In this document: positions 1 through 64,000 of the stretch, in pieces
How the letters are laid out: each line of letters begins with the position of its first letter
Numbering within the stretch: the first letter of the stretch is position 1
Origin: Bdellovibrio sp. BCCA
GTDB taxonomy: Bacteria; Bdellovibrionota; Bdellovibrionia; Bdellovibrionales; Bdellovibrionaceae
Reading direction: 5' to 3'
Assembly (NCBI RefSeq): GCF_037996825.1
Contig: NZ_JBBNAC010000001.1
Location: forward strand, 62,001-126,000
DNA length: 64,000 bases
The notes under the pieces: generated by a model
Databases searched by the model: none
What the model was told of the DNA's origin: nothing
The model's input: only the letters and a program-made list of their open reading frames with translations
Made by a program: the position numbers and the translations under genes

Positions 1-1097
1 GTGTTCTTGAAATCCTGCCTGATGGTTACGGTTTCTTGCGTTCTCCAGATTACAACTATCTTCCGGGTCCGGATGATATCTACGTTTCTCCATCACAAAT
101 TCGTCGTTTTGGTTTGAGAACAGGTGACACGGTCACAGGAACTGTTCGTCCTCCAAAAGATGGTGAGCGTTACTTTGCACTTTTGAAAGTAGATTCATTG
201 AATTTTGAAACTACTGAAAAAGGTAAAGACAAAATCCTTTTCGACAACTTAACGCCGCTTTATCCAAATGAAAGACTTAAACTTGAGCACAGCCCTGGAG
301 AGTACACAACACGTGTCGTGGATTTGATGGCTCCTCTTGGAAAAGGTCAACGTGCCTTGATCGTCGCACCTCCAAGAACTGGTAAAACAGTTTTGATGCA
401 ACAAATTGCGAACGCGATCACTCACAATCATCCGGAAGTAAAATTGATCGTTCTATTGATCGATGAACGTCCGGAAGAGGTGACTGACATGCAACGTACT
501 GTAAAAGGTGAAGTTGTATCGTCAACATTCGATGAGCCACCAACTCGCCACGTTCAAGTTGCAGAGATGGTTATCGAAAAAGCAAAACGCTTGGTTGAGC
601 ACAAACACGACGTGGTGATCCTGCTTGATTCCATCACTCGTTTGGCCCGCGCTTACAACACGGTTGTTCCTCCTTCTGGAAAAATCTTGTCAGGTGGTGT
701 GGATTCCAACGCCCTTCACAAACCAAAACGTTTCTTCGGTGCTGCTCGTAACATCGAAGAAGGTGGATCTTTGACGATCATCGCAACAGCGTTGATCGAC
801 ACAGGTTCTCGTATGGATGAGGTTATCTTCGAGGAATTTAAAGGTACAGGTAATGCCGAGATCCACTTGGATCGTAAGCTTATGGAAAAACGTATCTTCC
901 CTTGCATGGACATCAACAAGTCCGGCACTCGTAAAGAAGATTTGCTTGTAGAAAAAGCGGACTTGAACCGTTTGTGGATCTTGAGAAAAGTTCTTGCTCC
1001 AATGAATCCCGTCGACGCCATGGAATTCCTGCTCGACAAAGTTGGAAACACAAAAACAAATCTCGACTTCCTAAAAGCCATGTCCGGCCCCGGCTAA
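1..1097 (+). CDS. rho: Transcription termination factor Rho (5' end cut off by window)
   Basis: ATP-dependent RNA helicase that ends transcription at Rho-dependent sites in the cytoplasm. The reading frame is open from base 3, so the N-terminal part, including the start of the RNA-binding domain, lies outside the window; about 364 codons are visible. The end of the cold-shock-like RNA-binding domain is seen first ([13 protein letters not shown]), followed by the RecA-type ATPase with the P-loop APPRTGKT, the Walker B stretch [16 protein letters not shown] and the Q/R-loop region ending in [13 protein letters not shown]. All are typical of Rho. The stop is followed directly by a 31-bp sequence that also follows serS, and then by hairpins. 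No oddity is seen in the visible part. Confidence 0.98.
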
Positions 1098-1131
1098 AAG
1101 GTGCCTGCTTCTTTTTTCTGGCTACAACGCA
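1095..1131 (+). repeat. 31-bp dispersed repeat, copy 1 (starts at the rho stop codon)
   Basis: The 31 bases from the rho TAA (1095-1125) are identical to those from the serS TAA (11779-11809), and the similarity runs a few bases further (CGCA). It begins with TAAAAGGTGCCTGCTTC and contains a run of T. The sequence is shared downstream DNA, not coding. Function is unknown; a 3'-UTR or processing/termination signal is possible. Confidence 0.8.
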
Positions 1132-1133
1132 CA

Positions 1134-1157
1134 AAAGGGAGTCGTAAGACTCCCTTT
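1134..1157 (+). terminator. Hairpin downstream of rho
   Basis: A perfect inverted repeat of 10 bp (AAAGGGAGTC / GACTCCCTTT) around a GTAA loop lies 37 bases after the rho stop. The T-tract after it is short (GTTTC), so efficiency is uncertain. Confidence 0.6.
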
Positions 1158-1200
1158 GTTTCAGGCTCCTGCCCTTATTAACCCCTTTGGGGCTGGCGCG

Positions 1201-1222
1201 AAAAAATCCCTCCTGGGATTTT
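1201..1222. terminator. Bidirectional terminator between rho and a convergent gene
   Basis: The stem AAAAAATCCC / GGGATTTTTT with a TCCT loop has A and T runs on both sides, so it can work as an intrinsic terminator on both strands. It sits between rho on the plus strand and the small secreted protein gene that ends at 1232 on the minus strand. Confidence 0.8.
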
Positions 1223-1231
1223 TTTTCGTTT

Positions 1232-1594
1232 TTAAGGCTTCGGTTGTTGTTTCTTTAAGGTGTCCGTTTCGCAGCCACCATACAGTTGATTGCTGATAGA
1301 ACCTTCAAACGGATAAACGAAATCAGACATTCCGTCGGAACCTTCTTTCGTCAAATTCACTTCAAGATATTGCGTAATTCCATCGGCGGTGATTTTTAAA
1401 ATCCCACCTTTTTGATAAGTCACGTGTCCCGTGGTTTCAGCGGACCCTTCATCGGGAGACGTCACCGTAATTTTATTTGTTTCAGAATTATATGTGACGG
1501 TTAAAAATGGTTCGGTGAATGAACAGTAAATACTTTCAGCGTGAACCGCGCCAGTAAAGGCAAGCAGTGTTGCTGTGAAAAGCAGGAACTTCAT
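1232..1594 (-). CDS. Small secreted protein of unknown function
   Basis: 120 residues. The first ~19 form a clear Sec signal peptide (MKFLLFTATLLAFTGAVHA, cleavage before ESIYC). The mature part is short, beta-rich in appearance and has two cysteines (in IYCSF and GGCET) that could form a disulfide in the periplasm; it ends in a Lys/Pro tail. I do not recognise a family. The start is fixed by a near-perfect Shine-Dalgarno sequence (AAGGAGG) four bases before the ATG. That sequence is the 3' arm of a 12-bp perfect inverted repeat, so translation may be controlled by RNA folding. It stands alone, convergent with rho. Confidence 0.8.
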   Translation of the reverse strand: MKFLLFTATLLAFTGAVHAESIYCSFTEPFLTVTYNSETNKITVTSPDEGSAETTGHVTYQKGGILKITADGITQYLEVNLTKEGSDGMSDFVYPFEGSISNQLYGGCETDTLKKQQPKP

Positions 1595-1634
1595 AAAACC
1601 TCCTTGAGCATCGCGACTAGATTCAAGGAGGTTT
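1595..1634 (-). promoter_or_regulatory. Inverted repeat that hides the ribosome binding site of the 1232-1594 gene
   Basis: On the minus strand, AAACCTCCTTGA (1634-1623) and TCAAGGAGGTTT (1607-1596) form a perfect 12-bp stem with a 15-base loop. The 3' arm contains the full Shine-Dalgarno sequence and ends one base before the ATG. The fold would block ribosome entry. The three-to-four T after the stem are too few for a convincing terminator. Confidence 0.7.
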
Positions 1635-1699
1635 CAGAAACCAGCAAGAGCCGCTTTTGCTTTAAGATAAAAAGCAAAACAGAAATTGCTGGAAAACAA

Positions 1700-2410
1700 T
1701 CACCACATGCTTTGCGCTTTATTAAGCCAACGTAAAAGCGGCATCATCGCTTTAAACTCTTTAGCAACTTTTTTCGGGAAATCCTTTTTGTAAGCCGCAC
1801 TTTCTTCAAAAGTGTTTGAGACAAAAAATTGCTTGTGGCGAAGATATTCAATCATCGGATGCTCAGCAGAAATTCCGCGCGGAGTTGTTTTAAGCTTTTC
1901 ACCCTCAAGACCGTTGAAATGTTTTTTAAACTCTTTGCTTTCAACGATGTCTAAAAATGCGTCGGGATTTTTCAAAATAGCTTCGCGAATTTTTCTGAGC
2001 TGCAAAGAGTTCGGCATATAAAGTCCGCCAGCCACGAAAACTTGGCCCGGCTCAATGTGCAGGTAAAGTCCTGGGCTATCCATGTTTTTTCCGTAAGTGC
2101 CAAACGGAAAATTTGCCGCAACGTTTGTTTTATAAGGAGACTTGTCTTTGCTAAAGCGTGTGTCGCGATAAATTCTTAAAACATTGCGCTTGGGATTAAA
2201 GGTGATTTCCGGAGCAAAACTTTTGCATTCCTCCGCCAATTCAAAAACGACGGCCATCATCGGGTGACGCAAAAGCTCTTCATAAGTTTCTTTGCGGGGC
2301 TGAAACCAGTCCCGTTTATTGTTCTTTTTGAGGGATTTTAAGAAGCGAAATGCTTCGGGTGAAAAGCCCTTAAAGTCCTGAATTTCAATCTCAGAAGCCG
2401 TTTTTGCCAC
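1700..2410 (-). CDS. DUF2461 family protein
   Basis: About 236 residues from a GTG start at 2410, chosen because GGCGGAGG lies four bases upstream; an ATG 63 bases further out (2473) has no such site. The protein carries the run of features typical of the DUF2461/TIGR02453 family: FSPEAFRFLKSLKKNNKRDWF near the N-terminus, a central RIYRDTRFSKDKSPYKTN block, and GLYLHIEPG followed by GGLYMP. The biochemical role of this family is not established. It is cytoplasmic, with no signal peptide or membrane segment. It stands as a single gene between the small secreted protein and the divergent L31 gene. Confidence 0.9.
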   Translation of the reverse strand: MAKTASEIEIQDFKGFSPEAFRFLKSLKKNNKRDWFQPRKETYEELLRHPMMAVVFELAEECKSFAPEITFNPKRNVLRIYRDTRFSKDKSPYKTNVAANFPFGTYGKNMDSPGLYLHIEPGQVFVAGGLYMPNSLQLRKIREAILKNPDAFLDIVESKEFKKHFNGLEGEKLKTTPRGISAEHPMIEYLRHKQFFVSNTFEESAAYKKDFPKKVAKEFKAMMPLLRWLNKAQSMW

Positions 2411-2600
2411 AAAACCTCCGCCACTTGATATATTATCTAAAGCATTGATAATACGAGGATATTTATAAACCATAGGGTCGCTTGATCAAGCTCTTTGTTG
2501 CCAAAAAAAGCAGCGATTAATGCTCGACACGGCGAGACCACTATGTTAAACCCTTACATCTTAAGACCCATAGGTTAAATTATTTAGAAGGAATCAGGTC

Positions 2601-2846
2601 ATGAAACAAAACCTACATCCAAAAGTAAATACTGTTGTATTTAAGGATATCTCTTGCGATTACTCGTTCTTGGGAACGACTACTCTTCATTCTTCAGAAA
2701 CTGTTAAGTGGGAAGACGGTAAAGAGTATCCATTGATCAAAGTTGAGATCTCTTCTGCATCTCACCCATTCTTCACTGGAAAACAACGTGTCATGGATAC
2801 TGAAGGTCGTATCGATCGTTTCAAAAAACGTTACGGCAAAAAGTAA
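2601..2846 (+). CDS. rpmE2: 50S ribosomal protein L31 type B
   Basis: 81 residues, matching L31 of the zinc-independent type B ([19 protein letters not shown], then HPFFTGKQR and RFKKRYGKK at the end). The CxxC zinc ligands of the type A protein are missing; only one cysteine is present. L31 bridges the two ribosomal subunits. In many bacteria the type B form is made under zinc limitation, but here it sits in a housekeeping position before prfA, so it may be the standard L31. The ribosome binding site is GAAGGA, nine bases before the ATG. Confidence 0.95.
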
Positions 2847-2882
2847 ATTTCAGACCTCCATTCGGAGGACGTTCTTGTATGA

Positions 2883-2909
2883 AATGCGGTTCACTCTTCG
2901 AACCGCATT
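2883..2909 (+). terminator. Hairpin between rpmE2 and prfA
   Basis: AATGCGGTTC / GAACCGCATT form a perfect 10-bp stem with a 7-base loop, followed by CTTATTTC. The T-tract is poor, so it may attenuate rather than stop transcription into prfA. Confidence 0.5.
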
Positions 2910-2960
2910 CTTATTTCAGCACCCCAACTCGATTTTGCAACTGATCTAGGAGTTACTCCC

Positions 2961-4037
2961 ATGTTCTCGAAATTGGACGAAGTGGAATCACGCTATGAAG
3001 AAGTCAATATGGCTCTTCAAAGGCCCGATATTGCTTCCAACCAAACGCAGTATCGCGCGTTGATGAAAGAACTTGGAAATCTAGAAAAGATTGTTGTTCC
3101 CTATCGCGACTTCAAAAAGAAGTCCGAGAATTTGAAGGCGAGCAAAGAGCTTTTAACTGCCGAACAAGATCCAGAAATGCGTGAACTTATTCGTGAAGAA
3201 GTGAAAGAGCTCGAAGCTGAGCTTCCTGCGCTTGAGCACGAACTTAAAATCGCTTTGATCCCGAAAGATCCTAACGACGACAAGAATATCATTCTTGAGA
3301 TTCGTGCGGGTGCCGGCGGTGACGAAGCGGCGTTGTTTGCTGATGAGCTTTTCCGTGGTTATGTTCACTATGCTTCCTCTCAAGGTTGGAAAGTCGAAAT
3401 GCTTTCTTTCTCTGAAGGAAATGCGGGCGGAGCTAAAGAGATCATCGCAAGCATCACAGGTGATTCTGTCTTCAGTAAATTGAAATACGAATCAGGCGTT
3501 CACCGCGTTCAGCGTGTTCCAAAAACAGAAGCAGCCGGCCGTATTCATACGTCCACTGTGACTGTGGCAGTCATTCCTGAAGTCGAAGTCACTGAAATCA
3601 AAATTCCGATGAGTGATCTTCGTATTGAGACCATGCGTTCTCAAGGTGCCGGCGGTCAGTCCGTCAACAGAACTGAGTCTGCAGTTCGTATCGTGCATCT
3701 TCCAACAGGTATCGACGTAAAGTGCCAAGAAGGTAAGTCTCAGTCTTCCAACAGAGAGCGTGCCTTCCAAATCCTTTACGCGAAGTTGCAACAAATCGAA
3801 GACGAAAAGGCTCGCAAAGAGGCTTCGGATGTTCGTTTGGAGCAAATTGGCACAGGCGATCGTTCAGAGCGCATTCGTACTTACAACTTCCCGCAAACTC
3901 GTATTACTGATCACCGCATCGGTTTGACGATTCATCAGCTGGACCAAGTCATGGGCGGCTCATTTGAGTTGCTGATTGACCCACTCGTTGCTAACTTTCA
4001 AGCAGAGGCATTAAAAAAACAAACCGCCTCTGCTTAG
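2961..4037 (+). CDS. prfA: Peptide chain release factor 1
   Basis: 358 residues, the normal length for RF1. It reads UAA and UAG stop codons and triggers peptidyl-tRNA hydrolysis on the ribosome. The universally conserved GGQ is present near residue 231 ([15 protein letters not shown]). The stop-codon recognition motif in [14 protein letters not shown] has the RF1 form P-x-T rather than the SPF of RF2. The N-terminal helical domain carries many Glu/Lys residues. The next gene but one, prmC, encodes the enzyme that methylates the Gln of GGQ, a common pairing. A ~123-bp repeat element begins at the stop codon. Confidence 0.98.
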
Positions 4038-4160
4038 GCTGTTGAAAAAGGCCCATCCGACTACGTTGTCGGGCCTTATCCTCCACTCCGACGTACATTA
4101 AGTACGCCTCCGTTGCGGATAAGACCCTCCGCCTTGCGTCTGAACCTTTTTGAACAACCT
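4037..4160 (+). repeat. ~123-bp structured repeat element, copy 1
   Basis: Nearly the same sequence is found at 10338-10462. The two ends are inverted repeats (GGCTGTTGAAAAAGG against CCTTTTTGAACAACC). Inside lie a CCGAC/GTCGG hairpin and a longer stem CTTATCC/GGATAAG around GACGTAC/GTACGCC. Differences between the copies fall in pairs that keep the stems (see findings). There is no open frame. It looks like a REP/MITE-type element or a structured RNA. Confidence 0.8.
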
Positions 4161-4176
4161 AGAGTAAAGTTGCATT

Positions 4177-5058
4177 ATGAAGTTAAAAGAAATCCTCGAT
4201 AAGACGACGGCATTTTTCAAAGATAAAAAAATCGAAAGCCCCCGCTTGGATGCGGAGCTTTTGCTTGCTCATGGTTTAAAGCTTGAGCGCATTCAGCTTT
4301 ATCTTCGTTTTGATCAACCGATGAAAGAGGAAGAGCTTGCGGTTTTGCGTGAGCTTGTTCGTCGTAGGGCCTCAGGGGAGCCTGTCGCCTACATTCTTGG
4401 TTATCGCGATTTCTTTGGTCATCGCTTTGAAGTGAATTCCGATGTTTTAATTCCTCGTCCTGAAACTGAACATGTTGTTGAAGAAGTCATTCAATGGGCG
4501 AAAGACAAAGAACCAAATCTTGGTTTCATTGATCTTGGCGCAGGTTCAGGTTGTATTGGTTTGTCTCTTCTTAAAGAATTTCCTGAAGCGCGTTTGATCT
4601 CCGTTGATCTTTCAGAAAAAGCGCTTGGAGTGGCAAAACGCAATGCGGACTCTTTAGGAGTTTCTGACCGTGTGAAGTTCATCCATGCAGACGCTGGGAA
4701 TCACGATGTCGTGATGTCGGCCTACAAAGAGTTTGTCGGCAAAGACAAAGTGGATGCGCTTGTTTCAAATCCTCCTTATATTGCACATAACGATCCGGCT
4801 GTAGAAGAAAACGTGAAAAAGTTTGAGCCTAATTCGGCTTTGTATGCCGAAGCTGAAGGTTTAGCCCTTTTGAAAAATTGGTCGCAGGTTTATGCCTGTC
4901 ATCTGAAGTCTCCGGGAATTATGTTAATGGAAATGGGTATGACTCAGGGACCCGCGATGAAAGAGCACTTCGCCGACTTAAAAATATTTAACGAAATCAG
5001 TGTCATCAAAGATCTTTCCGGGCATGATAGAGTCATTCGTGGAGTAACGCATGGATAA
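4177..5058 (+). CDS. prmC: Release factor glutamine methyltransferase
   Basis: 293 residues. It methylates the glutamine of the GGQ motif of RF1 and RF2 using S-adenosylmethionine. An N-terminal helical domain (SPRLDAELLLAH, then GEPVAYILGYRDFFG) is followed by a Rossmann-type methyltransferase domain with DLGAGSGCIGLSL for cofactor binding and the catalytic NPPY (SNPPYIA), which contacts the glutamine. Length and order are as usual for PrmC (HemK). The 3' end overlaps the murA start by 8 bases, so the two are probably translationally coupled. It follows prfA after the repeat element. Confidence 0.97.
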   Translation: MKLKEILDKTTAFFKDKKIESPRLDAELLLAHGLKLERIQLYLRFDQPMKEEELAVLRELVRRRASGEPVAYILGYRDFFGHRFEVNSDVLIPRPETEHVVEEVIQWAKDKEPNLGFIDLGAGSGCIGLSLLKEFPEARLISVDLSEKALGVAKRNADSLGVSDRVKFIHADAGNHDVVMSAYKEFVGKDKVDALVSNPPYIAHNDPAVEENVKKFEPNSALYAEAEGLALLKNWSQVYACHLKSPGIMLMEMGMTQGPAMKEHFADLKIFNEISVIKDLSGHDRVIRGVTHG

Positions 5059-6304
5059 AATGGTTGTGATGGGCAGTGGCCCTCTTAAAGGTACGGTTGC
5101 TACGAGTGGCGCGAAGAACGCAGCTCTTCCAATTCTTTTTTCAACACTTCTTGCTGAAGGAACGCACGTTTTTAAAAACGTTCCGAAGCTTAAAGACATC
5201 GAATCAACAGCAGAGCTTTTGCAAAGTCTTGGCTGTGAAACAAAATGGATCAATGATGAATTCCATGTCAGCGTAAGTCCGCTTCAATCTTATGAAGCAT
5301 CTTATGATCTTGTTCGTAAAATGCGCGCAAGTTTTCTTTGTATGGGTCCGATGCTTGCGAAATACGGTGAAGCCGTTGTTTCTCAACCAGGTGGTTGTGC
5401 GATCGGAAGTCGTCCGATTGATCTTCACTTAGCAGGCTTTCAAGCTTTGGGTGCAGAGATCACGCAAAAAGAAGGTTACGTTCATGCGGCTTCTAAAAAA
5501 CTTAAAGGCGCAACATTCCTTTTTGAAACTGTGACTGTGGGCGGAACTGAGAACGTGATGATGGCGGCGACTCTTGCTGACGGCATTACGATTCTTGAAA
5601 ATGCTGCGAAAGAACCAGAGATCGTAGATCTTGCTGAGTACCTTAACAAAATGGGTGCAAAGATCACAGGTCACGGAACAAGCGTGATTCGTATTGAAGG
5701 TGTTTCTAAACTGAAACCGGCAGTTCACTCCATCATGCCTGACCGTATTGAAGCAGGGACTTTGTTGATCGCGGGTGCGATCACAAAAGGCCAAGTGACT
5801 GTGACGAAGTGTGTGCCAGCTCACTTAGAAGCTTTGATTTTGAAAATGCGTGAAGCAGGTTTTAAAATTGAAACTACCGCAGACACAATGACTGTTTTCC
5901 CATGCGATAAGTGGGAAGCGGTTGATATTACAACAGCACCTCACCCGCTTTTCCCAACAGATCTTCAAGCGCAATTTATGGCTTTGATGACTGTGGCTCA
6001 CGGAACAAGTGTGATCTCTGAAACTGTGTTTGAAAATCGTTTCATGCACGTGACCGAACTCACTCGTTTAGGAGCTGACATCACTCCGAAAACTCGTGTG
6101 GCTGTTGTGCGTGGAAAGCCAGGCCAATTAACTGGTGCTCCTGTGATGGCGACAGATCTTCGCGCGAGTGCTTCGCTTGTTCTTGCAGGATTGGTTGCTT
6201 CAGGTGAAACAGTTGTGAATCGTATCTATCACTTGGATCGCGGTTACGAAAAGTTGGAAGATAAGTTGTCTTCTCTTGGCGCGAAAATCCGTCGTATCGA
6301 ATAA
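5051..6304 (+). CDS. murA: UDP-N-acetylglucosamine 1-carboxyvinyltransferase
   Basis: 417 residues, standard for MurA. It transfers enolpyruvate from phosphoenolpyruvate to UDP-GlcNAc, the first committed step of peptidoglycan synthesis, in the cytoplasm. SGAKNAALP near residue 19 carries the conserved Lys22 and Asn23; the catalytic cysteine is Cys116 in [15 protein letters not shown], so the enzyme has the fosfomycin-sensitive Cys form. The protein has the inside-out alpha/beta barrel repeat structure of the EPSP synthase family. Its start lies inside the end of prmC. A strong hairpin terminator follows. Confidence 0.98.
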
Positions 6305-6330
6305 TCAAAAAGATCAAATCTAGAAAAAGA

Positions 6331-6366
6331 AAAAGGCCTACATGGAGGGGATCCGTAGGCCTTTTT
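6331..6366 (+). terminator. Terminator of the prfA-prmC-murA region
   Basis: AAAAGGCCTAC / GTAGGCCTTTT with a 13-base loop and a following T run, 27 bases after the murA stop. Confidence 0.85.
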
Positions 6367-6373
6367 AAGGGAT

Positions 6374-6415
6374 AAAAAGAAAAGTCTCAGCCCGCGGAGG
6401 GGATGGGGCTGAGAC
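6374..6415 (-). terminator. Terminator of the convergent 6434-6829 gene
   Basis: GTCTCAGCCC / GGGCTGAGAC (6384-6393 and 6406-6415). On the minus strand the stem is followed by TTTTCTTTTTAT, as expected for a terminator of the minus-strand gene. Its loop shares GGAGGGGAT with the neighbouring plus-strand terminator. Confidence 0.8.
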
Positions 6416-6433
6416 CCAATGATCACGAAGTTA

Positions 6434-6829
6434 TTATCTAACCTCGCTGATACCGAACACAAAGAAGACGACCGTTTTGTTCCCAGAACCGAAACCAGGG
6501 AGGGGGTCCACAGTTTCAAGCTCGAAGTTGGGAGCAAGTTGATGTTCAAGTTCAATACCGCTAATCATAACTTTAGAACCAACAAAAGCTGTAAGATCCA
6601 TTTGTGACTTCAATACGAAGAATGATTGCTGATCTTCCATCGCCAAAACAAGCGAGCCATCAGCCAAAGCCACGATTTCACCTACATGTGTCTTGAAGTT
6701 GTAGTTTTGAAGTTCAGAAGAAGTGATGTCTTCGCCTTGAGCATTGTTTGGAAGCACACCCGCGCGAGCTACTGCTGAAATCGCGAGAACAACCAAGATG
6801 TATACTGCTATCAATGCGTTTCTGATCAC
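6434..6829 (-). CDS. Secreted or membrane-anchored protein of unknown function
   Basis: 131 residues. The N-terminus (MIRNALIAVYILVVLAISAV) is a signal peptide or anchor; cleavage is likely near ARAG. The rest has a small beta-rich domain that looks OB-like (GEIVALADGSLVLAMEDQ, then FVGSKVMISGIEL). This resemblance to single-strand-binding or tgtA5-like OB folds is only an impression from pattern. No family is recognised. It is a single gene with its own terminator, convergent with murA. Confidence 0.75.
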   Translation of the reverse strand: MIRNALIAVYILVVLAISAVARAGVLPNNAQGEDITSSELQNYNFKTHVGEIVALADGSLVLAMEDQQSFFVLKSQMDLTAFVGSKVMISGIELEHQLAPNFELETVDPLPGFGSGNKTVVFFVFGISEVR

Positions 6830-7089
6830 TTACGTACTCTCCCCAAAATAACAACTGACATTCAGCTTATAAAGCAAACCGTGTGCCAATATGAGACAGT
6901 CGTGAAAAGCCCTTATATTTGATTTGAAGAACGGAACTCGAATTCATCCCACTCAATTCGGAACCAAGGGTAATTCCATAATGGGACGGAGGTTCTATTC
7001 TGGAACCATTGAAGTGACATCTTCCTTGACCAAAGCACAGACCTTGAGGGCTGGTCTCCAGGGCCATAGTCCTTTGTTAAAAAGCTCAG

Positions 7090-7095
7090 TATAAT
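7090..7095 (+). promoter_or_regulatory. -10 box very close to the start of the GYF/TPR gene
   Basis: A perfect TATAAT ends nine bases before the ATG at 7105. If used, transcription would start only about two to four bases before the start codon. No Shine-Dalgarno sequence is seen upstream of the ATG, and no good -35 hexamer lies 16-18 bases before the box. The rest of 6830-7090 has no gene I can support, only short inverted repeats. Confidence 0.45.
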
Positions 7096-7104
7096 CAACT
7101 GTCT

Positions 7105-10008
7105 ATGTCACGTATTCAGGTCACTTGGGTTGTTAAAACACGGAATGGTCAGGTCAAAGGCCCCTATTCTACAGAAGCCATTCTTCGCATGATTGGTGAG
7201 GGCGTCTTTTCGGGTCAAGAGATGATCTCGAAACTTCCCGATGGCCAATGGACGATGATTTCCAAAGAACCTGCTTTCTACGACAAACTTCTTGAAGCTC
7301 TTGAAGGTGTCGTCGATGTCGATCCGAAAAAAGCGCAGAAGATGGAAGCGGAAACGGTGATCGTTCAAGCTCCGAAGCCGCCTCCAAAGCAGCAACAGCC
7401 GCCGCAAAATCAAGCGCCGACGCCAGATAGTTTTGCAAATATCAAAGTAGATAAACCAAAACAGCAGATCGATGTTTACGATCGTCCTGCGTATGTTCCT
7501 CCCGCTTCAATTCCTATCGCCAATGTTTCTGCGAATGGAAAAACGGATTCTGTGATTGAGCTTTCCAATTTAAAAAATATGGAAAAAGGCGAGATCGCAA
7601 AAAATTTAAAACTGCCGGCCATCATTCTTGTCGCGGTGATTTTAATTGGTGCGATTCTTTTGTGGGACAGTGGCCCTGCCGACGGAACGAAAATTCATTT
7701 GCTGGCTCCCGGAAAATCGTCAGCAACTTTGAATGATCAGCAAGTGAAAGAAAAATTAAACGAAGCCTTGTTCGCCATGGAACAAGACACGTTTGAATCT
7801 TATATCTCTGCGCAAAATAAACTTGTCACCATCGTTGAAGGTGCGCCGATGAATATCGAAGTGCGCGCTCTTCTTTGTGTAGTTTATAAAGAGCTTTGGC
7901 CTTTCGCAGTTCAGGACGCGCAAGATATCAAAACTGTCGCGGGTGCAACTCAAGCCACAAGAGCGCTCAATATCGTTAGTCCGTTTGGTCAAGTGTGTGA
8001 AGCTGTAAAGCTCATGACTTCAGGGCGCTACAAAGAAGCCAAGGGTGTTGTTGAAGCGACTTTGGAAAGCAATGAACCGTTTTCTCTTTTGCCTGTGATG
8101 TATGATTTTAAAGCGGAACTTCTTGAGGGCGAAAAAGATCTGACGAACGCTGTTCCCTACTATGAAAAAGCCGCGCAGCTTTGGGAGAAATGGCTTCATC
8201 CACAAGTGGCATTGGGAAAAGTTTTGTTAGATCAAGGTGACTTCACGTCAGCCTCAAGCTTGCTTAAAAATGTTGTCGCGAAAAATCCAAAACATCGCGA
8301 AGGAAAAATTCTTTTAGGGATCATCGAATATCGCGGATTTAAAAAATCAGACACGGCCTACAGTTATCTTAGTACAGCTTTAGAATCAAAGGGTCGCGTA
8401 TCTCAATTGGTGGAAGCCGATGGTTATTCCGTCTTAGCTGAAATCTATGTTCTTCGTGGAGAAAAACGAAAAGCCTTGGATGCCGCTCAAAAAGGATTTT
8501 CGTTAAATCCTAACAACAGTGAAATCCGTCAGCTTGTGATTCGCCTGGGTGGTTCGGATAAAATCAAAGGCGAAAAAGGTCAGAACAACGAGCTGCTTTA
8601 TCTTGGTGATCAGTATGTGCGCCAAGGGGATTTCCTTGCGGCTCAAGCAGAATTTAAAGCTGCTTTTGAAGTCGATCCTAAAAACGGAACGGCAGCGATG
8701 AAGGCCGCGAAATGTTTGTGGCAGCTCAATCAAAGTTTTGAGGCGATTGAGTGGCTAAATAAAGCCATCAAAGCAGAACCAAAATTGGTTTCTGCCTACG
8801 TTCTTCAAGCTGACTATATGTCTCAACGTTTTGATTTTGTCGGAGCTTTGCAGATTCTCACAAATGCCACTCGAATTGCGCCAAATAACTATGAAGTTTT
8901 GCGTGGTCTTGCGATGTTGGAGTTCCGCAAAAACAACATGGTCGGTGCCGTAAACTATGCGATGAGAGCTGTTAAAGCTTACGACGGCGATATCGAAACG
9001 TTTATCTTGTTATCGAAGGCAAACGGTCTTCTCGCTCGTTCGATCATGCCGATCAGTAAAAAAGAAATTGAGCGAAAAGAAAACGCTGCGAAAGATGCCA
9101 TTCGCTATGCGACGAAAGCCGTTGAAATCGATGCGACAAATCCTGAGGCGCAAATCACTTATGCCAAGATGCTTGCGCAAACAAACGGTGTAGATTCAGG
9201 GATTAATTATCTCAATGAATTGATCAAACGCTTCTCATACACGTTGGATTATCGCGTGGCTTTGGCTGAAGTTTATAAGTCGGAAGATCGCTACAGCCAA
9301 TCGAAAGAAATCTACGAAAAAGTTGTTGAAGCTGATCCAAAAAATAAAAAAGCATGGCTGGGTTTAGGAGAAAGTGAAAAAGCTCTGGGCCTGAATGACA
9401 AAGCTCTCAAAGCTTTCTTAAGTGCGGCTGTTTTAGATCCCACTGATGGGGAGGCTTTGTTCCAAGCCGGAAAACTTTATTTGGAAACGAGCCGTTTTGA
9501 AGAAGCGATTCAGCAGTTTAAACGTGTGCAGCGTTTGAACCCTAACTACCCTCGTACTTATTACTATATCGGTAAAGCGGCGTTCTCTTCCGGTGATTTC
9601 AATATGGCCTTGGAGGCCTCGAAAGCTGAAAAGAAAATCAATCCGAACGTGGCTGATTCGTATATTTTAGCTGCGGAAGTTTATACCGCTCGAAGGCAGT
9701 ATGCGGAGTGTGCGGCAGAGTACTCTCAAGCGATGAAACTTCGTCCCCAAGGGGCTGATATCTACGTGAAGTCCGCAACGTGTTACCGTCAATCAGGTTC
9801 GATTGATGTGGCAGAAGACATGCTGGCATTGGCTTCCGCTCGCGAAAGTGGTTATGCGGAAATTTATAGAGAGCAAGGGGCGATCTATGAAGTGAAGGGC
9901 GATAATCGCTCTGCGGCGCAGGCTTATAATAAATATTTAGGCCTCTCGCCAAATGCCCCGGATCGTGTTGAAATAGAGAACAAAATTTTAAGACTCGGCA
10001 GCAACTAA
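7105..10008 (+). CDS. GYF_2-domain, single-pass membrane TPR protein
   Basis: 967 residues. The first ~70 form a GYF_2-type domain (WVVKTRNGQVKGPYSTEAIL, then DGQW), thought in this family to bind proline-rich peptides. A Pro/Gln-rich linker (PKPPPKQQQPPQNQ, ~residue 93) and one membrane helix (LPAIILVAVILIGAILLW, ~174-191) follow. The remaining ~770 residues are at least a dozen TPR-like repeats (for example AWLGLGESEKALGLNDKALK and ALFQAGKLYLETSRFEEAIQ) and would lie in the periplasm if the N-terminus is cytoplasmic. This suggests a scaffold linking a cytoplasmic partner to envelope proteins. GYF and TPR domains occur together in gliding-machinery proteins of myxobacteria, but I cannot assign this protein to that system. 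A small membrane protein gene follows after 20 bases. Confidence 0.85.
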   Translation: MSRIQVTWVVKTRNGQVKGPYSTEAILRMIGEGVFSGQEMISKLPDGQWTMISKEPAFYDKLLEALEGVVDVDPKKAQKMEAETVIVQAPKPPPKQQQPPQNQAPTPDSFANIKVDKPKQQIDVYDRPAYVPPASIPIANVSANGKTDSVIELSNLKNMEKGEIAKNLKLPAIILVAVILIGAILLWDSGPADGTKIHLLAPGKSSATLNDQQVKEKLNEALFAMEQDTFESYISAQNKLVTIVEGAPMNIEVRALLCVVYKELWPFAVQDAQDIKTVAGATQATRALNIVSPFGQVCEAVKLMTSGRYKEAKGVVEATLESNEPFSLLPVMYDFKAELLEGEKDLTNAVPYYEKAAQLWEKWLHPQVALGKVLLDQGDFTSASSLLKNVVAKNPKHREGKILLGIIEYRGFKKSDTAYSYLSTALESKGRVSQLVEADGYSVLAEIYVLRGEKRKALDAAQKGFSLNPNNSEIRQLVIRLGGSDKIKGEKGQNNELLYLGDQYVRQGDFLAAQAEFKAAFEVDPKNGTAAMKAAKCLWQLNQSFEAIEWLNKAIKAEPKLVSAYVLQADYMSQRFDFVGALQILTNATRIAPNNYEVLRGLAMLEFRKNNMVGAVNYAMRAVKAYDGDIETFILLSKANGLLARSIMPISKKEIERKENAAKDAIRYATKAVEIDATNPEAQITYAKMLAQTNGVDSGINYLNELIKRFSYTLDYRVALAEVYKSEDRYSQSKEIYEKVVEADPKNKKAWLGLGESEKALGLNDKALKAFLSAAVLDPTDGEALFQAGKLYLETSRFEEAIQQFKRVQRLNPNYPRTYYYIGKAAFSSGDFNMALEASKAEKKINPNVADSYILAAEVYTARRQYAECAAEYSQAMKLRPQGADIYVKSATCYRQSGSIDVAEDMLALASARESGYAEIYREQGAIYEVKGDNRSAAQAYNKYLGLSPNAPDRVEIENKILRLGSN

Positions 10009-10028
10009 GGACGGACGACGGAGGAGCC

Positions 10029-10337
10029 ATGGGAATCGGCGATAAAATGAGAGGACTTGCAAGCAGCGCACAAGAGGGCGTTAAGTCATCCACGCTTTCC
10101 TTTTTTCATTTCACTTTAAGATTTGTAACGGGAATTCTTCTGGGACTTGTTCTGGGACTGATTGGTCAGGAACTTGTCGGCTATGGAACGTTTGCTCTTC
10201 TTTTTGTAATGGTTGTTATTCTTGGCATCATCATGAAAGTTCTTTCGAACTGGAGCATGGGTCAAATTCTGATCTTCGATTTGATCTGCGTGCTTGTCGC
10301 GATGCTTTTGAGAATGTATATACTGGTAGCTCCTTAA
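10029..10337 (+). CDS. Small membrane protein, three predicted helices
   Basis: 102 residues with three hydrophobic stretches (FVTGILLGLVLGLIGQ, TFALLFVMVVILGIIM and ILIFDLICVLVAMLL). There is no signal peptide and no family I recognise. The start is well supported by GGAGG five bases before the ATG. It follows the GYF/TPR gene by 20 bases on the same strand, so the two probably form an operon and the small protein could be a partner in the membrane. The second copy of the ~123-bp repeat begins at its stop codon. Confidence 0.8.
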   Translation: MGIGDKMRGLASSAQEGVKSSTLSFFHFTLRFVTGILLGLVLGLIGQELVGYGTFALLFVMVVILGIIMKVLSNWSMGQILIFDLICVLVAMLLRMYILVAP

Positions 10338-10462
10338 CGGCCGATGAAAAAGGCCCATTCGACTGCGTTGTCGGGCCTTATCTTCCACTCCGACGTACTA
10401 GTAGTACGCCTCCGTTGCAGATAAGACCCTCCGCCTTGCGCCTGGACCTTTTTGATCAGCCT
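10338..10462 (+). repeat. ~123-bp structured repeat element, copy 2
   Basis: This is the second copy of the element at 4037-4160, same orientation, again starting right at a stop codon and lying before the next gene (serS). The ends GGCCGATGAAAAAGG and CCTTTTTGATCAGCC pair, and the inner stem CTTATCT/AGATAAG keeps pairing by a compensatory change relative to copy 1. The centre holds the palindrome GTACTAGTAGTAC. Confidence 0.8.
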
Positions 10463-10488
10463 TTGATGAATATAAAAAGGAAATTTGA

Positions 10489-11781
10489 ATGATCGATATT
10501 AAACTTCTTGAGAAAAAAGCTGAAAACGGACCTTCTTATTTTGATGAATACAAGCAGGGTTTGATCAATCGTGGTGCATCGACAGACATCCTTGAGAAAA
10601 TCATGGAGCTGAATAAAAAACGCAAAGAGATGATCACTCAAGCTGAGAGCGCAAAAGCAAATCAAAATAAATTGAGCGGTGAAATCGGCAAATTAAAACG
10701 TGAAGGCAAAGATGCTTCTGCAATTCTAGCAGAAGTAGAAGCTTTGAAATCTCAAGTGAAAGAACTTGAGGCGAAAGCAGCTGAAGCCGATCAAGAAGTT
10801 ACAAATCTTGCGTTGGTGATTCCAAATAAACCAAACGCGTCTGTACCTGTGGGCTCTTCTGAAAAAGACAATAAAGAATTAAAAGTCGTTGGAACTCCGA
10901 CGAAGTTTTCTTTTAAGCCGAAAGAGCACTGGGAATTGGGTGAGTCTTTAAAGATCATCGATTTTGAAAGAGCCGGCAAAACAACAGGAACTCGCTTTGC
11001 TTTCCTCAAAGGGGCCGCGGCACAAATGGAGCGTGCATTGATCCAATTTATGATGGACATGCACTCTACAAGACACGGTTATACAGAGATGATTCCTCCA
11101 TTCATGGTGAACTCTAACAGTTTGCTTGGAACTGGAAACTTCCCGAAATTTAAAGAAGACGTTTTCCACTTGGAAGGCTGGGATCTTTATTTGATTCCAA
11201 CAGCTGAAGTGCCAGTGACGAATTACTACAATGGCGAAATTTTGGATGAAAAAGATTTGCCACAAAGTTTCTGCGCGTATTCTCCATGCTTCCGCTCTGA
11301 GGCAGGAAGTGCGGGAAGAGATACGAAAGGTCTTATTCGTCAGCATCAGTTCGACAAAGTGGAACTAATGACGTTCTGTCATCCAGATAAATCTTATGAA
11401 GTTCACGAGGCTTTGACGTCTCATGCAGAGCAAGTGTTGATGGACTTGGAACTTCCATTCCGTCGTATGCTTCTTTGCACGGGCGATATGGGTTTTGGAT
11501 CTGCGAAAACTCACGACTTGGAAGTATGGCTTCCGGGTCAAAACACTTACCGCGAGATCAGCTCATGTTCGAACTTTGAGGATTTCCAAGCTCGTCGCGC
11601 CAACATCCGTTTCCGCACAGCCGGTGGCAAACCTCAATTCGTGCACACTTTGAACGGATCTGCTCTAGCAGTAGGCAGAACCCTCGTCGCGATCCTAGAA
11701 AACTACCAACGCGAAGACGGTTCCGTAGCCATCCCCAAAGCTCTTCAAAGCTACATGGGCGGCAAAACCGAAATCCGATAA
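10489..11781 (+). CDS. serS: Serine-tRNA ligase
   Basis: 430 residues, typical length. It charges tRNA-Ser (and tRNA-Sec where present) with serine. The N-terminal antiparallel coiled coil that reads the long variable arm of tRNA-Ser spans about residues 30-110 and is rich in Lys, Glu and Ala. The class II catalytic core follows, with motif 2 in [20 protein letters not shown] and motif 3 in [18 protein letters not shown]. The ribosome binding site is AAGGAAA before the ATG. tRNA-Ser(UGA) lies 87 bases downstream on the same strand, so the two may be co-transcribed. Confidence 0.98.
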
Positions 11782-11815
11782 AAGGTGCCTGCTTCTTTTT
11801 TCTGGCTACGGCGCA
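11779..11815 (+). repeat. 31-bp dispersed repeat, copy 2 (starts at the serS stop codon)
   Basis: Identical over 31 bases to the sequence that follows rho (1095-1125), and beginning at the stop codon in both places. Here no hairpin terminator follows directly; the tRNA-Ser gene does. Confidence 0.8.
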
Positions 11816-11868
11816 TTAAGTCCAACAACTGCTTGAATACTCACCTCAAAACCCATAAAACGGTCGAC

Positions 11869-11958
11869 GGAGAGTTGGTAGAGTGGTTGAATACACCAGT
11901 CTTGAAAACTGGCAGCCCTTCGCGGGGCTCGAGGGTTCGAATCCCTCACTCTCCGCCA
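11869..11958 (+). tRNA. tRNA-Ser(UGA)
   Basis: The acceptor arms GGAGAGT and ACTCTCC pair, with discriminator G and an encoded CCA. The anticodon loop is CTTGAAA in the stem CCAGT/ACTGG, giving anticodon UGA. The long variable arm (GCCCTTCGCGGGGC) is as expected for serine. The T-arm is GAGGGTTCGAATCCCTC. Confidence 0.97.
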
Positions 11959-11966
11959 TTTAGATA

Positions 11967-11991
11967 AAAGCCGCCTTAGAGCGGCTTTTTC
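11967..11991 (+). terminator. Terminator after tRNA-Ser(UGA)
   Basis: AAGCCGC / GCGGCTT with a short loop and a T run, nine bases after the CCA end. It would end a serS-tRNA-Ser transcript. Confidence 0.85.
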
Positions 11992-12005
11992 TATTTCTAC
12001 CCCCC

Positions 12006-12030
12006 AGTGTCCGATGATGTTCCGGACACT
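12006..12030. promoter_or_regulatory. Operator-like inverted repeat behind tRNA-Ser
   Basis: AGTGTCCG and CGGACACT form a perfect 8-bp inverted repeat with a 9-base spacer, followed by TTCGGACGTC, which repeats the core. It lies between the tRNA terminator and the gene at 12154, about 125 bases upstream of that gene. It could be a protein site or part of a dispersed repeat. Confidence 0.4.
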
Positions 12031-12153
12031 TTCGGACGTCGGCTATTTTCTAATACATAATTCAGTTAGAACCTTATCATTCAAATTGCTTTGTCGTTTG
12101 CGTGGCTTAATCAAGCCGATTTTCAAATACAAACCAATGAATGAGGATAATTT

Positions 12154-12561
12154 ATGAAAACGCAAATGCCGGAAGCCGTGAAGAAGGCCTTAGTAATATT
12201 GTATGCCACGCTCGGTATCGGATTGGTCAGAACTTTCATTGAGGCCCCAAGAATGACCCAAGAGATCGCGCCGACACTTGGCGGAGTTAAGGTCATGTAT
12301 TTCAGCCTAGTCTTCGGTTTTTCCCTTGTCGCTTTTCTCAATTGGAAAATTGGACAAGGAAAAAACTGGGCCCGTTGGACTTGCGCGGTATTTTTTGTGG
12401 CGGGACTTCCGTCTACGGTGTCATTACTGATCCAGACATTTAAGAAAACTCCTTTTATAGGCGCTTTTGATCTATTGCAGTTGGTTGCTCAAGTGGTGGC
12501 ATTAGTTCTTCTATTTCAAGCGCCCGCAAGAGGGTGGTTTAAAAAGCAAACGGCGATTTAG
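12154..12561 (+). CDS. Membrane protein of unknown function, four helices
   Basis: 135 residues with four hydrophobic segments (ALVILYATLGIGLV, MYFSLVFGFSLVAFLN, WTCAVFFVAGLPSTVSLL and LLQLVAQVVALVLLF). Between helices 2 and 3 it carries KIGQGKNWARW, and it ends in APARGWFK. Short four-helix proteins with this layout are widespread and uncharacterised. The start is supported by GAGGA nine bases upstream. It stands alone on the plus strand behind the tRNA-Ser gene, at the beginning of the accessory stretch. Confidence 0.8.
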   Translation: MKTQMPEAVKKALVILYATLGIGLVRTFIEAPRMTQEIAPTLGGVKVMYFSLVFGFSLVAFLNWKIGQGKNWARWTCAVFFVAGLPSTVSLLIQTFKKTPFIGAFDLLQLVAQVVALVLLFQAPARGWFKKQTAI

Positions 12562-12709
12562 GCATCACCGTTGTAGCTATAACTTTGTGTATATACTTTT
12601 GACGTCTATATACCAAGTTCAATTTATCAACCGCCGCGGTCGGCGCCGGAATTTCCAAAACGCTTTTAATCTTTGTGGCTCTATCTGTCTCGCCTCCACG
12701 GAGGATGAA

Positions 12710-12784
12710 ATGGTGAGAGCTATTGAGAAAGAAATGTTCAGCCTTATTTATCAACCATCAAATAAACAAGGAGTCCATCCATGA
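12710..12784 (+). CDS. Possible 24-residue leader peptide
   Basis: A short frame with a Shine-Dalgarno sequence (GGAGG, four bases before the ATG) encodes MVRAIEKEMFSLIYQPSNKQ plus four residues. Its TGA overlaps the ATG of the next gene as ATGA, the usual arrangement for translational coupling. The peptide has no notable run of one amino acid, so classical attenuation is not indicated. The larger gene also has its own site (AAGGAG), so this leader may be chance. Confidence 0.35.
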   Translation: MVRAIEKEMFSLIYQPSNKQGVHP

Positions 12785-14343
12785 AGAGTAAAATTTTAGT
12801 ACGTATCGTCCTTATGCTCTCTCTGGTTTTATCTGCAAAGGCTGAAACGACAGAAAATCAAAATTCATCATCTGTTATTCAAGATTTCAAGACGGCTTAC
12901 TACTGGTCCTTTTATGGACAATACTCGAAAGATCCACAAACTCTCGGTGATGTTATGTCGAGGCTGAGCGACCTCACTTCTAAGATTTACTCTGTGTCCA
13001 GTGCCGAAGCTTATGATGTTTTTAAAACGGATGTTTTAGCCCAGGGTGGTCCACAATTGTTGCTTGCTTCCGTTGGCGCAGAAAGAGTTCTTGTTGGCCT
13101 GAAATTAGGCCTGGTGAATGAGGTTAGTGCCTTCGTGAATGCCACTCATAAGTTGAATCCACAGCTAGGTGCTAGTTATGCGATCATGTCTCTGGGATAT
13201 GCAGGCACAAAGTTCGACCCTTCAGTGCGGACTTCGGCAAATCCAATGAAGCCGGGAGACGTAGACAGATGTATGCAGTCTTGTGCGATTTATTTTCTTG
13301 GGCTTCAGAACAATAGATTTGCGGTGGATCTTTTTGCAGGAAGAGCACGAAATAAAAATGAATATTCTGAACAAGACAGGCAGCAAATTGCGTATAAGTT
13401 TCCTAATAACCAGAAAGACAATCGTGGTGAATTCCGTGGCGGTGTAAACTCAAAAGTCGCGGCTATTTCGAATCGATGTGTTAGTTTGTGTGTGAACGAA
13501 ATAGGCGCAGCTGCGGGCGCCGTTCTTTTACCAGCCATTTCAGCAATTTTAGCAAATCCATTAGTAGGATCAGTAGTAACAGCAGGTGTCGTTATCGCGG
13601 GAACTTCTGGCGTAGTCCTTCATTGTTCGACGTCTCCAGATTGTACAAAAACAAGAAAACAGGAATTGCAGGAGCAAGAAAGTTCCCGCTTAAAAGCCGA
13701 GAATGATGTAAGAGAAGAAAGACTAAGATCCAAAGAGTTAGATAGAAAAGAAGCTGCAGAAAAAGATAGACGAGATCAAGAGGCTAAAAAGGAACAAGAA
13801 AAAAAGGCTAAGGCTGAAGCAGCAAAAAGACAGGAAGAACAAAAACAAGAAGAAAAGCACAAAGAAACTGAGAAAAAAATCAAAGATTCATACGACCCGT
13901 CTAAAAATAAAGAAGCCAAAACCGATTCATCAACCTCCTGTGAATCTACTAATACCTGTGACGGCACCATGAATGCCCTAACAATGCCGGATAAATATCG
14001 TGAATCATCTGAATCGAGTTCGAAAACTGATGGTCGGGGAAACATTATCACGTCTCGCGACATGACAAGTACTCCACAAACTAGAGAGATGAATGAGGAC
14101 AAAGGTTTCATCGATAAAACAGATGCTGCGGGAAATCCAGTAACAGAGAAAGATATGACATCAATGCCAATGAAAAAACTAGATGTTGATTCCGGAGACT
14201 CTAATAGAGATCATAATGGCAAAACGGTAACCAAGAGAGATATGACTAGCACACCATTAGTCAACAATGATGGAATTACGGGTCCATTGAACCCAAACAA
14301 AGGCCGCGGAGTTAGCGTAATAACAACTTCAAAGGTAAAGTAG
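12781..14343 (+). CDS. Secreted coiled-coil protein with three DMTSxP repeats
   Basis: 520 residues. It has a signal peptide (MKSKILVRIVLMLSLVLSAKA), an N-terminal domain of ~200 residues with two CMQSCAIYF/CVSLCVNEI cysteine pairs, and a hydrophobic segment (VGSVVTAGVVIAGTSGVVL, ~265-285). A strongly charged Glu/Lys coiled coil follows (~290-370). The C-terminal part contains three repeats of the type DGRGNIITSRDMTSTP, DAAGNPVTEKDMTSMP and HNGKTVTKRDMTSTP. The whole is probably envelope-associated or exported. No family is recognised. Base composition looks AT-richer than in the core genes. A membrane protein gene follows after 10 bases, suggesting an operon. Confidence 0.8.
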   Translation: MKSKILVRIVLMLSLVLSAKAETTENQNSSSVIQDFKTAYYWSFYGQYSKDPQTLGDVMSRLSDLTSKIYSVSSAEAYDVFKTDVLAQGGPQLLLASVGAERVLVGLKLGLVNEVSAFVNATHKLNPQLGASYAIMSLGYAGTKFDPSVRTSANPMKPGDVDRCMQSCAIYFLGLQNNRFAVDLFAGRARNKNEYSEQDRQQIAYKFPNNQKDNRGEFRGGVNSKVAAISNRCVSLCVNEIGAAAGAVLLPAISAILANPLVGSVVTAGVVIAGTSGVVLHCSTSPDCTKTRKQELQEQESSRLKAENDVREERLRSKELDRKEAAEKDRRDQEAKKEQEKKAKAEAAKRQEEQKQEEKHKETEKKIKDSYDPSKNKEAKTDSSTSCESTNTCDGTMNALTMPDKYRESSESSSKTDGRGNIITSRDMTSTPQTREMNEDKGFIDKTDAAGNPVTEKDMTSMPMKKLDVDSGDSNRDHNGKTVTKRDMTSTPLVNNDGITGPLNPNKGRGVSVITTSKVK

Positions 14344-14353
14344 GAATAATACA

Positions 14354-15037
14354 ATGAAACAATTCATAAAGCAGAATGGATTATTGAAATTTGCGATCTT
14401 TGTTGCGTTTATGATAGTTCCTATAGGTTTGGTAGTAAGTTATGGCCTATTTCTAGTTAATTGGTTTATTAGCGGTGGAATTAGATTTCAAGACTTCGGA
14501 TATTTTCTAGTACTTGCGTTGATTTTTTTTGGAGTGAACTCTAATGATTTTTTTGGTCCAAATCGCAGTGGAACACTACTGCCAAAGCATACGATCATGC
14601 TCTGTTCACTTCCATTCGCAATTTTTTATGGTTCAAAAAATGATAGTGGTTTATTTTTCGGCTTTTTGTTTTTGTATTCGATGTATTTCAACTCGTCCAA
14701 GAATCCTGAAAACAAGGGCTTTTATTGGCAATATGAAAACGCTAATGCGGATACTTCTGCTGAGGATGTTTCTGAGGCAATTAGAAAGCAATTCTTTTTA
14801 GTTAAGACAGAAAAAAAAGACCAATCCTTTTCAATCAAGGGTTTCGGATTATGGGTGTTTCGGATAACTGCAGAAAAAGGAGACCAGGGACTCAGGATTA
14901 GAATTGAGCCAATGCCTTCTGGTATAACTTTCTTTCTTTTTCTAAAGGTGATGCCAGGAGCTATGGGCGAGTTTTACGGCAAACAAGTTTTAAAAAACCT
15001 TGGCTTATCCTTAGAAACCTCGAAGACTCCAGTGTAG
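14354..15037 (+). CDS. Membrane protein of unknown function
   Basis: 227 residues. The first ~110 hold four hydrophobic helices (FAIFVAFMIVPIGLVV, FGYFLVLALIFFGV, HTIMLCSLPFAIFYG and GLFFGFLFLYSMYF). A cytoplasmic or periplasmic domain of ~115 residues follows, with a predicted alpha/beta pattern (SFSIKGFGLWVFRITAEKG, then GLRIRIEPMPSGITF). The family is not recognised. It follows the coiled-coil protein gene by 10 bases; the ribosome binding site is weak (TAGGAA). The DNA is visibly AT-rich with T runs, unlike the housekeeping genes. Confidence 0.75.
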   Translation: MKQFIKQNGLLKFAIFVAFMIVPIGLVVSYGLFLVNWFISGGIRFQDFGYFLVLALIFFGVNSNDFFGPNRSGTLLPKHTIMLCSLPFAIFYGSKNDSGLFFGFLFLYSMYFNSSKNPENKGFYWQYENANADTSAEDVSEAIRKQFFLVKTEKKDQSFSIKGFGLWVFRITAEKGDQGLRIRIEPMPSGITFFLFLKVMPGAMGEFYGKQVLKNLGLSLETSKTPV

Positions 15038-15162
15038 AACTCTTTGACGAAGTGTAAAAGAAGAAGACATTTTGTGTACATCAAGTGCTGTTTATTTGAG
15101 ATGGCTATAAATAAAATTTAATTAAGCCAGTCTATTGTGAAGTGGGTCCTCAGAATGTAAAT

Positions 15163-15196
15163 TAGCTCTCGAATTATTAACGTAACTTCGGAGCTA
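15163..15196 (+). promoter_or_regulatory. Imperfect hairpin over the ribosome binding site of the HTH gene
   Basis: TAGCTCTCGAA (15163-15173) and TTCGGAGCTA (15187-15196) pair except for one unpaired base. The 3' arm contains GGAG, the Shine-Dalgarno sequence for the GTG start at 15200. Folding would reduce translation of the regulator. Confidence 0.5.
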
Positions 15197-15199
15197 TAG

Positions 15200-15961
15200 G
15201 TGGAACAAATCACGAGTCACGTAAACAGCCTACTGGATTTTTGGATTGGGCAAAAGCCGAACCGATCAGTTTCGTCTCTTTCAAGAGCAAGCGGTGTAGG
15301 CGAATCTACAATACGTCGTTTGAAAAACGGGAACGTACTGCCTTCTAAGGATAATCTGATTAAGATTATCGTCACTTTGTCGGGTGAAGATTCCTTGTTG
15401 TTGGCCTACTCTAAGCTTAAACAGGACAAATCCCCGTTAGTTGAGCTAATTGAAAATGAATACCCCTACTTGATCAACTCGAATGAAAATTTGAAGGGCT
15501 ATAAAAAAATAAATGCTCCTCAAAATTACCTGAGTCACATGATTTGTATTCTGTCCCAGGTGAAAAACGGCATTAATGAGTCTGAGCTATTATTGATTTT
15601 CGGAGCGAGAGCTAGAGGTGTTTTATAAGAGCTTGTTGAATTAGGTCTTGTCCATATTACCGAAGGAAAACTTGTTAAGTATTGTGGAAAAGAAGATGTA
15701 TTGATTGGTAATAATGTAGAAATTTTACCTGACCTCTACAGAGACTTCTTTAAAAAGACAACGCAGTATAACTTTCAAAGAATCGATATGTTTGGCGTCA
15801 ATACAGAAGGCTATTGCCAAATTATGGACGTGCTTATGGAAGCCAGCAGCAAGATTGCTGAGATCAAGAAAACTCATAAAGGAACTATTCCCATGTTCGC
15901 GGCAACAGTGATGGATACGCTTGAGGCTGAATGCCCTTTCCAAAAGAAAGAGGAGGTGTAG
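15200..15961 (+). pseudogene. HTH-type regulator interrupted by an in-frame stop
   Basis: The frame opens at a GTG with GGAG six bases before it and runs through a helix-turn-helix (SVSSLSRASGVGESTIRRLK, residues ~24-43). It meets TAA at 15626-15628 after ARGVL and then stays open in the same frame (ELVELGLVHITEGKLVKY and onward) to 15961. The downstream part continues as one domain and has no ribosome binding site of its own. The intact protein would be ~253 residues and resembles the HTH/TIGR02147-like regulators common in predatory deltaproteobacteria; this family call is tentative. The first 142 residues may still be made as a DNA-binding fragment. A sequencing error is the main alternative. 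A small secreted protein gene starts one base after its end. Confidence 0.75.
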
Positions 15962-15962
15962 C

Positions 15963-16301
15963 ATGAAAAAAATTATTACATTGCTATTAACTGCTCTGTG
16001 CCTTCTTACATCTAATGCATTTGCAGATGGAGTTCAGACATCAGGTGGTGTTAAGCCGAAAAGGGATTCTTTCCAGGCTGAACAATTTAAGAATCAACTT
16101 CCTACTCAGGTCTATGTGAGAATTAAGTCGATTCATTTAGAAAATAACATAAATAACGTAGGTTATTATGAGGCTTTGGTTAGCTCTCAAAAGTCTACTG
16201 TGAACGAGATTAAGAGGTATGAGCAAGAGTTGAGTCCTGAAGTGGTTGAAGCCCTTCAGAAGTCAATTAAGTCAAACGACTGGGTGCCCTTAAATAAGTA
16301 A
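15963..16301 (+). CDS. Small secreted protein coupled to the HTH gene
   Basis: 112 residues. The start at 15963 is chosen over an upstream in-frame codon because GAGGAGG lies just before it and a signal peptide begins there (MKKIITLLLTALCLLTSNAFA, cleavage before DGV). The mature part is ~90 residues, charged, without cysteine, and includes SGGVKPKRDSFQ and a C-terminal helix (SPEVVEALQKSIKSNDW). Small secreted proteins next to TIGR02147-like regulators are a recurrent arrangement in Bdellovibrio-type genomes, by my recollection. The reading frame is intact although the regulator upstream is broken. Confidence 0.8.
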   Translation: MKKIITLLLTALCLLTSNAFADGVQTSGGVKPKRDSFQAEQFKNQLPTQVYVRIKSIHLENNINNVGYYEALVSSQKSTVNEIKRYEQELSPEVVEALQKSIKSNDWVPLNK

Positions 16302-16313
16302 CAATAATCCCTC

Positions 16314-16343
16314 AAAAAAGGCGCTTGCAAAGTGCCTTTTTTA
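16314..16343 (+). terminator. Terminator after the small secreted protein
   Basis: AAAAAAGGC and GCCTTTTTT flank a GCTT/AAGT stem region with a GCAA loop, followed by T. It is a typical intrinsic terminator, 12 bases after the stop. Confidence 0.85.
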
Positions 16344-16415
16344 TCTTGCGTCGAAGGTCGTCGCAAAAATCTATTTCTCTTGCTCTAAGGATGATTTCCA
16401 AACATTCTGGGTTCT

Positions 16416-17057
16416 ATGATGGAATTCGTCGATATTATTTTGCATCTTGATCAGCACATTCCTGAATGGATCGCGTTCTTCGGTCCTTGGTTGTATGTGA
16501 TTTTATTCCTTATCATTTTTGCTGAGACAGGATTGGTGGTGACGCCATTCTTGCCTGGGGATTCACTGCTATTTGCTTTGGGTGCGTTTACGACGGTTGA
16601 GCACGGTTTAAATCTTTGGATTATACTGGCAAGCTTAACGATTGCAGGAATCTTAGGGGATACGGTGAATTACCATATAGGAAAGTATGTGGGACCAAAA
16701 GTCTTCGAGAGTAATTCGCGCTTCTTTAAAAAAGAACATTTAGCACAAACTCAAGCCTTCTATGCCAAATGGGGACCATTTACAATTGTGGCGGCTCGCT
16801 TTGCGCCAATCGTTCGCACGTTTGCCCCGTTTGTTGCGGGCATTGGATCTATGCACTACCGGAAATTCCTTTCATACAATGTCATTGGCGCGGTCGCGTG
16901 GGTTTTTACATTTGTATTGGCAGGACATTTCTTTGGAAATCTTCCAGTTGTTAAAAAGAATTTCCACATCGTGATTTTTGGAGTGATTGGTGTGTCTTTG
17001 ATTCCAATGGTGTGGCCGTGGATCTCTAGTAAAATTCAAAAGATGAAGGCGCGTTAA
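16416..17057 (+). CDS. DedA family membrane protein
   Basis: 213 residues with about five membrane segments. The DedA signatures are present: FAETGLVVTPFLPGDSLLF near residues 35-53 and ARFAPIVRTFAPFVAG in the second half, with the conserved charged residues of the family (Glu, Asp and the two Arg). Members of this family act in the inner membrane, are needed for membrane potential and drug tolerance, and several are undecaprenyl-phosphate or phospholipid translocases. It is transcribed toward the cyclase-like gene and overlaps its 3' end by 4 bases. No clear ribosome binding site is visible. Confidence 0.93.
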   Translation: MMEFVDIILHLDQHIPEWIAFFGPWLYVILFLIIFAETGLVVTPFLPGDSLLFALGAFTTVEHGLNLWIILASLTIAGILGDTVNYHIGKYVGPKVFESNSRFFKKEHLAQTQAFYAKWGPFTIVAARFAPIVRTFAPFVAGIGSMHYRKFLSYNVIGAVAWVFTFVLAGHFFGNLPVVKKNFHIVIFGVIGVSLIPMVWPWISSKIQKMKAR

Positions 17058-19024
17058 GCAGCCTTCTTCGCAGACTTTGCTAACATCTTTGCTAAAATTG
17101 GATTCGTTTTCAGATAAACCGGGTCCGTATCCTGATAATACTTAATAATAGTTTCTAAAGCGTATTCACCTGATTTTTTATGAGTCGGATGAGCACTGTT
17201 GAGAAGTCTGTGGAGAGCATCCCACACATCTGAATTAAGCTGCTGTTTTGCAACTTCGACGATTGTATCGGCGGCAACACGATTGTTGGATGAGAACATG
17301 TTTTCCCAAATCTTTCTCGCTGGGAATCCATATCTACCTAACACCATAATTGCATTTGCTTGTACGCGTGGGTCTTTATGTTCTAGAAGACGCACGACCG
17401 AATCTTGAAGTGTTGTACTCCATAGATCTTTCGGAATAATTCTTCCCAAAAGACTTACTACGGCCGAAAGGGCTTTGGTACTTAGAAGACCTTCTTCTTC
17501 TCCGCGCAAGAAAGAAGTTAGAGTCATCTCTGCCTCGGACACGATTTCTTGAGTTGTTTTTTCAAATCGATGATACTTCAAAGCCGTGAGCATTCTTACA
17601 ATATCATCATCACGGCGAGTGACCGCCATAAGACGAACTTTTTTGAGAACAAACAGCATATGTTCATCGCTGCGGAAGTAAGCGAGGCGCTCCCACATAT
17701 TGGATTCAAAAACCCATTCAATCGAGTTGAAATCGCGAGACCTGCAAAGCATGGACTCTTCTTTGAAACCTTTAAGCTGATTTACTTTGCGATCAAAGAT
17801 AAACGCTAAACCCTCCGCACTTGGAGAAGCCTCTTGAAAGAAAGTAAGTACCTGATGGGATTTATCGTCGATCAAAGAAAGCAGGCGGACTGACTCAATC
17901 AAGGGAAGACCACTGAGTGCGTGCCCTTCATCCAGACGAGTGAATCGCATCGTCCCTTTGGCGAAAGAACCTTTTAACTTAAAATAGTGATTCGCTTCTG
18001 CGGGGAGATTTTTTTCAATGATTGTTGCCTCATAAAAAAGATCACGGATACACGCGATTGCAAGTGATTCAGAGGAAAGGTCTGGAGCGATCTCATCTTT
18101 AAAGAGGAAAACGATTTCATCTCCGACAAATTGATAAATCAAGCCACCATGGCGCTCAATCACCTCGCGCGCTCGGGCGAAGTATTGATTCAGAATCGTT
18201 GTTACGTATTTATCGTCCTTTTCTAAAAACATCTGTGTGTATCCGTTAAGGTCGATACGACACAAAGTTGCTGCAAAGCTATACGGAGCCTCCCTGCCGC
18301 TTTTTAGTTCATGACGAATTGCTGGCCCTACCGTTTCACCATAAGTTTCACTGAGCTGTTCGAGACGGACGCGCTCGCCCTCTAATCCCATCGAAGCTTT
18401 GAGAATAGTCTCAGCTTCCACGGAAGTAGTTTTGATGTTTGCAATGTCTTCGCGGGACCGACTTGAGAGGATTTTACTGAGGTTGATGATGTCTTTTAAA
18501 AAGAGATATGAAATTACCGCAACTATTAGAGTTACAATAAATAGATCACGAAGAAGCAAGCTCAACATTGTTTCAGCTGTCTTCCACATGATTCGTTCTT
18601 TGTCCTCAAAAACACCTACGGTAAAAGTCGTATCCTGTATTTTTAGGGTTCTATACGCTAGCCCGTTCACTTCGATGATCTGATTGAATGTTAGATATTT
18701 TTTATTAATACCTGCAAGATTATTGAGATTGTTGTACCACTCAATAACTTCATCATTCTTTTTGATTATATAAAAATCGATAAGATAAAGTGCCCTGGCA
18801 CTTTCAAGTCTGTCTTTAAGGACGGAGTAGTTTTCGGATATCAGTAACGAAACAAAACTTTCTTGAACGAACTGCATGTTTCGTTGCCGTTTTTGGATTT
18901 CTTTAACAACAATATCTTTAACATTGAGATAGAATTGAGCTGAACTGGCTGCGACATAGCCGATCCAAAACGTCGCAACAATCATCAAGACAACCGATTT
19001 TCTTTTGTTATTTTTGTCTAACAA
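17054..19024 (-). CDS. Membrane protein with degenerate class III cyclase domain and HEAT-like repeats
   Basis: 656 residues. A membrane helix (SVVLMIVATFWIGYVAAS), a ~130-residue periplasmic sensor region and a second helix (LLRDLFIVTLIVAVISYLF) lead to a class III cyclase domain at ~255-430. The two metal-binding Asp are kept (RIDLNGYT and FVGDEIVFLF), as is the Arg in ESVRLL. However, the position that aligns with the substrate Lys is Gln (YQFVGD), and the Asp and Asn of the usual GDxVN are replaced (SGLPLIES). Adenylate cyclase activity is therefore doubtful. The C-terminal ~150 residues look like HEAT repeats (HKDPRVQANAIMVLGRYG). The start is a TTG with AAGGAG six bases upstream; the gene overlaps the previous one by 17 bases and is likely coupled to it. 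Confidence 0.85.
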   Translation of the reverse strand: MLDKNNKRKSVVLMIVATFWIGYVAASSAQFYLNVKDIVVKEIQKRQRNMQFVQESFVSLLISENYSVLKDRLESARALYLIDFYIIKKNDEVIEWYNNLNNLAGINKKYLTFNQIIEVNGLAYRTLKIQDTTFTVGVFEDKERIMWKTAETMLSLLLRDLFIVTLIVAVISYLFLKDIINLSKILSSRSREDIANIKTTSVEAETILKASMGLEGERVRLEQLSETYGETVGPAIRHELKSGREAPYSFAATLCRIDLNGYTQMFLEKDDKYVTTILNQYFARAREVIERHGGLIYQFVGDEIVFLFKDEIAPDLSSESLAIACIRDLFYEATIIEKNLPAEANHYFKLKGSFAKGTMRFTRLDEGHALSGLPLIESVRLLSLIDDKSHQVLTFFQEASPSAEGLAFIFDRKVNQLKGFKEESMLCRSRDFNSIEWVFESNMWERLAYFRSDEHMLFVLKKVRLMAVTRRDDDIVRMLTALKYHRFEKTTQEIVSEAEMTLTSFLRGEEEGLLSTKALSAVVSLLGRIIPKDLWSTTLQDSVVRLLEHKDPRVQANAIMVLGRYGFPARKIWENMFSSNNRVAADTIVEVAKQQLNSDVWDALHRLLNSAHPTHKKSGEYALETIIKYYQDTDPVYLKTNPILAKMLAKSAKKAA

Positions 19025-20984
19025 ACCGGTCTCCTTGGTCGAGGAAGATGATGTTTCCTTTTTTTGCGCCGTATGAATTCCCGTAGAGATCCAATACTTG
19101 AATGCTATTCATTTCAAGCTCTTTGCCGAAATTTGGATCTTTCAGCTTTTGTTTTGTTACTGAGTAATTGCTGCGCGAAATAAACGTAACAACTTCGTCT
19201 GAAGATACGGAAGCGGTGCCTCGACGTTGAGGTCTTGGAGCGCCAGAAGTAGTACCTGTTGATGACGACTGTGAGACGGGCGAAAGCTGGTATGAGGCAC
19301 TAGCGGATGGAACTCCAGAAGTAGCTCCGCCCCCACCTACAGAGTTTGACACTTCTGCAGATGCCGGAGTCGAAGAGGATTTCGCATCTTGTTGTTGGAA
19401 GCCTCTATTCATAGCAGGCTTATTTGCAGTTGATGTTACGGACGACTGCGTTGTGCTGTTAGAGTCTATAGAAATACTCTCTACAACTTTTTCGTCAGAG
19501 GAAATTTTGTTTCTAGCCTGTACGCCTAGAGAAACACTTGCTGGAACCCTATTGCCTGATGAGGATGAAGTTGATTCTGTTAAAGAAGAACTACTTGATG
19601 CAACATCGGTGGCATCTGCCACTTTCGATTTCGCTGATGACCTAGATGACTCTTGCGCGACGGCCGGAGAAGACATTGATCCGATCATGTTGTTTGCTGC
19701 ACGTAAAATTCCGCTGCTATCTGAAGCCGATCTTGTAAGAGCTTGTTGAGAGCCTGAATCCGTTTGTGGCGGAGGATTGTTTACGACTTCAGATAAAGAT
19801 TGTGAACTCGGTGCTGCTAATTGTGAAGCTGGTATTTCAGCCGGAATGTTGGCAGTCGATGTATTTGCAGCTAATTCGATTCCGTCTTTTACATTGCCAC
19901 TGAAAGTAGTCGCACCACCTTTTGGAGTTGTAGCTTGTTTCTCTGGAATGTTGGCAGTTTGGTCCTTCGTAGCCTCAGTTAAAGCGGCACTAACGTTGCC
20001 CGGAAGAACCAGTATTCCATTCATTTTGCTACTGGCGAGAGCCACTTTCTTAAACTCTCCGACTTGTAATTCTTTACAGCCTTTGATTATTTCGTTCACC
20101 GTCTTTTCAGAAAAGAAACCAAGTCTATGAAGTAGTTCATGCTGTAATTCTAGTTTTATATTATCAGATAGCTTTCCATCCGGTTTTGCAGATTTTAAAA
20201 ATGTTATTGTGCCTTTCTCATCAGTACTTGCGGGTGAGAATGGATCTTTGTCGGTTACGTCGCATTTTATGACAGATTTGTGGTTGCCACTCTGATAGAT
20301 GAGCTGACGTTTTTGTAATTCGTAGGCGGTGCTTAATACTTTTTTTGTAAGAGCGGTATCTTTGCCAAAGTCGAATTTTTTTTCAAAACTTTCGGAAGAA
20401 AAACAAGAACCGAGGAAGTCCTGTGTAGTGGTAGTACTAGCAATAGTACTTTTTAGTTTTATAAATTCTCTTGGAGTCAGTTTTTCCTTGCAAGAGCGAT
20501 CAAGGAGATCGGTTTCTGCGGCTTGAGACGCGATTTCAGATTCAATGTCGGCTTTAAATGTCTGTAATTCTTTTTCCATCTTTTGAAGATTCGTGTCGCA
20601 AATGTCCGCCGGTGAGTAGCCTCTATCAAAGGTTGATCTGGTTCTTGCCTGTTGCAAAAGTAGTTTGCCGTCTACTGAGGAATAATAGAATTCGTTTACG
20701 GTTGAAGAGCCAATTTTTCGCACGAAATAATGCTTAATTAAGCCTGAAGAAAAAAGAATTTCTATCTGAAGCGAACCCTTCTTAACTTTCCAAAAATCAA
20801 TTTTGCCATCGAGATCAGAGTCGACACGAATGTCCTCATAGTCCTTGTAGGACGTAACGAAAACACCAGGAGAATTTCCTCCTGGATTATAAATGATATC
20901 CTCCGCTTTCAGCAGAGTTTTTCCTTGCGCATCAATAAGGCAAGTGAATGAAATTAAAAGTAAACCTAGAAAAAACTTCATCAC
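19008..20984 (-). CDS. Secreted Ser-rich protein with HExxH zinc-protease-like motif
   Basis: 658 residues. A signal peptide (MMKFFLGLLLISFTCLIDA) is followed by DSDLDGKIDFW near residue 57, a calcium-loop-like motif. Near residue 283 lies LQHELLHRLGFFSE, which matches the HExxHxxGF pattern of metzincin-type zinc proteases, although I do not see a clear third histidine. From ~360 to 590 the chain is low-complexity, rich in Ser, Thr, Ala and Pro, probably disordered. A short ordered C-terminal part follows (NSIQVLDLYGNSYGAKKGNI). It is likely exported to the periplasm or outside. The cyclase-like gene overlaps its end, so they form an operon. The protease call is a motif-level inference. Confidence 0.7.
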   Translation of the reverse strand: MMKFFLGLLLISFTCLIDAQGKTLLKAEDIIYNPGGNSPGVFVTSYKDYEDIRVDSDLDGKIDFWKVKKGSLQIEILFSSGLIKHYFVRKIGSSTVNEFYYSSVDGKLLLQQARTRSTFDRGYSPADICDTNLQKMEKELQTFKADIESEIASQAAETDLLDRSCKEKLTPREFIKLKSTIASTTTTQDFLGSCFSSESFEKKFDFGKDTALTKKVLSTAYELQKRQLIYQSGNHKSVIKCDVTDKDPFSPASTDEKGTITFLKSAKPDGKLSDNIKLELQHELLHRLGFFSEKTVNEIIKGCKELQVGEFKKVALASSKMNGILVLPGNVSAALTEATKDQTANIPEKQATTPKGGATTFSGNVKDGIELAANTSTANIPAEIPASQLAAPSSQSLSEVVNNPPPQTDSGSQQALTRSASDSSGILRAANNMIGSMSSPAVAQESSRSSAKSKVADATDVASSSSSLTESTSSSSGNRVPASVSLGVQARNKISSDEKVVESISIDSNSTTQSSVTSTANKPAMNRGFQQQDAKSSSTPASAEVSNSVGGGGATSGVPSASASYQLSPVSQSSSTGTTSGAPRPQRRGTASVSSDEVVTFISRSNYSVTKQKLKDPNFGKELEMNSIQVLDLYGNSYGAKKGNIIFLDQGDRFVRQK

Positions 20985-21100
20985 ATTTCGTTTCGGCTAT
21001 AGATCAATATTTGTTAATAGGATCTTTGGCTAGGTGGATCTTAGGCTAGTTTTGCTTCATAAGACTTTCTCAGTTTCACCAGATCTATGAGCATATAAAC

Positions 21101-21484
21101 ATGAAGCTATCATTAATCATGGTAAGTACTGTTCTGGCATATTCTTTCGATGTATCAGCAGCGTCTCTGAAACTAGAAATGTATTCTAGCGAGAAAAAAA
21201 AGTACGAGACGGTTTCTGTCATAGATCTGCAAGAGTTTAAGATCTCAAAAAACTGCATAAAGTCCGGGAAGCCGTCGTGTCAGGCTTGGGATGCGACATC
21301 TAAAAAAAGTAAGACCGATTTAACAGGTCCCGCTCTTGGGAATCCCGCCGCTAGATATTGTTTGGAAATGGGCGCTAATAATCGAATTCTTATGGATGAA
21401 AAGAAGCGTGAGTTTGATTATTGCATTTTTGCGGATGGTTCAATGATTGATGCTTGGTCTTTGTATAACAAGCACCACAAATAA
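21101..21484 (+). CDS. Secreted DUF333-type small protein
   Basis: 127 residues. A signal peptide (MKLSLIMVSTVLAYSFDVSA) is followed by ~55 variable residues and then a DUF333-like domain with the family's landmarks: NPAARYCLEMGANNRI, the second cysteine in FDYCIFADG and the closing W in DAWSLY. The family is sometimes labelled hemolysin-like but its function is not known. The two conserved Cys probably form a disulfide. The papain-like protease gene begins 10 bases after the stop, so the two are probably one operon. Confidence 0.8.
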   Translation: MKLSLIMVSTVLAYSFDVSAASLKLEMYSSEKKKYETVSVIDLQEFKISKNCIKSGKPSCQAWDATSKKSKTDLTGPALGNPAARYCLEMGANNRILMDEKKREFDYCIFADGSMIDAWSLYNKHHK

Positions 21485-21494
21485 AGGAAATTTT

Positions 21495-22601
21495 GTGTCT
21501 AAGTGTGAAGCACTTTTACTTATTACTTTCTTCTCCATGAACGCTTTCGGCGCATTTGGCTTAAATACATTTTCAAATGAATACAAACCGAAAACAGAGA
21601 CGCAGTTACAAGTCACTAACATGCCCAAAGTAAGAAGTCAGGATAGTATCGGTATTTGTTACTCATTCGTTGCGAGCACTCTCATTGATGAGGCAAATTG
21701 TGTTGCTAATAAGGTACAGGATTGTTCAAGTGTTCCTAATACAAATAAAGCTTCACCTCTGGACATGGCTAGATATTCCCAGGATTTGCCTGAAGACACC
21801 GATAGTTCAGATCGATTCAATTATGAAGGTCTAAACGAGGGTGGGTCCGCTGCATTTGCTATTTACAATGCGGGTTTCCGCGCACAAGCCATCGTGCGTG
21901 AGTCGTGTGCACCATTTGATCAAGTTGTCTCAAAGATTACCGATCCAGCTAAAGCGCAAAAAAGCGAGTTAGAAATGTGGCAGAAATTTAAAAACATGTA
22001 TGAAGCGTACAAGAGAAAACAAAAAGAATGTGCTCAATGTGCACTTGAATATGCCACGACTACAGCGAACGACATAAAAAAAGATTTTAATCTCAAAGCT
22101 AGTAACCAAGAAATATTGAAAGCATTCGCTGAAGACAGCTATTCAAAATTTTTAGATAAGATACTTATTCCAGACGACTGTTGGGATTTTAAAAACCAAA
22201 TTTCTCTAAAGGGAAATTGGAAAATGAATGCGTATCCGGATAAAAATCAAACATCAAACTATCAACAAACTATTTCAAAAATTAAAGAAGTGCTTGGTCG
22301 AAAACGACCCATTAGTATTGGATTTTGCACGCAAACGCCATTGGAAGTTAAGTCTACCGATGCCTGTGGGAAAATTATGAAAAATGGAGAACCTTCTGGC
22401 GAAGGCCACGCCGTCGTCATCAAGGGTTACCGTCGCGTCTGCAATAGCAAAAATCAATGTTACGATGCCCTTCAGATTCAAAACTCTTGGGGTGAATCGT
22501 GGCAAAGTAGTAACGACGACGGATGGGTGGATGCCAAAGAACTCTTAGATCGAACATTTTATGAATCTGGCAGTCTTGCCTGGCTAGATCCCAAATCTTA
22601 A
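21495..22601 (+). CDS. Secreted papain-like (C1A) cysteine protease
   Basis: 368 residues from a GTG at 21495 with AAAGGAAA upstream; this start gives a signal peptide (MSKCEALLLITFFSMNAFGA), whereas a start 48 bases earlier would overlap the DUF333 gene and hide it. The papain fold landmarks are in order: oxyanion Gln and catalytic Cys in VRSQDSIGICYSF (Q49, C55), the His in GEGHAVVIKGY and the Asn in IQNSWGESW. Six or more extra cysteines suggest disulfides, some in a central insertion (CAQCALEYA). It is a candidate exported digestive or toxin-like protease. Its substrate is unknown. Composition is AT-rich compared with the core genes. Confidence 0.85.
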   Translation: MSKCEALLLITFFSMNAFGAFGLNTFSNEYKPKTETQLQVTNMPKVRSQDSIGICYSFVASTLIDEANCVANKVQDCSSVPNTNKASPLDMARYSQDLPEDTDSSDRFNYEGLNEGGSAAFAIYNAGFRAQAIVRESCAPFDQVVSKITDPAKAQKSELEMWQKFKNMYEAYKRKQKECAQCALEYATTTANDIKKDFNLKASNQEILKAFAEDSYSKFLDKILIPDDCWDFKNQISLKGNWKMNAYPDKNQTSNYQQTISKIKEVLGRKRPISIGFCTQTPLEVKSTDACGKIMKNGEPSGEGHAVVIKGYRRVCNSKNQCYDALQIQNSWGESWQSSNDDGWVDAKELLDRTFYESGSLAWLDPKS

Positions 22602-22735
22602 ATCCGTAATCTTAGAACCGATCCGGAGTTCGAGATCAAATACTCCTCAGATCTAATATATCCAGCATACGGGCAGGCACGCCCTGGCTAAACCCTTGCT
22701 CTATGGGCCTTCCGAAACCAATCAGGAGGTTCAAT

Positions 22736-23119
22736 ATGAAAAATACAAAGCTTATTTTATCAATCGTTCTTATGTCGGCTCTTTCAGCATGTGCGGGAAA
22801 AAAGAATTCAGATGAAGGAGTTAATGGTGGAGTTGTTACAGCGGACGGGCGCTGTACAGATGAAATTATCGACGTCAGTAACAGTTTTCTTCGGGCAATG
22901 CGCTCCCTCAAGCTGGCTCAGGAAACACTTCCCGATAACGCAGAATTGATCGTAAATCGCGCTATTGAAGTTCGCGATGCTTGTGATCGTATGTTTCCAA
23001 AATACGAAGGTGTGTCTTGCAAAGCAGAATCCCAAGGCAGAGTTGTCGATCTTAGAACGGACGATGTTAAGGAGTACTGCGCTACGATTAAAGAAATTTT
23101 AAGATCCAATAATCTTTAA
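22736..23119 (+). CDS. Small lipoprotein
   Basis: About 127 residues from the ATG preceded by AGGAGG. The lipobox LSAC (in LMSALSACAGKK) predicts lipid attachment after a ~19-residue signal peptide. A Gly-rich spacer (NGGVVTADG) precedes a helical domain with five cysteines (GRCTDEIID, RDACDRMF, GVSCKAES, EYCATI). The family is not recognised. An in-frame ATG 33 bases upstream lacks a ribosome binding site and would spoil the signal peptide. It follows the papain-like protease on the same strand by ~130 bases. Confidence 0.8.
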   Translation: MKNTKLILSIVLMSALSACAGKKNSDEGVNGGVVTADGRCTDEIIDVSNSFLRAMRSLKLAQETLPDNAELIVNRAIEVRDACDRMFPKYEGVSCKAESQGRVVDLRTDDVKEYCATIKEILRSNNL

Positions 23120-23235
23120 AACCATTATAGCGCGCGGAAACTCAAGCGTTGGATGGTAATAAGGCGTTAAACACGAGCGGGGCTTGTAGCCGAAGAGTTG
23201 ACTATTAGCTCGAGTCCCGCCACTATGTGCACCTT

Positions 23236-23703
23236 ATGAAAAAGGAATTCATGATCAGAGCCATTGAGCTCTCCAGAAAGAATATGCAGGCGGGCGCTGG
23301 AGGTCCATTTGGCGCTGTTATCGTCAAAGATGGTAAAGTGATTGGAGAAGGTTGGAATAAAGTCACCTCCTCCAATGATCCAACGGCTCATGCAGAGGTT
23401 GTTGCCATCCGTAATGCTTGTGAAAACGCAAAGAACTTCAGCCTTGAAGGTGCGGAAATTTACACGAGCTGTGAGCCTTGCCCTATGTGCCTTTCAGCGA
23501 TCTACTGGGCACGCATTAGTAAGATTTATTTCGGCAATACTCGCAAAGATGCCGCCGACATCGATTTCGATGATGATTTCCTTTATCAAGAGATTCCAAA
23601 AGAAATTAAAGACCGCAAGGTTCCTATGATTCAATGCGCACACGAAGAAGCATTGGACGTTTTCAAAGAATGGCAAAACAAGACCGATAAAGTGCCGTAC
23701 TAA
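23236..23703 (+). CDS. guaD: Guanine deaminase (cytidine deaminase-like fold)
   Basis: About 155 residues. It hydrolyses guanine to xanthine and ammonia in purine salvage. The zinc site is complete: the His and Glu in DPTAHAEVVAIR and the two Cys in CEPCPMC. The segment GGPFGAVIVKDGKVIGEG and the tail pattern DAADIDFDDDFLYQEI match Bacillus-type GuaD rather than the tRNA adenosine deaminase TadA. The start at 23236 fits the length of that family; another ATG at 23251 has the better ribosome binding site (AAGGA), so the exact N-terminus is open. Confidence 0.88.
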   Translation: MKKEFMIRAIELSRKNMQAGAGGPFGAVIVKDGKVIGEGWNKVTSSNDPTAHAEVVAIRNACENAKNFSLEGAEIYTSCEPCPMCLSAIYWARISKIYFGNTRKDAADIDFDDDFLYQEIPKEIKDRKVPMIQCAHEEALDVFKEWQNKTDKVPY

Positions 23704-23761
23704 GGGCGAGGTTGACCTTTCAGGACTCCAAGCCTTAGGGCTTCTTAGAGACAATAGAGGA

Positions 23762-25801
23762 ATGAAATTAATGAGTTCATTCCTCTTTTTATTTTTGAGC
23801 GTTTTTCTTCTAAATTCATGCACTCATAAAGAAAAACTTATTCCCCGTGACGTTGCCTCTTTGCAAGCCAATGGTGGTATGGAGGGTATTTGGTTTTTAC
23901 AAGGAACCTCTTCCACGCGCGGACCTTATAACGGCGAACTAGAACTTCGTCGTTCTAACGATGGCACATTCAATGTCGTTCGCGCTGTCACTTACATTAA
24001 TTATTTTTTCGACGGTTTAAAAGTTCAAGAGATCTGGACAGGAAAAGCCGTTGCCACAGGTGACTCTGTCACAATCACTTATGAAATTCGTCAGGGTGAT
24101 TTCATCACTCGTTTAGGAAATCAAAAAAGAGAACCGTCTGATTTCAGAAATCCCGTGACTGTGATTTCTCGGTTTGTGGCCTCGCCTGCAGGATTGGCAA
24201 CCCAGTTTGCTGACAAAAAAGTTTCTAATTATTCAGAGTGGATTACGACAAGAAGAGATCTTGAAGCAAAACCTCTTTGGGTGAACGAAAGGAAAAATCT
24301 CGACGCCAAAGGCCCGCGCATTCCTTTAGCTGTGAGAGGCGTTATCAATCTTTTCAAGATGAAGATTGGATATGATAAAGATCCTCTTGTGAAGTCCTAT
24401 AAGGATCGTCCTGAATTTAAAGACGAACATCCTTACATTGTTTTTGATCCGACAGATTTTGAATTTTATCGCACCAACAAAGATATCATTCGTGTCGTAA
24501 ATAAAATTACGGATGACATCAGCATTACGGAGTCAGTCGTAAAACGAAACGCTTACTCTCCGACCTTGGCTGAAAAAGCAAATGGCTTTGATAAAAATGC
24601 CCGTGATTTTCATATCAATGAAGCGGGAATGCTTTCTCACGCAATCTTAGGTGACAATGGTCATTTGATTTCCTACCAGTACGATGGCGACGCTGCCTTG
24701 TGGACGGGAATGTATGTAGGCTCACAAGCGATGCGCTATCTCACAACAAAAGACAATACGGCTTTACAAAACGTACGTAAATCCGTGAAAGGTCTTATTA
24801 CCCTTTTGGATATCACGGGAAATCCTCAAGAGTTTGCAAGAACTCTGGCGGCCTATGATCCTAAAAATCCGATTCCAGAAAAGTGGCATCGTGGTACAGG
24901 AAAATACGAAAATCTTATTTGGCTTGAGGGCGGTAACAACGACATGGTTAAAGGAATCACGCATGGATTTCTTTGGGCAAGTCTGGTGATTCCAAAGTCT
25001 GATACTGAAATTTGGAATGAGCTTCGCGATAAATCACGGAAGTTGATTGATCTTCGCGTGATGCAGGAGAAACCTCAGAATCGTCCCGCGGCTTACGGAT
25101 TAGCGGCCTACATCACTGGTGACCAAGGCTTCAAAGATCAATACGTAAAATCTTATAGCAGCTTTAAAGTAAAAGTATCGGGCTATAGTTTCGATACTAC
25201 TTTCTATTGGCACGGATCTGCGGATTGGAGTGGAATCAACCTTGGCGTTGTTGGCGATATCACTGACATCACACTAGCGGATCTTCTTGGACAAAATAAA
25301 ATCCGCGATCAGTTACGTGAGCGCCTGATGGACTCGTGGGTCACTTATGAACCTGCGCAAAGACATCTTGTGACGTTGGCTGCTTATGGATTTGCTTACA
25401 AGCATGGGACTCGCGGAGGAAATTTCCGTTCAGAGAGCAGTGACACACGTTTTGTTTCAGCCTTATGGCAATCCGTGTGGGGTTTGCGTGAAATTCCATA
25501 TCCTCGCCCGAACTTGGACGTCAGCATTGATCATTCGCTAAGACCTGATTGGTGTATGTCCCCTATTCCTCGTTTGTTTTGGAAGGCCGTAAAGAAACCA
25601 GAACCTCCCATCGATTTCTTTTATCAAGGTCTTTACAACTATCCCGTGTTTGAGTTGCAAGCTTTCTCCAGTAATTTTGTATGGAAAGATTCTGCATTCT
25701 TATATCAAACATCTCACAGCAAGGGTGTTGAAAATTCCGGCGTCGATTATCTTTATGCTTATTGGTTAGCGAAGTACATTGGGGTTAATAATGTGGATTA
25801 A
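23762..25801 (+). CDS. Large lipoprotein of unknown function
   Basis: 679 residues. The signal peptide ends in the lipobox LLNSC (residue ~20), so the mature protein is membrane-anchored in the periplasm or outer membrane. The N-terminal ~110 residues look beta-rich (GIWFLQGTSSTRG, GELELRRSNDG). The centre (~300-560) is helical with pairs such as DAALWTGMYVGSQAMRYL and VKGITHGFLWASLVIP, suggesting an alpha/alpha toroid as in glycan-acting enzymes. No catalytic motif can be named. The end overlaps the start region of the caspase-like gene by 11 bases. First gene of a three-gene exported set. Confidence 0.8.
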   Translation: MKLMSSFLFLFLSVFLLNSCTHKEKLIPRDVASLQANGGMEGIWFLQGTSSTRGPYNGELELRRSNDGTFNVVRAVTYINYFFDGLKVQEIWTGKAVATGDSVTITYEIRQGDFITRLGNQKREPSDFRNPVTVISRFVASPAGLATQFADKKVSNYSEWITTRRDLEAKPLWVNERKNLDAKGPRIPLAVRGVINLFKMKIGYDKDPLVKSYKDRPEFKDEHPYIVFDPTDFEFYRTNKDIIRVVNKITDDISITESVVKRNAYSPTLAEKANGFDKNARDFHINEAGMLSHAILGDNGHLISYQYDGDAALWTGMYVGSQAMRYLTTKDNTALQNVRKSVKGLITLLDITGNPQEFARTLAAYDPKNPIPEKWHRGTGKYENLIWLEGGNNDMVKGITHGFLWASLVIPKSDTEIWNELRDKSRKLIDLRVMQEKPQNRPAAYGLAAYITGDQGFKDQYVKSYSSFKVKVSGYSFDTTFYWHGSADWSGINLGVVGDITDITLADLLGQNKIRDQLRERLMDSWVTYEPAQRHLVTLAAYGFAYKHGTRGGNFRSESSDTRFVSALWQSVWGLREIPYPRPNLDVSIDHSLRPDWCMSPIPRLFWKAVKKPEPPIDFFYQGLYNYPVFELQAFSSNFVWKDSAFLYQTSHSKGVENSGVDYLYAYWLAKYIGVNNVD

Positions 25802-27113
25802 GAGAATCGCCCCTGGATTCCTTGTATTGTTAGTTTCATTTTCAGCAGCGGCAAAAAAGGAAGTTGTATTTTTTGGCGGTGGCGGAGAGCCCAAGGGCGA
25901 TAGCACGATCTTTGATGCCGCCTACAATAATTTTGCGATGTTTTCAAGTGGTGGCTGGCAGGCGCGTTCCTATTTTAACGGGGGCCATGCCAAATCAGAA
26001 GCAGTCGCGCAAAAATTATTTAAAGGAAAAAATCAGCCGATGACGACAAAGAACATGGCTGACGAGATCGCAAACTTGAAAGCGCGAATCGAAAAAGGTG
26101 AATTAAAAAGTGGCGATCAGTTGATGATCACTATTGCCACTCATGGTTTGGAGAAAAATAAATCTCAAACGTCTCACAGCATCGCGACTACGGATTCAAG
26201 TTTTAATTTGGATGAAATCGCAAAGCTCCGCGATCTGGCAGAGAAAAAAGGTGTTTCTTTAGCGATTGTGGATTTTTCTTGTTACTCAGGAAATACGTTA
26301 AATCTGGGGACTGATAAAACTTGTGTTATTTCGACGGCCGCCGACACCGTTGCCTACAATACTTCGGGCGACTATATGGGAAGAAACTTTACTATGGGAA
26401 GATCCTTAGAAAGTGCCTTCCTGGATGGTCGCAGCGAAATGAATGCTGTTGTTCCCGCGGCTCCGCAAATTTCTACTGAAGCCGGCAGAAAAGCTTATCA
26501 GCTAACAAAAATTTTGTCTGAGTCGATGTCAGAGCGGAGCACGATTCGTCCAAGTACCGAGGCGGGTTTAAACTGTTACGGGACCAACTCGATATCGTAT
26601 CGTAAACTGCAAAGCAATTTGCGTGATATCGGTTCTGGAGATATTTACGGATATCTTAAAGTGAAACTTGGGATGCAGAAAAGCAGCCTCGAGCCCCTTA
26701 TCAACAAACTGCAGACGGCTGTAAAAAAATACGAAGACAAGCGAAAAGGCATGCAAAAGATGTTAGATGAGATGCAAAGCTTAAATCAAAACGTTTGTCA
26801 CGAAGTGCAAGGTGTAAAGCTTTGTGGAAATGTGCAGAACTGGGAGTTTGGCTATAAACTTCTTTCTGAAAGAGAACAAAAAGGTCAGCTAGATGAAAAA
26901 GGCCGTGCGGAATTAGCTGTTTATAAAACGGCTATGAATACGCCTCAATTCAAACGTTATCAAAACTTAAGAACGTCGTTTTCGAAACAAGAAAGTCTTT
27001 TTCCTGAGGCCAAAGACGTCGCCCGTGTAGAGCGGGAAGTTTATAATGTTCTTTACGGAGAGCTTTCGAAAAAATCTTCTAAGCCGAATCCATGCAGAAA
27101 GTTTACTTTATGA
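25791..27113 (+). CDS. Secreted caspase-like (clan CD) cysteine protease candidate
   Basis: 440 residues. The ATG at 25791 is chosen because a signal peptide starts there (MWIKRIAPGFLVLLVSFSAA); it lies within the end of the previous gene. The N-terminal half shows the clan CD pattern: a hydrophobic strand followed by the catalytic His (LMITIATHG, His118) and a second strand with the catalytic Cys (LAIVDFSCYSG, Cys164). This spacing and the DxxCxSG form are those of caspases, metacaspases and legumain-like peptidases. GGGG near residue 30 is a likely first-strand turn. The C-terminal half is helical, with two cysteine pairs. Function is inferred from motif only; exported clan CD peptidases are not common in Gram-negative bacteria. 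Confidence 0.7.
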   Translation: MWIKRIAPGFLVLLVSFSAAAKKEVVFFGGGGEPKGDSTIFDAAYNNFAMFSSGGWQARSYFNGGHAKSEAVAQKLFKGKNQPMTTKNMADEIANLKARIEKGELKSGDQLMITIATHGLEKNKSQTSHSIATTDSSFNLDEIAKLRDLAEKKGVSLAIVDFSCYSGNTLNLGTDKTCVISTAADTVAYNTSGDYMGRNFTMGRSLESAFLDGRSEMNAVVPAAPQISTEAGRKAYQLTKILSESMSERSTIRPSTEAGLNCYGTNSISYRKLQSNLRDIGSGDIYGYLKVKLGMQKSSLEPLINKLQTAVKKYEDKRKGMQKMLDEMQSLNQNVCHEVQGVKLCGNVQNWEFGYKLLSEREQKGQLDEKGRAELAVYKTAMNTPQFKRYQNLRTSFSKQESLFPEAKDVARVEREVYNVLYGELSKKSSKPNPCRKFTL

Positions 27114-27598
27114 GAAAAATGATGTGGAAAACTCTGTTAGCAATGTGGATGTCGTTGGTTTCTATCAACGCTTTTGCACAAAATGATTTTAAATGTGGTG
27201 AATACGAATTCATGGGCGTTATTCGCAAAGTTGACGGTAAAAATGTTTTAAAACTTTACGAAGGCTCTATGAGCGAAGTGATCTTAACCCTTTCGGCTGA
27301 CCTTGAAGAGCTTGCAGAAGTGAATCTTGGAAATTCTGTGACCTTAAAAGGAAAGATGTTTGCGCCGGTAAAAACTTATCGCGGTAAAATCGAGTCTATG
27401 CTGAGTGAAAAAGAAATCCAGGATCTCACAGCGGCAGATAAACCCTATACGGCTCGTTTTATGAGAGACGACATCAAGGAGCGCCTGGCGGACCCGTTGC
27501 ATCCAGATATGGATTCCGGAATGAAGCTCATAAAAGAATTACCTTGTTCTGGTCGAGAGCCTAGCGCGACAACGAAGAAGGCGAAGAAGAAAAAGTAG
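27110..27598 (+). CDS. Small secreted protein, third gene of the set
   Basis: 162 residues from the ATG that overlaps the previous stop as ATGA, giving a signal peptide (MMWKTLLAMWMSLVSINAFA, cleavage before QND). The mature part has two cysteines (FKCGEYEF, LPCSGRE), a small beta domain (EFMGVIRKVDGKNVLKLYEG, then VNLGNSVTLKGKMF) that looks OB-like, and a Lys-rich tail (KKAKKKK). No family is recognised. The ATGA overlap suggests translational coupling to the caspase-like protein, so the two may act together. Confidence 0.75.
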   Translation: MRKMMWKTLLAMWMSLVSINAFAQNDFKCGEYEFMGVIRKVDGKNVLKLYEGSMSEVILTLSADLEELAEVNLGNSVTLKGKMFAPVKTYRGKIESMLSEKEIQDLTAADKPYTARFMRDDIKERLADPLHPDMDSGMKLIKELPCSGREPSATTKKAKKKK

Positions 27599-27639
27599 GC
27601 ATTGATCTTCCAAACCCGATGAACTAAAAGACTACCATT

Positions 27640-28152
27640 ATGAAAAAGAAAACTGGCAGAGACGCAAAAGAATTAGAAAACTTTGTTTTGGGCGAAAACC
27701 AAACGAAATATCCTGAGACCTACGCACCCGAAGTGCTTGAGGCTTTCGACAATAAGAATCCTGGCAAAATTGCTTGGACGACTTTTGTTTGTACGGAGTT
27801 CACTTCATTGTGTCCTAAAACTCGTCAGCCGGATTTTGCGAAAATCTTTATCAACTACATCGCTGATAAAAAAATGGTGGAATCAAAGTCTTTAAAGCTT
27901 TATCTCTTTAGCTTCCGCAATCACGGCGATTTCCATGAAGACTGCGTGCAAACGATCTGTGACGATCTTGTGAAGTTGATGAAACCGAAATACATCGAAG
28001 TCGTTGGAGAATTCACTCCACGCGGTGGTATTGCTATTTATCCTTATGCAAGTTATGCGGTGAAGGATAAATTCTTTCAGAATCTCTATGAAAAGCGCAT
28101 GAGCGAATATGCTCCAGGCAAATACTCCATGGAGCTTTCAAAACTTTATTAG
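27640..28152 (+). CDS. queF: NADPH-dependent 7-cyano-7-deazaguanine reductase
   Basis: 170 residues, the short monofunctional type (YkvM-like). It reduces preQ0 to preQ1 in queuosine synthesis. The catalytic Cys58 lies in [12 protein letters not shown] with Asp65 following, the conserved ESKSLKLY is at 81-88, and HGDFHE at 95-100. The fold is the tunnelling T-fold. It is intact and stands alone; the two-component genes that follow are on the other strand. Confidence 0.96.
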
Positions 28153-28153
28153 T

Positions 28154-29539
28154 CTATTTTTTAATTCCTTGCAGGCGGCGGCGTAGATCGCCCAACGTAC
28201 TGCGAGGAATTCCTAAGTATCTTGCCGCTGCGGACTCAGAGCCCTTTTTCTTCATCGCAAAATCGATCAGCTTTAATTCGAATTCAGAAACGACGTGGCT
28301 GTAACGTCCCTCCAAAGCCTTTTCGTCGATCTCAGCAATGGAGTTATTCTTAATAACTTCTTCATAGACCGGCGCTGATTGAACCAAGTGAGGCGTAAGA
28401 TCGCTTGGTTGAATTTCATCTCCGTCGACTAAAACGCAAGCGACCTCAATGGCAGATTTCAATTCGCGGATATTACCGGGCCAAGAATAGGTTAGTAGCA
28501 ATTCTTCGGCTTTAGGACTGAAAGATTTTTCGCGGTAGTTACCGCTTCGTAAAAATTCATGAGCTAAATCTAAAATATCTTCTTTACGTTCGCGAAGGGC
28601 TGGCAAAGTTACGGTGAATTTCTTAATTCTAAAAAACAAATCTTCACGGAACTTTTTTTCTTTGATGAGTTCTTCAAGATTTTCGTTCGTGGCTGCAATC
28701 GTGCGACAGTTTACTTTTCTTCCGACATCTTGACCGACGGGGTAGATATCGCCGCTACTGAGTGCACGCAAAAGTTTGACCTGTAAATCCATGCTAAGGG
28801 TTGCAAGCTCATCTAAGAAAAGGTCCCCGCCATCAGCACTCTCAAACTTTCCAGCGCGGTTTTCTGTTGCGCCCGTGAAAGCGCCTTTTTTATGACCGAA
28901 AAGTTCGGATTCGGCTAAGTGAGAAGGAATGGCTCCGCAGTTAACGGCAATGAAGGGACGGGAGTCATCGTTTTCAAGACTCCATAAATACTGAGCCATG
29001 ACTTCTTTGCCTGAACCACTTTCGCCACGAATAAGAACGGACTGTCCAGAGCCGCGAATTTTTTTAGCCGTTTCAATTACAGCCTTAAACGCAGGAGACT
29101 TCGTATAAAGATTGATGTGCGTAACAAGCTTAGAACCAGCTTGATGTTTTAAAGTCTGGTTCTTTCTTAGCAGACGATGCAGAACGGGAGCTTTACGTAA
29201 AACTTGAGTTAATGTTTTCGTGTCAAAAGGCTTCACCAGATAGTCAACAGCACCCGCCTTCATGCAGGCTTCTACAAGATGTGCCTCATCGTGACCCGTC
29301 ATCGCAACAACGACTGTCGAAGGATAGTTTTTTGAAATCTCTTGAATGAGCTGCAAACCCACGCGGTCTTCAGATTCATCAAGGGATAGATCAGTGAAAA
29401 CAAGATCAATAAGCTGTTTATCAAGCACGTCCAAAGCTTCATCTAGGGAATCGGCCAAGGACACCACATGAGGAGCTGGAATTTGAGACTGCATTGTTTT
29501 GCGAACAAGGGTTTCGTCATCAACAATTAGAATGCGCAT
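28154..29539 (-). CDS. NtrC-type sigma-54 response regulator
   Basis: 461 residues. The receiver domain (1-115) has acidic residues in IVDDE, a phosphoacceptor Asp50 (LVFTDLSL) and the Lys in LVKPFD. The AAA+ domain carries the Walker A GESGSGKE (172-179) and GAFTGA (219-224), the loop that contacts sigma-54. A Fis-type helix-turn-helix closes the protein (SESAAARYLGIPRSTLGDLR). It would activate sigma-54 promoters when phosphorylated by the kinase encoded just upstream; its start overlaps the kinase stop by one base (TAATG), so the pair is translationally coupled. The target genes are not evident from the window. Confidence 0.95.
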   Translation of the reverse strand: MRILIVDDETLVRKTMQSQIPAPHVVSLADSLDEALDVLDKQLIDLVFTDLSLDESEDRVGLQLIQEISKNYPSTVVVAMTGHDEAHLVEACMKAGAVDYLVKPFDTKTLTQVLRKAPVLHRLLRKNQTLKHQAGSKLVTHINLYTKSPAFKAVIETAKKIRGSGQSVLIRGESGSGKEVMAQYLWSLENDDSRPFIAVNCGAIPSHLAESELFGHKKGAFTGATENRAGKFESADGGDLFLDELATLSMDLQVKLLRALSSGDIYPVGQDVGRKVNCRTIAATNENLEELIKEKKFREDLFFRIKKFTVTLPALRERKEDILDLAHEFLRSGNYREKSFSPKAEELLLTYSWPGNIRELKSAIEVACVLVDGDEIQPSDLTPHLVQSAPVYEEVIKNNSIAEIDEKALEGRYSHVVSEFELKLIDFAMKKKGSESAAARYLGIPRSTLGDLRRRLQGIKK

Positions 29540-31590
29540 TAGTTCGTCCTCACTTTTATTTCAAACTGTGTAATCCACGGTTTTGGAATGAGATGTCCAT
29601 TTAATTTTTTAATCTGATCTTGAATCCATTTTTCGTCAAAGTCTGATGTGCACAGGTAAGCTCTTTTGCCAATACCGAGTTCACCAAGAATCTCTAGACC
29701 TTTTTTATTTTCACTTAAATTCTGGTCAATCACCAATAGAGCTTTTTCTGGCCAGGACTTCAATGGAAAAGCATTTTGAAATTCTGTTGTTGTGGAAAAG
29801 AAAGAAGTGTTTTTAAGTCCGATGCTCAAGGCCTTCTCTCGCCAAGCATTAAGAACGTTCTTGTCGTCATCCACAAAAACAAGAGGCTGGTCCATTTCAA
29901 GTTCAATAGAAGCAGGGGCCCATGCGGGCTTTTTTTCTCGCGGCATACGTAAGGTGAACGTAGTCCCTGAACCTTCAACCGTGGAAACATCCAAAGTTCC
30001 GCCACTCCATTCGATCGCGGCTTTGGCTTGGAAAAGGCCAAGGCCCGAACCTGTCTTTTTCCCGTGAGTAAAGCTGCGCTCAAAAATTTTTCCTAAAATA
30101 TCTGCTGGAATACCCTTGCCGTTGTCTTTGATTTCAAAGGTCCACTCTTTTGGGTTTGAAGAAAGCGAAAGAATAACTTCACTCGCGCCCGCTTCAAATG
30201 CGTTGTTGATAAGATTTGAAACTGCGGACTGCAACTCATTGACCTGAACAACACTCCAGATCTGAGGAACGGAACTGAGGCCTTGTAGCAGAAGCGATTG
30301 ATGTGCTTGCTTGCGAACGCTGTGCTCATTAAAAACAGAAGTGATTAAGGGTTCAACCAAGGTGAGCTTGGGCGCTTCAACTTCAGAGACGTCTTCTTGC
30401 TTAGAAATGCTAGCGGAAAGTTTTTGGACAATGCCGGCAACTCTGGCAACGGCACTTTTTAAAATGGCTAAAGGCTCTAACTGTGCGGTCTCGATTTGGC
30501 TTAGCGCCATGTTCATGCTCATCAAGGGGCTACGAATGTCATGGGCAACTTGGGCGGCGATTTGGCTGCGGGCTTTATCTCTTTCGGCCTCGATCAACTG
30601 AGTTTGGTGCGACTGCAGGGTGCTCAGCATTTGGTTGAGATTTTTTCCCAACTCATTTAGTTCATCGCGGGATTCCTCTTCAGAGCTAGGCACTCGTTGT
30701 GAGTAGTCTTGGGTCTTCGTGATCTTTTGTAGAGTTTTAAAAATGGCGTCGATTTTTCTTAATAATGTTTTAGTAAGAACACGAGACAACCACAGAGAAA
30801 GTAATATTAAGATGGTGGCGACACCAAAAAGAATCGCGCGTATCTTTTTTAGTTCCGTATCTAAGGTTTTTGTCGAAATGGTTGCAACCAGACGATAGTT
30901 TTTTTTGCTGTGGCCTTTTAACGAAGTCAGAACAAGCATTCGTCCTTGTTCAATGTGTGCTCCGTCGGACATTTTTAAAACCTGCTGAAGATCTAAAGTG
31001 TCGTTGTAGCCTTCACGGTGAATTCGACCCAGGCTTTCATCGTTAGTGCCGACAAGTTCTACGGAAAGATTATCAGCATCGTGTTGAATCATTTCGCGCA
31101 ACAACCGTGTGGCATCATCAAAGTAAATAATCGTTTCAATGATGCGTTTGCCATCAGCACTCGCAAGAAGAGTATGTTGTCCGACGTTGGAGTTTGCGTC
31201 TTTAACTAAAGAGCTTTGATAGCTTGAAGATTTCGAAATATCGAAATCCGGAAAAGCCTCGATACTTTTTTGATTGTAGATATTGATATCGTTAATTCCG
31301 AGAGAAACAGCCAATTCATCAAGATCTTTGTTTTTAAGTTCGCCTCGCTGGTCTTGCAGTTTTAAAACTTCAGCAGCATTCAGGGCAATTTGAGATTCCG
31401 AGTCTTCGATATTTTCTAAAGTCTGCGCCAAAAGATTCATGTGATCGACGTAGGACTCTTTAAAATCTTCAGAACGAGTTTTGGACAAAATTCCGCTAAG
31501 AATAAGACACGTTATAACGGCCGAAGCTGTCGCGGTCCCGAAAATAGAAAGAAAAATCTTATGAGAAAACTTCATCCGCGAAAGAGGCAT
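29539..31590 (-). CDS. Membrane histidine kinase with C-terminal receiver
   Basis: 683 residues. An N-terminal helix, a ~220-residue periplasmic sensor region and a second helix (AILFGVATILILLSLWLS) are followed by HAMP (~270-325), a HisKA domain with the phospho-acceptor His in AAQVAHDIRSPLMS, and an HATPase domain (NNAFEAGASEV, DNGKGIPADI, GSGLGLFQAK). The last ~115 residues are a receiver domain (VFVDDDKNV, phosphoacceptor in LLVIDQNL, Lys in LIPKPW). This makes it a hybrid kinase with a direct partner regulator. The signal sensed is unknown. It ends within the regulator's start codon. Confidence 0.93.
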   Translation of the reverse strand: MPLSRMKFSHKIFLSIFGTATASAVITCLILSGILSKTRSEDFKESYVDHMNLLAQTLENIEDSESQIALNAAEVLKLQDQRGELKNKDLDELAVSLGINDINIYNQKSIEAFPDFDISKSSSYQSSLVKDANSNVGQHTLLASADGKRIIETIIYFDDATRLLREMIQHDADNLSVELVGTNDESLGRIHREGYNDTLDLQQVLKMSDGAHIEQGRMLVLTSLKGHSKKNYRLVATISTKTLDTELKKIRAILFGVATILILLSLWLSRVLTKTLLRKIDAIFKTLQKITKTQDYSQRVPSSEEESRDELNELGKNLNQMLSTLQSHQTQLIEAERDKARSQIAAQVAHDIRSPLMSMNMALSQIETAQLEPLAILKSAVARVAGIVQKLSASISKQEDVSEVEAPKLTLVEPLITSVFNEHSVRKQAHQSLLLQGLSSVPQIWSVVQVNELQSAVSNLINNAFEAGASEVILSLSSNPKEWTFEIKDNGKGIPADILGKIFERSFTHGKKTGSGLGLFQAKAAIEWSGGTLDVSTVEGSGTTFTLRMPREKKPAWAPASIELEMDQPLVFVDDDKNVLNAWREKALSIGLKNTSFFSTTTEFQNAFPLKSWPEKALLVIDQNLSENKKGLEILGELGIGKRAYLCTSDFDEKWIQDQIKKLNGHLIPKPWITQFEIKVRTN

Positions 31591-31628
31591 CCTTTAATCG
31601 TAAAGGACGAGCTTATGAAGTCAATAAA

Positions 31629-31721
31629 TGGCGGAAAGGGCGGGATTTGAACCCGCGGTACACCTTTTGAGTGTACGAGCGTTTAGCAAACGCTTGGTTT
31701 CAGCCACTCACCCACCTTCCC
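31629..31721 (-). tRNA. tRNA-Ser(GCU)
   Basis: On the minus strand the acceptor GGGAAGG pairs with CCTTTCC (one G-U), with discriminator G and encoded CCA. The anticodon loop is TTGCTAA in the stem AGCGT/ACGCT, giving GCU. The long variable arm GTACAC/GTGTAC fits serine. The T-arm is GCGGGTTCAAATCCCGC. Confidence 0.96.
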
Positions 31722-31727
31722 GCGGTC

Positions 31728-31733
31728 GTTATA
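31728..31733 (-). promoter_or_regulatory. Likely -10 box of tRNA-Ser(GCU)
   Basis: TATAAC on the minus strand, six bases upstream of the mature 5' end. TGGCAC about 18 bases further upstream could serve as -35. Support is by pattern only. Confidence 0.4.
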
Positions 31734-31817
31734 AGCGACTAGAGGTCCAAAGTGCCATACCCGGGACCCATAATCAAGGAATTGACCGTCTTCTTTTTGC
31801 AATTTTATCAAGAATGC

Positions 31818-31846
31818 TTGATTTTTTGGTGGCCGCAGTCTATCAA
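31818..31846 (+). promoter_or_regulatory. Likely promoter of tRNA-Arg
   Basis: TTGATT (31818-31823), a 17-base spacer and TATCAA (31841-31846); the tRNA begins 17 bases later. TTGACC at 31782 is a second -35-like hexamer upstream. Confidence 0.5.
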
Positions 31847-31863
31847 TACGTCTCTTTCACAGT

Positions 31864-31940
31864 GCACTCGTAGCTCAGCTGGATAGAGTACTTGACTACG
31901 AATCAAGTGGTCAGAGGTTCGAATCCTCTCGAGTGCACCA
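31864..31940 (+). tRNA. tRNA-Arg(ACG)
   Basis: The acceptor arms GCACTCG and CGAGTGC pair, with discriminator A and encoded CCA. The anticodon loop is CTACGAA in the stem CTTGA/TCAAG, giving ACG (the A is normally deaminated to inosine). The T-arm is AGAGGTTCGAATCCTCT. It is divergent from tRNA-Ser(GCU). Confidence 0.97.
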
Positions 31941-32119
31941 TTTTTTTCTCCCAGACATTTTAGAAATCTCTTTATACTCCGCCCCATTTTTAGAACATTA
32001 CAAGTTAACTAAGTCCCGTTTATTTTTCCCAGTCTAGAGTCTAAAAATAAATCACCCTGCACGGATCAATTTTAAGCCGAAAAGAACTCGCGTATCCTAA
32101 GGACTGAGGGTGCAATTCA

Positions 32120-32983
32120 ATGAAAAAGCAGTATTTGTCGTGGTGTGTCTTAGGGCTCAGTCTTTTCCTTTATCAAACGTCCGCTTTCGCCGAGCAAATG
32201 TATGGTGTCTTTATGGTCACCAAAGGCAGCGTGAAAGTTCAAAACTCTAAAACCGGTACTTCCGACGCCAAAGTGGGTGTGAAGGTTTATGAAGGCGACA
32301 CTGTGATTACGGCCGCTGACTCCCGCGCCAAAATCGTGATGTCAGACCGTAACGTCATCAACGTGAATCCCGAAACAAAAATTCAGATCGCTAAATACCA
32401 AAACGATGCGGCGTCTGGGAAAAAGAACGTGGAGCTAAACCTTCTTGAGGGAAAAGTTCGCAACAACGTTGAGCAGACTTATGACGGAGAAAAAAGTAAG
32501 TTCCTTATTAAAACTCCAACGGCTGTGGCCGGTGTTCGCGGCACTCAATTCTTAGCCGGGTATAATCCATCAACACAAATGACTTCGATTGTGACATTTA
32601 AAGGAGCTGTGACTTTGGCTTCCTTGAATTCACGAGGTCAGATTGTTGGATCTGCAGTTTTAGTGAGAAAAGGCGAAGCGACAAGTGCAGCGCCGAATGC
32701 TCCGCCAGAAGCTCCGAAGTCGATGTCAAAAGAAGAGCTAAAGAAAATGGATGCGGATACGGCATCTGTATCTAAAGGCGATGGGAATCGCGAGATTGCA
32801 AGTGGTGCTGGTGCTCCATCGCTTGTAACTGCGGGAGATACAAGCGTGAACAATGCGCCAGAAGCGCCACCGCAAATAGTACCGACGACACGTCCGAATG
32901 TAGTCACAGGTCCTACGCCACCACCGCAGCGTTTTGAACCGAAGACGAAAGTCATCGTAAGACCGCAACCTGTTGGCAACTAA
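32120..32983 (+). CDS. Secreted FecR-domain protein
   Basis: 287 residues. A signal peptide (cleavage near SAFA-EQM) is followed by a FecR-type beta domain (~30-165): VTKGSVKVQNSKTG, KVYEGDTVITAADSRAKIVM, and FLIKTPTAVAGVRGTQFLAG, the last being the characteristic TPTAVAGVRGT segment. The C-terminal ~110 residues are Pro/Ala-rich and probably unstructured. FecR-domain proteins of this stand-alone type lack the anti-sigma domain and are often encoded near CHASE2 cyclases (COG4254/COG4252), as here. It would act in the periplasm. The TPR/beta-barrel gene follows after 31 bases in the same direction. Confidence 0.9.
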   Translation: MKKQYLSWCVLGLSLFLYQTSAFAEQMYGVFMVTKGSVKVQNSKTGTSDAKVGVKVYEGDTVITAADSRAKIVMSDRNVINVNPETKIQIAKYQNDAASGKKNVELNLLEGKVRNNVEQTYDGEKSKFLIKTPTAVAGVRGTQFLAGYNPSTQMTSIVTFKGAVTLASLNSRGQIVGSAVLVRKGEATSAAPNAPPEAPKSMSKEELKKMDADTASVSKGDGNREIASGAGAPSLVTAGDTSVNNAPEAPPQIVPTTRPNVVTGPTPPPQRFEPKTKVIVRPQPVGN

Positions 32984-33014
32984 CTAACAACAACGAACCA
33001 AGAAAACCACCATC

Positions 33015-35012
33015 ATGAGAACAGCGCTGATTCTTCTGCTTTGTACATTCTCAAGCTTGCCGACCTTTGCCTTAGACACGAAGATTTCGCAGTCACAGGC
33101 AATCGTCATTGAACTCCACGACTCTAAAGGCAAAGGCGACATTCGTCCGGTTCGAGTGCGTGATGCGGATTCAAAAAAGATCGCGCAGATTTCCGTAAGA
33201 AAACAAAAAGCCAATCCACAGGTGTGGGACGGTTTTTTTATCATTCAGTTTTTTAAAGGCGACACGGCACCCAGAACTTTGGAATTTTATGGCCTAGATA
33301 AAAATCCTTATTATGCTTATGCCGCGACAGAAACGAATGTTCAAAAAATCTTTCTTTTTAGTTCCGCAGATGAAATGGCGAAGTTCGTAGCTAAAGAGAC
33401 GGAAGCCCGGGCTAAAGCGGCTCAAGTAGCGACCGCTACGTCAAGTAAAGCTGAAGTTTATTCTCCCGAAAAAGTGGCGCAGATGCAAAAACAAGTACGT
33501 GAACAAATTCGCGTGCAAGAACAAGCGCAAATCAGCATTGAGGAGCAGCAAGCAAAGAAGAGAGCTGAGCTTTTAGCGGAGCAAGAAAAACTTTCGATTG
33601 CAGAAAAACAGAAGAAAAAACAAAAGGCTCTTGAATTGGTTCAGCAAGCAGACACGCTCTATCAAAAACAAGACTATAAGGGTGCTGAAAAACTCTATTC
33701 AGAGGCTTCTGAGCTTGATCCAGAGAATGACTCTTACCTTTATCGTTATGGCGTGGCTCTTTATAAAACCGATGACTACAACAAATCCTTAGCGGCACTT
33801 TCAATTGCGGAAGTTTCTTCTGAGCAAACAACGGAAAGAGACTACTTTGTTGCCCTCAACCATTTAAAGCTCAAGGACTACGATAAAGCTCTAAAAAAAT
33901 TAAATGAAGTTCGTGACGAAAATGATCCGAACATCAGTCCTGCGGCGGCGTTCTTTGCGGGAACTATTGAGTACCAAAAGCAGAAATATGCGGATGCTCG
34001 TAAGAGTATGGAGTATGTCCTCGACAACTCCAAAGATTCACAGCTTGATAAAGCGGCTGATGATATGCTGGAGCAGATTGACCGCATGGAAAACTTTTAT
34101 GCGAGTAAAAACGAACGCTATCGTTTTTCATTTTTTATCGGACCCGTTTACGATCAAAACGTTTTGAATTTGGCTGTAAACAATATTGCGACAGACGTTC
34201 AAGCGTATCGTGTGAACTATGGCGCAAGTGCCTTGGGAGTATGGTATCGAACTCCGACCTCTGATTTAGGAACGCAACTGGCCGTCTCAGATTACTATAG
34301 TACGAATACAAAATTCCAAGGCGATGCCATTTTGCAAACGGCGGATCCTTTGGAATTCACGTTCACGGTTCCTTTTCATAAAGAATTTGCGATGAAAGAT
34401 CGTTCGCTCAATTGGGAATTGTTGCCGACGCTCAAATCTCTTTATATGAGTCCGACAGGTGGAACTCGAACGGAAATCATTAGATCAACGGGTCTAACAA
34501 CGACGCTTGCAACTCCAATTAAAAGAGATCTCTATTTGTCAGGAAAGTTGGAATTTTTCACAGACAAATCGTATCTGGATATTAGCACTTCCGATGACGA
34601 TCAAACGGGCAGCAAATACGGAATCACAATAACACCGACGAAGCTTTTAGATCTTAAAGGTGAAAAAAGTATTTCGGCTGACGTGAGTTATCTTGTGAAT
34701 AATACGGAAGGTAAAAACTATCGTTACAAGCGTTTGGGCCTGGGTGTAGCTTACGGTTTTCCGACATTCTGGAGAAGCAATAGCAGTGTTCGTTTGGATT
34801 ATGGCAGCCAAAATTATGGGGAGGCTTCCACCACACGCACGGATACAACATTTGCTTTGACCGGAGTTCTCACGAAAGAGCTTACGAAAAGGTGGAATTT
34901 AACAACGACACTTCAATATACGATGGCAAATTCGGAAGTGGATCTTTATAAATACAACAAGCTCATGGTGATGGGACTTTTCACTTACACCTTAAGTATC
35001 TTGGATAAATAA
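33015..35012 (+). CDS. Outer-membrane beta-barrel protein with periplasmic TPRs
   Basis: 665 residues. A signal peptide (MRTALILLLCTFSSLPTFA) is followed by a ~100-residue beta domain, a Gln/Glu/Lys coiled coil (~150-205), TPR repeats (~205-345, for example QADTLYQKQDYKGAEKLYSE) and a C-terminal ~300-residue stretch of alternating strands typical of an outer-membrane barrel (YGASALGVWYRTP, YTMANSEVDLYKYNKL, ending GLFTYTLSILDK). The final residue is Lys rather than the usual aromatic. It is likely co-transcribed with the FecR gene and ended by a strong terminator. The role may be export or anchoring at the outer membrane; no substrate is known. Confidence 0.8.
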   Translation: MRTALILLLCTFSSLPTFALDTKISQSQAIVIELHDSKGKGDIRPVRVRDADSKKIAQISVRKQKANPQVWDGFFIIQFFKGDTAPRTLEFYGLDKNPYYAYAATETNVQKIFLFSSADEMAKFVAKETEARAKAAQVATATSSKAEVYSPEKVAQMQKQVREQIRVQEQAQISIEEQQAKKRAELLAEQEKLSIAEKQKKKQKALELVQQADTLYQKQDYKGAEKLYSEASELDPENDSYLYRYGVALYKTDDYNKSLAALSIAEVSSEQTTERDYFVALNHLKLKDYDKALKKLNEVRDENDPNISPAAAFFAGTIEYQKQKYADARKSMEYVLDNSKDSQLDKAADDMLEQIDRMENFYASKNERYRFSFFIGPVYDQNVLNLAVNNIATDVQAYRVNYGASALGVWYRTPTSDLGTQLAVSDYYSTNTKFQGDAILQTADPLEFTFTVPFHKEFAMKDRSLNWELLPTLKSLYMSPTGGTRTEIIRSTGLTTTLATPIKRDLYLSGKLEFFTDKSYLDISTSDDDQTGSKYGITITPTKLLDLKGEKSISADVSYLVNNTEGKNYRYKRLGLGVAYGFPTFWRSNSSVRLDYGSQNYGEASTTRTDTTFALTGVLTKELTKRWNLTTTLQYTMANSEVDLYKYNKLMVMGLFTYTLSILDK

Positions 35013-35018
35013 GAAATA

Positions 35019-35047
35019 AAAAACCCACCGTGAAGGTGGGTTTTGTT
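35019..35047. terminator. Terminator between the TPR/barrel gene and the convergent lipoprotein gene
   Basis: AAAACCCACC / GGTGGGTTTT with a GTGAA loop and A/T runs on both sides, so it can serve both strands. Confidence 0.9.
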
Positions 35048-35049
35048 TT

Positions 35050-37056
35050 TTAGTATTGAACCGTGATTGGAATTGTCTGCGAAGGACTTGCGTCTCCTGA
35101 GGTCACGTTCACAGAGAACGTTAAGTCGGCTCCAGCTTGGTTATTCACTTTTAGATAGAAAACCCGCTCCGCAATTCCTGAAGGAGGAGTTTCCAGATAA
35201 GAAGCCTGGGATGTGCAACCCGCGTCGCTATAGAAATCATATGTTGAAGGCCCCGGAATTCCAGAAATATTGGCGGTGAAAGGTTTATAGATATTGAAAG
35301 CTTCAGTTCCAGAGAAGTTCATAAGCTTCGCCTTCAAAGGAATACAAGTGTTGTTAGCAACAGGTGCGGAAGCATCCAATCTAAAAAGATTCCAAGAACT
35401 AGGTCCATCAATTTTGATCGGATAGTAGTTTGTCGGAAATCCCGCTACTGTTGCCGCGATGTCTCCGTTACCAAAAGCAGTGGCGCGGATGTAGAACTGA
35501 GCACTGTAGCCACCCGCAGGAATACTGACATTGCTAATAGGATTTTGAGGATAAGAGCAGTCACCTGAGTTAGCATAAAGACCTAAAAGGTTTCCGTTGA
35601 TATTCACATTTGTCGCAGCTGTCGGAATAACCGGCGTGTGATAACTGTTTACTAGGAAAACTTCGTGAGGCTGATTGGCGCAGTAGTTGATACTGTTTAA
35701 CTGATTGAAACCACGAATCTCAACTCCCGCAGGAACATTTGTGCCGTATCCTTTTCTCACAAACTGCGTGGCAGTCACGTAAGTGGCTGCCGTATCCGTA
35801 AACGTTAACGGAACGTCCGCGGAAAGAGCCGAACTCATTTTCACATAGATTGGTAATGACGTTGTATAAGAAGGAAAAACAAACGAAGTGGATGAAGAAG
35901 TATTTGTTTGGCAAGTCGCCAAGGTTGAATAAAGAGAAACACCGGTTGCGCCGCTCACATTGACAGTCATGCCGCTGTAATTTGAACCGGGACTTCCGGA
36001 CATTTGCCTAAGATCTAAGTTGAACGGATAACAAACATCAGGAAGAACACTCCACGGACCTACAAGATCGAAGGTGTTAGAGGAAGTAGAAAAGCTTTGA
36101 TAAGCTCCCACACCAACGATAGTTAAACCGTTTGGCGCCATGATGTTACCAAGAGAGATGTTAACAGTTTGAGGATCATACGGCGTTCTAAAGACAACCT
36201 GCATACGATCTGTGAATGGTGGAATTGTCACCTTCGACATCGGATTCACAGAAGCTTGGCAATCTTGGAAGTTAGAATAAATTGCCTGCGTTGCTGCAGA
36301 TATTGTGATTTGCGGCGTGACCTCAATCGCAACCGGGAAAACAGCATGACGTCCTTCATTGTCTTTAAGGACAAGGTCTACGGATTGACAACTGTCCGCC
36401 ACAAACTTTCCAGTTGGGAACCAATCCTTGGTGATTTCAATTTTTGTTGGAGCTGATCCAGAGCCATTGTGATCGTCAGGGAAATCCGGACCATCGCAAC
36501 CGTCAAAACGATTGGCTTCGTTGAAAGAAACATTTAAAGGAAGGTCTTTCACTTCGCCGGGCTTTAATTCAAGATTGCCTGCTTCGCCCACGATGTAAGG
36601 AGAAGACATTTCTGAATCAAGAGGAAAACCATTTGTTTTAAAATCGCGGCAAGCAGTTGCAGTTGTCGCGTGGAAACCCACGACGAAAATCACGCGGTCT
36701 TTCCCGGAAGGAACGTCAATGCCAATAGCACTTCCAGCGGGAGCAGCTCCCACCCAAGGGCCGATTTTTCTTGGAGCGAAAGTCGTCGTGCCGTCTTTAC
36801 GCTGACAAATATTTCTTTGCAACTCAGGTTCAGGTCCACTGGCTGCGACCAAATAACAGTTGATAGGACGATCACCTGTCATTCCTGTCGGTACCGGACG
36901 CGCAGTGTTTGATAAAACGGAGTTATCCACTTTGGAATTTAAGCTTGAAGCCGAGCCGGGAAGTTTAATTTGGATTTTAGTTTGCTCATCTAATTTTAAA
37001 CGATCACAACCCATCACCGTAAAAAGAGCTACAGTCAGCAAAACGCGATTTTTCAT
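35050..37056 (-). CDS. Large lipoprotein with repeated beta domains
   Basis: 668 residues from the ATG at 37056, which gives a signal peptide with lipobox (MKNRVLLTVALFTVMGCDRL); an upstream ATG at 37116 would place 20 extra residues before it. The mature chain is rich in Ser, Thr, Asn, Gly and Pro and seems to contain several Ig-like or adhesin-like beta domains. Cys-containing blocks recur (CYLVAASG, CQSVDLVL, CYPFNLDL, CANQPHEVFL, CIPLKAKLMN), each near SxxxCQxxxSP-like partners, suggesting disulfide-stabilised repeats. It is likely surface-exposed. It lies 66 bases behind the CHASE2 cyclase gene on the same strand and may be in its operon. Confidence 0.75.
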   Translation of the reverse strand: MKNRVLLTVALFTVMGCDRLKLDEQTKIQIKLPGSASSLNSKVDNSVLSNTARPVPTGMTGDRPINCYLVAASGPEPELQRNICQRKDGTTTFAPRKIGPWVGAAPAGSAIGIDVPSGKDRVIFVVGFHATTATACRDFKTNGFPLDSEMSSPYIVGEAGNLELKPGEVKDLPLNVSFNEANRFDGCDGPDFPDDHNGSGSAPTKIEITKDWFPTGKFVADSCQSVDLVLKDNEGRHAVFPVAIEVTPQITISAATQAIYSNFQDCQASVNPMSKVTIPPFTDRMQVVFRTPYDPQTVNISLGNIMAPNGLTIVGVGAYQSFSTSSNTFDLVGPWSVLPDVCYPFNLDLRQMSGSPGSNYSGMTVNVSGATGVSLYSTLATCQTNTSSSTSFVFPSYTTSLPIYVKMSSALSADVPLTFTDTAATYVTATQFVRKGYGTNVPAGVEIRGFNQLNSINYCANQPHEVFLVNSYHTPVIPTAATNVNINGNLLGLYANSGDCSYPQNPISNVSIPAGGYSAQFYIRATAFGNGDIAATVAGFPTNYYPIKIDGPSSWNLFRLDASAPVANNTCIPLKAKLMNFSGTEAFNIYKPFTANISGIPGPSTYDFYSDAGCTSQASYLETPPSGIAERVFYLKVNNQAGADLTFSVNVTSGDASPSQTIPITVQY

Positions 37057-37122
37057 ATACTTACTTGTCGGCATAAAATTTCTCACAGTTAAAGTATTCT
37101 CAAGATTTTTTAACACGCGAGT

Positions 37123-39765
37123 TTACTTGGTTTTCATAACGTAAACTCCATCCCAGTCTAAGGGCGGAGGTGACTCAAGATAATCCTGGCATCTTTCAAC
37201 GTAGAGTTCTGACACGGGATCATTTTGAGACATCGTTTTTGCTTTATTAAATATTTCTAAGGCTTCAGAAAACTTCTTGGCTTGATAAAGTTCGAAGCCT
37301 TCACTGAACAATCGAATTTGCTCAGCCATTTCACCTTTGAGTTTTCCCTCACAGAGCAATTCATAAATGCGCACGGGTTCTAGTTTTCCTTTGACCCGCA
37401 CTCGATCAATTTCCCTTGCGGTGAAACTGTCTTTTACTTCGGCGTAAGTAAATTCGCTGATCACAATTCTTGTACCGTACTCTTTATTAATACCTTCAAG
37501 TCGGGAGGCCAAATTCACTGAGTCACCCATGATCGTGTAGTTTTGTACGATATTAGAGCCCATGTTGCCCACACTCATATCGCCTGTGTTGATGCCGATT
37601 CCAATATCAATCATGGGCAGATTTTTTTCGGCAAAAGTTTTCTGCAACTCTTTAAGCTTGTCCAAACTTTCCAAAGCACAACGGCAGGCGTGAGCTGCGT
37701 GATTTTTATTCTTCACTGGCGCGCCAAAGAAAGCCATGATGGCATCACCCATGTACTTATCAAGAGTCCCGCTATTCTTAAACACGATGTCCGTCATCGG
37801 CGTAAGATACAGATTCAAAACGCGGGATAATTCTTCAGGAGTGAGTTTTTCAGAAATCGTCGTAAATCCACGAACGTCAGAGAAAAACGCCGTCATTCTT
37901 TCACGACGACCGCCGAGTTTTAAGTTGGCAGCATCTTTAAGAAGTTCATCAACGACCGCTGGAGACACGTATTTTGAGAACGTAGATTTAAGTTCGCGCT
38001 TTTTCTTTTCTTCGGTGAAGTATTTAAAAATCTGAATTGCGAAGAAAGCTGAAAAGACAGTGAAGTAAAATAAAAAAGAGTGAACTAAGGTCTGCTCTTT
38101 AATAAAGAGCCAAATATCAAAACTAAGAAACGCGATGACGGCGACCAAGAATAAAATCATGGACGACAACGAACCCATCCATGCCCATGCGATACTAAGT
38201 GTGATGCCAACAATAAAAATAATCCAGGGCATGGCCTTTGATTCTAGCGGCCACTGTTTTAAAAAATTTTTCTCAAGTAAGTTAGCAAGCATCGTCAAAT
38301 GCAACTCAGGTCCCGGGTAGTTTGCTTCAACAGGTGTATTACGTAAGTCGTAAAGACCCACGGCTGTAGCGCCTACAAGAACGCTGCGACCTTTAAAGAA
38401 TTCAGACTTGTTGTACTCTTTTTCGGTGATTTCAATTTGCTTTGTTTTGGCATCCACGATGTTGCGACGAACGCGCACTGTAGGGCGATCGTTGAAAAGT
38501 TCCTTTGCTGAAACATAGGGGAATGACATCTGACGACCATAATAGTTAATCAACATTTGCCCAGACTTATCCACGGGGTAAGTCACAACTTTTTTCTCGG
38601 GATCTGTCGATGTGTCGAAGATGTTAAACTCATCAATGGACTTTGCACCATTCGACGATGTCTTCATTTTGATTTCCGCGCGATAGGGACCTGATAGCAA
38701 GTAACTTTGCAGCGCGAGTGACGGAATAAAGCTAGAGCCTAACTTATTTCCCGAACGGAAAAACAAAGGGTAGCGGCGCACATATCCGTCAGCATCAAGT
38801 TCGGCGATGAAACTTGCCGTGAAGGCGGCGGGTTTTTGAATTTCCGGGATGTTCGGAGTCCATTCGCCGTATTGAGGAATGGGATGCGGTTGAAAGGAGG
38901 ATTTGATTTTCGCTGTGAGCTGTTCAAAGTTAAGGTCTTTAAGTTCTTTAGATTCCTTGGCCACTCCTAAATAAAGTGGCGCGACGTTGTTCACGATATC
39001 AGGAGATAAGAACACGTCTTCTTTTGTAAGCCACTTGTTACAGTATTCAAACAACGATTGGGACTTTCGAGAATTCATGAAATTCTGCTGGTAGGGTGTT
39101 AACTCCGCCAAAGAATTTTTACCTAGGTGTTGAAGCACGTCGCTTTCTTCTTTGTGCTGAATATTCGCAAACAAAGTTTCAAACAGCGGTCCCCAGTTTA
39201 ACTCATCAATCGCATTGGTCGATTCATCCATCGTGAAACTTGGGTTCAGTTTCACAACTTGATCTCCACCCGTTTTTAAGAAAGCTTCCGCGACACACAA
39301 ATCTTGATAAGGTTTAAAATCAAATTTGTTATCACTAAAAACTCCCAAAATAATTTTATCCGGATTTTTTTCAACGACTTGTCCGAATTTTAAGTCAGCG
39401 CCTGGGTTTGCTTTTTCGGGTTCAGAAAAAATCGCATCAAAACCAACGGACTTCGCACCGAGATTGACCAACTTGTCAGTGAGTTCTGCCATTTGATCAC
39501 GGCTCCATGGCCAGCGACCGATTTCACGAACGGCATCATCGTCAATTGCGATCATCGCGACAGGGGCGTTCGATGTTTCTGCGGATTTAAACTTGTATTT
39601 CAAATCGTTGAAGCGGAAATCCAAAACCTCCAGTGTTTCTAAAAAAGGACTGTAAGCGCGTTGAATGGTCGGCGTTTCTTTATAGGAAAAATAGACGAGC
39701 GTGAGGCACGTAAGAAGACCCGAGATGACAATCCCAATAAGCAAACTGATGCGTTCCGTTTTCAT
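37123..39765 (-). CDS. CHASE2-domain adenylate cyclase
   Basis: 880 residues. After an N-terminal helix comes a large periplasmic CHASE2 sensor (~30-490, with MIAIDDDAVREIGRWPWSR and VGFDAIFSEP near the start and VLVGATAVGLYD near the end). Three helices (~505-575) and a class III cyclase domain (~625-800) follow. The catalytic residues are all in place: Asp in FFSDVRGFT and in KYMGDAIMAFFG, the adenine-selecting Lys before YMGD, and Asp/Asn/Arg in GDSVNLASRLEG. It should make cAMP. A C-terminal ~60 residues look TPR-like (LFSEGFELYQAKKFSEALE). It faces a FecR gene pair, a common association. Unlike the cyclase at 17-19 kb, it appears active. Confidence 0.93.
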   Translation of the reverse strand: MKTERISLLIGIVISGLLTCLTLVYFSYKETPTIQRAYSPFLETLEVLDFRFNDLKYKFKSAETSNAPVAMIAIDDDAVREIGRWPWSRDQMAELTDKLVNLGAKSVGFDAIFSEPEKANPGADLKFGQVVEKNPDKIILGVFSDNKFDFKPYQDLCVAEAFLKTGGDQVVKLNPSFTMDESTNAIDELNWGPLFETLFANIQHKEESDVLQHLGKNSLAELTPYQQNFMNSRKSQSLFEYCNKWLTKEDVFLSPDIVNNVAPLYLGVAKESKELKDLNFEQLTAKIKSSFQPHPIPQYGEWTPNIPEIQKPAAFTASFIAELDADGYVRRYPLFFRSGNKLGSSFIPSLALQSYLLSGPYRAEIKMKTSSNGAKSIDEFNIFDTSTDPEKKVVTYPVDKSGQMLINYYGRQMSFPYVSAKELFNDRPTVRVRRNIVDAKTKQIEITEKEYNKSEFFKGRSVLVGATAVGLYDLRNTPVEANYPGPELHLTMLANLLEKNFLKQWPLESKAMPWIIFIVGITLSIAWAWMGSLSSMILFLVAVIAFLSFDIWLFIKEQTLVHSFLFYFTVFSAFFAIQIFKYFTEEKKKRELKSTFSKYVSPAVVDELLKDAANLKLGGRRERMTAFFSDVRGFTTISEKLTPEELSRVLNLYLTPMTDIVFKNSGTLDKYMGDAIMAFFGAPVKNKNHAAHACRCALESLDKLKELQKTFAEKNLPMIDIGIGINTGDMSVGNMGSNIVQNYTIMGDSVNLASRLEGINKEYGTRIVISEFTYAEVKDSFTAREIDRVRVKGKLEPVRIYELLCEGKLKGEMAEQIRLFSEGFELYQAKKFSEALEIFNKAKTMSQNDPVSELYVERCQDYLESPPPLDWDGVYVMKTK

Positions 39766-39858
39766 GGAGGTCGTTTCGGAAAAATTTAGTAAGGTCCCGA
39801 GACTAGTTCACGATCCATTCCTGGACTTTCATCGGAGCTTTACACTAATGTAAATAAC

Positions 39859-40311
39859 ATGAAGCTAGGTCTGATTTTAAAAGTCTCTATGTTGTTATTG
39901 GCTCTTGTGGTCGTGATTTACGGAATCAAGGCTTTGCAGTCGCCAAAAGTTCAAACCCAAGCAGGTGACCCCAGCAGCGTTGTCGGTTTGCTTTTAGGTG
40001 GCGATCAACGTCTTTTGAATTGGTGTCCCGGCGATACCGCAAAGGTCGAAATTTTTTCTGAAACGGGGGAGGTTTTAAAAACCCTGACCTCCAAGCAGGA
40101 TCTTTCTGCGGTTTGTGAACTGATGATTGGGGGATTTACCCAAGATCCGGCGGAGACTCCGGTTTATAAGCTTAAGTTGAAGGCATATCCCGGTTCAGGA
40201 AATCCCGTGTCACTGGAAAAAGCTGTCCAATCCCCTATTTTTCGGGTTCAGGGAATGCCGTTTTCATCGCCGGGGCTGGTTAAAGTTCTGGAAAGGCTTG
40301 CAGTTCCTTAA
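39859..40311 (+). CDS. Membrane-anchored protein of unknown function
   Basis: 150 residues. One N-terminal helix (LILKVSMLLLALVVVIYGI) is followed by a ~120-residue domain outside the membrane with two cysteines (NWCPGDTAKVEIF, SAVCELMIGG) and a beta-rich look. No family is recognised. It is divergent from the CHASE2 cyclase and precedes tRNA-Asn. No clear ribosome binding site is seen. Confidence 0.7.
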   Translation: MKLGLILKVSMLLLALVVVIYGIKALQSPKVQTQAGDPSSVVGLLLGGDQRLLNWCPGDTAKVEIFSETGEVLKTLTSKQDLSAVCELMIGGFTQDPAETPVYKLKLKAYPGSGNPVSLEKAVQSPIFRVQGMPFSSPGLVKVLERLAVP

Positions 40312-40322
40312 GATTATTCTGT

Positions 40323-40352
40323 TTGACAAAATGGGGGCAGAGGCCCTAATTT
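40323..40352 (+). promoter_or_regulatory. Promoter of tRNA-Asn
   Basis: A perfect -35 TTGACA (40323-40328), an 18-base spacer and TAATTT (40347-40352) lie 15 bases upstream of the mature tRNA 5' end. Confidence 0.7.
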
Positions 40353-40367
40353 AGCTTTTCACCGAGT

Positions 40368-40443
40368 TCAGAAGTAGCTCAGTCGGTAGAGCAAGCGGCT
40401 GTTAACCGCTGGGTCGGGGGTTCGAGTCCCTCCTTCTGAGCCA
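40368..40443 (+). tRNA. tRNA-Asn(GUU)
   Basis: The acceptor arms TCAGAAG and CTTCTGA pair, with discriminator G and encoded CCA. The anticodon loop CTGTTAA in the stem AGCGG/CCGCT gives GUU. The D-arm GCTCAGTCGGTAGAGC and the T-arm GGGGGTTCGAGTCCCTC are normal. Confidence 0.97.
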
Positions 40444-40469
40444 TTTATTTTCTAATAAATGTGATTAAG

Positions 40470-40497
40470 AAAGCCAGGCTGATAAGCTTGGCTTTTT
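40470..40497 (+). terminator. Terminator of tRNA-Asn
   Basis: AAGCCAGGC pairs with GCTTGGCTT around TGATAA-type loop bases and is followed by TTTTTTATTTTT. It also separates the tRNA from the convergent CapA-type gene. Confidence 0.75.
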
Positions 40498-40515
40498 TAT
40501 TTTTAAATCCCTGAT

Positions 40516-41673
40516 TTATTTCATTGAGAACTGACCCGCGCACATTGTTTTGGCGCGGATCGAAGTCATTTGACTGTCGCAGAAAATCCCGCGACCTGTA
40601 ACCGGATCAAGTTGCAAGCGCATTGCATAGTTTTGCAGTTGCATCGCTGAAAGTTGGTTAAGACTTCCAATTCGTGCGGCGGCTTTATCTGCTGGCATGG
40701 GAGCTGTGCGATTGTGTGTGTTTGTCAGAGGAATCACTTCAACGGCATCGACTTTTACTTTGCCTGTAGCAGGGTCTCTTTCTAAATACAGACGAGAGAA
40801 CATTCCCCAATCCGTATTTGGATCTGATTTTTTAGTGATGTCAGCTGAACCCACCATCAAATAGTTTCCAAGGCTATAGTAAATCAAACGGTCGCCCCAT
40901 TTTTCAATAGGACGAATCACATGCGGGTGATGACCGATAATTAGGTTCACTCCACCGTATTGGATAGCGTATTCAAAGCGAGATTTTTGTCCGTCTTCTA
41001 AAGTAGGCTTTCCTTCAACGCCAAAATGAATCGAAAGAATTTTATAGTCAGCTTTCGTGCGAGCAAAGGCCGTGACAAGTTCTTTATAATCTCTGTCGTC
41101 GCGGATAAGAAGCATTCCGACGTTTTCATTGGTGGCGCGGAAACGAGGTTCACCAATCGACATCGATGCAAAGGCAAAACGAATTCCATTCACGTCAAAC
41201 ACTTTGGGCTCTAAAACTTGCTTTCGCAAACCGACACCGTCGTAAATCACGCGAGGAAATTCTGCTTTGAGTTTATCCATCTCATAAACTGTCTGCTGCA
41301 TTCCCGGCAGGCCATAGTCATAAGTGTGATTGTTAGAGACGTTGAAAAGATTAAATCCAAGTTCGATCAAATGGCGAACGGCATTAGGATGACTCTTAAA
41401 CGCAAACTTTTTGTCTTCGTCTTTAAGGTCATTTGTTGAAGACACAACGGTCTCGATATTTGCGAAATTGATGTCACCATTAATTAATGGTTTTAATTGC
41501 GTCGTGAAAGAGTTCCAGCGGGCAAGAGTGTCTCCGTAAAGAACTCCGTTGGGATCGACAACCTGACGATTGCGGTTAAAGTTCACGTCGCCACCCATGG
41601 TAAGAACCACGTCCGCGCGAGCGTTCAGTCCTAAAATCAAGATAAGTACCGAGATGACTTTTTGTTTTCCCAT
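40516..41673 (-). CDS. CapA-type (poly-gamma-glutamate synthesis family) metallophosphatase-like protein
   Basis: 385 residues from the ATG at 41673, giving a signal peptide (MGKQKVISVLILILGLNARA); an ATG 24 bases upstream is possible. The CapA/PGA_cap domain fills the rest: GGDVNFNR at its start, FANIETVVS, VSNNHTYDYG, and GHHPHVIRPIEKW followed by YYSLGNYL. These are the metal-binding landmarks of the calcineurin-like fold. Family members take part in polyglutamate capsule formation or have unknown phosphatase roles. No capsule synthase genes are nearby, so the specific role here is open. Secreted to the periplasm. Confidence 0.9.
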   Translation of the reverse strand: MGKQKVISVLILILGLNARADVVLTMGGDVNFNRNRQVVDPNGVLYGDTLARWNSFTTQLKPLINGDINFANIETVVSSTNDLKDEDKKFAFKSHPNAVRHLIELGFNLFNVSNNHTYDYGLPGMQQTVYEMDKLKAEFPRVIYDGVGLRKQVLEPKVFDVNGIRFAFASMSIGEPRFRATNENVGMLLIRDDRDYKELVTAFARTKADYKILSIHFGVEGKPTLEDGQKSRFEYAIQYGGVNLIIGHHPHVIRPIEKWGDRLIYYSLGNYLMVGSADITKKSDPNTDWGMFSRLYLERDPATGKVKVDAVEVIPLTNTHNRTAPMPADKAAARIGSLNQLSAMQLQNYAMRLQLDPVTGRGIFCDSQMTSIRAKTMCAGQFSMK

Positions 41674-41939
41674 ACTCAAAAACACTTCAAGTGCCATGCC
41701 CTGTCAGAGGGAAAATAGCGTCTTTTTACGAGAAGAAACTGTCTCAGCCTTAGTCAGCAGACGAATTTGGGAAAAGCTTGTTGGACCCCATAAAGTGTAA
41801 AACCAAAATTGTCTCAAAGTAACACGTTTGGGCTTCGGGAATGCGTCAGATCCCATATATTGCAAATGAGTCATCTTGCAGGCGGCACAACCCTTGTAAT
41901 ATGGCCTTCTGGAATTGTGGACGTCTGTTGGAGGAGCTC

Positions 41940-42446
41940 ATGCGCTTTCTTAAACTTTTACCTCTTATCGCCTTTTGGTCTATGACCGCTTTTGCTATGA
42001 AAGCGGGAGCCCAGGTGAAAAGCTATCGCGAATGGAAATCTGAGCAAGTCGTTCTTGCTGAGGGAAAAGTTTCTACTCTGAAAGCTCAAATCGCGGCGAA
42101 GAAATCATCTCGCACAATGGCGTTGGGTACGGACCCTAATATGGCCAATAAGGCGGCGGTAGAGGCCGTTTCTACTCAAGATAAATCTGTTGAAAAATTA
42201 GAGCGTCAGTTGCGTGAAGAACAATACGATCTGGATGTCGCTAAGGATCTTTCAGTGACGGACTATTTCGTGGGTTATTTGACGAAGGTTCAAGATAAGA
42301 AGTCTGCTTTTAACGAAGTGGCAGGCAAGCTTTCCGCTGAGGAAGTGGCAGAGCTTATGACGGCTTACGCAAACTCTGTTTTCGGCGCCCACGCTGCGGA
42401 CCTTCCGGTCAGTGCTACAAACGTTGGTAAAGACGCTATTAAATAA
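41940..42446 (+). CDS. Small secreted helical protein upstream of groES
   Basis: 168 residues from the ATG at 41940, chosen because GGAGGAG lies just before it and a signal peptide starts there (MRFLKLLPLIAFWSMTAFA). The mature part is mainly helical and charged (SYREWKSEQVVLAEGKVSTL, then VEKLERQLREEQYDLDVAKD) and probably forms a coiled coil of ~90 residues. No family is recognised. An inverted repeat and the groES promoter follow its stop. Confidence 0.78.
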   Translation: MRFLKLLPLIAFWSMTAFAMKAGAQVKSYREWKSEQVVLAEGKVSTLKAQIAAKKSSRTMALGTDPNMANKAAVEAVSTQDKSVEKLERQLREEQYDLDVAKDLSVTDYFVGYLTKVQDKKSAFNEVAGKLSAEEVAELMTAYANSVFGAHAADLPVSATNVGKDAIK

Positions 42447-42500
42447 ATTTTTTGATCTAATAAATCCTCGAAAATTCTCATTTACTCGCCGCATTAAGTT

Positions 42501-42524
42501 GTGCCTTAAAGAAAAATAAGGCAC
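42501..42524. promoter_or_regulatory. Inverted repeat upstream of the groES promoter
   Basis: GTGCCTTA and TAAGGCAC (42501-42508, 42517-42524) form a perfect 8-bp inverted repeat with an A-rich 8-base spacer, six bases upstream of the groES -35 box. It is not CIRCE, which is TTAGCACTC-N9-GAGTGCTAA. No T run follows, so a terminator is less likely than an operator. Confidence 0.5.
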
Positions 42525-42530
42525 CCGACC

Positions 42531-42560
42531 TTGACTCTTTCTGGGGCACCTTCATATTAC
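42531..42560 (+). promoter_or_regulatory. Promoter of groES-groEL
   Basis: TTGACT (42531-42536), an 18-base spacer and TATTAC (42555-42560), 33 bases before the groES ATG. The preceding CC also gives CCTTGACT, which recalls a heat-shock sigma-32 -35 element, but the -10 part of that consensus is poor. Confidence 0.5.
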
Positions 42561-42593
42561 CTTCGTTGTTATATAACTAAACGGAGGCACACT

Positions 42594-42896
42594 ATGGCTA
42601 AGAGTGAAATTGGCGTTCGTCCATTGCACGACAGAATCCTTGTTCGCAGAATGGCGGAAGAAGAAAAAACCGCTGGCGGACTTTTCATCCCAGACACTGC
42701 AAAAGAAAAACCACAAAAAGGTGAAATCATTGCGACTGGTAAAGGTCGTATCACTGAAGACGGAAAAGTTCTTCCGTTGGAAGTTAAAGTTGGCGACAAA
42801 GTTCTTTTTAGCAAATATGCGGGAACTGAGTTGAAACTTGAAGGCGCAGAATATTTGATGATGCGCGAAGAAGACATCTTGGGTGTTTTCAACTAA
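42594..42896 (+). CDS. groES: Co-chaperonin GroES
   Basis: 100 residues from [20 protein letters not shown]; the ATG at 42594 has GGAGG eight bases upstream, while the upstream in-frame extension carries no homology. GroES forms a seven-membered cap on GroEL. The mobile loop ([18 protein letters not shown]) and the C-terminal [10 protein letters not shown] are as usual. groEL follows after 52 bases, so they form the standard operon. Confidence 0.98.
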
Positions 42897-42945
42897 CACG
42901 CAAGCAGTACGCGTTTAACTTTTTAATAAATTAAAAACGGAGTAA

Positions 42946-44589
<1,644 letters not shown>

Positions 44590-44618
44590 TCTGCCCTCAA
44601 CCGAGGTAGCTAATATAA

Positions 44619-44651
44619 AGCGGAAGTTCCTAACGGACTTCCGCTTTTTTA
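44619..44651 (+). terminator. Terminator of the groESL operon
   Basis: AGCGGAAGT / ACTTCCGCT with a 9-base loop, followed by TTTTTTATTTT. Confidence 0.92.
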
Positions 44652-44701
44652 TTTTGAAATAGTTGATGATCGTCCATTGAATTCGGAATACGCTGACTCC
44701 A

Positions 44702-45385
44702 ATGGAAAAGATCAGCTTCAATATCGATAATTTGACCGGCGAGGCTCTTCGACTAAATGCCTCTTCTCCTTCACGAGCAGTTCTTTTCGCTGCCGGTGGT
44801 GGGGGAAATCCTGAACGTCACCTTCCCTTGCTAAAGGTGCTATCTGAAAGCGGCTGCACGGTCATTGCTCCCTATTTTGAAAGACTTGCTTCGTCACGAC
44901 CCAGTTTGGATGAACTTCACTCACGTGTGAATTCTCTGCAAGGCGCGCTCAACATTATTGGTGAATCCAATCTGCCAATCATCGGAATAGGTCACTCCAT
45001 TGGAGCGACTCTGTTGTTGGCTCTCGCAGGGGGACAAATGTGGATGCGAGAAGGACAGAGATTTCTAGTTACGCGCGATGAGCGTATTAAAAAACTTGTG
45101 CTTTTCACGCCGCCAACGGGCTTTTTCCAAGCGCCAAAGTCGTTAGAGAATGTTCACGCTTCCATACAGGCTTGGGCGGGCTCCTTAGACACATTCACAC
45201 CACCTCAACAACTTGAGATCTTGAAGGAGTCGCCGCATATCCATCTTGAAACTCGGATCATCGAGGACGCGGGTCATTTTTCATTTATGAATACACTTCC
45301 GCCAAATGTGGTAGATACGGTGAAAGATCGAGAACTTTTCTTAACGAATCTCGCGGCAGATGTTTGCGACTTTGTGATGTCCTAA
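44702..45385 (+). CDS. Alpha/beta hydrolase
   Basis: 227 residues. The nucleophile elbow is GIGHSIGAT (Ser near residue 101), an oxyanion-type Gly-rich turn is FAAGGGGNPERH near 30, and the catalytic His is in EDAGHFSFM; an acid in SLDTFTPP is the likely third member. There is no signal peptide, so it is cytoplasmic. The substrate is unknown. It lies between groEL and a short-chain dehydrogenase, 30 bases before the latter, so the two could form an operon. No good ribosome binding site is visible before the ATG. Confidence 0.85.
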   Translation: MEKISFNIDNLTGEALRLNASSPSRAVLFAAGGGGNPERHLPLLKVLSESGCTVIAPYFERLASSRPSLDELHSRVNSLQGALNIIGESNLPIIGIGHSIGATLLLALAGGQMWMREGQRFLVTRDERIKKLVLFTPPTGFFQAPKSLENVHASIQAWAGSLDTFTPPQQLEILKESPHIHLETRIIEDAGHFSFMNTLPPNVVDTVKDRELFLTNLAADVCDFVMS

Positions 45386-45415
45386 GGGTCACGGTTAAAT
45401 AAACGGGAGTTTTCT

Positions 45416-46276
45416 ATGAATGAGGTTTTAATCACGGGCGCTTCTTCGGGAATTGGTTATGCACTGACTGAATCTTTTCTGCAAAGGGGAGATACCGTTT
45501 GGGCGGGCGTAAGAAAACCGGAAACTCTGAAAGCTCTTCAAGAAAAATATCCCGCACTTTTGAATGTTCTTAAACTTGATGTGACTTCCGCAGCCGATAT
45601 CGAGTCGGCATGGCAGACAATCTCTTCTAAAAATTCTGACAAGAAGTTTATATTAGTAAATAATGCTGGCGTTGCTGTTGGCGGACCGATTGAATCTTTG
45701 CCGTCTCTTGAATGGAAAAATCTTTTTGATGTGAACGTTTTGGGTCTTGTGGCAATGACGCAAAAATTTTTACCGCGTCTTCGTGAAACACAAGGGCGCA
45801 TTGTGAATATCGGCTCTATCAGCGGGCGTATTGCGACACCCTACCTCGCACCCTACTGCTCTAGTAAATTTGCTGTGCGTGCGATCACAGACTCTTTACG
45901 CCGTGAAATGCGCTCTTTAGGTGTGAAGGTGATCTTAATTGAGCCAGGTCCGATCAAAACGCCGATCTGGGAAAAATCGATTGAGCACAGTCAGGATTTA
46001 AAAAAGCATATCTCGGGCGAGCAAATGAAAATCTATGGTCCGGCGATTGAAGCACTCACGTCAGCAGTTGAAGATGTGGCGAAGTCGGCGGTGCCGGTTT
46101 CCTGGGTTACGGATAAGGTTTTGCATGCAGTGAATGCCGCAAATCCAAAAGCCTACTATTTGATTGGAAAAGGAATTTGCTTTCAGGCGTTTTTAGCAAA
46201 GCATCTTCCAGTGAAGTGGCTTGATGCTCTGCTTGCAATGGGATTTCGTTTTAAAAAAGGCAAAGCACCTGTTTAG
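45416..46276 (+). CDS. Short-chain dehydrogenase/reductase
   Basis: 286 residues, classical SDR. The cofactor motif TGASSGIG is at residues 7-14, NNAG near 82, the catalytic Ser in NIGSISGR and the Tyr/Lys pair in YCSSK. The substrate loop after EPGPIKTPIWEK and a long C-terminal helix with a hydrophobic end (FLAKHLPVKWLDALLAMGF) suggest a membrane-near or lipid-like substrate, as in the retinol/steroid-type SDRs; that is only an inference. The ribosome binding site is GGGAG before the ATG. Its stop overlaps the convergent outer-membrane protein gene by 4 bases. Confidence 0.92.
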   Translation: MNEVLITGASSGIGYALTESFLQRGDTVWAGVRKPETLKALQEKYPALLNVLKLDVTSAADIESAWQTISSKNSDKKFILVNNAGVAVGGPIESLPSLEWKNLFDVNVLGLVAMTQKFLPRLRETQGRIVNIGSISGRIATPYLAPYCSSKFAVRAITDSLRREMRSLGVKVILIEPGPIKTPIWEKSIEHSQDLKKHISGEQMKIYGPAIEALTSAVEDVAKSAVPVSWVTDKVLHAVNAANPKAYYLIGKGICFQAFLAKHLPVKWLDALLAMGFRFKKGKAPV

Positions 46277-47847
46277 AACAAGTACTGAACGCCGCCCATC
46301 AGTGTTGTCATCTTGTGACTGACACTGGATGCGGATTCCGTGCGAGTTCCCGTGCCGCTAAAGTCAGAGTTGTAATTTTCTAACAAAAGCTCTCCGCGGA
46401 TTTTAAAACGTGTCTTCATTTTGTAATCCACGAAGAAACTAAATGAATTGATCTTGTTATCTGAAGAACTTCCGCTTGTTTTGTTTTCGCTTAATGAAGG
46501 ATTTAGGAAGAAATCAAGCTTCCCGCCGATATCCACAGGGATTTCCTCAGAGAGTGGAAACTGTCCGGCAATGCTTAATGCGAATCCGCCGTACTTCATT
46601 GTTGTGAATGCTGTGGGGGTGCTGTCATCAATTGTGAAGTTGGTATTGAGGTAGCCTGCACCAATTTGCAATTTAGGACCGAAGTAGTCGTTGGTGAGAA
46701 GGAAGTTGTAACCAACATTCACTCCATATTGCCCCATCGCCATATTGAGTTTGCTTGGCGATGATCCCGTAAGACCGTTATCAATCGAAAAGACGGCCTG
46801 ACGAAGTTGAATGCCCATGTACCATTCAGGATTGAGCCACAATTCACCACGCACCATGATGTTTGGAGCAAGGTTTGTGCTGCCACTCACAGAACCTGAA
46901 GTCACAAGACTTGCATTCTGTGTGTAGTTAGAAAGGCCCGCCATCAATTCGATCTTTCCGTATTGGGGAGGCATTGTCGGAAGCCACTCTTGCGGTTCTT
47001 CTCCGAAAGCGACGTCTTTATCGGGGCGCGTGGAAATATCCTGCAAAACTTTTCCAGAAGGAGTCGTGACAGGCACAGAGTATTTCACAAATTCGTCAGG
47101 CATGACTTTGGAACCAACAGCGATGACACCTGGTTCTTTTTCCATTTCAACGTAACCAAAGCTTAAATACGGTTCGACTTTAAAAAGTTTCACGCGACCT
47201 AAAACTTCTTTTTCAGTACTGATCATGAAATTTAATTTTGGATGGCGATTAACCTTGATGATTTGCACAACAGAAACGCGGCTATCAGGTTTTAAACCAT
47301 AAGCGCTTCCCAAATTCAAAGTCACTTGTTGACCTCGACGACTCAGGATCGATGCTCTAAAAGGCATGCGGTATTTTAGATTTTCAAAAAGTTTTCTGAC
47401 TTGTGCGCGCACTTCGGCGGTTTCAAAACCTTTGAAATCCGCAAGGACTTCCTGCAACAGCGGCAGCCCTTCGCGACCTACAAAAAGAGTGAGTGTGATA
47501 GAGATACCGCGAGGTCCCCGTAAAATTTTGGAAGTGAGAGCCGCTTCGCTTTTTGCTGCTTGTAAAATCTTTTGAACATCATCGGGGCGCTCATCTAAAA
47601 ATTCAGATTTGATTTTGAGATCCGCAGGATAGTTTGCTAGAGACCACTGCTTGTCTTCATTAAGAAGTTGGCGAAGTTCTTCTTCTACGGGGCGAGCATA
47701 AATTCCACCGACGTTGTCTGTTGTTGGAACCAGAACGATGGATTTAATAGCCAGATCTTGGTCAGCGTTACTGACATAAGTGTTCTGGGCATTAGTCTGG
47801 CTAGCACAAATCGCGACGAAGAAAAAACTAAGAAGAAATGATTTCAT
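46273..47847 (-). CDS. Outer-membrane beta-barrel protein with N-terminal periplasmic domain
   Basis: 524 residues. The signal peptide ends near ASQTNAQ. The N-terminal ~280 residues form one or two mixed alpha/beta domains (KSIVLVPTTDNVGGIYARPV, then QVTLNLGSAYGLKPDSRVSV). The C-terminal ~230 residues are alternating strands with aromatic girdles (GKIELMAGLSNY, GVNVGYNFLL, KLQIGAGYLN) and end in QYLF, the terminal Phe signature of barrel proteins recognised by the Bam complex. Function is unknown. It is divergent from another barrel protein at 47925. Confidence 0.82.
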   Translation of the reverse strand: MKSFLLSFFFVAICASQTNAQNTYVSNADQDLAIKSIVLVPTTDNVGGIYARPVEEELRQLLNEDKQWSLANYPADLKIKSEFLDERPDDVQKILQAAKSEAALTSKILRGPRGISITLTLFVGREGLPLLQEVLADFKGFETAEVRAQVRKLFENLKYRMPFRASILSRRGQQVTLNLGSAYGLKPDSRVSVVQIIKVNRHPKLNFMISTEKEVLGRVKLFKVEPYLSFGYVEMEKEPGVIAVGSKVMPDEFVKYSVPVTTPSGKVLQDISTRPDKDVAFGEEPQEWLPTMPPQYGKIELMAGLSNYTQNASLVTSGSVSGSTNLAPNIMVRGELWLNPEWYMGIQLRQAVFSIDNGLTGSSPSKLNMAMGQYGVNVGYNFLLTNDYFGPKLQIGAGYLNTNFTIDDSTPTAFTTMKYGGFALSIAGQFPLSEEIPVDIGGKLDFFLNPSLSENKTSGSSSDNKINSFSFFVDYKMKTRFKIRGELLLENYNSDFSGTGTRTESASSVSHKMTTLMGGVQYLF

Positions 47848-47883
47848 AAAATAATTCTGCCTGGCCTCTGAAAACTCGTCAAT

Positions 47884-47893
47884 TTGACGTCAA
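47884..47893. promoter_or_regulatory. Palindrome between two divergent outer-membrane protein genes
   Basis: TTGACGTCAA is a perfect 10-bp palindrome in the 77-base gap between the starts at 47847 (minus) and 47925 (plus). It could be a shared operator. Short palindromes occur by chance. Confidence 0.35.
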
Positions 47894-47924
47894 GTAATTC
47901 GGACCGAGAGCCGAAATATTTCTT

Positions 47925-49106
47925 ATGAAGTCTTCTCTTTCTTTTTTCATTGTTGTCGGATTGTTGACCGTGAGTTTTCAAACTCATGCGCAAACAAGTC
48001 TTGAAGGTTTCTCTTCAGGTCGTTATGAAGTCCGTAAAAGCGCAAAAAAGGTTCGTCGTCCGGCCTCGGAGGGTGAGGCTACGCCTGTGGTTACTGATGG
48101 CGATGGCGTGAAGGTGCGCACTTTAAAAGCCAGCGAACTGGAAGCGGAAGAAAAAGCCCGTAAAGAAGCTGAATTGGCGAAAATCGAAGCTGAAAAGAAA
48201 GAGGCAGAGAAAAAAGCCCTTGAAGCCAAAGTGGCGCAAGAGGCTGCAAAATCTAAGACCGAAACGTCCAGTCCAGGTGCAACGGCCGCTTCGGATGTCC
48301 AAGAACCTGGAATCAGTGAGCAGGCGGAAAGTCTTTTCTCTAGCAAAGCAGAAAAGATCTATGATTTTTATCGTGAGACCATTCATCCCGATGATATTCG
48401 TAATAACCGCGTGGAATTGGATGTGATGCCAGTCGTTGCGTACAATGACTCTCAATCTAACTATTCCTACCGTGATTATCAAAGTTTCTTTAATGCTCTG
48501 AAATTTAAAACAAATGTATGGCTAACACCTCTTATTGGTGTGAGCGGACAAATCATGTTTTCTTTTGCGGCGGATGTGGATGCTGTAAGTGGTTCATCAC
48601 GTGTTCCTGCGAAGTATGAATTTGTGGATCTAGGTGTGAACTTTAGAAAGTTTTTTGGTGTTTCTCGCAAATCGAGTTCCGTGGAATTTTCTATTCTTCT
48701 TAGTGACAATAAAATGAATGTACCAAGTGACAACACATCAAGAGCCCGTTTGAAATCGCAAGGTTTCGGTGTGGGTTTAAAAGCACGCATTCCAAGTTCT
48801 CAAAATTATTCATGGGTTATTGGCGGAAGTTTCTTCCCGCGTTTGCAACACACAGAAACTGAAACGGGAGCAGCGATCAAATCGGGATCTTCTGAAGAGA
48901 GCATCCGTATCGGTCTTGATCTGGGTGGCGAGTGGAAATTCACACGCGAAAGTCAGATGATTTGGAATTTGGGTTTAAGTGCTGAACGAAACGTTTTTGA
49001 TGGCAACGCGAACTTGCCAGACCCAAGTACAGGGACAACGCCTTCCAACGTCAGCGTGACAAACTCACTGTATATGTTCTCCCTAGGCTATCGTTGGGGC
49101 CACTAA
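47925..49106 (+). CDS. Outer-membrane beta-barrel protein with charged N-terminal helix
   Basis: 393 residues. A signal peptide (MKSSLSFFIVVGLLTVSFQTHA) is followed by a disordered Arg/Lys-rich part and a long Glu/Lys/Ala helix (~70-115, with ASELEAEEKARKEAELAKIE). A C-terminal ~230-residue barrel follows (VELDVMPVVAYN, FKTNVWLTPLIGVSGQIMF, YMFSLGYRWGH at the end). The helix may reach toward the peptidoglycan or inner membrane. No family is recognised. No Shine-Dalgarno sequence is seen before the ATG. Confidence 0.8.
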   Translation: MKSSLSFFIVVGLLTVSFQTHAQTSLEGFSSGRYEVRKSAKKVRRPASEGEATPVVTDGDGVKVRTLKASELEAEEKARKEAELAKIEAEKKEAEKKALEAKVAQEAAKSKTETSSPGATAASDVQEPGISEQAESLFSSKAEKIYDFYRETIHPDDIRNNRVELDVMPVVAYNDSQSNYSYRDYQSFFNALKFKTNVWLTPLIGVSGQIMFSFAADVDAVSGSSRVPAKYEFVDLGVNFRKFFGVSRKSSSVEFSILLSDNKMNVPSDNTSRARLKSQGFGVGLKARIPSSQNYSWVIGGSFFPRLQHTETETGAAIKSGSSEESIRIGLDLGGEWKFTRESQMIWNLGLSAERNVFDGNANLPDPSTGTTPSNVSVTNSLYMFSLGYRWGH

Positions 49107-49149
49107 AATCCACTAATCAAAAGTCCTCATAAAATTTATACTGAAGCGG

Positions 49150-49542
49150 ATGAAGATACGTTTTGCTGTCGTAGACGACGCCGCTTTTTTACGTGAACTT
49201 GTGAAGAACATTGTGACTTCCGCTGGAGGCACTTGCGTGGGTGAAGCCGCTAATGGTGATGAAGCCGTGGCGCTTGTCGAATCCACTCTTCCCGATCTGG
49301 TTTTTTTAGATATGGTGATGCCACTTAGAAATGGCATTGAGACCGCTAAAATTATCAAAGAACTTCATCCGGAAATTAAAATCATCGGTTGTTCTACGAT
49401 TGATCAAGAGGCACTTGTACAAAAAGCTTATGACTCTGGCTTTGATGACTACATCACAAAGCCATTCAGCAAAGAACAGATTTTAGAATCAATTAAAAAA
49501 GTATTACCGCATCTAGGAGAATCAACTCATGGAAGAACTTAA
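49150..49542 (+). CDS. CheY-like single-domain response regulator
   Basis: 130 residues consisting of one receiver domain. Acidic pocket residues are in AVVDDA, the phosphoacceptor Asp in LVFLDMVMP, the Ser/Thr in CSTIDQ and the Lys in YITKPFS. With no output domain it must act by protein contact, for example at a flagellar switch or kinase. No partner kinase lies next to it. Its end overlaps the next small gene by 14 bases. Confidence 0.95.
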   Translation: MKIRFAVVDDAAFLRELVKNIVTSAGGTCVGEAANGDEAVALVESTLPDLVFLDMVMPLRNGIETAKIIKELHPEIKIIGCSTIDQEALVQKAYDSGFDDYITKPFSKEQILESIKKVLPHLGESTHGRT

Positions 49543-49789
49543 ATTTGTCTTGAAGTGTTTTGCTTGCACGGCACTTTTGATCGTTCTTATGCAAGTCAAA
49601 GTCGGTGGAGCTTCCATCGAAAATCACTCGTTCCATTGGTTGCAAAATTCAACAGTATCTCAATACATTCAAAGTGCAGCCGCTGGTGGAGCTATGGCTT
49701 TGCGTAATCTTGGCAAAAGTTTGAAAGAAGGCGTGGCTAGCACGGTCGACGGATTTCAAGAAGGCGCTCACGAAAAAGCAGTTCGCTAA
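49529..49789 (+). CDS. Small membrane-anchored protein coupled to the CheY-like gene
   Basis: 86 residues. One hydrophobic N-terminal segment (VLKCFACTALLIVLMQVKV) is followed by ~60 polar, helical residues (GGAMALRNLGKSLKEGVAST). The family is not recognised. The start overlaps the response regulator by 14 bases and has AGGAG upstream, so translation is likely coupled. It might anchor or be controlled by the regulator. Confidence 0.7.
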   Translation: MEELKFVLKCFACTALLIVLMQVKVGGASIENHSFHWLQNSTVSQYIQSAAAGGAMALRNLGKSLKEGVASTVDGFQEGAHEKAVR

Positions 49790-49811
49790 CGCCTTCCTGA
49801 AAAAGTGGAAA

Positions 49812-50006
49812 TTATCTTACACCTGACTGAGTCTTATCTGACGTTTTCACAGTCGTCTTGGAAGCCTTCGCTGGGTTTGTGTCTTTCAAAAGATCATTTG
49901 AAGCAGAGGCCACTCTGTGTGAGCACTTCGGGCTTGCAACAGATGCAGACGCAAATGCGAAAGTAACAACAGACATAGCGATAACGGTTTTAACCATCTT
50001 CTTCAT
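49812..50006 (-). CDS. Very small secreted protein
   Basis: 64 residues. A signal peptide (MKKMVKTVIAMSVVTFAFAS) is followed by ~40 residues rich in Ser, Lys, Thr and Ala with a single Cys. The start has a strong ribosome binding site (AAAGGAG five bases before the ATG), which supports it as a real gene. No family is recognised. Its upstream region contains sequence elements shared with the 41.8-kb region. Confidence 0.7.
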   Translation of the reverse strand: MKKMVKTVIAMSVVTFAFASASVASPKCSHRVASASNDLLKDTNPAKASKTTVKTSDKTQSGVR

Positions 50007-50136
50007 AGGAACTCCTTTGTAACGAGTACAAAAAATATAAATCTACTCAGAAGAATGCTAATGCATCGGATGTGCCATAAAGTTCGTCTCAAAACGAGAC
50101 ACCAAGAGCAAAATCAACCAACTTTGAGACAAAATA

Positions 50137-50166
50137 AAAGGGCTTTGGATGACCAAAGCCCTTTTT
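50137..50166. terminator. Strong terminator at the end of the Tad-RHS operon
   Basis: AAAGGGCTTTGG / CCAAAGCCCTTT with an ATGA loop. On the minus strand it is followed by TTTTATTTT, so it ends the operon whose last gene stops at 50198; it can also work on the plus strand. Confidence 0.88.
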
Positions 50167-50197
50167 AGGTTATCGAATGCCAAGATTCTAGACAGTT

Positions 50198-50491
50198 TTA
50201 ACGAGTGCCTTCGCGAGTTGTCGGCGAAGTGTTATCTGGAGCTGCTGTGCCCGCAGGTCTATAAGTCGTATTATCGCCAAGGCGACCGTGCTTCATGCGA
50301 GCGATACACTCTGGGCACACGCCCGGAGCTGCCACGTCAGCCTCAGAAGGCTTACCGCCTTGAGCTTCATTTGGATCTTCACCAGGATTTACTGTTCTCT
50401 TTGAATCATCCTCTTGTGCAAAGGAGGAGGTGCTCACAAATGCGGAGCCAAGACCAGCCAACAAAATGGAAAGAACTAAAAGTCTTTTCAT
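50198..50491 (-). CDS. Small secreted protein with CPEC motif
   Basis: 97 residues from the ATG at 50491, preceded by AAGGAGAAGGTG. The signal peptide (MKRLLVLSILLAGLGSAFVS) is cut near SFAQ. The mature part is polar and probably unstructured (NPGEDPNEAQGGKPSEAD), with a central CPECIARM that holds the only two cysteines in a C-x-x-C spacing, suitable for a disulfide or metal. It lies 16 bases behind the RHS gene and is the last gene before the terminator. No family is recognised. Confidence 0.75.
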   Translation of the reverse strand: MKRLLVLSILLAGLGSAFVSTSSFAQEDDSKRTVNPGEDPNEAQGGKPSEADVAAPGVCPECIARMKHGRLGDNTTYRPAGTAAPDNTSPTTREGTR

Positions 50492-50507
50492 AAATTCACC
50501 TTCTCCT

Positions 50508-52163
50508 TTATAGATACAATTCCGCTGTTGCAGGGGCAATAATATCTAGCAGGTTGTTGAATGTACTTGCAACTTGCATAGCAACAGAAGGACCTTCTTT
50601 GCTATCCACTTTGTTGATATCCCCATTTGGTTTATAACTTACTACAATTGTTCCAAGACCAGGACGAGTGACGATGGAAGGTTTTCCATAACGCTCTTCG
50701 TATTCAATCTTAACAACTTTTTTTGCATGATCCGTGATTGTCGCAATACGACCACGGTTATCGTAAGTCATATTGATTTTTTGACCGTCACTATTTTGCG
50801 CATAAGTCAGATTGCCCTTGGCATCGTACTTAAACTGCGTGTTCTTCACAGAGACCTTAGCCCCTTTTTCATTAAAGAACGTGCTAGTAACAGCGCTGAC
50901 TTTTTTGATCTTTGGATCATACTCAAACGCCATACGCACATTGGGAGCCGCTTTTACTTTTACAAGTCCATCTGGATAGTACTCGTAAGAAACGCGATCG
51001 GCGTTACGACGGATGGAAACCGGTTTTCCAAACACGTCATGATAAGTGATATCCGTCACATTGCCGTTGACTGTCGTCATCACTCTTTGCAGGAAGTATT
51101 GACCGTCAGCGCGTTGTTGGTGCCAGAATTCGTATTTGTTATCTGCCATCACTTCTTTGCCGCAAGTTTTCTTCACTGTCGACCAATAGTGATTTTTAGG
51201 GTCGTTAGCAGAGAATTCGTATTTATAAGACTCTAAACACTTGTCACGACCTGCAAACGCTGTCACCCAGTCGTTCTTTTTATCGTATTTAATTGCGATA
51301 AAAGTTTTATCCGGCCAAGTTGCTTTTGTGAGATTGTGAAGTTCGTCGTATTCGTAAGTATAAGTTTTCAACCAAGCGTTCTTTACAGAAGCAAGGTCAT
51401 CTAAATTTGCAAACTTATAATCCGCCATCAAACCGTTCGGGCCTGTGATGGATTTTACTTTTTTGTTTTGATAGTACTTAAAGTTCAAACGACGGCCGTT
51501 GTTGTCTTGAATAGAAGCGATCACGTCTTTGTCGTAATCAAACTTCAAGAAGTTGCCGTTTTTATCATAGATATGAGTCAATTTTCCTTGCGGGCTAAAG
51601 CGTTGAGCACTGCCGTCTGGAAGATTGCGTGTGTAATATGTTTTGTTGAAAACAAAGTGTTCAACTTCGCGACCGTTTGCATAGAACTTCGTACCTTCTT
51701 TAACAGGAACAGAAATTCCATATTTTGCCGCGAACTCAGAGCGAGCGCTGTCATCTTCAAGAAGCTGAGTTTTCAAACTCGTCAAGTAAGCCTCTGTCAG
51801 ACCCACTTTCTTTTCAGCTTTCATTTTAGTGATGATTTGAGCAATTGTGTTTTCCACATCTTTGCGTGTGACTTCGCGAGGAGCAAACGTCACTTCCAAA
51901 CCGCCACCACATTCTTTAACTTTGATATTTCCTTCAGCGTTGACTTCCATCGCTGTTTCGAAATCTGAGCACCATCCGAAACCAAACATACCATTGAAAA
52001 GTGAACGGCTGTTGTAAGTGCGCACGATTTTCAAATCGTAACCGCTGCCTGGCACATCCATATCAATCCATGTATTGGAGTAGTTGGCATTTTTCATATC
52101 AACAAGCGCGTAAGCTTGTGCTGAAAAAAGAAAAGCGAACGCCAAAATTGCCTTCTTCATCAT
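50508..52163 (-). CDS. Secreted RHS/YD-repeat protein linked to the Tad operon
   Basis: 551 residues from the ATG at 52163, with GAGGG eight bases upstream and a signal peptide (MKKAILAFAFLFSAQAYA). The start resembles the DUF6531 domain found at the head of RHS proteins (GYDLKIVRTYNSRSLFNGMFGFGW). YD-type repeats follow through the rest (THIYDKNGNFLKFDYDKD, NMTYDNRGRIATITDHAKK). There is no RHS core end (PxxxxDPxG) or C-terminal toxin, so it is a short structural form. It starts 31 bases after tadB on the same strand with no hairpin between, so it is probably transcribed with the pilus genes. Its link to the pilus is inferred from position only. Confidence 0.85.
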   Translation of the reverse strand: MMKKAILAFAFLFSAQAYALVDMKNANYSNTWIDMDVPGSGYDLKIVRTYNSRSLFNGMFGFGWCSDFETAMEVNAEGNIKVKECGGGLEVTFAPREVTRKDVENTIAQIITKMKAEKKVGLTEAYLTSLKTQLLEDDSARSEFAAKYGISVPVKEGTKFYANGREVEHFVFNKTYYTRNLPDGSAQRFSPQGKLTHIYDKNGNFLKFDYDKDVIASIQDNNGRRLNFKYYQNKKVKSITGPNGLMADYKFANLDDLASVKNAWLKTYTYEYDELHNLTKATWPDKTFIAIKYDKKNDWVTAFAGRDKCLESYKYEFSANDPKNHYWSTVKKTCGKEVMADNKYEFWHQQRADGQYFLQRVMTTVNGNVTDITYHDVFGKPVSIRRNADRVSYEYYPDGLVKVKAAPNVRMAFEYDPKIKKVSAVTSTFFNEKGAKVSVKNTQFKYDAKGNLTYAQNSDGQKINMTYDNRGRIATITDHAKKVVKIEYEERYGKPSIVTRPGLGTIVVSYKPNGDINKVDSKEGPSVAMQVASTFNNLLDIIAPATAELYL

Positions 52164-52194
52164 TATCGGTACCCTCTTCCTAGAAACTGACAAA

Positions 52195-53070
52195 CTACAC
52201 TTTAATGGTAACAAGCTTTTTAATGACTATGCCACCGATTATTTGCAGACCAAGCATCATAAACAACAACACTAGACCTAGGGTTGTGTTAAACATTGGT
52301 TTGATAAAACCCGGGTCTATCACCATAAAGACGGCCATTAAGATAAATGGAATCATGGTGACGATAATTCCTTGCATGAGGCCTTGTGCAGTCAGAGCTT
52401 GAATTTTTTTCTCTACTTTTTGTCTTTCACGAATGACCGTGACGATAGTCTGGAAAGTCTCCGCCAAGTTACCGCCGGTCTCTTTTAAAATATTGATCGA
52501 CGTCACAAACATCTGAACGTCAGGACGGGGAATGCGCTGGCCTAAATCATTCAGCGCACTTTCAAAACTGTCACCCACTTGCATTTGATAAAGAACTTGC
52601 GCGAATTCCTGACTGATAGGATTTCCCATAATCTCTACCACACGCTTCATGGACTCTTGAGGATTGGAGCCGGCTTTAATACCGTTAGCCATAATAGTAA
52701 GACCATCCACCATTTGGTCCACGAATCGTGTGCAACGTTGTTCGTAGGTGAGTTTCACAACAAACAAAGGCAACTGCCAACCACCGACAGTGATAGCGGC
52801 ACCAAAAATAAATCCGATAAGAACGCTTGGCCAAACAGCCAAGAAAACCAAAGCTCCCATACCAAAACTCACCAAGAGAATCAGAATGGTGATTTTCTTT
52901 TCGTTCACGTCGTTCCCCATCAAACGAAGCATGCGAATCACCTCATCACGCTGTCCAAGACTGCGCTTATGGAGCCACGCAATTGTTTTGTCAGCCCAAA
53001 GGATAACAAAAACAAAAACGCAGATTCCAAAAAGAGGGATTAACACCCATTCGTTAGCGAGAAACTTCAT
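52195..53070 (-). CDS. tadB: Tad secretion inner-membrane platform protein TadB
   Basis: 291 residues. The T2SSF (GspF) domain is seen in the centre (DQMVDGLTIMANGIKAGSNP, then ILKETGGNLAETFQTIVTVI), with two helices near the N-terminus and two near the C-terminus (GIIVTMIPFILMAVFMV, LVLLFMMLGLQIIGGIVI). TadB forms the platform with TadC under the CpaF ATPase. No tadC gene follows here, where it is usually found; it must lie elsewhere or be absent. The gene begins 3 bases after the fused cpaEF gene. Confidence 0.92.
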   Translation of the reverse strand: MKFLANEWVLIPLFGICVFVFVILWADKTIAWLHKRSLGQRDEVIRMLRLMGNDVNEKKITILILLVSFGMGALVFLAVWPSVLIGFIFGAAITVGGWQLPLFVVKLTYEQRCTRFVDQMVDGLTIMANGIKAGSNPQESMKRVVEIMGNPISQEFAQVLYQMQVGDSFESALNDLGQRIPRPDVQMFVTSINILKETGGNLAETFQTIVTVIRERQKVEKKIQALTAQGLMQGIIVTMIPFILMAVFMVIDPGFIKPMFNTTLGLVLLFMMLGLQIIGGIVIKKLVTIKV

Positions 53071-53073
53071 GTT

Positions 53074-55299
53074 CTACCCCGATTTTTTCACCGGTGCGAC
53101 ACCTGGCATTTTTGGCAGAGCACCCAATGGAGATTTAGGAGCACCCGCTGCTGGAGCACCTGGAGTTGCCGTCGCAGGATCATTCGAGAAGATCTCACGC
53201 GGAATCACAACACCTTTGTCGCTCAATTTTTGGATGAAGCTTGGGATTGTACCAGTGGCCTGGAACACACCCTGAATTTTTCTATTCTTATCGTAACCTG
53301 TTTCTTTAAAGCGGAAGATCTCTGCCAACGTCACGACGTCACCTTGCATACCGGCAACTTCAGTGATGCTTAAGATCTTACGGCTACCATCTGACAGACG
53401 AGAAATCTGAACAATCAAATTCACCGCACCCGCGATTTGTTCACGGATCGCACGAATTGGAAGCTCCATTCCCGACATCATACAAAGAGTTTCAAGACGG
53501 GCAATACACTCACGCGGACTGTTGGCGTGAGTCGTTGTCATAGAACCATCGTGACCTGTGTTCATGGCTTGAAGCATGTCTAGTGCGGCACCGTCACGGC
53601 ACTCACCGACGATGATACGGTCAGGACGCATACGTAGGGCATTCTTAATCAAATCACGAATGGTGACGGCGTTGGATCCTTCCATTGAAGCAGGGCGTGT
53701 TTCCAGGCGGACCACGTGCTCTTGTTGCAGTTGCAACTCGGCCGCGTCCTCGACTGTGATCACACGTTCATTCGACGGAATGAAAGACGAAAGCATATTC
53801 AGAAGCGAGGTTTTACCGGAACCAGTACCACCCGAGATCACGATATTCAAACCGTTCTCTGAACAAATGCGAAGGAAGTCGATCATGTTCTTCGTGATAC
53901 TTCCGTAATTGATGTACTTCTCAGGTGTGATACCACCTTTTTTAAATTTACGAATTGTTAAAGCTGGTCCGTCGATAGCCAGTGGCTCAATCACGGCATT
54001 CACACGGGAACCGTCTTTTAAACGCGCATCCACGTAAGGAGTTGAGTCATTGATCTGACGACCTAGTGGAGTCACGATACGCTCGATGATACGGCGAAGG
54101 TGATCATTCGATGTGAATGTCACGGGACTTAATTGAACTTTACCGCTTTTCTCGACAAAGATTTTTCTAAAACCATTCACCATGATCTCGGTAACATCAG
54201 GGTCAGCCAGAAGATCTTCCAGGGGACCTAATCCCAAAGCTTCTTCTAAAACCTCTTTAATAATTTTAGAACGCTCTTCACGGGCAAGATCCGGAGCCTC
54301 TTTATCGACAATCAGAGTGATTTCTCTTTTTGTTTTTTCGCGGATTTCTTTTTCTTTTCCTTCATCTTGTTTTGTATCAAGCAAAAGCTTTTTTAAATCC
54401 ACGGTACGAATTAATTCGTTGTGCACGCGGATTTTTAAGAGTGTGCGCGCATCCATTCCTGCCGTTGCCGCAGCCCCAGCGGAAGCTCCACCCGCAGCAG
54501 CTTCTGTGGCAGCCGGTGCTGGTTTAGGGCGAGCAATTGTTTTAAGTCTTTGCAGGATGCCGCCCGTCAATTTGCGGGTGACATCATAATACGCCGCTGT
54601 GACTGGAGCTTTAGGAGCTGACAACACAAACGGAGTGTACTTTTGCAGAGCCATCATCGATGTGGCTTCATCCTGCGGAATAATTCCTACGTAAGGTAAT
54701 TGCAATTGATTTGAAATCGTTTGCGGAGAAAGACCTGTCGGTGAAGCTTTGTTAATCACAAGCTGGAACATGTCTTTCGGAAGAGTTGCCGAAAGAAGTT
54801 CATTCACCAAGCGTTGAGTTTGTGTGACAACCAATACTTCAGGGCTAGTCACGATCATGATCGCTGTGGCTTCTTGTAGAACAGCCATTTGCGCGGGACC
54901 TAAATCAGTTCCCACGTCGACGATCACAAATTTAAATGCACGACTGAAAAACTCTAAAAGTTTTCCCAAAAGATCAGGAGAGATATTTAAAGATTCTTCC
55001 GGTCCACGAACCGCGCCTAAATAAGCTAAACCCGATTGGTGCATTGTCACCAATGTGTTCATGGGTTGAGAATTCAAAGAGCCTTGGAAGCTCGCAAGTT
55101 CTTTTAAAGTCTTTTGCGGTTTTAAACCCATGATAACGTTTTGATCGCCGACGCTCTTCGCGTCTGCATCGATCAAAAGCACTTGGGCTCTGAGTTCGTT
55201 CATGATGGTGCATGCAAAGTTCGCGGCAAAAACGGACTTACCGACGCCGCCTTTACCACCGACTACAGCGATGAGATTACAATTAGGATTGATAGCCAA
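53074..55299 (-). CDS. Fused CpaE/TadZ-like and CpaF/TadA ATPase
   Basis: 741 residues. Residues ~1-245 are a ParA/MinD-type ATPase of the CpaE/TadZ kind (Walker A GGKGGVGKS at 13-21, VLLIDAD, FVIVDVGTD). A Pro/Ala/Gly-rich linker (~255-285) leads to a complete CpaF/TadA secretion ATPase (~290-680) with Walker A SGGTGSGKTS near 490, the Asp box region VITVEDAAELQL, Walker B RIIVGECRDG and the His box TTTHANSPRE. A Pro/Ala-rich tail ends the protein. The two functions are usually separate proteins. Its start is TTG at 55299 with GGAGG six bases before it. The site lies in a hairpin with a sigma-28-like -10 box in its loop. Confidence 0.93.
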   Translation of the reverse strand: MAINPNCNLIAVVGGKGGVGKSVFAANFACTIMNELRAQVLLIDADAKSVGDQNVIMGLKPQKTLKELASFQGSLNSQPMNTLVTMHQSGLAYLGAVRGPEESLNISPDLLGKLLEFFSRAFKFVIVDVGTDLGPAQMAVLQEATAIMIVTSPEVLVVTQTQRLVNELLSATLPKDMFQLVINKASPTGLSPQTISNQLQLPYVGIIPQDEATSMMALQKYTPFVLSAPKAPVTAAYYDVTRKLTGGILQRLKTIARPKPAPAATEAAAGGASAGAAATAGMDARTLLKIRVHNELIRTVDLKKLLLDTKQDEGKEKEIREKTKREITLIVDKEAPDLAREERSKIIKEVLEEALGLGPLEDLLADPDVTEIMVNGFRKIFVEKSGKVQLSPVTFTSNDHLRRIIERIVTPLGRQINDSTPYVDARLKDGSRVNAVIEPLAIDGPALTIRKFKKGGITPEKYINYGSITKNMIDFLRICSENGLNIVISGGTGSGKTSLLNMLSSFIPSNERVITVEDAAELQLQQEHVVRLETRPASMEGSNAVTIRDLIKNALRMRPDRIIVGECRDGAALDMLQAMNTGHDGSMTTTHANSPRECIARLETLCMMSGMELPIRAIREQIAGAVNLIVQISRLSDGSRKILSITEVAGMQGDVVTLAEIFRFKETGYDKNRKIQGVFQATGTIPSFIQKLSDKGVVIPREIFSNDPATATPGAPAAGAPKSPLGALPKMPGVAPVKKSG

Positions 55300-55304
55300 T
55301 GCAG

Positions 55305-55338
55305 ACCTCCATTTCCTTTATCGGCTGAAATGGGAGGT
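55305..55338 (-). promoter_or_regulatory. Hairpin over the ribosome binding site of the cpaE-cpaF fusion gene
   Basis: On the minus strand ACCTCCCATTTC (55338-55327) pairs with GAAATGGAGGT (55315-55305), one base unpaired. The 3' arm holds GGAGG for the TTG start at 55299. RNA reading through from upstream would fold and hide the site; RNA begun at the -10 box inside the loop would lack the 5' arm. Confidence 0.6.
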
Positions 55339-55346
55339 CCGTTTAC
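55318..55346 (-). promoter_or_regulatory. Sigma-28-like promoter upstream of the cpaE-cpaF fusion
   Basis: GCCGATAA (55325-55318), identical to the E. coli FliA -10 consensus, lies 16 bases after TAAA (55345-55342). The flp promoter has the same TAAA-N16-GCCGATA arrangement. Transcription would start near 55311. Confidence 0.6.
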
Positions 55347-55369
55347 GAGATGTTAGTCGCGTAAACGGA
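55338..55369. promoter_or_regulatory. 10-bp inverted repeat across the cpaC stop and the -35 box
   Basis: TCCGTTTACG (55338-55347) and CGTAAACGGA (55360-55369) are perfectly inverted around 12 bases. The repeat includes the cpaC stop codon region and the TAAA of the proposed sigma-28-like promoter. It could be an operator or an RNA hairpin after cpaC. Confidence 0.5.
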
Positions 55370-56882
55370 ACTTCTTCTTAATTTGCTCAGCTCCCGAGCT
55401 CGCAGAAGTTTTCACGATGGGCGTAACAAAGACCACAAACTGGCTTTGTTGTTTTATGAAGTCTTTAGATGCATACAAGCTGATGATCGGGTTCTTTTGT
55501 CCAGCTGGACGATTGTAACCTGTCGAAGTGGAGTTGCGGATCAAACCACCCACAGCCGCACTTTGACGGTCACGCACAGTCACCGTACTCGACATTTGGT
55601 TCTTACTCACAATCGGTGCCCCTTGCGGAGTATTACCCAACAAGCTGCTCACTTCAAAACTCATCTCCATGTGCACACTTCCGGATTTTTCACCCAAAAG
55701 CACAGGTGTGATACCAGTCACGATACCGACAGAGGCAAACGCCGTTCCTTGAGTACCGTCTTTACCGATCACTGGATATGGTTGGTCAGTCACCTGTTTG
55801 ATTTCACCTTTTTTACCGTCTTCCACAATCAAGCTTGTACTTTCAAGCACGCGCGCATGACCGTGTTGTTTTGCCCAATTGAGCTTCGGTAACAAGTTAG
55901 AAACAGTTCCTGTGATAGAGCTGATCACACCACCTGGGCTGTCGCCACCTGTTTGGAAAGTCATTTGCGAGTTGTCACCCAATTCAGGAGTGAACTGGAA
56001 CTTAAATGCTTTCGAGTAGTCTTTATTCAATTCCACATAGTGCACAACAAGCTGAATCATTTTTGCTGGTGGTTTTGCCGGAGCTTCCTTAATTTGAATA
56101 AGGTTGATCACACCGTCATTCGCAGGCTTACGTTTTTTAATCGGACCACCATCTTCCGCGGCATCGATCACGATGTCAGGAAGATAAGTTTTTGCCACGA
56201 TCTCGGCACGTTTTGATTCTTCTTCACTATTCGCCCAACCTTGAAGAATGATTTTGTCATTCACGGCACGGACTTCGATCTCGGGGTTGTTGATATCACG
56301 AGCGATAAACTCTGCAATTTTCTTCTGCGCAAGAGGACTCAAGGTCACAAGAGAAGAAGCCTGGTCACCGAATTGTTTGATAACGTTGTAGATACGCGCA
56401 AGGTCTTTTGGCAAAAGGATCTGACCGTCAACAACAACTCTGTTGTTCACGATTTTGATATTGATACCTTCGATATCACCCAAAAGCGCACGGATTTCGC
56501 GGACGACTTTGTCGAGCTTGCTTTTCTTAACGTCAATACGGAATTCCGCAACGACTTTACCATTGCGTTTATCGTGAATCGTCAACGTCGCAAACCCCTC
56601 TGCTTTAGGAGTAAAGCGCATGACATTTAAATCTTTAGCGTAAGCCGCCGTCACGATACGACGGAAGTCTCCTTTGAATTCAATATCATTGGGAAGAGGC
56701 GGAAGTTTTTCGTCCTGCTCAATACCCAAAGTGAGGTTGATGAATTTGCGGGAGCGATAGACGCCAGTTCCTTCATCCGCTGTTGCCGAAGACGGTTCTG
56801 CGACAAGTTCTTCTTGTGCAAAAGCGACATGACCACAGAGGCTGAGGAAAAGTCCCGTCAGTAAAATGTGTCGTTTCATCAT
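55353..56882 (-). CDS. cpaC: Tad outer-membrane secretin CpaC/RcpA
   Basis: 509 residues. A signal peptide (HILLTGLFLSLCGHVAFA) is followed by an N-terminal pilus-assembly domain, a BON-like domain (NPEIEVRAVNDKIILQGWA) and the secretin domain (~330-480; SSLIVEDGKKGEIKQV, VGIVTGITPVLL, TVTVRDRQSAAVGGLIRNS and FVVFVTPIV). It forms the ring through which the Flp pilus passes the outer membrane. It lies 34 bases after cpaB. The start ATGATG has AAGGGGG upstream, like flp. Confidence 0.95.
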   Translation of the reverse strand: MMKRHILLTGLFLSLCGHVAFAQEELVAEPSSATADEGTGVYRSRKFINLTLGIEQDEKLPPLPNDIEFKGDFRRIVTAAYAKDLNVMRFTPKAEGFATLTIHDKRNGKVVAEFRIDVKKSKLDKVVREIRALLGDIEGINIKIVNNRVVVDGQILLPKDLARIYNVIKQFGDQASSLVTLSPLAQKKIAEFIARDINNPEIEVRAVNDKIILQGWANSEEESKRAEIVAKTYLPDIVIDAAEDGGPIKKRKPANDGVINLIQIKEAPAKPPAKMIQLVVHYVELNKDYSKAFKFQFTPELGDNSQMTFQTGGDSPGGVISSITGTVSNLLPKLNWAKQHGHARVLESTSLIVEDGKKGEIKQVTDQPYPVIGKDGTQGTAFASVGIVTGITPVLLGEKSGSVHMEMSFEVSSLLGNTPQGAPIVSKNQMSSTVTVRDRQSAAVGGLIRNSTSTGYNRPAGQKNPIISLYASKDFIKQQSQFVVFVTPIVKTSASSGAEQIKKKFRLRD

Positions 56883-56916
56883 ATCCCCCTTAATTCCCCT
56901 AAAATCCTAGACCCAA

Positions 56917-57840
56917 TTACAAAGTTTGAAATCCATTGCCGCGAGGTCTTTGTGCCGGCGGAGGAGCAGTTCTTTGTTGTTGTACTGGTGGTGTATAAAC
57001 AGGTCGCTGAGGTACTGCGATCGGTGGTGCCGCAACAGGAGGTGCACCGTCTAATGCTACCACAGGTCGTCCCATAACTGAATCCGAAGTTGAGCTTGGC
57101 ATTCTTGGCGGAACCGTTCTGTCGCTCGGATTTCTAAGAGCGAAGAACAAGTTTCCAGGAGCTGTCGAAAGAATATAAAACAGATCCTGAGCTTCCTTCG
57201 GAGTCGCTTCCACTGTGATTGTCGTATATTTCGTGTCACCGGTTAAAGCGATTTGAGTTAAGTTTTTACCAGATGAATCCAATTCAAACATACGTGGAAT
57301 GTTGTTCACAACACTCACACCTGTTGCAAGCACAACAACGTCGGACATCATCGTGAAAACTTCACGACGTTGTCCGATACCCTTACCTGTATCCACAGCC
57401 GCAAAGATATCTACACGGTCCCCTGGACGAATGAGTTTCGCAACACCGCGCACTTCATCCACAGGAATGGTTACGGCGCGCTTACTAGGAGCCACTTGTA
57501 AAGCAATCCCCGTATCAGGACCCGGAGTTAAAAGATTATTCTTAAGAACCATTTGGCCTTTACGAATAGGGACAGCTGCCACGTTACCGATGATTTCATC
57601 AGGAATAGTGATAGCGTCTGGTTGAATAAAGTCAGCAGGAAGTTCTTTTGTTTCAACCATTGTATCATAGATCGTTTGCATTTCTGCGATGTCTTCTTTG
57701 GCAACAACCACACGCTTAGTAGAACCGAAACGCTTGTCGTATTCGGCTTTCTTCTCTTGGGAGTAGCTGTACAGCAGGAACGTTGCAAAAACGCCTGCTG
57801 CGATGGAAAGCCAGAGATTTCTTGTATCGTTCGATCCCAT
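56917..57840 (-). CDS. cpaB: Flp pilus assembly protein CpaB/RcpC
   Basis: 307 residues. An N-terminal membrane helix (LWLSIAAGVFATFLLYSYS) is followed by an SAF domain (VVVAKEDIAEMQTIYDTMVE) and the RcpC domain (KRAVTIPVDEVRGVAKLIRPGDRVDIFA). The C-terminal ~60 residues are Pro-rich (PPVAAPPIAVPQRP) and may contact the secretin. It lies 16 bases after the TadE-like gene. Length and order are usual for CpaB. Confidence 0.94.
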   Translation of the reverse strand: MGSNDTRNLWLSIAAGVFATFLLYSYSQEKKAEYDKRFGSTKRVVVAKEDIAEMQTIYDTMVETKELPADFIQPDAITIPDEIIGNVAAVPIRKGQMVLKNNLLTPGPDTGIALQVAPSKRAVTIPVDEVRGVAKLIRPGDRVDIFAAVDTGKGIGQRREVFTMMSDVVVLATGVSVVNNIPRMFELDSSGKNLTQIALTGDTKYTTITVEATPKEAQDLFYILSTAPGNLFFALRNPSDRTVPPRMPSSTSDSVMGRPVVALDGAPPVAAPPIAVPQRPVYTPPVQQQRTAPPPAQRPRGNGFQTL

Positions 57841-57856
57841 AAAGTCCTACTTCTTT

Positions 57857-58345
57857 CTAGGTTCCACAAGTTGAGTTCAGGCAAATGCCATACGTTGTTC
57901 TAATCCAAATGGGATTGACTCCCACGGTGGTGTTTCTTCCTTCAGGAATAGATCTTGTTTTATTGTGATCTGCTTGTGTGCCGACCACGTCCGCGGCTCT
58001 GTTGTCAAACTCCATAAAATCAATCAAACGGGAAGAAGCTTTCCAGTTTGTATCGCCTCTTGAAGAGAGAGTTTTTTCTGTGAGAGTTCCGTGCACTCTC
58101 ATTTTTTCTTTTGCAAAATGTAATGGCTCGCCGTCATTACCGCGGAAGTAAGTCAGGTCGGCTCTATTGCGGAAAGTTTCAAATGCATAGTTTCGTGATG
58201 CAATGGAGTTGAGGATGCCGGTATGAATGGCTCCAAAAAATCCAATAGAGAAGTTTAAGAACAACACGATAACGACAATGATCGGTATCATTTCAAATAC
58301 CGCCATGCCTTTTTCGTTCTTTAAAGAGGATTGGCGTTTTAACAT
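57857..58345 (-). CDS. TadE-like pseudopilin
   Basis: 162 residues. A prepilin-type leader (MLKRQSSLKNEKG) is followed by MAVFEMIPIIVVIVLF with Glu at +5 after the probable cleavage Gly13, the class seen in TadE/Flp proteins. The remaining ~125 residues are an exported domain with two cysteines near the end (GICLNSTCGT). It overlaps the previous gene by 7 bases, so it is translationally coupled. Confidence 0.82.
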   Translation of the reverse strand: MLKRQSSLKNEKGMAVFEMIPIIVVIVLFLNFSIGFFGAIHTGILNSIASRNYAFETFRNRADLTYFRGNDGEPLHFAKEKMRVHGTLTEKTLSSRGDTNWKASSRLIDFMEFDNRAADVVGTQADHNKTRSIPEGRNTTVGVNPIWIRTTYGICLNSTCGT

Positions 58346-58992
58346 CCGTTATCCTCCAGAGGCACATACTTGTTTTTACCGGATGCGCCCAATATTCCAT
58401 AACGACTATCCAATTGGATAATCGCATCATAACGTCTGCGAACCTGCAGCTCCATACATTCTGTTGCTGTAGGTTCACGAATCAATAGACCTGAAATTCT
58501 GGCAGAGAAGCCCGCATCAGGGTCTTCCGTTGTCGCTCCCAAGAAGGGAACTTTTAAATTGAGAATGCGTGGTTGGAAATCAAATCGCACACCCACTTGT
58601 GGGACGCGATCTGGAGTCGAAGAAGAACCATAGTCGTCAAAACTATTTCCTTTCTGACCGCCGCCGCGAATATCGGGCTCGGCAGAAAGTTTAAACCAAC
58701 CGCCATCAGGATTGTTGAAAAGAGGTTTTAAGACAGGATTGTTCAAAAGCTCTTTATACTTATCTTTAGCAAGCTGTTCTTGTTTGTCTTGATCAACGTG
58801 AGCCGCCGCATGCGCACGCGCCGTTGAAAAGGCGATGTATTGCGCGACTTCCGCCATAGAAAGAGTGAAGTTCAAAGAGAACAATACAATGCACATTCCC
58901 GCCGCAAGCACGATGGAAAATATAAATTCCGCAGTTAGAAAACCGCAGGAATTTCGCAATGGATTAAAAGTTCTCTGACCTTGTCTCTTCAT
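58339..58992 (-). CDS. TadE/TadF-like pseudopilin, larger
   Basis: 217 residues. The leader ends in NSCG, followed by FLTAEFIFSIVLAAGMCIVL with Glu at +5. A helical part (AHAAAHVDQDKQEQLAKDKY) and a beta-rich exported domain follow, with Cys in ATECMELQV and the final C. It is likely a minor pilin of the Tad system. It overlaps the 58989-59246 gene by 4 bases (ATGA). Confidence 0.8.
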   Translation of the reverse strand: MKRQGQRTFNPLRNSCGFLTAEFIFSIVLAAGMCIVLFSLNFTLSMAEVAQYIAFSTARAHAAAHVDQDKQEQLAKDKYKELLNNPVLKPLFNNPDGGWFKLSAEPDIRGGGQKGNSFDDYGSSSTPDRVPQVGVRFDFQPRILNLKVPFLGATTEDPDAGFSARISGLLIREPTATECMELQVRRRYDAIIQLDSRYGILGASGKNKYVPLEDNGC

Positions 58993-59246
58993 TGACCTTC
59001 CGGTTTCACCGTATTGGATCGATCAATCTGGTTAGGGTGTTGCTTCCGAGCTTTATCAGGAGCTTCCCAAACACCAGCTTCGATCATTCCGGATATTTTT
59101 GTCCAAGGACCAGCAATCAGCTTCGCGAGAAACTTGTTGTCGCGCGCATAATTTGTGGCCCACAGAAATGCACTGACCGTGACCACCAACAAGAGAACGC
59201 CCTCAATGACAAATTGTCCTTTGCGGTTACGTAAAGGATTTATCAT
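58989..59246 (-). CDS. Small pseudopilin
   Basis: 85 residues. The leader MINPLRNRKG is followed by QFVIEGVLLLVVTVSAFLWA with Glu at +5, a prepilin-type cleavage site. The short polar tail is charged (APDKARKQHPNQIDRSNTVK). It overlaps both neighbours by 4 bases. Its size is between a pilin and a TadE protein; function is inferred from motif and position. Confidence 0.75.
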   Translation of the reverse strand: MINPLRNRKGQFVIEGVLLLVVTVSAFLWATNYARDNKFLAKLIAGPWTKISGMIEAGVWEAPDKARKQHPNQIDRSNTVKPEGQ

Positions 59247-59434
59247 TGGTCACCTTCCCACTTGATCTGCTGACCACGCTCGGGCTTGAATCCGTCGCCT
59301 GTTGCCAATTGTTGTTCGATACGCGCACCAAGACGCGGGCCGGATTCTTTGAATGCAGCCGCAGGGGCTGAGAGAAATGCTTTCAGCCCAATGCTAAAGA
59401 TCACAATTAACAAAAGAACGTATTCAATTGTCAC
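59243..59434 (-). CDS. Small Flp-like membrane protein without leader
   Basis: 63 residues from a GTG with AGGAGG five bases upstream. The start MTIEYVLLLIVIFSIGLKAF resembles a mature Flp pilin (the EY pair before the hydrophobic helix) but the usual basic leader ending in Gly is missing; an in-frame stop lies a little upstream, so it cannot be extended. The tail is polar (RIEQQLATGDGFKPERGQQ). It may be a minor pilin-like subunit placed in the membrane without processing. Confidence 0.7.
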   Translation of the reverse strand: MTIEYVLLLIVIFSIGLKAFLSAPAAAFKESGPRLGARIEQQLATGDGFKPERGQQIKWEGDQ

Positions 59435-59462
59435 GTTAGCCTCCTGTGAGGTCGGCTATGAT

Positions 59463-59651
59463 CTAGTTAGAGATCACGTTACCCATGTCGGCGCCAAGTT
59501 TTTCCATCGCACCGTTAACTTGCTCAGTGATTTTTCCTTTGAACATGAGCACCAATGCAACTACCACCACTAGCAAAAGGATGTATTCAGTCGCGCCTTG
59601 GCCTGACTCTTTTTTCAATAGATTCTTAGAAAAGTTTTTGAACTTCTTCAT
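59463..59651 (-). CDS. flp: Flp pilin
   Basis: 62 residues. The leader MKKFKNFSKNLLKKESG is followed by QGATEYILLLVVVVALVLMF, with Glu at +5 and Tyr at +6 after Gly17, the class III cleavage pattern cut by TadV/CpaA. The mature pilin would be ~45 residues, a single helix with a short tail. It is the first gene of the Tad operon. The ribosome binding site is AAGGGGGA, and a sigma-28-like promoter lies just upstream. Confidence 0.93.
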   Translation of the reverse strand: MKKFKNFSKNLLKKESGQGATEYILLLVVVVALVLMFKGKITEQVNGAMEKLGADMGNVISN

Positions 59652-59672
59652 AGATGTTCCCCCTTAAACACA

Positions 59673-59701
59673 ATATCGGCTAATTTTGGGATTCTCTTTA
59701 G
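59673..59701 (-). promoter_or_regulatory. Sigma-28-like promoter of the flp/Tad operon
   Basis: On the minus strand CTAAA (59701-59697), 16 bases, then GCCGATAT (59680-59673), ending ~21 bases before the flp ATG. This fits the FliA consensus (TAAA-N15-GCCGATAA) with one extra base. It suggests expression together with flagellar late genes. The remaining 59702-59831 holds no gene I can support. Confidence 0.65.
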
Positions 59702-59831
59702 ACTGCGGATTACAAAAGTGACTCCATTGCACATCTCATTTTGAGAATGCAGGCTTGAACCCTTTTGGCGAGAGTTTGAAAAAATGGTGATCTTTTAAAC
59801 AGTCGAGCTTTGCGTGGGTTTTAGAGGGATC

Positions 59832-60605
59832 TTAGAAGTTTTCGACCAGTCTTTGGTCAGGCTTTTTACTGCCTACAGGAATCAAAAAAAGAAAACTGAG
59901 ACTTATCATCGCCAATGAAAACGGAAAAATATCGGAAAGAAAAACCCCAAAACCCGCATGGAGAACGAAAACGGCCAGGACTCCGAGTTTTGGTTTTTTC
60001 CAAAGAAGAACGGGAAGAAAAAGTTCCGTCAGGATGACGATCACTGATACGGCCGAATAAATCCAGTTCACCGCAAACTGATGACTGAACAAACTTTGGT
60101 CCATCATTTTGAGCGTTTCTCCAGAGGGAAACTGATCAAACATTTTACTAACGGCCGAGAACAAATAAACGAGCAAAATCTGCCATTTTAGAAACACCAA
60201 CGTGTCGTTTCTTTCGTCAGCTGTTGTTTTTTCCAAAGAAGGACCCAGCGAAAGACCGATAGCCATCAATAGTAAGAGAACTTTTTGATTTTGAAACATC
60301 TGGGAAAGACTCATGAGAAGACCGAACAAAGATAAGAGAGCGCCCAGACGCGTTTTCTTAATGAGCAAGAACAAAGCTCCCAATAAAATCAGCGCCCATT
60401 CGATCAACAAAATATAAGGTGGGTAAATTGGAATCGCCTCTATAAGAAGGCGAAACGGAAAAGTGTCTCCCTGATGAATACTCCAGCGATGAAGTTCAAA
60501 AATATCACTGAGCACACGGCTTACCAAAGCGGCGGCAAAGAAGCCGTAAAAAGCCCGTAAGCACGAAACTTTATTGAAGGTCACAAGTGGGCGTCTTAAA
60601 GACAT
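59832..60605 (-). CDS. Polytopic membrane protein, HTTM/DoxX-like
   Basis: 257 residues with about seven hydrophobic helices (YPPYILLIEWALILLGALFLL, VLLLLMAIGLSLG, WIYSAVSVIVILTELFLPVLL, AMISLSFLFLIPVG). The pattern SAVSKMFDQFPSGETL followed by helices and LAVFVLHAGFGVF recalls the HTTM (vitamin-K-dependent carboxylase-like) membrane proteins, but catalytic residues cannot be named. It overlaps the previous gene by 35 bases, so the two are coupled. Confidence 0.65.
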   Translation of the reverse strand: MSLRRPLVTFNKVSCLRAFYGFFAAALVSRVLSDIFELHRWSIHQGDTFPFRLLIEAIPIYPPYILLIEWALILLGALFLLIKKTRLGALLSLFGLLMSLSQMFQNQKVLLLLMAIGLSLGPSLEKTTADERNDTLVFLKWQILLVYLFSAVSKMFDQFPSGETLKMMDQSLFSHQFAVNWIYSAVSVIVILTELFLPVLLWKKPKLGVLAVFVLHAGFGVFLSDIFPFSLAMISLSFLFLIPVGSKKPDQRLVENF

Positions 60606-60897
60606 AAACCTTCGATTCCTTATTCGTGATGTTCAAAGAAATGGATTTCTGCTCTTTTTCGCAGGCAAAACGTGCGAGCTTCACTAGCATCGGCTCGGTG
60701 AGCGTATAGTAAGTTGGTGGCAAATATTTTTCTAAAGAGATGTCCTCGGAGTTGTCCACAGACTTCGCGACATAAGAAACTCGTTGAAAAGATGCAAACA
60801 TCTTCCAGCCCGGTAAAGTCGGAATCAGAATGGCGATGCACAGGTAAATGATCTCCAATCCCAGAAGGACCGGCAAAATTCGCAACTTTTTTGTCAT
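60571..60897 (-). CDS. Membrane-anchored small protein
   Basis: 108 residues. One N-terminal helix (ILPVLLGLEIIYLCIAILI) and a ~75-residue domain outside the membrane with two cysteines (FACEKEQKS, TPTCDLQ). It overlaps the HTTM-like gene by 35 bases and lies upstream of it in the same operon, so it may be its partner. No family is recognised. Confidence 0.7.
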   Translation of the reverse strand: MTKKLRILPVLLGLEIIYLCIAILIPTLPGWKMFASFQRVSYVAKSVDNSEDISLEKYLPPTYYTLTEPMLVKLARFACEKEQKSISLNITNKESKVYVFKTPTCDLQ

Positions 60898-60938
60898 GTC
60901 AGTTCATTTAATCAAAAACGTCGGACGAAAGAAAATAC

Positions 60939-60976
60939 TAAGACCTTCGGTCAGGCAGATATTGACGAAGGTCTTA
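60939..60976. promoter_or_regulatory. 11-bp inverted repeat over a promoter
   Basis: TAAGACCTTCG (60939-60949) and CGAAGGTCTTA (60966-60976) are perfectly inverted around 16 bases. The right arm overlaps the end of the -35 box TTGACG. It lies between the divergent gene at 60897 and a small membrane peptide gene at 61011. It could be an operator for one or both. Confidence 0.55.
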
Positions 60977-60990
60977 AGTGTGCTTAGATT
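60962..60990 (+). promoter_or_regulatory. Promoter of the 24-residue membrane peptide gene
   Basis: TTGACG (60962-60967), a 17-base spacer and TAGATT (60985-60990). Transcription would start near 60997, about 14 bases before the ATG, and the leader includes AGGAG. Confidence 0.55.
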
Positions 60991-61010
60991 GGGCTTTAGG
61001 AGATCTCAGC

Positions 61011-61085
61011 ATGCCGAAACAACTTGTGTTCCTTTATGCCTTTTGCGTTGTGATTTTGTTTCTAGTAAACGTCGCCGTTTCCTAG
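61011..61085 (+). CDS. 24-residue single-helix membrane peptide
   Basis: The frame reads MPKQLVFLYAFCVVILFLVN plus four residues (VAVS). It has a basic start and one hydrophobic helix, with AGGAG eight bases before the ATG, and it sits 20 bases downstream of a good promoter with an inverted repeat. It ends inside the 3' end of the convergent hpt gene by 4 bases. Small membrane peptides of this form act as regulators of membrane proteins or as type I toxins; either is possible. The evidence is local sequence only. Confidence 0.5.
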   Translation: MPKQLVFLYAFCVVILFLVNVAVS

Positions 61086-61600
61086 TTTTTCAACGTATAG
61101 ATATCAGGATAATTTCTTCCGACTTCTTCGGAGTCCATTCCGTATCCAACCACATAGCGGTCGTCGATCGTTTTACCAATATAGTCTGCTTTGATCGGCA
61201 ACTCACGACGAGCTGGTTTATCCAACAATGTCACGATTTTCAAAGAAGCTGGGGCTGAAGCAAACAAACGGCTTCTTAGGAAACTCAAAGTGCGGCCCGT
61301 ATCGATGATTTCTTCCACGATCAAAACGTGTTTTCCCGCGATGTTTACAGAAATATCTTTAACGATTTTAATCGCGCCACCGCGTTCAACCGCTTGCACG
61401 TGAACGAAGTCGACTTGTTGTGGAAGTTCCACTTTGCGCATCAAATCCGCTGTGAAGTGAACAGAACCACGCAAAGGACAAATGAAAACAACTTCTTTCC
61501 CCTCGTAATCGTGTTCGATTTGTTGCGCAAGATTTTCGATAAGCTCTTTGATCTCATCGCTAGTTAGGAAAGGAACCATTTGTTCTTTAAGTTGTGCCAT
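61082..61600 (-). CDS. hpt: Hypoxanthine phosphoribosyltransferase
   Basis: 172 residues, usual length. It converts hypoxanthine (and guanine) with PRPP to IMP/GMP in purine salvage. The PRPP-binding motif is VLIVEEIIDTGRTLS near residue 93, the pyrophosphate loop is CPLRGSVHF near 42, and the purine contact region is DDRYVVGYGMD near 146. guaD at 23 kb acts in the same salvage network. It lies 9 bases behind the TPR protein gene on the minus strand. Confidence 0.95.
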   Translation of the reverse strand: MAQLKEQMVPFLTSDEIKELIENLAQQIEHDYEGKEVVFICPLRGSVHFTADLMRKVELPQQVDFVHVQAVERGGAIKIVKDISVNIAGKHVLIVEEIIDTGRTLSFLRSRLFASAPASLKIVTLLDKPARRELPIKADYIGKTIDDRYVVGYGMDSEEVGRNYPDIYTLKN

Positions 61601-61609
61601 TGTTGCCTC

Positions 61610-62332
61610 TTACAAATCGATGGATGTGATGCCAGCCGCCTGAGCCATTTTCAAATAGCGCAAGGCTTCGGGGTGTTGTGGGTCCCGAATAAGGATATTC
61701 TCCCATTGTTCAGTGGCTTCAGCAATATTGTTTGAATTGTAGTAAATAGCTCCAAGCTTTAGGCGAGCTGGAATAAGGTGTGGATACTCGCGAATCAAAG
61801 CTTTCAGATCTTTAATAGCGCGATCGACTTGGCCTAATTGAACGTAAACCTCGGCAATTCGCAAAGTCACTTCGGCTTTTCTGCTGGAAAGTTTTTGCGC
61901 TTTTAAAAGTTGCTCAAGAGCTTCGTTGTAGCGTTTGTATTGGTAGTAAAGATCCGCCAACTCTTCATGCTTGGAAGCGAGTTTTTCATCAACGAAAGGA
62001 TCTTGTTTGCCGGATTTTTTCTCAAGCTGCACTTGAGCATCCAAGAAAACTTGTTTTCCTTCGTCGTATTTTCCAAGGTCATTCAAAATAATCGAAAGAC
62101 CGACGCTGGCATCAGTGTAAGTCGGGTCGATTTCAAGAGCACGTTTGAAAGTTTTAATAGCTTTGCTGAACTGACCCTTGTCATAAGAGATCGTCGCCAG
62201 CATTTGATAAACTTCAGGATTGCGTGTGTTTTGTAGCAACATTTGATTCAAGATAGGCTCTGCCATCTTGTAATTCCCGTTGATAAAATATCCGCGGGCC
62301 TCTGAAAGCATGTCATCATGAAGAGCGTTCAT
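61610..62332 (-). CDS. TPR protein between bamD and hpt
   Basis: 240 residues made almost wholly of TPR repeats (PEVYQMLATISYDKGQFSKA, HEELADLYYQYKRYNEALEQ, PARLKLGAIYYNSNNIAEAT). There is no signal peptide or membrane helix, so it is probably cytoplasmic. The layout resembles the C-terminal part of LapB/YciM, but the zinc-ribbon and N-terminal helix of LapB are absent. The start overlaps the bamD stop by one base (TAATG). Confidence 0.85.
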   Translation of the reverse strand: MNALHDDMLSEARGYFINGNYKMAEPILNQMLLQNTRNPEVYQMLATISYDKGQFSKAIKTFKRALEIDPTYTDASVGLSIILNDLGKYDEGKQVFLDAQVQLEKKSGKQDPFVDEKLASKHEELADLYYQYKRYNEALEQLLKAQKLSSRKAEVTLRIAEVYVQLGQVDRAIKDLKALIREYPHLIPARLKLGAIYYNSNNIAEATEQWENILIRDPQHPEALRYLKMAQAAGITSIDL

Positions 62333-63072
62333 TATTCGGTCTCCTTCTGAGCTGCTTTAAGCTCGCTACTGCCAGGGAACTCACGCGCTAAAACTTCCGT
62401 ATATTTTTTTGCTTTTGGAGAATCACCGATTTTCTGCGCGCAGATCGCTGCACGAGAAAGTGCTTTTGCATCAAAACCTAGGCTACGATAGTTGTTATAA
62501 AGTCCTTCGTAGCGTCCCAAAGCACTGTCGAAGATTTTACGTTTGAAGTAGAAATCCGCGATGTATTCTTCTTTTTCCGCAAGCATTTTGATCGCAGCCG
62601 TGCGCTTTTCTTTGGCTTCAGCCACGTACTGAGAGTTTGGATATTTCTTAATAAGTTCCGATAGGTTCAAGATGGCATCGTTGGCTTGAGTTAAGTCACG
62701 ATCGATCGATGAAGGAAGTTGGTTGAAGTAACTCATACCGATGCGGAACTGAACATAATCAGAATTTGGAACTGTCGGGTGAAGCTCTTTGAACATCTGA
62801 TAAGCGACTTGCGCTTCAGCGTAAGATTCTTGTTTGTAGTAAACATCGGCAATCGCAAGTTCTGCTTTTGTTGCGAAGTTGCTGTACGGAAATTTATTTT
62901 TCACTTCCGTATAACGACGAATAGCTTCTTCGTAACGCTCACCTTGATCGAACTCTTCCGCAATAGCGAAAGCGCCTTCCGGTGTGTTGGAATTTTTCTC
63001 AATAGATGAACAGCCTGAAAGTAAAACTCCCATGGCCGCCGCGATTGTTATGACTCGGAGCGTTTTTAGCAT
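62332..63072 (-). CDS. bamD: Outer-membrane assembly lipoprotein BamD
   Basis: 246 residues. A signal peptide with lipobox (VLLSGCSS, Cys at ~21) and five TPR-like helical repeats, with the BamD/YfiO segments RYEEAIRRYTEVKNKFPYSNFA and ELIKKYPNSQYVAEAKEKR. It works with BamA to insert beta-barrel proteins into the outer membrane; this window encodes several such clients. It is followed by the overlapping TPR gene. Length and form are normal. Confidence 0.94.
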   Translation of the reverse strand: MLKTLRVITIAAAMGVLLSGCSSIEKNSNTPEGAFAIAEEFDQGERYEEAIRRYTEVKNKFPYSNFATKAELAIADVYYKQESYAEAQVAYQMFKELHPTVPNSDYVQFRIGMSYFNQLPSSIDRDLTQANDAILNLSELIKKYPNSQYVAEAKEKRTAAIKMLAEKEEYIADFYFKRKIFDSALGRYEGLYNNYRSLGFDAKALSRAAICAQKIGDSPKAKKYTEVLAREFPGSSELKAAQKETE

Positions 63073-63106
63073 AGAAGTAAATCATATTTTGGTCCAGGAC
63101 CTGCTG

Positions 63107-63895
63107 TCAACGCGTCATCAGCAGAGCGGATTTTTTAATCCACCCCGTAAGAGAACCTGGGTAGGTGACTTGAACCCAATCGCCCTGAGTTTCATGGGCG
63201 ATCACTTCCATCCCGCCGTAAAGATCAAGAATTGCGACCTGATTGTCCCCGGGAGCCGTTTGTAGAGAGACTTTTTCGTCAATGATAGTTCCTCGCAATA
63301 CCGTGGAATCATAGACTTTCAGAGCTAAAAGGCTTGTAAATATCACAAAAGCGAGACTCAAAAGAGTGCCGATGATGGGAAAGCCCGGCATCGATTTTTC
63401 CTCTTCCATGGCTTTTCTTCGACGCCCGCCATAAGAAAGTAAAATCCAACCTGCAGCAAAAAGTGAAAGGGCGGAAAGAATCAGGTACGCAGACAGCGGA
63501 ACAGGCTGCAGCAAATTAGCGCGCAAGGATTCGTAAGTTTCAATTTGATGAGGAACTTCCTTCACTTGCATTTGCGAGAGAGCAAACTTCAATCCCGCTT
63601 TTGCAGTGGAAAGTTCGGGATCCGAGGCCAAAGCTTTGCGCAGAAGGCCAATCGAGAGAGGCTTTTTTCCCAATTGAAACTCTGCGAGAGCGAGATTCGT
63701 CAAGGTCGTCGCGTTATACGGATCTTTGTCCAGTGCTTGCGCAAAAGCTTCGCGAGCCTTTGTATAATCTTTTGCGAGATAAAGCTGTGTGCCTTGTTTA
63801 AATAACTCTGCGGAAGAAGATCCAGTTTGCGCCACAACGAGAGTGGGCAAAACGAGTGACAGAAAGAACACAGAGAGAAATTTTAGTTTCGACAT
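63107..63895 (-). CDS. BatE-like TPR and SH3 membrane protein
   Basis: 262 residues. A signal peptide or anchor (FLSVFFLSLVLPTLVVA) is followed by three TPR repeats (~30-110), two membrane helices (~130-148, 172-190: AYLILSALSLFAAGWILL and FPIIGTLLSLAFVIFTSLLAL) and a C-terminal SH3b domain (~200-260, VQVTYPGSLTGWIKK). This order matches BatE of the Bat (aerotolerance) operons. Other bat genes would lie beyond the window edge on the minus strand upstream. bamD follows 34 bases later. The remaining 63896-64000 holds no gene I can see. Confidence 0.8.
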   Translation of the reverse strand: MSKLKFLSVFFLSLVLPTLVVAQTGSSSAELFKQGTQLYLAKDYTKAREAFAQALDKDPYNATTLTNLALAEFQLGKKPLSIGLLRKALASDPELSTAKAGLKFALSQMQVKEVPHQIETYESLRANLLQPVPLSAYLILSALSLFAAGWILLSYGGRRRKAMEEEKSMPGFPIIGTLLSLAFVIFTSLLALKVYDSTVLRGTIIDEKVSLQTAPGDNQVAILDLYGGMEVIAHETQGDWVQVTYPGSLTGWIKKSALLMTR

Positions 63896-64000
63896 AGCTC
63901 TACAAGTTTACAGATAAAAGTCTTTCCGTGTCTACCACGTGTCTTGTCTTAGTCCTGACCCGGGAGTAAACTGGACGGGCATTTTACATAACAATGGGTC

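Follow-up and report, generated by a model that had tools for sequence, protein, structure and literature searches.

The box that stands upstream of flp is, with a probability that we put at about 0.93, a promoter from which RNA polymerase carrying FliA (sigma-28) transcribes the Tad/Flp pilus operon of Bdellovibrio sp. BCCA, with the pilus made in motile attack-phase cells. The pilus would then be produced alongside flagella and further surface proteins of the attack phase. Positions given here are those of the window, by which we mean the whole stretch of 64,000 nucleotides that was analyzed (Table 1). Read on the minus strand, the box consists of a CTAAA -35 element (59701-59697), a 16-base spacer (GAGAATCCCAAAATTA, 59696-59681), and a -10 element (GCCGATAT, 59680-59673); the flp ATG lies 21 bases downstream, at 59651, and transcription of the operon would be expected to start at about 59664-59667. 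The box thus combines a TAAA-type -35, a CCGATA-type -10, and a spacing within the 15-16 bases of sigma-28 promoters, and its spacing is also that of the attack-phase consensus, TTAAG-N16-CCGATA. The genome encodes a single FliA-family protein to read it, full-length and the only match over the cut-off of TIGR02479 (281.8 bits).

Table 1. Features of the tad region, in window coordinates, with the basis for each assignment
Feature	Position	Strand	Basis
Tad operon sigma-28 promoter	59673..59701	-	-35/-10 boxes, shuffles, conservation
Palindrome ATCTCATTTTGAGAA, proposed operator of a second regulator	59733..59747	.	10/12 match to GTCTCA-N3-TGAGAC
flp (flp1), Flp pilin	59463..59651	-	Pfam Flp1_like E 2e-11; GQGATEY motif
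flp2-like trimmed pilin, N-terminus MTIEYVLL	59243..59434	-	fits MXXEY of Flp2 in PMC5430801
Small membrane-anchored tad gene, 85 aa	58989..59246	-	no Pfam family
Pseudopilin-like tad gene, 217 aa	58339..58992	-	no Pfam family
tad gene, 162 aa	57857..58345	-	no Pfam family
rcpC/cpaB	56917..57840	-	RcpC E 8e-19, SAF
cpaC/rcpA secretin	55353..56882	-	Secretin E 3e-19, BON
Putative internal sigma-28 promoter before cpaEF: -35 GTAAA, N16, -10 GCCGATAA	55318..55346	-	CCGATA conservation
Inverted repeat, predicted hairpin in read-through RNA	55302..55341	-	folding: -18.7 kcal/mol, z -3.3
cpaE-cpaF (tadZ-tadA) fusion, 741 aa	53074..55299	-	CbiA/ParA-type + T2SSE domains
tadB/tadC-type inner-membrane protein	52195..53070	-	T2SSF E 2e-19

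The operon runs from 59651 down to 52195 on the minus strand, and Pfam families for Flp pilin, RcpC/CpaB, secretin, the TadZ and TadA ATPases, and TadB/C identify it as a Flp/Tad operon. The fusion of CpaE (TadZ) with CpaF (TadA) has near end-to-end matches in all 60 genomes of the order that were searched, and TadV is reported to be missing from Bdellovibrio genomes (PMC5430801). A gene at 50508-52214, with an RHS repeat and a DUF6531 domain, overlaps the end of tadB/C and may be a member of the operon.

Matches to TAAA-N15/16-GCCGATA exceed chance expectation: the window holds two, against a mean of 0.08 in 100 dinucleotide shuffles that never yielded a pair, and the whole 4.01 Mb genome holds 14, against 2 for a reversed control. 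The sequence-only reading of this DNA had described a CTAAA-N16 box 21 bases before flp and a second box with the same 16-base spacer at cpaEF, and both are present as described. With the spacing left free (TAAA-N{13-18}-CCGATA), the commonest arrangement in the genome was N16 before xCCGATA (19 of 69 matches). About three quarters of those 19 sites, and around half of the N15 sites of the same loose pattern, fall outside large ORFs and shortly upstream of a gene start; matches at the remaining spacings are mostly within ORFs. Alternatively, the flp box could be a chance match in an operon read by sigma-70 or sigma-54, since short motifs do arise randomly and a looser pattern gave 28 reversed-control matches in the genome. 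We regard this as highly improbable, however, as the box is kept order-wide at a fixed spacing, the FliA dependence of the orthologous promoter is published (PMC5430801), and a search for a sigma-70-like promoter at 59600-59900 found none.

Loss of the box before flp in relatives had been named by the sequence-only reading as the sign that would count against it. Instead, 22/22 genus genomes have CCGATA no more than 80 nt upstream of flp, as do 7/12 genomes from other genera of the family and 10/19 from other families, compared with a rate of 0.011-0.018 in random windows of the same stretches. The box is identical to that of G006 at 28 of 29 positions, and inside the genus the spacer is kept as well (AATCCC). 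Outside the genus, around half of the genomes lack an exact CCGATA in the 80 nt before flp, and some of these carry one-base variants, or a box farther from the gene. At the CCGATA sites of genomes from outside the genus, the leading T of the -35 stands at -21 from the hexamer, which corresponds to N16, at 14/14 flp sites and 17/21 cpaEF sites (binomial p 5e-8 and 2e-6, respectively, not corrected for kinship and overstating independence because the genomes are related).

The box at cpaEF, TAAA-CGGACCTCCCATTTCA-GCCGATA(A) at 55345-55319 on the minus strand and 19 bases before a TTG start at 55299, suggests a second sigma-28 promoter directly upstream of this motor gene, whose activity we infer from its form and its retention. 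CCGATA precedes cpaEF in 22/24 genus genomes, 5/13 genomes from other genera of the family, and 16/22 from other families, against a background of 1-2%, so that this predicted internal promoter is conserved across the order, with a weak -35 outside the genus. Alternatively, the box may be inactive, the operon being read from flp only and CCGATAA serving, for example, as a hairpin loop or leader. CCGATA does form the loop of a predicted hairpin in most genus genomes, and the TAD genes have been treated as a single operon led by the flp1 promoter (PMC5430801). We nevertheless consider an inactive box unlikely: the hexamer is kept before cpaEF in other families (folding covered the genus), and so is the -35 T at -21.

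The hairpin in question would form in RNA read through from flp, where CCUCC of the promoter spacer would pair with GGAGG, the Shine-Dalgarno sequence of cpaEF. In most genus genomes, the segment between the -35 and the -10 carries GGACCTCC, complementary to GGAGGTC of the cpaEF ribosome site. A similar hairpin is predicted in most of the genus, folding at -25.1 kcal/mol (z -5.0) in G006, and is missing in part of it. Covariation is weak, and any conserved RNA structure would be confined to the genomes in which the hairpin folds. Where it exists, read-through mRNA from flp would leave cpaEF poorly translated, or would couple its translation to that of cpaC, and RNA begun at the internal promoter would lack the blocking arm. 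Transcription of the phage T4 lysozyme gene e offers a parallel: transcription from its late promoter begins within a hairpin by which the longer, early mRNA masks its ribosome site. A cpaEF transcript from the internal promoter may likewise start within a ribosome-site hairpin of a longer mRNA, but here the hairpin is a folding-based proposal and is not kept in the whole genus.

The spacing of the tad boxes is not that of all FliA promoters in these bacteria. In four of the six flagellin promoter groups, conserved boxes place the T at -20, the N15 of E. coli, and their -10 is of the CCGAAA or CCGATC type. Most members of another flagellin group are N16, and the remaining group was seen in G000 alone. 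The recognizable mcp boxes are mostly N15. The proposal that fliC and mcp genes would share N16 with the tad operon, which the sequence-only reading had raised as a check, is thus not borne out. Given N15 flagellin boxes and N16 tad boxes in the same genus, one FliA appears to read both spacings. An N15 CCGATA box lies upstream of clpP (L163:828-1430, minus strand), which is among the attack-phase core genes (PMC5430801). At L003, L005, L032, L035, L154, L155, L162, and L164, the proposed start codon lies 7-13 nt after a CCGATA box, and these genes mostly have no Shine-Dalgarno sequence, as in leaderless mRNA, although a simple score was used to choose their starts, which may be incorrect.

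Genomes without flagellin and FlhA keep tad boxes wherever the promoter is readable. Among 82 genomes of the order that are at least 95% complete, four (G039, G073, G084, and G085; L306-L308, L312-L315) have no flagellin and no FlhA. All four retain a full-length FliA and a CpaE-CpaF match, which in G073 ends at the contig end, and the readable promoters (cpaEF of G085, G084, and G039; flp of G085) have a CCGATA box with T at the N16 position. Across the order, even where flagella are gone, the Tad pilus seems to stay under sigma-28 control, so the role of FliA in these bacteria appears to go beyond flagella. The palindrome described below was not found near fliA in these four genomes, nor before flp in G085, whose flp region is the only readable one among them.

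Upstream of the flp promoter lies a 15-bp palindrome of the form GTCTCA-N3-TGAGAC, which ends 52-55 nt before CCGATA in 20/22 genus genomes and is also found upstream of flp, often farther away, in many other families. In 464 kb of this genome, nine copies match at 11/12 or better (permuted palindromes: mean 1.0, maximum 6). In G000 and 7/8 genus relatives, a copy matching 10 of 12 positions precedes flgM, the gene for the anti-sigma-28 factor, at a distance of 51-55 nt, with a second, weaker copy farther upstream. In 21 genomes, the final part of the gene preceding fliA also contains a copy, matching at 10/12 or better. There, both Arg codons and the Val codon of the palindrome are invariant and the Leu codon nearly so, whereas conserved neighboring codons use an average of 3.5 synonyms. 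In other genera and families, the gene before fliA has a copy of at least 10/12 in 12 of 20 cases (permuted palindromes: mean 0.65, maximum 4), and some of these copies sit at a different codon position.

The recurrence of the palindrome before flgM and at frozen synonymous sites in the gene before fliA points to a putative second regulator. This DNA-binding regulator would act at the copy upstream of flp and at the palindromes near fliA and flgM; with palindromes shared among the three, the tad operon would answer both to FliA and to the regulator that sets FliA supply. That such a GTCTCA-N3-TGAGAC-binding protein is wired into the Bdellovibrionales sigma-28 circuit through operators at flp/tad, at flgM, and before fliA seems to us reasonably likely.

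Alternatively, the palindrome may be a dispersed repeat or structural mark rather than an operator. It is common: the 464 kb contain 39 copies at 10/12 or better, many of them away from sigma-28 boxes. Yet intergenic DNA, 7% of the total, holds 23 of these 39 copies, and distant genera have the palindrome at equivalent positions (at flp, at flgM, and at the end of the gene before fliA). The freezing of synonymous codons, together with copies at another codon position of the same gene in other families, likewise argues against a repeat, which we consider somewhat unlikely. Additional copies in the window include GTCTCAAAACGAGAC (11/12) at 50086-50100, intergenic between small ORFs, and two of 10/12 at 41741-41755 and 41811-41825, between a PGA_cap gene and a gene for a 201-aa protein with no Pfam family.

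If the operator reading is true, the regulator would govern the supply of FliA, its inhibition, and the output of Tad pili together, which would make it a control point in the attack-phase switch. The palindrome would then provide a DNA handle on how FliA is controlled and how cells change between attack and growth phases, and is the part of this analysis most worth testing. A text search of the literature, using the palindrome sequence and Bdellovibrio operator as terms, found no paper describing it.

The evidence supports sigma-28 control of the Tad operon well, and control of this kind is already known from other Bdellovibrio. FliA serves as the principal sigma factor of the attack phase in Bdellovibrio, and of 140 attack-phase promoters mapped in B. 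bacteriovorus, 92 carry the consensus TTAAG-N16-CCGATA (PMC3627812); fliA was found to be essential (PMC5430801). In E. coli lacZ assays, FliA drives the flp1/TAD promoters of B. bacteriovorus HD100 and B. exovorus JSS (PMC5430801). The sequence-only reading, which had put the Flp pilus under sigma-28 and so tied it to attack-phase cells, was therefore right on both counts, but what it proposed was known (PMC3627812, PMC5430801). The HD100 (bd0109-bd0119) and JSS operons are the same as the present one, with flp1 and a trimmed flp2 first and a FliA-dependent flp1 promoter (PMC5430801), the difference being that ours comes from another species. No mention of an internal cpaEF promoter, the palindrome, the N15/N16 split, or flagella-less genomes was found in the accessible portions of that paper. 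The HD100 attack-phase promoters share the spacing and -10 box described here, with T at -21 from CCGATA, but the consensus there is pooled (PMC3627812), whereas here the flagellin boxes are mostly N15 and the tad boxes N16.

The E. coli sigma-28 consensus, TAAAGTTT-n11-GCCGATAA, has the same boxes at a spacing of N15 (PMC2859248), so that both tad spacers are one base longer than in E. coli, as the sequence-only reading had noted. That an activator can work with sigma-28 has a precedent in E. coli aer, which is activated by CRP (PMC2859248), although CRP binds there at -49.5, whereas the flp palindrome would be centered at about -74, as estimated from box distances. Sigma-28 control of the Tad pilus in this genome thus confirms, in another species, a case published for close relatives, to which our analysis adds a putative internal promoter and a palindrome shared with fliA and flgM.
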